A stretch of DNA of 9,425 nt from Candidatus Mcinerneyibacteriota bacterium. GTDB lineage: Bacteria > Macinerneyibacteriota > Macinerneyibacteria > Macinerneyibacteriales > DSCS01. Positions within the stretch are counted from its first letter, which is position 1; each line of letters opens with the position of its first letter. The stretch is from assembly GCA_016937175.1 (NCBI GenBank), contig JAFGWL010000008.1, positions 1 to 9,425 of the forward strand. Direction: 5' to 3'. The translations under genes and the position numbers were made by a program. Positions 1 through 9,425 of the stretch are shown piece by piece. The notes under the pieces are model-generated. The model did not search any database. It was not told the origin of the DNA and worked only from the letters and a program-made list of their open reading frames with translations.

Positions 1-208
1 AGAATTTCACCATCCGTTCATAAGCCTGGGAATAGGACTGGTAAAACTCTTCATAGGGGATCTTGTCCCCGTTGACCTTGGCAGCTACCCCCGGCGCACC
101 CTGGTCTCCGGATCCCGAGCCGGCTCCCCAGATGATAAAAGCCGGTGTGATAATGATCACCAGGAACCAAAGTATTGATTTTTGTTTTGACCTCAAGGTA
201 TTAAGCAT
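1..208 (-). CDS. SurA_N/PpiD-like peptidyl-prolyl isomerase, N-terminal part (cut by window edge)
   Basis: Only the first 69 codons are present; the gene continues past the left edge. The protein starts MLNTLRSKQK, a short basic segment, followed by one hydrophobic helix (about residues 11-29) that should act as an uncleaved membrane anchor. A Gly/Ser-rich linker follows, then AAKVNGDKIPYEEF (about 42-55), the typical opening of a SurA N-terminal chaperone domain. This order (basic N-terminus, one anchor, A-x-V-N-G-x-x-I) matches PpiD-type foldases, which hold and isomerise unfolded envelope proteins on the outer face of the inner membrane. Whether a parvulin domain follows cannot be seen. 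I chose the ATG at 208 because a GGGGG run (219-223) precedes it; the ATG 6 bases upstream (214) meets a stop after four codons. It has its own promoter and does not depend on the ptb operon. Class is fairly sure, exact family less so. Confidence 0.72.
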   Translation of the reverse strand, partial: MLNTLRSKQKSILWFLVIIITPAFIIWGAGSGSGDQGAPGVAAKVNGDKIPYEEFYQSYSQAYERMVKF

Positions 209-241
209 TGTTCATCAACCCCCTTATTAATGTCAGAAAGC

Positions 242-265
242 GGATAAATAAAAAAAGGGTTATCC
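242..265. repeat. GGATAA-N12-TTATCC inverted repeat in the 5' leader of the PpiD-like gene
   Basis: GGATAA (242-247) and TTATCC (260-265) form a perfect 6-bp inverted repeat around a 12-base A/T-rich centre. It lies about 13 to 36 bases downstream of the predicted transcription start of the PpiD-like gene. That position would suit a repressor operator or a small leader hairpin. Six-base A/T-rich arms can arise by chance, so this is only a suggestion. Confidence 0.25.
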
Positions 266-283
266 TCTCTTTTTTTCATAGGG

Positions 284-292
284 ATTATATCA
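284..292 (-). promoter_or_regulatory. Extended -10 promoter for the PpiD-like gene
   Basis: On the minus strand the sequence reads TGATATAAT: a perfect TATAAT hexamer (289-284) with the TG of an extended -10 element just upstream. No good TTGACA is present at 16-18 bases; the region there is A/T-rich (CTTTAT at 17). Extended -10 promoters tolerate a weak -35. The predicted start is near 277, giving a leader of about 69 bases before the ATG at 208. Confidence 0.6.
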
Positions 293-330
293 GCTTTTCT
301 TCCGAAATAAAGTGAAAAGTTGAGCGGCTT

Positions 331-346
331 CAGGCCGGAGGGCCTG
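331..346 (-). terminator. Possible terminator hairpin after the ptb-buk operon
   Basis: CAGGCC (331-336) and GGCCTG (341-346) form a perfect GC-rich 6-bp stem with a 4-base loop, starting 6 bases after the stop codon of the last operon gene (TGA at 352-354). On the minus strand the hairpin is followed by AAGCCGCTCAACTTTTCAC, so there is no immediate U-run. It could be a weak intrinsic terminator or an mRNA-stabilising 3' hairpin. Confidence 0.4.
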
Positions 347-351
347 TCCCG

Positions 352-1266
352 TCAGCTTTCCGCGACAAGACAGGCCAGCGCCATACAATAAAATTTTGAC
401 AACGCCGTTTCACTCCGTGACATGACCACCACAGGTTTTTCTGTCCCCTGGATAAGTCCGGCCAGTTCTCCCCCTGCAAATAGCATGAGCCCTTTATAGA
501 AAGCATTGCTCGCCTCCAGGGAAGGAAAGATCAGGATGTCCGCATCACCCTCCAGGGGGGATGCAACACCCTTTATGGCAAGGCTTTCGGGATCGCAGGC
601 GCAAAAGATATCCAGCGGTCCGTCTACGACACATCCCGTTATCTGCTTGCGCGCGTTCATCCTGGATATTAATGCATAGTCGATGGAATTGGGGAAATGA
701 GGAGAGACCTTTTCAGACGCTCCGATGAGAGCTACCCGTGGTGTCTCTATCCCGAATTTATGCGCCATCTCGACAGAATAGTCGATCATGGCCATTTTCT
801 GGCCCAGATCGGGAAAAGGCAAAACCGCTGTGTCAGCTACAAAAAGAAGCTTGTGATAGGCAGGCAGTTCGATAGCGCAGGTGTAGCTCATCACAGCGTC
901 TCGCCTCATAAGGCCGTGCTCTTTGTGAAGGACAGCCTTCAGAAATTTATCAGTCCCCACAAGCCCTTTCATGAGAATATCCGCTTCGCCGTTTTTTACG
1001 GCTGCCACAGCTTGTGCAAGAGCCTCTCCTTCATCGGCACAAGGCCTCAATTCGGCACTATCCAACGCGTCTCCCGACTTTTGCGCAGCCTCGCGTATCG
1101 GGATTTCACGCCCAAACAGGAGGGGATGGATCAGTCCTTCTTTCGTTGCCCGGCCCACCGCTTCCAGGGTGTTCTGATCCTCGGCACAGGCCACGGCAAC
1201 TCTTTTACAGACGCCCTTCTCTTTCAAGAAGGGCGCTATCTCAGATAGTCTCCGAAGGGGTTTCAT
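352..1266 (-). CDS. ptb: Phosphate butyryltransferase-family protein, divergent tandem paralogue
   Basis: A 304-residue protein of the phosphate acetyl/butyryltransferase (PTA_PTB) family, which swaps CoA for phosphate on a short acyl group in the cytoplasm; databases often label such proteins 'bifunctional enoyl-CoA hydratase/phosphate acetyltransferase'. Family blocks visible are ADILMKGLVGTDKF (95-108), YHKLLFVADTAVLPFPDL (137-154), VDGPLD (214-219), EGDADILIFPSLEASN (239-254) and a C-terminal MSRSET (282-287). Length is normal and complete. Its ATG overlaps the stop of the upstream paralogue as ATGA, so translation is probably coupled. It departs from the neighbouring copy in the usually conserved stretches (SLEASN for NIEAGN; QGTEKPVVVMSR for VGARVPAILSSR), which suggests a different acyl preference or a partner-subunit role. 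That is inference; the substrate cannot be read from sequence. No disabling mutation is visible. It is the last gene of the presumed operon. Confidence 0.85.
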   Translation of the reverse strand: MKPLRRLSEIAPFLKEKGVCKRVAVACAEDQNTLEAVGRATKEGLIHPLLFGREIPIREAAQKSGDALDSAELRPCADEGEALAQAVAAVKNGEADILMKGLVGTDKFLKAVLHKEHGLMRRDAVMSYTCAIELPAYHKLLFVADTAVLPFPDLGQKMAMIDYSVEMAHKFGIETPRVALIGASEKVSPHFPNSIDYALISRMNARKQITGCVVDGPLDIFCACDPESLAIKGVASPLEGDADILIFPSLEASNAFYKGLMLFAGGELAGLIQGTEKPVVVMSRSETALSKFYCMALACLVAES

Positions 1267-2180
1267 GCCTTTCCCCGGGCCATCATGGCAGCCAAAGCAA
1301 TGGATGCCATCTTAACCTCAACACTGTCTCCACGGGAAGAAAGGATCGCCGGGACACGGGCTCCGACTACTACAGCCCCGAGATTGGCATTAGCCAGCTT
1401 GGTATTGGTCTTGTAGAAGACATTCCCCGCTTCGATGTTGGGAAAAAGGATGCAGTCGGCATCTCCTGCCACATCACTGACAATGCCTTTGAGCTCCACA
1501 GATTCAGGGTCGATACAAAGATCCATGGCCAGGGGCCCGTCGACGAGGGCTCCTTTGATCTGCCCCCTTTCGGCCATTTTTGTGATGACCGCTGCGTCAG
1601 CGTTGGCAGGGATCTTCGCCGTGACCGTCTCGGAAGCAGCCAGCAAGGCTACTTTAGGTTTTTCTATTCCCAAGGCATGAGCTGTCTGGATCAGATAGTT
1701 TGTGATAGCCACTTTCTGGTCCAGGTCCGGCAGGGGAATAATAGCCACATCTCCCACGATCATGAGTTTATGGTAGTTGGGGTTCTCCAGGACCGTCACA
1801 TGGCTGAGGACCGCCTTTTTCTCCATGAGTCCGCTCTCCTTGTTGAGGATCCCTCTCATATATTTGTCGGTATTCACCAGCCCCTTCATGAGGATGTCAC
1901 CTTCTCCGGCATTGATGAGAGCCACAGCACGGGCCACGGCACTCGCATCATCCGGCTCATCTACGATCCGGTAGAGAGAAGCGTCGATCTTCTCCTCTTT
2001 GCATATGTCCATGATCTTTTTTTTATCGCCCACAAGGACACCTTCCACAAGGCCCATCTCCCTGGACTGATGGACAGCCCCGATGGTGTGGCTGTCATTG
2101 GCGCAAGCTGCCACAAGCACCTTCTTTGATTCATTTCTCAGGACATCAAACATCTGTTCTAATTTTGTTATCTTCATCAT
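1263..2180 (-). CDS. ptb: Phosphate butyryltransferase
   Basis: A complete 305-residue Ptb-family enzyme, expected to convert butyryl-CoA (or a related acyl-CoA) plus phosphate to butyryl phosphate plus CoA, supplying the butyrate kinase encoded just upstream. Hallmarks are GDILMKGLVNTDKYMR (94-109), YHKLMIVGDVAIIPLPDL (136-153), GALVDGPLAMD (210-220), VAGDADCILFPNIEAGN (237-253) and ILSSRGDS (279-286). These follow the canonical family pattern more closely than the downstream copy does. The reading frame opens with two adjacent ATGs (2180 and 2177). GGAGG lies only 2 bases before the first and 5 before the second, so the second Met (MKITKLEQ) may be the true start. The gap to buk is 15 bases and the overlap with the downstream paralogue is 4 bases, so all three are likely translated from one message. 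The specific substrate (butyryl, branched-chain or other) is not determined. Confidence 0.93.
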   Translation of the reverse strand: MMKITKLEQMFDVLRNESKKVLVAACANDSHTIGAVHQSREMGLVEGVLVGDKKKIMDICKEEKIDASLYRIVDEPDDASAVARAVALINAGEGDILMKGLVNTDKYMRGILNKESGLMEKKAVLSHVTVLENPNYHKLMIVGDVAIIPLPDLDQKVAITNYLIQTAHALGIEKPKVALLAASETVTAKIPANADAAVITKMAERGQIKGALVDGPLAMDLCIDPESVELKGIVSDVAGDADCILFPNIEAGNVFYKTNTKLANANLGAVVVGARVPAILSSRGDSVEVKMASIALAAMMARGKA

Positions 2181-2195
2181 GACCTCCGTTCCCTG

Positions 2196-3269
2196 TCAGG
2201 AATATTTTTTGCTCTTTTCTTCTCCCGCCATGACGCGCCTTCCGGCGTCCGCCAGGGCTTCCATCTCTTTTTCACCCGGATATTCTATATGTTTTCCGAG
2301 AAAACTCAAATGCTCTTTCAAAAAAGGCATGAGGATCTTTTGAGCATAGACAAGTCCGCCGGTGAAGACGACAGCATCCACCTCTCCTTTAAGAACTGCG
2401 GCGGCACCTCCCGCCTCTTTGACGACCTGATAGCCCATGGCTTTGAGAGCGGAGAGCGCAGTCTCGTCTCCCTCAGCAGCCCTCTTTTCCAGTTCCGATC
2501 CGTTATCTGTCCCCGTATAGGCGATGAGCCCGCTCTTTTTTGCGAATTTGCCTTCCAGTTCCTTCTGGGTATACTCTCCGCTGAAACACATCTGGATAAG
2601 ATCACCGATGGGAAGAGCCCCGGCTCTCTGGGGAGAAAATGGCCCCATCCCTAATAGGGCATTGTTGACATCGATGCATCGTCCCTCCCGGACGGCGACT
2701 ACCGAGATCCCGCCTCCCATATGGATCACCACGAAATTACACTTTTCCAGGGGTTTCCCCAGCTCAGAGGCCGCTTTTCTCGCACAGGCCCTTACATTAA
2801 GGGCATGGAACAGGGATTTCCTCTTGATCTCGGGAACTCCTGAAAAGCGCGCCAGTTCGCACATCTCATCTACAGTAACCGGGTCGGTGATAAAGGCGGG
2901 GATCCCGGCTTCATCTCCTATGGATCTGGCCAGGTAAGCCCCCAGGTTCGAGGCATGCTCCCGTCCCCAGATCCCCTTGTCAGCCAGGTCATCAAGCATA
3001 GCCCGGTTGACTTCATAGACACCCCCTTCGATAGGTTTCATCAGCCCTCCGCGGCCAACGACCACGTCGAGGTCACCGAGAGATAAACCCCTCTCCTCAA
3101 GGGCCTGAGTGATAAAACCTTTACGGAATTCAAACTGGTCCACAATGCGTTGAAAACCGGCGATCTCGTCAGCGTCATGCCGTATCGTCTCTTCAAATAA
3201 AGCCGTGTTATCTTCAAAAACTGCGATCTTAGTCGAAGTCGACCCGGGATTAATAGTTAAAATCTTCAT
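2196..3269 (-). CDS. buk: Butyrate kinase
   Basis: A 357-residue acetokinase-family (ASKHA fold) enzyme that transfers phosphate from butyryl phosphate to ADP, giving butyrate and ATP in the cytoplasm; the reaction is reversible. Visible motifs are the N-terminal phosphate loop NPGSTSTKIAVF (7-18), VGRGGLMKPIEGGVY (71-85), KSLFHALN (151-158) with the conserved His, the second phosphate loop VIHMGGGISV (181-190), GPFSPQRAGALP (209-220) and the adenosine loop VFTGGL (301-306). Length is typical for Buk and shorter than acetate kinase, and RGGLMKPIEGG is characteristic of Buk. The ATG at 3269 follows an AAGGGGGG ribosome site (3273-3280), which also overlaps the stop of comM. The two ptb genes directly downstream confirm the pathway. 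Branched-chain acid kinase activity is possible, since Buk homologues are often broad. Confidence 0.95.
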   Translation of the reverse strand: MKILTINPGSTSTKIAVFEDNTALFEETIRHDADEIAGFQRIVDQFEFRKGFITQALEERGLSLGDLDVVVGRGGLMKPIEGGVYEVNRAMLDDLADKGIWGREHASNLGAYLARSIGDEAGIPAFITDPVTVDEMCELARFSGVPEIKRKSLFHALNVRACARKAASELGKPLEKCNFVVIHMGGGISVVAVREGRCIDVNNALLGMGPFSPQRAGALPIGDLIQMCFSGEYTQKELEGKFAKKSGLIAYTGTDNGSELEKRAAEGDETALSALKAMGYQVVKEAGGAAAVLKGEVDAVVFTGGLVYAQKILMPFLKEHLSFLGKHIEYPGEKEMEALADAGRRVMAGEEKSKKYS

Positions 3270-3278
3270 ACGCCCCCC

Positions 3279-4811
3279 TTAATAGTTTTCTAATATTTCA
3301 TCCATGACCCGCCGATGCTGGACAGCTTCAGCGATGTGCACATCCTCTATTCTCTCCCGCTCATCAATATCAGCGATGGTACGGGCTACTTTTAAGATCC
3401 TGTGATACGACCGGGCTGAAAGAGCATACTCCCGGACAGCCCCCTCCAGAAGCCGGTCAGCTTCTGCTGTCAGGGGACAATGTTTTTTCACCAGGGAGGC
3501 AGGCATCTCCGCATTAAAGGAGAGTCTCCCTTTTTTAAACCGCTCCCTCTGGACAGCCGCCGCCCGGCTCACCCTTTTCCGGATGGATGCAGAATCTTCC
3601 TCCCGCCAATCCCCTTTCAGTTCCCGATACTCCACCCTGGGCACCTCCACCTGGATGTCGACACGGTCGAGCAGAGGCCCCGAGATCCTTCTCCTGTAGC
3701 GGTAGATATCTGACGGAGAACATCTGCACTCCCGGGCTTTATCTCCCAGATAACCGCAGGGGCAGGGGTTCATAGCCGCCACCAGGAGAAAATCTGCAGG
3801 ATACCTCACAGCATAAGCTGCCCTGGTGATATGGATCTCTTTGGACTCCAGGGGTTGCCGGAGTACTTCTATGGTCCCCTTTTTAAATTCGGGGAATTCA
3901 TCCAGGAACAGAACTCCCTTATGGGCCAGACTGATCTCCCCCGGTTTGGGATGATGCCCTCCGCCCACAAGCCCCACGTCACTGATGGTGTGATGGGGCG
4001 CTCTGAAGGGACGGCGTCTCAGGAGCGGTTCCTTTTCAGACAGTAGGCCGCTTACGCTGTATATCTTTGTCACTTCCAGGGCTTCTCTTCGGCTCATAGG
4101 AGGAAGGATAGAGGGAATACGCCTGGCCAGCATGGTTTTTCCGGTCCCGGGAGGCCCGATCATAAGGATATTATGCCGCCCCGCCACGGCGACTTCAATA
4201 GCCCGCTTTGCTACAGCCTGTCCCCTGACTTCGCTCATATCAAGGCTGTCTTCATCCGGAGCCGTCTCCATCCGGCCGTCATCCCCTGTCAAAGGGGAGA
4301 TGGGTTCGGTCCCGTTGAGAAAGCCCATGACTTCACCCAGATGAGAGACCGGGAAGATCTTCAACCCTCTCACAAAGGAAGCCTCCAAAGCATTTTCAGA
4401 GGGGCAAATCAGGTGAAGACTGTTCCGGGCCGCCCACTCAGCCAGAGGCAGAATCCCTTTGATCTTTCGGATCGATCCATCCAGGGCCAATTCTCCGGCC
4501 ATCAGGAAACGGGAAAGATCGCCCTTGACAAGATCCAGCGCCGCCAGGACAGAGACCGCCATGGGAAGGTCATAATGAGCTCCCTCCTTTTTCATATCCG
4601 CAGGAGCCAGATTGACCACGATCTTTTTATTCATGAGCTTGACTCCGCAATGGGTGAAAGCGACTCTGATCCGCTCCCGGCTCTCTTTTGTAACCGTATC
4701 TCCAAGACCCACAACAGTAAAACTGGGGAGGCCCGGGGAGACACCCGATTCGATGGTCACTTCATAAGGGATAATTCCGCTAACACCTGCTGATAAGACT
4801 TTACTGACCAT
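3279..4811 (-). CDS. comM: ComM/YifB-family Mg-chelatase-like AAA+ ATPase
   Basis: A 510-residue protein of the YifB/ComM family, AAA+ helicase-like ATPases; ComM drives branch migration during integration of DNA taken up by natural transformation, and the family is widespread in non-competent bacteria too. Order: an N-terminal Lon-S5-like ChlI domain (about 1-165) with LPSFTVVGLGDT and NLAPADMKKEGAHYDLP; Walker A GPPGTGKT (219-226); the YifB-specific FRAPHHTISDVGLVGGG (269-285); Walker B VLFLDEFPEF (300-309); a cysteine cluster NPCPCGYLGD plus CRC (C350, C352, C362, C364) that may bind metal; DRVDI (382-386) with an arginine-finger candidate; and a C-terminal lid with SARSYHRILKVART (465-478). 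I chose the ATG at 4811 (MVSKVLSAGVSG), which matches the family start. A longer TTG start at 4832 would add seven unconserved residues. The gene overlaps panC by 11 bases. Its role here is probably housekeeping and unrelated to its neighbours. Confidence 0.93.
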   Translation of the reverse strand: MVSKVLSAGVSGIIPYEVTIESGVSPGLPSFTVVGLGDTVTKESRERIRVAFTHCGVKLMNKKIVVNLAPADMKKEGAHYDLPMAVSVLAALDLVKGDLSRFLMAGELALDGSIRKIKGILPLAEWAARNSLHLICPSENALEASFVRGLKIFPVSHLGEVMGFLNGTEPISPLTGDDGRMETAPDEDSLDMSEVRGQAVAKRAIEVAVAGRHNILMIGPPGTGKTMLARRIPSILPPMSRREALEVTKIYSVSGLLSEKEPLLRRRPFRAPHHTISDVGLVGGGHHPKPGEISLAHKGVLFLDEFPEFKKGTIEVLRQPLESKEIHITRAAYAVRYPADFLLVAAMNPCPCGYLGDKARECRCSPSDIYRYRRRISGPLLDRVDIQVEVPRVEYRELKGDWREEDSASIRKRVSRAAAVQRERFKKGRLSFNAEMPASLVKKHCPLTAEADRLLEGAVREYALSARSYHRILKVARTIADIDERERIEDVHIAEAVQHRRVMDEILENY

Positions 4812-5649
4812 TACTCCATACCATATTATCAATCAGTCTTGTTTCTTCCACATAAACCGCCAGTGCAAAGAGAGTTCCTCCGGGATTGATATCCCCCTCA
4901 AAGGGTTCCAGTGTCTCAGCGTCTGCCACCCGGGCATAATCCAGGCGGGCCGACGGGACAGATCGGACGGACTCTTCCATGATTCTCTCAAGCTCTCTTG
5001 CAGAGCGCACTCCCTTTTTTAGAGCATCCCGTGCCTTATTCAGCGTTTTTCGAAGGACGAGGGCTTCTTTACGCCCTTTATCTGATAAATATTTATTGCG
5101 TGAACTCATAGCTAAGCCGTCCTCCTCACGGATAATGGGACACGGGATCACCTCGACCGGGAAGTGGAGGTCTTTCACCATTCGTTCGATGACTTTAAAC
5201 TGCTGATAGTCCTTTAGCCCGAAATAGGCCTTCCCGGGACGGACAAGTTGGAAGAGCTTCGCTACGATAGTGCAGACCCCCCTGAAATGGGTAGGCCTGG
5301 AAAGGCCGCACAGGTACTGCGTCAACCGGGTGACTTCAATATAGGTCTGGTATCCTTCAGGGTAGATCTCTTCTGTTGCGGGGACAAAGAGAGCCTGCAC
5401 TCCTTCTTCGGCACACAATCGGGCATCGCGTTCCAGATCCCGGGGATACTTGTCCAGATCCTCGGCAGGCCCGAATTGAGCAGGGTTGACAAAGAGAGAG
5501 ACGACCACATGGTCATTTTCTTCGACAGCTTTACGGATAAGAGAGAGATGCCCTTCATGGAGATAGCCCATGGTCGGGACCAGCCCCACTTCTCCTTCAA
5601 GCTCCCGGCGAAAGGATCTCATCGCTTCTACACTGTTGAGTCTTTTCAT
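4801..5649 (-). CDS. panC: Pantothenate synthetase (pantoate--beta-alanine ligase)
   Basis: A complete 282-residue PanC, which joins pantoate and beta-alanine with ATP (via pantoyl adenylate) in the last step of pantothenate synthesis on the way to CoA. Signatures are VPTMGYLHEGHLSLI (24-38, the HxGH nucleotide-binding motif), VVSLFVNPAQFGPAEDLDKYPR (49-70), YFGLKDYQQFKVI (142-154; GLKD where E. coli-type enzymes have GEKD, a common variant), and REEDGLAMSSRNKYL (174-188, KMSKS-like ATP loop). The C-terminal domain continues to about 276 with the usual GGTLFALAV block. The ATG at 5649 is preceded by AAAGGAGAAT, a strong ribosome site that overlaps the stop of panB; the gap is 9 bases. The end overlaps comM by 11 bases. 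The adjacent panB makes the precursor. No panD or panE is present in the window, so beta-alanine supply and ketopantoate reduction must come from elsewhere. Confidence 0.97.
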   Translation of the reverse strand: MKRLNSVEAMRSFRRELEGEVGLVPTMGYLHEGHLSLIRKAVEENDHVVVSLFVNPAQFGPAEDLDKYPRDLERDARLCAEEGVQALFVPATEEIYPEGYQTYIEVTRLTQYLCGLSRPTHFRGVCTIVAKLFQLVRPGKAYFGLKDYQQFKVIERMVKDLHFPVEVIPCPIIREEDGLAMSSRNKYLSDKGRKEALVLRKTLNKARDALKKGVRSARELERIMEESVRSVPSARLDYARVADAETLEPFEGDINPGGTLFALAVYVEETRLIDNMVWSNGQ

Positions 5650-5658
5650 ATTCTCCTT

Positions 5659-6459
5659 TCACGGCCTCAGGACATTCTCTTCCCCGGGGAACGTCCTTTC
5701 TTTGACCGCCCGGACATATTTTTTTACACTTCTTGTCACCGTGCGTCCCACCTGACTGAATATTCGTGTATGTTTAGGGGTAAAATCAGGGTAAAGGCCC
5801 ATAATGTCGTAACAGACCTGGATCTCTCCATCGCAAAAACGTCCCGACCCGATCCCGATCACGGGAATACGAAGCTCCTCGGATATCTGCTTCCCAAGGG
5901 ATTCGGGAACCGACTCAAGGACAAGCGCTGTTATTCCCGCCTCTTCGAGTTTCAGGGCCCAATCCATGATACGCTCCCGCTCTTCCATGGCGCGTCCCCG
6001 GACGATCTCCCGGCCGAAGGCCTTGACGGACTGAGGTGTATATCCTAAATGTCCTACCACGGGAATACCGCACTCGACCAGACGGCCGGCCAGTTCCGTA
6101 TGAGATCCCTCGAATTTGACTGCGGAAGCTCCGGTAGCGCTCATCAGGCGTCCGGCATTTCTGATCCCCTCTTCTACGGAGACTTGAAATGACATGAAAG
6201 GCATATCCACCGCCACAAAGGCCCGGCTGGTCCCTCTGACCACAGCGCTCCCATGGGATATCATCTGATCCATGGTCACACGCAGGGTATTCTCTTCACC
6301 ATAGACCACCATCCCCAGGGAATCTCCCACAAGGATCATATCCACGCCGGCCCGATCGATGGCCCTGGCCATCGAGTAGTCATACGCCGTAAGCGCTGTG
6401 ACCCGTTCTCCCCTGGCTTTCATTTTGATCATATCCTGAGAGGTCAATCTTTTTTCCAT
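5659..6459 (-). CDS. panB: 3-methyl-2-oxobutanoate hydroxymethyltransferase (ketopantoate synthase)
   Basis: A complete 266-residue PanB, a TIM-barrel enzyme that adds a one-carbon unit from methylenetetrahydrofolate to alpha-ketoisovalerate, giving ketopantoate for pantothenate and CoA. Visible motifs are the opening ALTAYDYSMA (22-31), VGDSLGMVVYG (44-54) with the metal-binding Asp46, VAVDMPFMS (82-90) with Asp85, AVKFEG (113-118) with Lys115, GHLGYTPQS (136-144), VLESVP (180-185) with the catalytic Glu182, and IGIGSGRFCDGEIQV (201-215). Size is typical. The start at 6459 (MEKRLTSQDM) is preceded by GGGGGG and lies inside the 3' end of folK, a 16-base overlap that suggests translational coupling. 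panB needs a folate cofactor, so a link to folK makes metabolic sense. panC follows 9 bases downstream. Confidence 0.97.
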   Translation of the reverse strand: MEKRLTSQDMIKMKARGERVTALTAYDYSMARAIDRAGVDMILVGDSLGMVVYGEENTLRVTMDQMISHGSAVVRGTSRAFVAVDMPFMSFQVSVEEGIRNAGRLMSATGASAVKFEGSHTELAGRLVECGIPVVGHLGYTPQSVKAFGREIVRGRAMEERERIMDWALKLEEAGITALVLESVPESLGKQISEELRIPVIGIGSGRFCDGEIQVCYDIMGLYPDFTPKHTRIFSQVGRTVTRSVKKYVRAVKERTFPGEENVLRP

Positions 6460-7241
6460 ATGTCCCCCCGACTTTTTAATCTGTGGATCCCTTCTCCCTT
6501 ACCTGCCCGGACTCTTCGGCCGGTCTCCGGATCCCTGAACTCCCCTAAAAGCTCTGTCAAAGGAAGGAGGACAAAATCCCTCTTCATCCTCTCCCTGTGA
6601 GGGATCCTCAGATCCTTCTCTTCACAAATCTCTTCGTCATAATAAATGATATCGATATCAATGGGCCGGGGCCTGTTCCTCTTGGACCATCCCCTCCCCA
6701 TATCCTCTTCTATCTCTTTCACATAAGACAAAAGCGCCCTTGGAGACAGAGGTGTCCTACCCAAAAGGGCCATATTGTAAAAAGGAGGCTGCTGAAGAAA
6801 CCCGGCAGGAGGCGATTCATAAAGAGAGGAGAAGAGGTCACAGAAAAAACTCTTGCGCTTTTTCAGCTCCTGCACAGCTTTCACCAGATTATTCTCCCTC
6901 TTTTCTGTATTGCTTCCCAGGGCCAGGGCCACACTGTGAAGACGGGCTACAGCCCTTCGGCTGATACTTTCTCCGCTGACACTCTTCAGAAAGACTTCTG
7001 CCTCCCAGAGGGTGGCAGGAATCTTATCGAAAAGAAACTCCAGGAGGAGCCCCGGCATATCGTCCATGGAATAAGCGATTGTGTCAAGAAAGCGATCTGT
7101 CCATTGGACGAGTTTTTCAGAAGAGAGGCCGGAAGAAGGAAAAAAGGAAGAATCTGTCCCTGTTTTCACTGAAATCCGGGCGGCCTGCTCTTCATCAGCC
7201 CCTGGCACAGAAATAGCTCGGGAGTAAGTAATCTCATCCAT
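6444..7241 (-). CDS. folK: 2-amino-4-hydroxy-6-hydroxymethyldihydropteridine diphosphokinase with unknown N-terminal extension
   Basis: The 265-residue product has a complete HPPK domain from about residue 104 to 245: VALALGSNTEKRENNL (104-119), YESPPAGFLQQPPFYNMA (141-158), TPLSPRALL (163-171), EEDMGR (178-183), the signature RPRPIDIDIIYYDEE (190-204), and IPHRERMKRDFVLLPL (213-228). HPPK moves pyrophosphate from ATP to hydroxymethyldihydropterin in folate synthesis. The signature has Arg190 where Gly or Ala is usual before P-R. Residues 1-103 are extra: usual HPPKs begin at the LGSN strand. This part, with LVQWTDRFLDTIAYSMDD (44-61), looks folded and largely helical, but I do not recognise it. 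An in-frame TGA (7254-7256) rules out a longer start; the ATG at 7241 has only a weak GGG upstream. The predicted promoter would place +1 on this ATG, so either the message is leaderless or translation begins inside the extension. The gene overlaps panB by 16 bases. Confidence 0.88.
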   Translation of the reverse strand: MDEITYSRAISVPGADEEQAARISVKTGTDSSFFPSSGLSSEKLVQWTDRFLDTIAYSMDDMPGLLLEFLFDKIPATLWEAEVFLKSVSGESISRRAVARLHSVALALGSNTEKRENNLVKAVQELKKRKSFFCDLFSSLYESPPAGFLQQPPFYNMALLGRTPLSPRALLSYVKEIEEDMGRGWSKRNRPRPIDIDIIYYDEEICEEKDLRIPHRERMKRDFVLLPLTELLGEFRDPETGRRVRAGKGEGIHRLKSRGDIWKKD

Positions 7242-7247
7242 AAGCCC

Positions 7248-7275
7248 ATCATATCATATCCCCTTTTGATGTCAA
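7248..7275 (-). promoter_or_regulatory. Sigma70-type promoter upstream of folK
   Basis: On the minus strand TTGACA (7275-7270, perfect -35) is followed after 16 bases by TATGAT (7253-7248, one mismatch to TATAAT). The predicted start, 7 bases past the -10, is position 7241, the A of the annotated folK ATG. A second TATGAT (7258-7253) overlaps the first but has only an 11-base spacer. This promoter would drive folK-panB-panC-comM-buk-ptb-ptb. It is one of only two convincing promoter matches found in the window's gaps. Confidence 0.62.
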
Positions 7276-7285
7276 ACAAAAGGGG
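7260..7285. repeat. Perfect 9-bp inverted repeat enclosing the -35 box (operator or terminator stem)
   Basis: CCCCTTTTG (7260-7268) and CAAAAGGGG (7277-7285) are perfectly complementary around an 8-base loop that holds the -35 hexamer of the folK promoter. On the minus strand the hairpin comes 7 bases after the stop of the ZIP gene, but no U-run follows (ATATGATATG), so it is a poor intrinsic terminator. The position over the -35 would suit a dimeric repressor operator. In read-through RNA the stem could also act as a 3' hairpin for the upstream message. The structure is certain, the role is not. Confidence 0.6.
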
Positions 7286-7292
7286 AAACGGC

Positions 7293-8102
7293 TCAGCCCA
7301 GGGCCACATCCAGAAGCATCATGACGGCAAACCCCAGCGTAAACCCCATGGTAGCCAGGTCGATATTCCCATGCTGCTGAGAATCAGGAACAGCATCTTC
7401 TATGACCACGAAGATCATGGCTCCTGCAGCGAAGGCAAGAGCAAACGGCAGAATAGGTTTAACCGCCACAACAGCCAGAGCCCCAAGCACCGCCGAGAGA
7501 GGTTCCACAAGTCCAGATAATTGTCCGTAAAAAAAACTTTTCCTCCGGCTGAGCCCGACCTGCCTGAGGGGAAAAGCGACTGCCGCGCCTTCCGGGAAGT
7601 TCTGGATCCCGATGCCCAGCGCCAGGGCTACCGCACCGGCAGGGGAAGCGGCGGGAACTCCTCCGGCAAGAGCACCGAAAGCCACTCCCACCGCCAGCCC
7701 CTCGGGAATATTATGGAGTGTCACGGCCAGCACAAGGAGAATACTTTTTTTCAATCCCGTGTGGAGTCCCTCAGCTTTATTGATATCCAGCCCCGGATGA
7801 AGATGGGGTAGAATACGGTCCAGCCCCCAGAGGAAGAAGACTCCCGCCAAAAAACCCGTTACCGCAGGCAGCCAGGGCGGGACAGGAAGCTCCTCGGCCA
7901 TCTCGATGGCAGGAGCCAGAAGAGACCAGTAGCTGGCGGCCGTCATGACTCCGGCGGCGAAGGCCAGCATAAGGTCGTGAAGCTTAAGGTTCACTCCTTT
8001 CATCATAAAGACCGTTCCGGCTCCCAAGGTCGTCATCAGCCAGGTAAAGATACCCGCTGCCAGCGCCAATAGAAGAGGGTCATACTGCAGCAGAGATTCC
8101 AT
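7293..8102 (-). CDS. ZIP-family divalent metal transporter (GufA/ZupT-like)
   Basis: A complete 269-residue inner-membrane protein with about eight hydrophobic segments, at about 8-30, 43-65, 77-98, 119-145, 152-178, 190-212, 216-235 and 248-267. The ZIP metal site is clear: HNIPEG in TM4 (130-135; H130, N131, E134), QNFPEG in TM5 (167-172; Q167, N168, E171) and Glu200 in GLVEP of TM6. A Gln at the start of the TM5 motif is, from memory, also found in the structurally studied Bordetella ZIP of the GufA subfamily, which has a two-metal site. Such proteins import zinc, iron or manganese; the metal here cannot be told. A His-containing cytoplasmic loop (LPHLHPG, 98-104) may sense or deliver metal. 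AGGAGG precedes the ATG at 8102. The gene sits 21 bases after the amidohydrolase, probably in one transcript, and the upstream enzyme is itself metal-dependent. Confidence 0.92.
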
Positions 8103-8123
8103 GCTCCTCCTTGTCTCTCAGAA

Positions 8124-9293
8124 TCAGGAAAGGATATTGTGTACGATCTTTCCGTCAATGAGTGTCAATCTGCAGACACTCTTCATCTCAAAGGGATCCC
8201 CGTCAAAAACAGCAATATCGGCATCTTTCCCGGGTTCAAGGCTTCCGATACGGTCTGCACAGTCACAGATCTCGGCAGCATGAAGAGTCACCGATTTCAA
8301 AGCGCCCTCTTCAGAGAGGCCGTTTTTACGAGCCAGGCCCACCATGAGGGGAAGATAGTCGATGGGAATGACCGGAGCATCGGTCATGATCGCGACCTTT
8401 ACTCCAGCTTTTTCCAGGATTCCCGCTGTGGAAAAAGTGATATCTTTCAGCTCCTCTTTGACCCGTGCACTCATAGAGGGGCCGATAATTGCATCGATCT
8501 TGTTTTTCGCCAGATATGGAGCGATCTTATGGCCATCGGTACAATGCTCAATACGAAGCTTGAACCCGAACTCTTTCTGAATACGGATGACTGTTATGAT
8601 GTCGTCAAACCTGTGGGCATGACAACGGGCCGTTAGTTTTCCTTCCAGGACAGAGGCCAGAACCTCATTCTGCAGATCAAACTCAGGGGCTTTATCCGGA
8701 TCCTTCTTTCCCCTCTTTTTCTTCTCCAGGTAGTTTTTCGCTTTATAAAAGGCCTCTCTCATGACAGCTGCATTCCCCATCCGTGTGGAAGGATATTGGT
8801 TCTTCCCCACTCCGTAGACCCGTTTGGGGTTTTCTCCCAGAGCCATCTTCAACCCGGCAGGATCTTTCACTACGAGCTCATCCACCACCGAAGAACCGGC
8901 GGTCTTTATGACCACAGACTGCCCTCCGATCACATTGGCGCTTCCCGGGCCGGTAAAGACAGCTGTGATCCCCGCCTTGCAGGCGTCCTTGAAGGCTATA
9001 TCGTCGGGGTTGATGGCGTCGATGGCCCGGAGGTGGGGTGTCGAAGGGTTGGTCATCTCATTACCGTCGGATCCGGCCCATTCATTGCTCTCCTCCCACA
9101 TCCCCACATGGCAATGGGCATCGATAAATCCGGGAGTCACAATCATCCCGCTGCAGTCGATGACCTGGCATTTGGGGGGAGTCGTGAGACCTGCACCGAT
9201 CTCCTTGATCTTTCCATGATCCACGAGGACATCACACTTTTCTCTCCGTTTTCCCCGTCCGTCCAGGACTGTTCCGTTTTTCAGTAAAATCAT
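8124..9293 (-). CDS. Metal-dependent amidohydrolase (imidazolonepropionase/dihydroorotase-like superfamily)
   Basis: A complete 389-residue amidohydrolase-superfamily enzyme. An N-terminal beta-sandwich segment (1-50; LLKNGTVLDG, VDHGKIKEIG) precedes the TIM barrel and is completed by the C-terminal strands (350-389; GSLEPGKDADIAVFDGDP). Likely metal ligands are GFIDAHCH (H60, H62), CHAHRFDD (H225, H227), RIEHCTDGH (H250) and MTDAPV (Asp305). I see no obvious carboxylated lysine as in two-metal dihydroorotases, so one metal may be bound. The blocks GNEMTNPSTPHLRAID (78-93) and GPGSANVIGGQ (115-125) mark a subfamily known from many anaerobes and usually annotated only as 'amidohydrolase'; the substrate, probably a cyclic amide or imidazolone-like ring, is unknown. 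There is no signal peptide, so it is cytoplasmic. AAGGAGGTC precedes the ATG at 9293. It follows the glf-like gene by 20 bases and is followed by the ZIP transporter. Confidence 0.9.
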   Translation of the reverse strand: MILLKNGTVLDGRGKRREKCDVLVDHGKIKEIGAGLTTPPKCQVIDCSGMIVTPGFIDAHCHVGMWEESNEWAGSDGNEMTNPSTPHLRAIDAINPDDIAFKDACKAGITAVFTGPGSANVIGGQSVVIKTAGSSVVDELVVKDPAGLKMALGENPKRVYGVGKNQYPSTRMGNAAVMREAFYKAKNYLEKKKRGKKDPDKAPEFDLQNEVLASVLEGKLTARCHAHRFDDIITVIRIQKEFGFKLRIEHCTDGHKIAPYLAKNKIDAIIGPSMSARVKEELKDITFSTAGILEKAGVKVAIMTDAPVIPIDYLPLMVGLARKNGLSEEGALKSVTLHAAEICDCADRIGSLEPGKDADIAVFDGDPFEMKSVCRLTLIDGKIVHNILS

Positions 9294-9313
9294 AAGACCT
9301 CCTTTTTTAATGT

Positions 9314-9425
9314 CTAATATTTTTCTGCCGCGGAATATGCCGCTTCCATGGCCTGTGACATATTGTAGTACTTGTATTCGGCGAGCCTCCCCACCGGGAA
9401 AAGAGATCTGTAGGAATCCGCCAGG
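9314..9425 (-). CDS. glf: UDP-galactopyranose mutase-like protein, C-terminal end (cut by window edge)
   Basis: Only the last 37 codons are inside the window, ending in TAG at 9314-9316; the frame stays open to the right edge. The peptide begins LADSYRSLFPVGRLAEYKYYNM, shown here as two overlapping pieces: LADSYRSLFPVG and VGRLAEYKYYNMSQAMEAA. The block GRLAEYKYYxMxQ is, from memory, the C-terminal signature of UDP-galactopyranose mutase, where E. coli Glf reads FGGRLAEYKYYDMHQ. That flavoenzyme makes UDP-galactofuranose for surface polysaccharides. A related FAD-dependent amine-oxidase-family protein of a polysaccharide cluster is possible, because the FAD-binding N-terminus is not visible. 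The amidohydrolase starts 20 bases downstream, so the two could be co-transcribed. Confidence 0.72.
   Translation of the reverse strand, partial: LADSYRSLFPVGRLAEYKYYNMSQAMEAAYSAAEKY

Follow-up and report, generated by a model that had tools for sequence, protein, structure and literature searches.

The 34 bases preceding folK in the genome of Candidatus Mcinerneyibacteriota bacterium most likely form a housekeeping (sigma-70-type) promoter of the extended -10 class that gives rise to an operon mRNA with a leaderless first gene, a reading to which we assign a probability of about 80% on the basis of sequence comparison. What is observed directly is the sequence itself, its conservation and a genome-wide class of such starts. 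Transcription would begin on the initial A of the folK ATG, or within 1-2 bases of it, so that folK-panB-panC-comM-buk-ptb would be transcribed as an mRNA with folK as its first, leaderless gene. folK would then be translated without a Shine-Dalgarno sequence and the downstream genes as ordinary operon members. Both the exact transcription start and the leaderless translation of folK are probable assignments; the start could lie 1-2 bases downstream of 7241, and possibly read-through from the amidohydrolase-ZIP pair yields a leadered folK transcript. The preliminary description of this DNA had already raised a promoter and a leaderless folK, and this proposal is supported by conservation in both available relatives and by the genome-wide class of similarly placed promoters. 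A literature search for a leaderless folK returned nothing relevant.

The window, i.e. the whole stretch of 9,425 nucleotides analysed here, is contig C55 of the home genome G000 (1.88 Mb, 98.7% complete), and its features are compiled in Table 1. The comparison set consisted of three genomes of the phylum: G000, a genome of the same genus (G001, locus L006) and one of the same order (G002, locus L007).

Table 1 Coordinates of folK, its promoter, the inverted repeat and neighbouring genes (window positions unless a contig is given)
Feature	Position	Strand	Remarks
ZIP-family metal transporter	7293..8102	-	upstream neighbour, ends 51 nt before folK; 82% identical in G001
Perfect inverted repeat TCCCCTTTTG-N8-CAAAAGGGGA	7259..7286		species-specific
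-35 hexamer TTGACA	7270..7275	-	inside inverted-repeat loop; identical in G001 (L006), TTGATA in G002 (L007)
-10 hexamer TATGAT	7248..7253	-	TGnTATGAT, extended -10; TATGAT and TG invariant in 3/3 phylum genomes
Discriminator GGGCTT, 6 nt	7242..7247	-	between -10 and folK start codon
Predicted transcription start, A of folK ATG	7241	-	predicted from spacing and conservation
folK (HPPK)	6444..7241	-	PF01288 at residues 106-231; N-terminal extension of ~100 residues
panB, operon gene 2	5659..6459	-	same order in G001 and G002
Remaining operon genes	352..5649	-	gaps <=15 nt
panC	4801-5649	-	
comM/yifB-like	3279-4832	-	
buk	2196-3269	-	
ptb paralogues, two	1263-2180, 352-1266	-	
ftsE-like ABC ATPase gene promoter	G000:C49:17574-17610 (L198); G001:C12:25216-25252 (L191)		

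Promoter upstream of folK

Read 5' to 3' on the minus strand, the sequence before folK is TCCCCTTTTG-TTTGACAT-CAAAAGGGGA-TATGATATGATGGGCTT-ATG. Re-reading of this strand confirmed the two hexamers, their spacing of 16 nt and the ATG at 7241 as originally described, together with the in-frame TGA (7256-7254) that closes the folK frame upstream. With 11 of 12 consensus bases, the folK promoter is the top-scoring promoter of the window, and the A of the ATG (7241-7239) is the 7th base past the -10 hexamer, which is the usual position for transcription to begin. The folK start was scored as lacking a Shine-Dalgarno sequence in all three genomes (G000, G001 and G002). A further promoter-like arrangement, TAGACA-N16-TATGAT (10/12), is located at 9289-9316 of the window and overlaps the start of the amidohydrolase gene.

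Pairwise alignment of G000 with G001 revealed 25 of 28 identical bases from the -35 to the -10 hexamer and 40 of 46 across 7275-7230, whereas identity amounted to 6/16 (38%) in the adjoining upstream bases 7292-7277, 44/90 (49%) in folK codons 1-30 and 198/265 at the end of the ZIP gene. Being better kept than its flanks, the promoter stretch is marked as constrained. In the more distant G002, folK is preceded by TTGATA-N17-TATGAT-N6-ATG, again with a TG ahead of the -10 hexamer, so that TGnTATGAT-N6-ATG stands before folK in 3/3 genomes. The distance between -10 and ATG is unchanged in G001, and the discriminator measures 6 nt throughout, although its sequence varies (GGGCTT, GGGCAT and TAATCT). 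G002 carries a different, thioredoxin-like gene upstream, with the operon downstream being alike. The case for folK as a leaderless gene at the head of the operon rests most strongly on this 6-nt distance, which is fixed in three genomes despite the change of neighbour. A profile scan of genome contigs with the FolK alignment retrieved distant relatives only, mainly from Chloroflexota, and viral contigs scanned in the same way gave no match.

The extent of the operon was deduced from intergenic gaps of <=15 nt and from conserved gene order. In G001 the order is the same from the amidohydrolase gene through ptb, and G002 retains folK-panB-panC-comM-buk-ptb with one ptb gene instead of two. The names panC, comM, buk, ptb and ftsE were given by sequence recognition and are taken here as presumptive. 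The tandem ptb-like (phosphate butyryltransferase) paralogues that follow the butyrate kinase gene in the window (352-2180) are 74-89% identical to their G001 counterparts.

Start-proximal promoters across the genome

Promoters with a -10 match of >=5/6, a -35 match of >=4/6 and a spacing of 16-18 were located with respect to the ATGs near ORF starts, the sample covering 709 kb from the home genome and 298 kb from G001. For ATGs without a Shine-Dalgarno sequence, the home genome yielded 14 promoters at a distance of 5-7 nt vs 7 over 11 background offsets, an approximately sevenfold enrichment with a Poisson P of 1.7e-8, which is only indicative because the offsets were picked after the distribution had been seen. 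The signal in G001 alone was weaker (7 vs 11, P 0.03). At ATGs with a Shine-Dalgarno sequence no promoter fell at 5-7 nt, and the promoters were broadly spread with many at 18-35 nt. By a crude scan, the arrangement occurs at 10/618 starts.

A strict pattern (TTGA, extended -10 TATNAT, 5-7 nt, ATG) was additionally run on the three whole genomes and gave 21 matches, 12 of which open a frame of >100 codons, compared with 0 for the reversed pattern. Control distances produced 11 matches at N9-11 and 7 at N13-15, with 6 of these 18 representing the same promoters reached via a second ATG. One recurrent case is the ftsE-like gene (Table 1), for which an extended -10 promoter is found 6 nt before the ATG in both congeners, G000 and G001 (TATGAT-GAGAAT-ATG and TATGAT-AACAAT-ATG), with differing surrounding sequence; we consider ftsE a second conserved leaderless candidate. 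As far as sequence evidence can tell, this poorly sampled phylum would use leaderless mRNAs as a minority mode of initiation, folK and ftsE being its conserved examples.

Start codon and N-terminal extension of FolK

An alternative to translation from the first ATG, also put forward in the preliminary description, is an internal start within the N-terminal extension (residues 1-105, window 6927-7241), which would provide folK with a normal leader; it could draw on the fact that the HPPK domain starts only at residue ~105 and that the extension is less conserved than this domain. However, the extension is found in all three genomes, is alignable from Met1 in G001 and varies in length by whole codons. 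Moreover, across codons 1-30 of folK, G000 and G001 differ at 12, 10 and 24 sites in codon positions 1, 2 and 3, respectively. Such a third-position excess from codon 1 onwards, as in translated sequence, disfavours an internal start, and so does the constant promoter-to-ATG distance of 6 nt; we therefore regard this alternative as very improbable. This settles the call of the gene start, with the first ATG as the most likely initiation codon of the long FolK N-terminus.

A Pfam search recognised no domain in the extension. An origin as a degenerate FolB (PF02152) was considered and rejected, as there was no Pfam match and profile comparison against 23 FolB sequences gave a probability of 0.4%. 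A search of solved structures with the extension alone likewise returned nothing for FolB, and FolB (PF02152) itself was found in none of the three genomes. A weak hint comes from the full FolK profile, which aligns residues 44-242 with the FolB-FolK fusion structure 2cg8. AlphaFold prediction from the single FolK sequence resulted in an unusable model (mean pLDDT 35.5).

Inverted repeat over the -35 hexamer

The -35 hexamer is located in its entirety within the 8-nt loop (7269-7276) of a perfect inverted repeat, as had been described previously, with the correction that the arms (7259-7268 and 7277-7286) measure 10 bp rather than 9. The accompanying claim that such a pair is unlikely to arise by chance in the gap holds: in a 51-nt sequence, perfect arms of >=9 bp (loop 3-20) have a probability of 0.0016-0.003 and those of >=10 bp one of 0.00015-0.0006. 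Genome-wide, however, the folK repeat is not exceptional, 709 kb of the home genome containing 49 pairs of >=10 bp vs 14 in one simulated sequence of equal size. As for conservation, the relatives have kept the hexamers but lack the palindrome, two elements that the preliminary description had considered jointly. In G001 the left arm (7277-7286) is replaced by CCCCCTCAT, with 4/10 bases in common, and the right arm (7259-7268) retains 8/10 bases because it lies within the promoter spacer; nothing similar to the dyad was found in G002.

These observations are best accommodated by coincidence, which we consider the probable explanation: the promoter spacer CAAAAGGGGA would have been matched through drift by a complementary stretch upstream. 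The right arm is under constraint as part of the spacer, the left arm is not conserved, perfect 9-bp arm pairs also occur within coding sequence of the window, and the 14 pairs of the simulation illustrate what chance alone provides, although the local probability of <0.001 for 10-bp arms and the genomic excess over the simulation speak against it. A dimeric regulator covering the -35 hexamer, as suggested earlier, would bind both arms and keep the folK operon repressed in this species. This reading would suit the 10-bp perfect arms centred on this hexamer and their low probability in a 51-nt gap. Yet the exact site exists once in the home genome, where the remaining matches carry 3 mismatches and are as common as those of a reversed control (7 vs 6 per strand), and at <=1 mismatch it was absent from all 59 other genomes searched, a search that the preliminary description had suggested for related genomes. 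The left arm is conserved at 4/10 bases in G001 next to a promoter kept at 25/28, G002 offers nothing alike, and no regulator gene was recognised among the nine window genes. Half-site dyads of the form TTTTG-N-CAAAA showed no preferred spacing among 21 spacings in 709 kb, TTTTG-N8-CAAAA itself occurring 4 times and thus not more often than several other spacings. Repression by such a regulator is accordingly most doubtful, and, the palindrome being single-copy and unconserved with half-sites of no preferred spacing, the notion of a common regulator for folate, CoA and acyl-kinase genes acting through this site found no support.

A hairpin in the RNA just past the ZIP stop codon, which would end or protect the ZIP transcript and limit read-through into folK, is unlikely as well, if somewhat less so. 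The repeat starts 6 nt past this stop codon and the minus-strand RNA folds with -21.5 kcal/mol (z -2.95), but neither strand carries a T-tract (tails TATGATAT and AACGGCTC), whereas half of the comparable genome repeats have a T-rich end; furthermore, a terminator scan of the window does not include the repeat and the G001 RNA forms no stable hairpin at this site (z +1.55). An intrinsic terminator in the proper sense was rejected, with the hairpin present and the U-tract missing. Elsewhere in the home genome, a 12-bp perfect inverted repeat TGTCAAGGGAGGCTTCCTCCCTTGACA was noted (L140:1931-1957, G000:C10), whose right arm ends in TTGACA, a possible -35 hexamer.

We thus regard the repeat over the folK promoter as a species-level feature. 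Since the relatives do not share its left arm and its right arm is held by its place in the spacer, we assign the repeat no conserved role as an operator. The improbability of the arm pair in a random 51-nt gap leaves room for a role specific to this species, which it may have. A more elaborate version, in which this one species would have gained, in recent times, an operator or RNA hairpin for switchable control of the leaderless folate/pantothenate/acyl-kinase operon, with the relatives having the promoter without the dyad, appears improbable to us. More generally, a striking palindrome may overlie a promoter and still not act as a conserved control site.

Comparison with known systems

Operators overlapping the -35 box represent the classic arrangement for steric repression. 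The folK dyad resembles them in being centred on the -35 hexamer and departs from them in being unrepeated, unconserved and without a recognised regulator gene nearby. With intrinsic (Rho-independent) terminators the region upstream of folK shares a stable hairpin directly past a stop codon; it differs from these in the missing U-tract, the 8-nt loop and the loss of the hairpin in G001.

Leaderless genes as such are already known, and folK as read here would add a case. Bacterial leaderless genes have been described to carry a TANNNT box ~12 bp ahead of the translation start (Zheng et al. 2011, PMC3160421). In line with these, the folK -10 hexamer begins exactly 12 bp before the ATG, a Shine-Dalgarno sequence is lacking, the gene is the first of its operon and the arrangement constitutes a minority class in the genome; unlike in that description, folK additionally possesses a perfect -35 hexamer and an extended -10. 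A similar arrangement was reported for Deinococcus-Thermus, where a -10 motif ~6-7 bp before ORFs serves as an alternative to a ribosome-binding motif and nearly 1/3 of the genes of D. radiodurans have such an ORF-adjacent motif (PMC12340547). The folK -10 hexamer, 6 nt before its ORF, matches this geometry, whereas the proportion of such starts given by the crude scan (10/618) is far smaller than in D. radiodurans.
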